Positions 1-5,732 of a stretch of 5,732 nucleotides of DNA are shown piece after piece. Positions within the stretch are counted from its first letter, which is position 1; each line of letters starts with the position of its first letter. The stretch is from Lachnospiraceae bacterium (lineage in GTDB: Bacteria; Bacillota_A; Clostridia; Lachnospirales; Lachnospiraceae): NCBI GenBank assembly GCA_017996675.1, contig JAGOGN010000105.1:1-5732 (forward strand). Reading direction: 5' to 3'. The notes beneath the pieces are model-generated. The model was not told where the DNA came from. It saw only the letters and a list, made by a program, of their open reading frames with translations, and ran no database searches. The translations under genes and the position numbers were made by a program.

Positions 1-143
1 CTTTTTCGCTCAGCTGTTACTCCATACCTTTCCAGCTCCGCCATAATCTGTGGCATGGTAAGACAATGTTCGTCGTCGGTCTTTGCCAACATGATTTTTG
101 CAAGATAACTAAGTTTTAATTTTTGATTCGTCCCTTTTGACAT
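1..143 (-). CDS. WYL-domain-type transcriptional regulator, N-terminal fragment
   Basis: Only the first 47 codons are present; the gene continues past the left edge. The N-terminus begins MSKGTNQKLKLSYLAKIML and continues with TDDEHCLTMPQIMAELERYG and TAERK. This is the usual opening of clostridial HTH/WYL regulators: a short basic start, a helix with a KxxYLxKIM-like pattern, a T-D-E-x-H-x-L-T-M segment, then the first helices of a winged helix-turn-helix. In the family the HTH is followed by a WYL domain that senses a ligand or nucleic acid, but that part lies outside the window, so WYL is inferred from the N-terminus alone. The start is supported by an AGTGAGG ribosome binding site 9 nt upstream (153-159) and by an extended -10 promoter about 37 nt upstream. 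The regulated genes are unknown; it could control the adjacent EF-hand gene or itself. Confidence 0.72.
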   Translation of the reverse strand, partial: MSKGTNQKLKLSYLAKIMLAKTDDEHCLTMPQIMAELERYGVTAERK

Positions 144-179
144 TAAAAAAGGCCTCACTTTCCAGCAATCTTTAAAACG

Positions 180-188
180 ATTATATCA
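180..188 (-). promoter_or_regulatory. Extended -10 promoter element for the WYL-type regulator
   Basis: On the minus strand this reads TGATATAAT, a consensus -10 hexamer (TATAAT, 180-185) with the TGn extension. No good -35 box lies 16-18 nt upstream, which is usual for extended -10 promoters. Transcription would start near position 173, giving an untranslated leader of about 30 nt with its ribosome binding site. The rest of the 111-bp gap (144-254) is AT-rich, and I see no convincing terminator for the EF-hand gene there, so read-through from that gene into the regulator is possible. Confidence 0.6.
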
Positions 189-254
189 CAAGGTTGGATT
201 ATTTTGAGATTGATTTTTCGTTTTCTGCAAATTTTTCTTCTTTTTTTATTATAA

Positions 255-503
255 TCAAAATTCAAAGTCATCCGGGTCTAAACCTGCTTCTCTTAAAATT
301 TTCGCGCGCTCCTCTTCATCCATGTTTTCCAATTCGTCATAATCGAGGCCCGCTGCTTCGATTTCATCTTGTTGCTTTTGATTTTCTTGCTCGTCTTCTT
401 CGTCTTCCTCTTTTTTGTTTACATCCTCAATGATCATCATCCCTACTGCAAATTCCGCAATATCCATTATTCCGTCTTCATCAAAATCAAATAAATCAAA
501 CAT
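255..503 (-). CDS. Small acidic single EF-hand protein
   Basis: An 82-aa cytosolic protein with no signal peptide or membrane segment. Residues 6-17 (DFDEDGIMDIAE) form a complete canonical EF-hand loop: Asp at loop positions 1, 3, 5 and 9, Gly at 6, Glu at 12. Calcium binding is therefore plausible. A short hydrophobic helix (AEFAVGMMII, 16-25) follows, then a highly charged, probably disordered linker (about 30-48) and a tail containing two similar units, AGLDYDELE (51-59) and AGLDPDDFE (73-81). By my count 33 of 82 residues are Asp or Glu against 6 Lys or Arg. Small proteins of this plan, ending in LDPDD-[FY]-x-F, recur in Clostridia as uncharacterised proteins. The ribosome binding site AAGGAGGA (510-517) supports the start. 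It is divergent from the muramidase gene. Function unknown; ion buffering or a partner-binding adaptor are guesses. Confidence 0.8.
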   Translation of the reverse strand: MFDLFDFDEDGIMDIAEFAVGMMIIEDVNKKEEDEEDEQENQKQQDEIEAAGLDYDELENMDEEERAKILREAGLDPDDFEF

Positions 504-548
504 TTTGCTCCTCCTTTTTTATCTTCCGTGCTACAAATCTTCCTAAAC

Positions 549-577
549 TTGACAATCCAAAACGATGGGACTACACT
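549..577 (+). promoter_or_regulatory. Sigma-A-type promoter for the GH25 muramidase gene
   Basis: A perfect -35 box TTGACA (549-554) is separated by exactly 17 nt from TACACT (572-577), a 4/6 match to the -10 consensus. The predicted start is near 584, about 40 nt before the muramidase ATG, in a gap shared with the divergent EF-hand gene. No comparably good promoter is visible on the minus strand for the EF-hand gene. Confidence 0.6.
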
Positions 578-623
578 TATTACAATTCTATCATTCAATT
601 TAAAAGGAGATTAATTACCAATC

Positions 624-2129
624 ATGAAAAAATTCAAGCTATACGAAAATACAAATAGAAAAAAGTTATGCCTAATCATCATAAGCTGCATTGTCCTTGC
701 TATTCTTGCAGTATCTATTACCATTTTAGTCATTCATTCAAAGAATAACAAGACATCCGTCAAAAATACACAAAGTAGCAGTCTTTCAGCTGATGAGATA
801 AAGGCAGAAAAATTGATTAAAAAAGAAGCACAAGATCCAGAAAGTTCGGTAAATACCCCGAAAGTGGAAACAGGGACAGCTGTGGATATCCCTGAGCTGC
901 TTGCTACAACTAGTGTCAAAGAACTTACTAATGTGTCTTACGGCATTGATGTCTCCAAATACCAAGGCACCATAGACTGGGCCAAGGTGAAAGCCGCAGG
1001 GATTGATTTTGCCATGATCCGTGTAGGATATCGTACTCAAAAAACCGGCATAATCAATGCTGACACGAATGCCAAATACAACATGCAACAAGCTACTGCT
1101 AACGGTATAAAAATCGGAGTTTACTTTTTTTCAACTGCAATCACTACAAATGAAGCTATCGAAGAAGCCAATTGGGTTGCTGACTATATTTCGAAATATA
1201 AAATTACCTATCCGGTTGCCTTCAATTGTGAAGGGTTTACGCAAAGCGACAATCGTCAGTATTCCCTAAGTCAATCCCTTAGAACTGATCTTGCGCTTGC
1301 ATTTATGAAACAAATTTATGACAAAGGTTACACCCCAATGTTCTATGCTTCCAAAAATGAGCTCACCAATAATTCACAATGGGATACCAACCGGATCGAT
1401 TCTACTTATAAAATCTGGGTTTCCCAGTATCCTGCCGTTCCTTATCCGCAAAAAGCAGCTTCCGATTACACAGGGACTCACGCCATGTGGCAATATACGA
1501 ATCAGGGAACGATTCCTGGAATCTCTACTCCTGTGGACGTTAACATTGCGTATTTTGGCTATGACACAGAGGCAAATTCATTGAATGGAGAAGCTCCAGA
1601 AATTGCTGCACCTGACAAAGAAGCTTTACTCAATTTTACTGCCGTAAACGAAATTGTTACCGCTAAAGACTCTACTAATTTAAGGGATATTCCAAGTCAA
1701 GACTCCACCAGCAAAATTATGGCCACCTTAACGAATGGCATGCAAGCCACTCGTGTTGGCGTAAGCACAAGCGGATGGTCCAAAATTATCTACAATGGTG
1801 TTACCTATTATGCTGTTTCAAGCTTTTTGACAACAGACCTCCAACCACCTGCTCCAGTTACTCCTGTAACTCCTGCGGATGGCTCTGCTTCAGGTGACGG
1901 ATTAACAACCGTATTTTCTCCTGTTAACGAGCTGGTTACCCCTAAAATTGAAGTGAATTTACGTACGCTTCCAAGTGTTACGAACGAAAACTCTAAAATA
2001 ATTGCAACCATTTCAAATGGCGAAAAAATTACAAGAACCGGTATCAATAACGAACTGGGTTGGTCGCGTGTTATTTATAATGGTCAAACTCTCTATTGTG
2101 TGAGCAGTTATCTAACCTTGGCAAACTAG
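624..2129 (+). CDS. Membrane-anchored GH25 muramidase (lysozyme) with two SH3-like repeats
   Basis: A 501-aa cell-surface enzyme predicted to cleave the MurNAc-GlcNAc bond of peptidoglycan. A basic N-terminus and one hydrophobic segment (about 15-37) act as an uncleaved signal anchor, followed by a Ser/Lys-rich linker to about residue 103. The GH25 domain covers about 104-313. It opens with YGIDVSKYQG (catalytic-site Asp109) and contains the beta-strand motif YPVAFNCEGF (Glu203 the likely acid), YTPMFYASKNELT (237-248), the substrate-cleft stretch IWVSQYP (264-270), MWQYT (288-292) and VDVN (Asp305). Two related C-terminal repeats (about 337-404 and 430-499), each with a VNLR/TNLR...P segment, GWS and YNG, are bacterial SH3-like modules expected to bind the wall; a Pro/Thr linker joins them. 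Residue 201 is Asn where many GH25 enzymes have Asp. The ribosome binding site GGAGA (606-610) is 13 nt from the ATG, rather far. Monocistronic. Wall remodelling or a prophage-like lysin role is possible; I see no holin or phage genes. Confidence 0.92.
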   Translation: MKKFKLYENTNRKKLCLIIISCIVLAILAVSITILVIHSKNNKTSVKNTQSSSLSADEIKAEKLIKKEAQDPESSVNTPKVETGTAVDIPELLATTSVKELTNVSYGIDVSKYQGTIDWAKVKAAGIDFAMIRVGYRTQKTGIINADTNAKYNMQQATANGIKIGVYFFSTAITTNEAIEEANWVADYISKYKITYPVAFNCEGFTQSDNRQYSLSQSLRTDLALAFMKQIYDKGYTPMFYASKNELTNNSQWDTNRIDSTYKIWVSQYPAVPYPQKAASDYTGTHAMWQYTNQGTIPGISTPVDVNIAYFGYDTEANSLNGEAPEIAAPDKEALLNFTAVNEIVTAKDSTNLRDIPSQDSTSKIMATLTNGMQATRVGVSTSGWSKIIYNGVTYYAVSSFLTTDLQPPAPVTPVTPADGSASGDGLTTVFSPVNELVTPKIEVNLRTLPSVTNENSKIIATISNGEKITRTGINNELGWSRVIYNGQTLYCVSSYLTLAN

Positions 2130-2135
2130 AAGGTG

Positions 2136-2167
2136 GGGGGGAACATTTCCCTTTGTTTGCTTCCCCC
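2136..2167 (+). terminator. Probable terminator hairpin after the muramidase gene
   Basis: Starting 6 nt after the stop codon, two alternative hairpins are possible. One is short: GGGAA (2139-2143) with TTCCC (2147-2151) around a 3-nt loop, extendable by G-U pairs and followed by the T-rich TTTGTTTGCTT. The other pairs GGGGGAA (2137-2143) with TTCCCCC (2161-2167). It lies between convergent genes, so it may slow transcription from both sides, but it has a T-rich tail only on the plus strand. Confidence 0.45.
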
Positions 2168-2168
2168 T

Positions 2169-2357
2169 TTACCGCTTCTTCTCGAATCTGTAGCCACATC
2201 TTCCACAATAATAAACCTCTCTCTTTTTCCAACGTCGTCTGAAAATGATTCTGGCTATTATTGTTCTCCCTATACCTGAACTTTTTCCCTGTCTCTCCAC
2301 TTCAATCCAACCATTTCGTTCTCCACACAGTGGGCATTTCGCTGGTGCATTTCTCAT
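2169..2357 (-). CDS. Small four-cysteine zinc-ribbon-like protein
   Basis: A 62-aa basic protein with two CxxC knuckles, CPLCG (Cys8, Cys11) near the N-terminus and CGRCG (Cys51, Cys54) near the C-terminus. This is the arrangement of a zinc ribbon with one structural Zn. The MRNAPAKCP opening and YYCGRCGYRFE ending resemble small clostridial zinc-ribbon proteins that carry a longer Gly-rich hydrophobic stretch between the knuckles. Here the middle is instead short, with a hydrophobic patch (TIIARIIF, 32-39) and a basic run (RRRWKKR, 40-46), so it could be a divergent or shortened member. The ribosome binding site GGGGAGGAA (2365-2373) sits in the 18-nt gap behind the SseB-domain gene, so the two are almost certainly co-transcribed. 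The function is unknown; nucleic-acid binding is suggested only by the basic patch. Confidence 0.7.
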   Translation of the reverse strand: MRNAPAKCPLCGERNGWIEVERQGKSSGIGRTIIARIIFRRRWKKREVYYCGRCGYRFEKKR

Positions 2358-2375
2358 GATTCCGTTCCTCCCCTT

Positions 2376-2885
2376 TTACACTAATCTCGATGGTATATTT
2401 TTTATTAAGTCAAAAATGTCTCTTTCCACAACATGTGGAGCAGAAAAAGGATTCACTACGATACCTACAACGTTGTTCGCATTATTTTTTGCCAAATTTA
2501 TTGCTACTAAGAAATCTTGCTGAAACTTGGAAAAATGATCGCCGTATTCCCCCATTTCTTCAACGCTTGTAAATACTGGAAAATAAAACAGATCCCCTCT
2601 TTTCAAAATATCTGGAATCATTCTAATCTTAGCCTTGGTTTGAATCGTCGTGCCGACAATATTTTCTGGATGACCATTCGTTTCGTTGATCAGGTTTTCC
2701 ACCTGGTCCAAATCCTCCTCACTCATAACTGCATTGTATGGAATCCACACCATACTATCTCTAAGGAGCCTTGCTGTCTCAAAATATTGTTCCTCGGTTG
2801 GATTTAAATGTAACATTTTCAGCGCATTTTTTAACAGCGATCCATCTTCCAAATCCTCTGCTTTCAGTTTCTTATTCTGATTCAT
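2376..2885 (-). CDS. SseB-domain family protein
   Basis: A 169-aa soluble protein that I assign to the SseB N-terminal-domain family. Supporting segments are VWIPYN (46-51), the core LFYFPVFTSVEEM (99-111), and the C-terminal strand-loop VVGIVVNPFSAPHVV (139-153), which matches the family pattern of a hydrophobic strand followed by VNPF and a short turn. Residues 1-45 form a charged, mainly helical lead-in (about 16-43), and an insertion at about 58-88 separates the first two motifs. The family is named after an E. coli gene affecting serine sensitivity. In Gram-positive bacteria its role is not established, so no pathway is assigned. The start is supported by AAGGAGG (2897-2903), 11 nt upstream. 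It is the first gene of a minus-strand pair with the small zinc-ribbon gene 18 nt downstream. No cofactor motif or membrane segment is visible. Confidence 0.75.
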   Translation of the reverse strand: MNQNKKLKAEDLEDGSLLKNALKMLHLNPTEEQYFETARLLRDSMVWIPYNAVMSEEDLDQVENLINETNGHPENIVGTTIQTKAKIRMIPDILKRGDLFYFPVFTSVEEMGEYGDHFSKFQQDFLVAINLAKNNANNVVGIVVNPFSAPHVVERDIFDLIKNIPSRLV

Positions 2886-3220
2886 GTTGCTTTATTCCTC
2901 CTTATAATTATTCTACTTGTAGGCTTGATGAAATCTACGGAAATCTTTACCATACAGTACGCTATAAGGTGTACATTAAAAATGACAGCTTATAAATGGC
3001 CTGTCTACGGCATTTCTAAGCTGTCATGAGAATTTAATTTAGTTATTTTTTGATTGGTATTCGCAGAATGATATTCCTTAGGTGCAGCGGATAATTCTTC
3101 GCTTTTCTTTGTTTAGTAGGCTACATAGAAATATGAACGATAAAGTCATGTTTAAAAGCCATAATCCGCCTTCTACTCTCAGTCTTCTGCTTTCTATTAT
3201 CTACCTTCTCTTATTTATTA
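2886..3220 (-). other. AT-rich 335-bp intergenic region between pnuC and the SseB-domain gene
   Basis: No credible protein gene is seen on either strand. It contains a long hairpin (2982-3027, listed separately) and a pyrimidine-rich run on the plus strand (about 3164-3215). A short tandem AATTGATA repeat sits at the pnuC stop codon. Two weak minus-strand promoter candidates could serve the SseB operon. One is TTGATA/17 nt/GATAAT (3196-3224), which overlaps the pnuC stop and lies in AT-rich repeat DNA. The other is CTGTCA/16 nt/TATAGC just downstream of the hairpin. Neither is strong enough to list alone. The ribosome binding site of the SseB gene is at 2897-2903. Confidence 0.6.
2978..3027 (-). 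terminator. Long hairpin with short U-tract, probable terminator of the pnuC operon
   Basis: ATGACAGCTTA (2982-2992) pairs perfectly with TAAGCTGTCAT (3017-3027). After one mismatch a further 5 bp follow (2994-2998 with 3011-3015), leaving a 12-nt loop. On the minus strand the stem is followed by TTTT then AATG (2981 downward), which fits intrinsic termination of transcripts leaving pnuC. The distance from the pnuC stop, about 190 nt, is long, and the stem is rather AT-rich, so it may instead be an element in the SseB-operon leader or a dispersed palindromic repeat. The plus-strand side has only a broken T-rich tail. Confidence 0.45.
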
Positions 3221-3913
3221 TCAATTATCAATTGCCATTTCCAAACAAACTTCTCTTTTTTTCCAACATCTGAATCCATAAAGATCATTCAGCAAAAAAA
3301 TAACAAAATTCAAGACTACTGGTAGATACACCGGATTTTCCATGGATGCTAATACCCATAGGATAATTAGCACCATGTCGTTGGCGGCATAGCCCAGCGC
3401 ATAATAAGATGATCTCAACATGGTCAGCGCTGCTGCCAGAAAGCTTGTGGTGATAGAAATCGTGCTCAGCAAGATATTGGGCGTGTTCAGAGAAACCAGA
3501 ATATAATAAAACAGCGCTGTGACCAACCCTCCTGTGAGCAAAAGTACGACAAATTGTTTTCTTGTAAGCATCTGAATGGCAACTTCATTTCCGCTCTCGG
3601 ATGGATTCTTCATCCAGGTAATTAAAGACCAGACTGCCATTGGCAACGTCATTCCTAAGTAAGTAATCATTTCTCCCCAATACCGAAATTGCCATGAAAT
3701 AATAGCATAGAGAATACTAAAGACGATCATCAGTATTTGTGCCCAGAGATTGCCCTTTGCAGCTAGTACTAGAGATGTCACCCCCACTAAAGCGGCCACT
3801 AGCATAAGAAAATCGACCTTTCCTGTTAGGATATTGGATAATAGAATAACACCTACAGATCCAATCCAGAGCGTCCACTCTTTTTTCGTAATGGTCTTGA
3901 GCGGATTATTCAC
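3221..3913 (-). CDS. pnuC: PnuC-family nicotinamide riboside/vitamin transporter
   Basis: A 230-aa integral membrane protein of normal PnuC length with seven or eight hydrophobic segments (about 15-30, 35-52, 57-74, 83-100, 120-140, 146-166, 178-190, 196-212). Family signatures include NLWAQ (55-59), a cytoplasmic-side WM-KNP (100-104), YALGYAANDMVLIILW (171-186) and the last-helix NFVIFLLNDLYGF (202-214). PnuC proteins facilitate uptake of nicotinamide riboside, which a cytosolic kinase then traps; some relatives carry other vitamins, so the substrate is inferred. No NadR or other kinase is in the window. The start codon is GTG (3911-3913) and overlaps the end of the flavoprotein gene by 8 nt, with GAGG-type bases just upstream inside that gene. 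Translation is therefore probably coupled. The next Met (residue 37) would remove the first helix, so GTG is preferred. The C-terminus ends inside a short AATTGATA repeat. Confidence 0.88.
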   Translation of the reverse strand: MNNPLKTITKKEWTLWIGSVGVILLSNILTGKVDFLMLVAALVGVTSLVLAAKGNLWAQILMIVFSILYAIISWQFRYWGEMITYLGMTLPMAVWSLITWMKNPSESGNEVAIQMLTRKQFVVLLLTGGLVTALFYYILVSLNTPNILLSTISITTSFLAAALTMLRSSYYALGYAANDMVLIILWVLASMENPVYLPVVLNFVIFLLNDLYGFRCWKKREVCLEMAIDN

Positions 3914-4403
3914 TTTTTTTTGCCCTCACTAACTCGATTGCTTCTTTCCCTGTTAAATGTTCAATTTGAAATTCCATCATACATAAGGACTTCATCGCTG
4001 GATTAATCTCATTTTCGCGACCTTGCTCACTATCCGTTGGATGATATTTTTTTGCCAGAACATTGATTGCCTTTCTGATCTCTGATTCATTTTCAATCAT
4101 GCGAATCTTTCCAAATGCAATGACGCTTCTAAAATAGGTTGTGTATTTTTCAGGAACAATCTGATCCTGATCGACGACACAAAAAGATGCTTTCTCACAC
4201 TTTTTAATTGCATCAATTTTATGGCCACTTTTGGCACCATGAAAATATATTTTGGAATCGCAATAAACATAACTAATTGGAACAGCATAGGGATAATCTT
4301 CATCTCCAAGCAAGGCTAATACTCCGGACTTTCCTTTTTCTAATATTGCAATTGCTTCTTCCTCTTTCAAAATCTGGTTTTTTCTACGCATCTCTCTAAA
4401 CAT
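3906..4403 (-). CDS. NimA-like pyridoxamine 5'-phosphate oxidase-family flavoprotein
   Basis: A 165-aa soluble protein with the split-barrel FMN-binding fold typical of NimA and related proteins. Visible motifs are FREMRRKNQ near the start, GVLALLGDEDYPYAVPISYVY (27-47, the first barrel strands), IYFHGAKSGHKIDAI (52-66, the cofactor-loop motif), ASFCVVDQD (72-80) and PEKYTTYFRSVIAFGKI (84-100), all in the family order. Members bind FMN or a related cofactor, and some reduce nitroimidazoles. Most clostridial copies have no proven substrate, so neither nitroreductase nor PNPOx activity should be assumed. It is the first gene of an operon with pnuC (8-nt overlap). The ribosome binding site AAAGAGG (4410-4416) is 6 nt from the ATG. 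The gene is preceded by a structured leader with a terminator-like hairpin, suggesting control at the level of transcription elongation. Confidence 0.87.
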   Translation of the reverse strand: MFREMRRKNQILKEEEAIAILEKGKSGVLALLGDEDYPYAVPISYVYCDSKIYFHGAKSGHKIDAIKKCEKASFCVVDQDQIVPEKYTTYFRSVIAFGKIRMIENESEIRKAINVLAKKYHPTDSEQGRENEINPAMKSLCMMEFQIEHLTGKEAIELVRAKKSE

Positions 4404-4532
4404 CGTCTACCTCTTTCCTCTAAATTAAAAAGCGCCGGAGATTTCCATCTTCTTAGACCTAACGATAGAAATTCCGGCGATTGACCCAACTACCCGGTGG
4501 CAGATGAGTATCGTTTATTATTTAATAATTGC
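4404..4532 (-). promoter_or_regulatory. Candidate riboswitch or attenuator leader of the flavoprotein-pnuC operon
   Basis: From the predicted start near 4532 to the ATG at 4403 the RNA would carry a leader of about 128 nt. In RNA order it has an AU-rich 5' end, AACGATA (4515-4509), CATCT (4506-4502), a G-rich patch CACCGGGTAGTTGGGT, then the long terminator-like hairpin and the ribosome binding site. AACGATA is complementary to TATCGTT (4467-4461), and CATCT to AGATG (4450-4446); both partners lie in the loop or upper part of the terminator hairpin. The first pairing would enclose the 5' arm of the hairpin (an antiterminator) or form a pseudoknot with it. No known riboswitch class is confidently recognised; the NAD+-II (pnuC-motif) class is the first to test. 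Confidence 0.45.
4422..4479 (-). terminator. GC-rich hairpin plus U-tract just upstream of the flavoprotein gene
   Basis: On the minus strand CGCCGGA (4479-4473) and ATTTC (4472-4468) pair with GAAAT (4445-4441) and TCCGGCG (4439-4433) around a one-base bulge at 4440. The upper stem can add three pairs (ATC/GAT) past one mismatch. A C and TTTTTAATTT (4431-4422) follow, the classic intrinsic-terminator layout. It ends 18 nt before the flavoprotein ATG and about 95 nt after the hipA stop. It could terminate hipA read-through, act as an attenuator for the downstream operon, or both. Confidence 0.72.
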
Positions 4533-4538
4533 ACTAAG

Positions 4539-4567
4539 AATTTATCATGAAAATAGGGGGCTGTCAA
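4539..4567 (-). promoter_or_regulatory. Sigma-A-type promoter for the flavoprotein-pnuC operon
   Basis: On the minus strand TTGACA (4567-4562, perfect -35) is followed after exactly 17 nt by TAAATT (4544-4539, a 4/6 match to the -10 consensus). It lies immediately after the hipA stop codon at 4574, and transcription would begin near 4532. It makes the operon independent of hipA transcription but leaves the terminator-like hairpin inside the leader. Confidence 0.55.
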
Positions 4568-4573
4568 GGTCTA

Positions 4574-5686
4574 TTAAAGATAACAGCTCAGATCCTGATC
4601 CACAGTCTTCTTTATATCGCTGGCAATCTTTTCAGCTTTCTTTCCGTCCATTTTTGCATTCTTTGCTACTGATAATAATTCTTTCATTCCAGGATTAATT
4701 CCGTTACCATTCACTGTTGTTGCATGCTCTCCACCAAACGAATTACTATATGTTAAATCATATGCAGGGGACAATATCCAACCAGTATCCTTATAGAGAT
4801 AAGAAAAGTTTTTAGAATGATCATCTCGGTTGTGTGCAAAAACATTGAAACACATCCATCGAAAAAGCTTCTCTATTTCTTCATAGCTTTGGGTTATCTT
4901 TAATGTTAGCTGCATCAAAATATTGTAATCCAGATTCGGTATTCGATGGGAGGTCTCAAGCAGCCCGCTCACAGATACCATATGGATTTTCCGATTTTGT
5001 TCTCTATCAAATCGCTTTGTGGAAAAAAAACCTTCGCAAAATTTTGATGGCAGAAGCCTTGTTTCTGCCATAGGTAGTTTACACTTTCTTGCACAAACAG
5101 AATAATCATATTCTTCTTTTCCTATATTCTTTCTATCTATTGAAGATGGAAATTTTACAATCCATTCCGCTCCTTCAATCTCATAATTCACTTTAGGCCT
5201 TGCTCCGCCCGAGGAACCACCTCTATAGAACAGTTCATCCAATTGATCCGAATGATCGGTTTCAAACATCTTCCCACATTCTGTTGCAAGCTCATCCAGC
5301 GTCATCCCGACAACATCGGTTTTCAGTTCATTTGTTGGTCGGTATTCCAACGCACCCATACCACTTTTTCCTACAATTGCAAGTCTTGTAAGTGGACTTA
5401 CCGATGCAGGATTGATCTGATTTTTTAGTAACAAACGATCCACTAAAAGCCTTCCCCATCCATCTGGAAGGCTATCTGCAAATACACCAAACAATCCTTC
5501 AAACGGATCAAATTTTTTCGGAATAAAAACACCATCTTTTAAAGGAAGCGAGATCGGACTGATAGAAAAGCCTGATTTTAACCATTCCTCGCTATATTCA
5601 AAAGCTACAAGATGATCACTTATTTCTGCCAATGTTCCTACTTGCTTTTGCTGAAAATAGACTTCCAAATGCTTCTTATTGTTCAT
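4574..5686 (-). CDS. hipA: HipA-family serine/threonine kinase toxin
   Basis: A 370-aa protein, shorter than the roughly 440-aa E. coli HipA but with both family domains. The N-terminal domain (about 7-115) has the typical LEVYFQQKQVGTL opening, SPISLPLK (43-50), FEGLFGVFADSLPDGWG (62-78) and KSGMGALEY (107-115). The C-terminal kinase domain has the Gly/Ser-rich loop GGSSGGARPK (156-165), an ATP-binding Lys in WIVKFP (Lys178), TKRFDR (223-228), the catalytic segment NRDDHSKN (Asp288 and Asn293 aligning by motif with the DGHxKN site of E. coli HipA) and the metal-site Asp310 in SPAYDLTYS. E. coli HipA phosphorylates glutamyl-tRNA synthetase and promotes growth arrest; the target here is unknown. 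All key residues appear intact, so it is probably active. Ser158 or Ser159 in the loop are possible autophosphorylation sites by analogy. AGGAGG (5693-5698) supports the start. The partner HipB should lie just upstream, beyond the right edge. Confidence 0.93.
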   Translation of the reverse strand: MNNKKHLEVYFQQKQVGTLAEISDHLVAFEYSEEWLKSGFSISPISLPLKDGVFIPKKFDPFEGLFGVFADSLPDGWGRLLVDRLLLKNQINPASVSPLTRLAIVGKSGMGALEYRPTNELKTDVVGMTLDELATECGKMFETDHSDQLDELFYRGGSSGGARPKVNYEIEGAEWIVKFPSSIDRKNIGKEEYDYSVCARKCKLPMAETRLLPSKFCEGFFSTKRFDREQNRKIHMVSVSGLLETSHRIPNLDYNILMQLTLKITQSYEEIEKLFRWMCFNVFAHNRDDHSKNFSYLYKDTGWILSPAYDLTYSNSFGGEHATTVNGNGINPGMKELLSVAKNAKMDGKKAEKIASDIKKTVDQDLSCYL

Positions 5687-5732
5687 TAATTACCTCCTGA
5701 ATGGACGAATAACCCTTCTTAGAAAACAATAA
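5676..5732 (-). CDS. Possible 3' end of the upstream hipB-like antitoxin gene
   Basis: One minus-strand frame is open from the right edge and reads LLFSKKGYSSIQEVINEQ before a TAA at 5678-5676, overlapping the hipA start by 11 nt. Antitoxin genes (XRE-type DNA-binding proteins) usually sit directly upstream of hipA and often overlap it, so this is a reasonable candidate for the C-terminus of the antitoxin. A second frame is also open and would stop 2 nt before the hipA ATG, but it gives an Arg-rich tail read through the ribosome binding site, which looks less protein-like. Eighteen codons are too few to decide. Confidence 0.3.
   Translation of the reverse strand, partial: LLFSKKGYSSIQEVINEQ

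Follow-up and report, generated by a model that had tools for sequence, protein, structure and literature searches.

A probable guanidine-IV riboswitch in front of a nim–pnuC operon from a Lachnospiraceae bacterium

The window, by which we mean the whole stretch of 5732 nucleotides analysed here, carries on its minus strand a hipA gene, a gene for a nim-type flavoprotein and a gene for a PnuC-family transporter. The hipA gene lies upstream of nim, ending at 4574, and the window stops 46 nt past the hipA start. The reading frames of nim and pnuC overlap by 8 nt. The features of the locus are:

4574-5686, minus strand: hipA (Pfam PF07804, PF13657)
4539..4567, minus strand: promoter TTGACA-17-TAAATT (4567-4562 and 4544-4539), a sequence match with TG ahead of the -10
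4427..4517, minus strand: putative guanidine-IV-type riboswitch, aptamer and terminator (covariance models R1 and R2)
4484..4509, minus strand: hairpin P1, core 4503-4499/4494-4490 and lower stem 4509-4505/4488-4484 (predicted fold)
4495..4498, minus strand: loop 1, ACCG, in which ACC (4498-4496) would supply the 5' side of the loop-loop pairing (covariation of columns 20/68)
4433..4479, minus strand: hairpin P2, the terminator stem, 4479-4464 paired with 4449-4433 with one bulged base (predicted fold, covariation)
4450..4463, minus strand: loop 2, GUUAGGUCUAAGAA, with GGU (4459-4457) predicted to pair with loop 1, and G 4452 (published numbering, conservation)
4422..4431, minus strand: U-tract of the terminator, TTTTTAATTT (sequence)
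4410..4420, minus strand: ribosome binding site region, GAGGAAAGAGG (sequence)
3906..4403, minus strand: nim-type flavoprotein gene of the PNPOx fold, 165 aa (Pfam PF12900, PF01243)
3221..3913, minus strand: PnuC-family transporter gene, 230 aa, GTG start (PF04973, 108.5 bits)

When compared with NCBIfam, the nim product scores 213.6 bits with NimIJ and 212.9 bits with NimABCDEF, both below the curated cut-offs of 270 and 260, and the pnuC product scores 64.3 bits with TIGR01528 (cut-off 42.45). The named relatives of the window genes come from Lachnospiraceae, Clostridia and their kin. Elsewhere in the window, Pfam identifies a GH25 lysozyme-like protein that also carries an SH3 domain (624-2129, plus strand), and a protein that has an SseB domain at its N terminus (2376-2885, minus strand).

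The original prediction described a promoter, a leader of about 128 nt, a strong hairpin and a U-tract 18 nt from the ATG, and all of these are borne out by the sequence and its predicted fold. The distance from 4532 to the ATG at 4403 is 129 nt, and the ATG follows the end of the U-tract (4422) by 18 nt. The segment 4533-4418 folds with -33.9 kcal/mol compared with -22.1 ± 3.2 for its shuffles (z = -3.66), none of the 200 shuffles being as low, and the terminator hairpin with its tail reaches -22.0 kcal/mol alone. In this fold the 14 nt of loop 2 are single-stranded; a simple terminator scan of the window, with a loop limit of 8, did not list the P2 terminator. The layout is thus one of two hairpins, the 3' one being an intrinsic terminator with a U-tract, as in guanidine-IV riboswitches. 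Promoter-like sites are about as frequent in the window (18) as in its shuffles (16.3 ± 3.4), so that the promoter match is weak when taken alone. It is backed by the relatives, since the pattern TTGNNN-N16-18-TANNNT occurs within 75 nt in 27 of the 36 leaders, the window among them, for which 60 nt or more of upstream sequence is available, compared with 110 of 1850 random 80-nt segments.

Two complementary segments had been pointed out as a possible antiterminator, and both matches are exact: AACGATA (4515-4509) with TATCGTT (4467-4461), and the 5-nt match of 4506-4502 with 4450-4446. Shuffling the leader segment of the window gave a match of 7 nt or more in 84 of 5000 cases. The 7-nt pairing is near complete only in the window and in two relatives, L002 and L003 (6 in each). 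Over 35 leaders (L071 and L075 were dropped, no loop string being found in them), the mean longest match is 4.00 compared with 4.04 after shuffling, and 325 of 500 shuffle sets reach the observed value. The 7-nt antiterminator, being no better than shuffled over these leaders, was therefore rejected as a feature of the family. The position of the terminator, which had been considered the stronger argument for regulation, is upheld.

Relatives of the leader were sought through the nim protein: 292 loci code for a protein related to it, and the best 80 of these were used. Within up to 220 nt upstream of the nim gene, many of these 80 loci share a common leader. Alignment A2 holds 31 such leaders; it derives from 43 regular-expression matches, six of which were judged false, leaves out seven near-identical sequences (L008, L009, L012, L014, L016, L019 and L020), and has L003 and L068 added, the latter in corrected register. 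A further alignment, A3, contains two weak minus-strand matches and repeated places. Both loops carry letters that are invariant throughout A2. The proposed structure leaves 92.0% of cells paired compared with 72.7% after shuffling, 19 of its 24 pairs show two-sided change, and its covariation score is 0.619 compared with 0.260 for shuffled alignments and at most 0.150 when the partners are slid. In P2, all 16 pairs show two-sided changes and 88.5% of cells are paired (31 sequences), and the P1 core pairs, counted apart from the lower stem, are standard in 99.4% of cases. Columns 20 and 68, one in each loop, hold AU in 18, GC in 12 and GU in 1 of the 31 sequences; this covarying pair supports a loop-loop interaction that the original prediction did not name. 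Alignment of the leaders, which had been suggested as a check, thus shows a conserved leader with covariation in P2 and between the loops (31 leaders), but not a shared 7-nt antiterminator.

A covariance model, R1, gives the window leader 87.1 bits, the window being part of its training set. In the best 80 nim loci R1 finds the element at 43 (E up to 1.8e-5), always as a single match and on the same strand as nim; A2, the training alignment, contains 30 of these 43 loci, and 13 lie outside it. One extra, weak match falls on the minus strand of L068 (E 0.16). In viral contigs, 16 stretches fit the pattern and none encodes a relative. Three loci (L038 near 4521, L048 near 4523 and L071 near 3932) have similar loop letters 3' of nim, in stretches that give no R1 match and whose 3' half could, judged by eye, form a different, overlapping terminator; in L048 and L071 the stretch precedes a MATE gene.

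Guanidine-IV riboswitches are described as two hairpins with conserved loop letters that pair loop to loop, the second hairpin being the terminator (PMC7736828). In the window, ACC (4498-4496) is complementary to GGU (4459-4457), as in this pairing. By the published numbering, the letters of the window equal those of the pairs A29-U72 and C30-G71 and of the conserved G77 named for the Clostridium botulinum RNA (PMC11611296), and those of G66, U67, A71 and G72 of the Lactococcus lactis RNA, in which G66C, U67A and G72C each abolish the guanidine response (PMC7736828). In the C. botulinum RNA the double mutant A29G/U72C restores the interaction whereas C30G/G71C does not (PMC11611296). The essential letters of loop 2 are therefore, by this numbering, present as G 4458, U 4457 and G 4452, the last six positions after the central G of GGU, where C. 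botulinum has G77 and L. lactis G72. At the position of L. lactis G62 (mutation M4), mapped by numbering only, the window has U; this G is stated to be 90% conserved and is described as less conserved (PMC7736828). Loop 2 could be read in 122 of 125 loci with the element; in 117 of the 122 all three pairs between the loops are standard, and 119 have G at the G77 equivalent, leaving five without standard pairs and three without the G.

A second model, R2, was built solely from 12 RNAs linked to SMR (SugE-like) genes, with the window excluded. Five of these genes were identified by Pfam PF00893 and seven by tblastn only; a single SMR protein, that of L122, was compared with NCBIfam and has SugE as its best match at 116.5 bits, below the cut-off of 126. 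With R2 the leader is the single match in the window up to E 10, scoring 66.5 bits (E 1.6e-16). Because R1, which had been trained on a set that included the window, was used to align the R2 rows, R2 shares structure with the window but not letters. All 24 pnuC-linked loci are matched by R2, as against none of 11 PnuC loci taken as unlinked, one of them from Escherichia coli; another of these, L151, has a weak R1 match (18.2 bits, E 0.048) and no R2 match. Searching the leader with Rfam had also been proposed, and the Rfam 15 scan of the window and eight related loci gave no match at the element.

The genes behind the element were surveyed more widely. R1 matches occur in 28 of 29 genomes reached through nim loci, 22 of 398 genomes of the phylum, 9 of 43 genomes of one class and 63 of 200 genomes of the family, these groups overlapping. 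Family searches around G426 and G029 gave 45 of 150 each, largely in the same genomes as the set of 200 and so tallied separately, and in the family of G100 the element is found in 3 of 17. The 125 loci fetched leave out 13 of the 43 matches in the nim-reached genomes and six from the family set of 200. Classified by tblastn with nine query proteins, and by Pfam for 20 downstream proteins, the first recognised downstream gene is MATE in 54 loci, part of a pnuC-containing operon in 24, nim in 21, SMR in 12, radical SAM in three and DUF1989 in one, with 10 unclassified. The nim count is inflated because nim was the criterion for choosing the genomes behind 30 of the loci (L081-L110); the other 95 give MATE 47, pnuC-containing 16, SMR 11, nim 8, radical SAM 3, DUF1989 1 and unclassified 9.

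At the 43 nim loci with the element, where nim, pnuC, MATE and SMR genes were looked for, the order is element-nim in 23, element-MATE-nim in 14 and element-pnuC-nim in six; L003, one of the 23, has element-nim-pnuC as in the window. Seven nim genomes were searched for SMR genes and none was found. Guanidine-IV partners in print include sugE, MATE and PnuC (PMC7736828). The present analysis adds nim, which is a frequent partner of the element (43 of the best 80 of 292 nim loci). The main text of PMC7736828 has no word starting with pyridox, nitroimid, flavo or oxidase, and nim may be listed in its supplementary gene table. Among the papers listed by open-access searches, none linked a guanidine riboswitch to nitroimidazole or pyridoxamine-oxidase, and the two listed papers that contain both 'guanidine riboswitch' and 'pyridoxamine' name the latter as a vitamin of the medium.

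Several single loci deserve mention. Two elements stand in tandem in one contig, 143 nt apart and with the contig ending soon after (L168 and L162; G435 C199 4380-4465 and 4609-4693). A radical SAM gene follows the element in L124 and L125 (Pfam) and in L197 (tblastn). In L099 the element is followed by a gene for a small membrane protein (772-1473, minus strand) with no Pfam or NCBIfam match, to which L222 and the second gene of L132 appear by eye to be related; this is possibly a further exporter family. The stretch right after the element resembles, by eye, the end of a MATE gene in L011 (3854-4000) and the end of an SMR gene in L131, which suggests gene loss behind a retained switch.

The PnuC proteins linked to the element share a distinctive pair of residues. 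Asp is found at positions 179 and 210 (window numbering) in all 22 examined of the 25 linked PnuCs, that is the window and 24 others, with L199, L204 and L205 left out. Both are absent from the five NR-type PnuCs compared (4QTN, E. coli and L149-L151, the last three beside a gene read as NadR-like), which have Asn, and Ala or Ser, instead; the E. coli protein aligns weakly at both sites. Both Asp residues also occur in four PnuCs of this kind that lack the element (L152, L155, L157 and L158), so that the idea of an Asp-Asp PnuC always lying behind the element was rejected; L153 and L154, which gave no tblastn match, and L156 were left out of the residue comparison. In 16 genomes, a biased sample mostly chosen for the element, all 11 PF04973 genes lie within ~0.7 kb downstream of an element, and in the sample of 398 genomes two of 12 PnuC genes above the cut-off have it, in addition to the weak match at L151. 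A pair of acidic residues might favour a cation such as guanidinium. Riboswitch-linked PnuC and MATE genes have been proposed as possible guanidine exporters (PMC7736828), and the compound exported by the window PnuC is probably guanidine or one closely related to it.

Taking these observations together, we consider the leader to be a riboswitch of the guanidine-IV class (mepA, GGAM-1) that works as an ON switch of transcription, with a probability of roughly 90%, the class being assigned by numbering, layout and partners. It is alike to the published class in its two hairpins, loop-loop pairing, terminator as second hairpin and loop letters, and in its partner genes sugE, MATE and PnuC; it differs in the U at the L. 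lactis G62 position and in having a nim flavoprotein gene first in the operon (PMC7736828). Very probably, then, the leader adds one more copy to a known class, in front of a partly published gene combination. The part of the original prediction that proposed a conditional terminator, probably a riboswitch, holds; the suggestion of NAD+, NMN or another vitamin-derived ligand, or of an undescribed class, finds no support, the leader matching guanidine-IV.

The same loop-loop mechanism might serve a variant with another ligand, either like Gd4v or specific to pnuC and nim. Gd4v is an orphan guanidine-IV variant with evidence of another ligand (PMC9788692), and so provides a precedent; the U at the G62 equivalent in the window points the same way, as does the uniform ACC/GGU pairing in all 24 pnuC-containing loci compared with 15 of 54 MATE-first loci. 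This uniformity may, however, reflect common descent, and an A-U pair is likewise described in the C. botulinum RNA (PMC11611296). Gd4v RNAs that accompany the diagnostic genes are described as always having an extra hairpin, D2, and never G at D1, where guanidine-IV always has G (PMC9788692). The placement of D1 was deduced from the text of PMC9788692 by comparing two candidate sites. We take D1 to be the G77 equivalent, because all 12 SMR-linked RNAs (and all 24 pnuC-containing loci) have G there, whereas only four of the 12 (and none of the 24) have G at the G62 equivalent; identification of D1 with the L. lactis G62 position is unsupported, as that site varies among SMR-linked RNAs. The window resembles Gd4v in overall architecture and loop-loop pairing but differs in having no hairpin atop P2 (loop 2 lacks D2 in the predicted fold), in keeping G (4452) at the inferred D1, and in an operon of nim and pnuC without the transaminase gene (PRK07324) that commonly partners Gd4v (PMC9788692). 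Together with the acceptance of the window and of every pnuC-linked RNA by R2, this makes a variant with another ligand improbable.

Still less probable, and in our view very unlikely, is that the hairpin works without a ligand, as a constitutive terminator of hipA or a simple attenuator with nim and pnuC expressed by leakage. The end of hipA is indeed close upstream on the same strand, but a promoter lies between it and the hairpin, the element accompanies nim, MATE, SMR and PnuC genes, and the conserved loop letters are needless for a plain terminator. The role as hipA terminator, which had been named as one outcome that would overturn the prediction, is disfavoured because the element tracks nim, lying upstream of it on the same strand at 43 of 80 loci, while tblastn found no HipA homologue at any of the 80 (up to 4 kb on each side). 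A riboswitch for NAD+, NMN or another vitamin cofactor can be given almost no weight. It would fit the PnuC-family gene in the operon, and NAD+-II riboswitches precede pnuC in Streptococcus (PMC8632094), a likeness in gene context to the window. As described, however, their two stems are separated by a bulge and the RNA may form a pseudoknot that takes in the ribosome binding site (PMC8632094), a layout other than kissing loops on a terminator; no NAD+ family appeared among the Rfam 15 matches of the window up to E 5, in a library that may or may not include the NAD+-II model; the same element precedes SMR, MATE and DUF1989 genes; and the window PnuC differs from the five NR-type PnuCs at two sites. 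NAD+ or NMN is also unlikely because the association with PnuC is already published, with guanidine export proposed.

For the guanidine-IV class, guanidine is reported to stabilise the loop-loop structure and so to hinder full closure of the terminator stem, making an ON switch (PMC7736828), and we infer that the window copy behaves like the published members. The dissociation constants in print for guanidine are 150-250 uM. Here the ligand, the ON direction and the mechanism are taken from the literature on those members, and the element, its covariation, the SMR-linked match and the gene neighbours were computed in this work. Transcription would start near 4532. With no ligand, P2 would close completely and act as an intrinsic terminator, halting RNA polymerase near 4422. 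Once guanidine is bound, loop 1 would pair with loop 2 (ACC with GGU), the linker between the hairpins would come under strain and the outer part of P2 would stay open, with polymerase reading into nim and pnuC.

It is conceivable, if doubtful, that the riboswitch, nim and the Asp-Asp PnuC form a detoxification module in which the nim product reduces an N-oxidised guanidine (e.g. hydroxyguanidine) to guanidine, which PnuC then exports; if true, this would give a new substrate to both the nim-type flavoprotein and the PnuC subclade. An unannotated leader, not reported by the Rfam 15 scan, can be placed with high probability in a known class, and the class of the element means that an annotation of the pnuC genes behind it as nicotinamide riboside importers should first be tested. 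The assignment points to two candidate gene functions: the PnuCs of the Asp-Asp subclade may export guanidine, and nim-type flavoproteins may have a role linked to guanidine. If the leader is indeed a guanidine-IV riboswitch, the bacterium could switch on its transporter and flavoprotein genes when guanidine accumulates.
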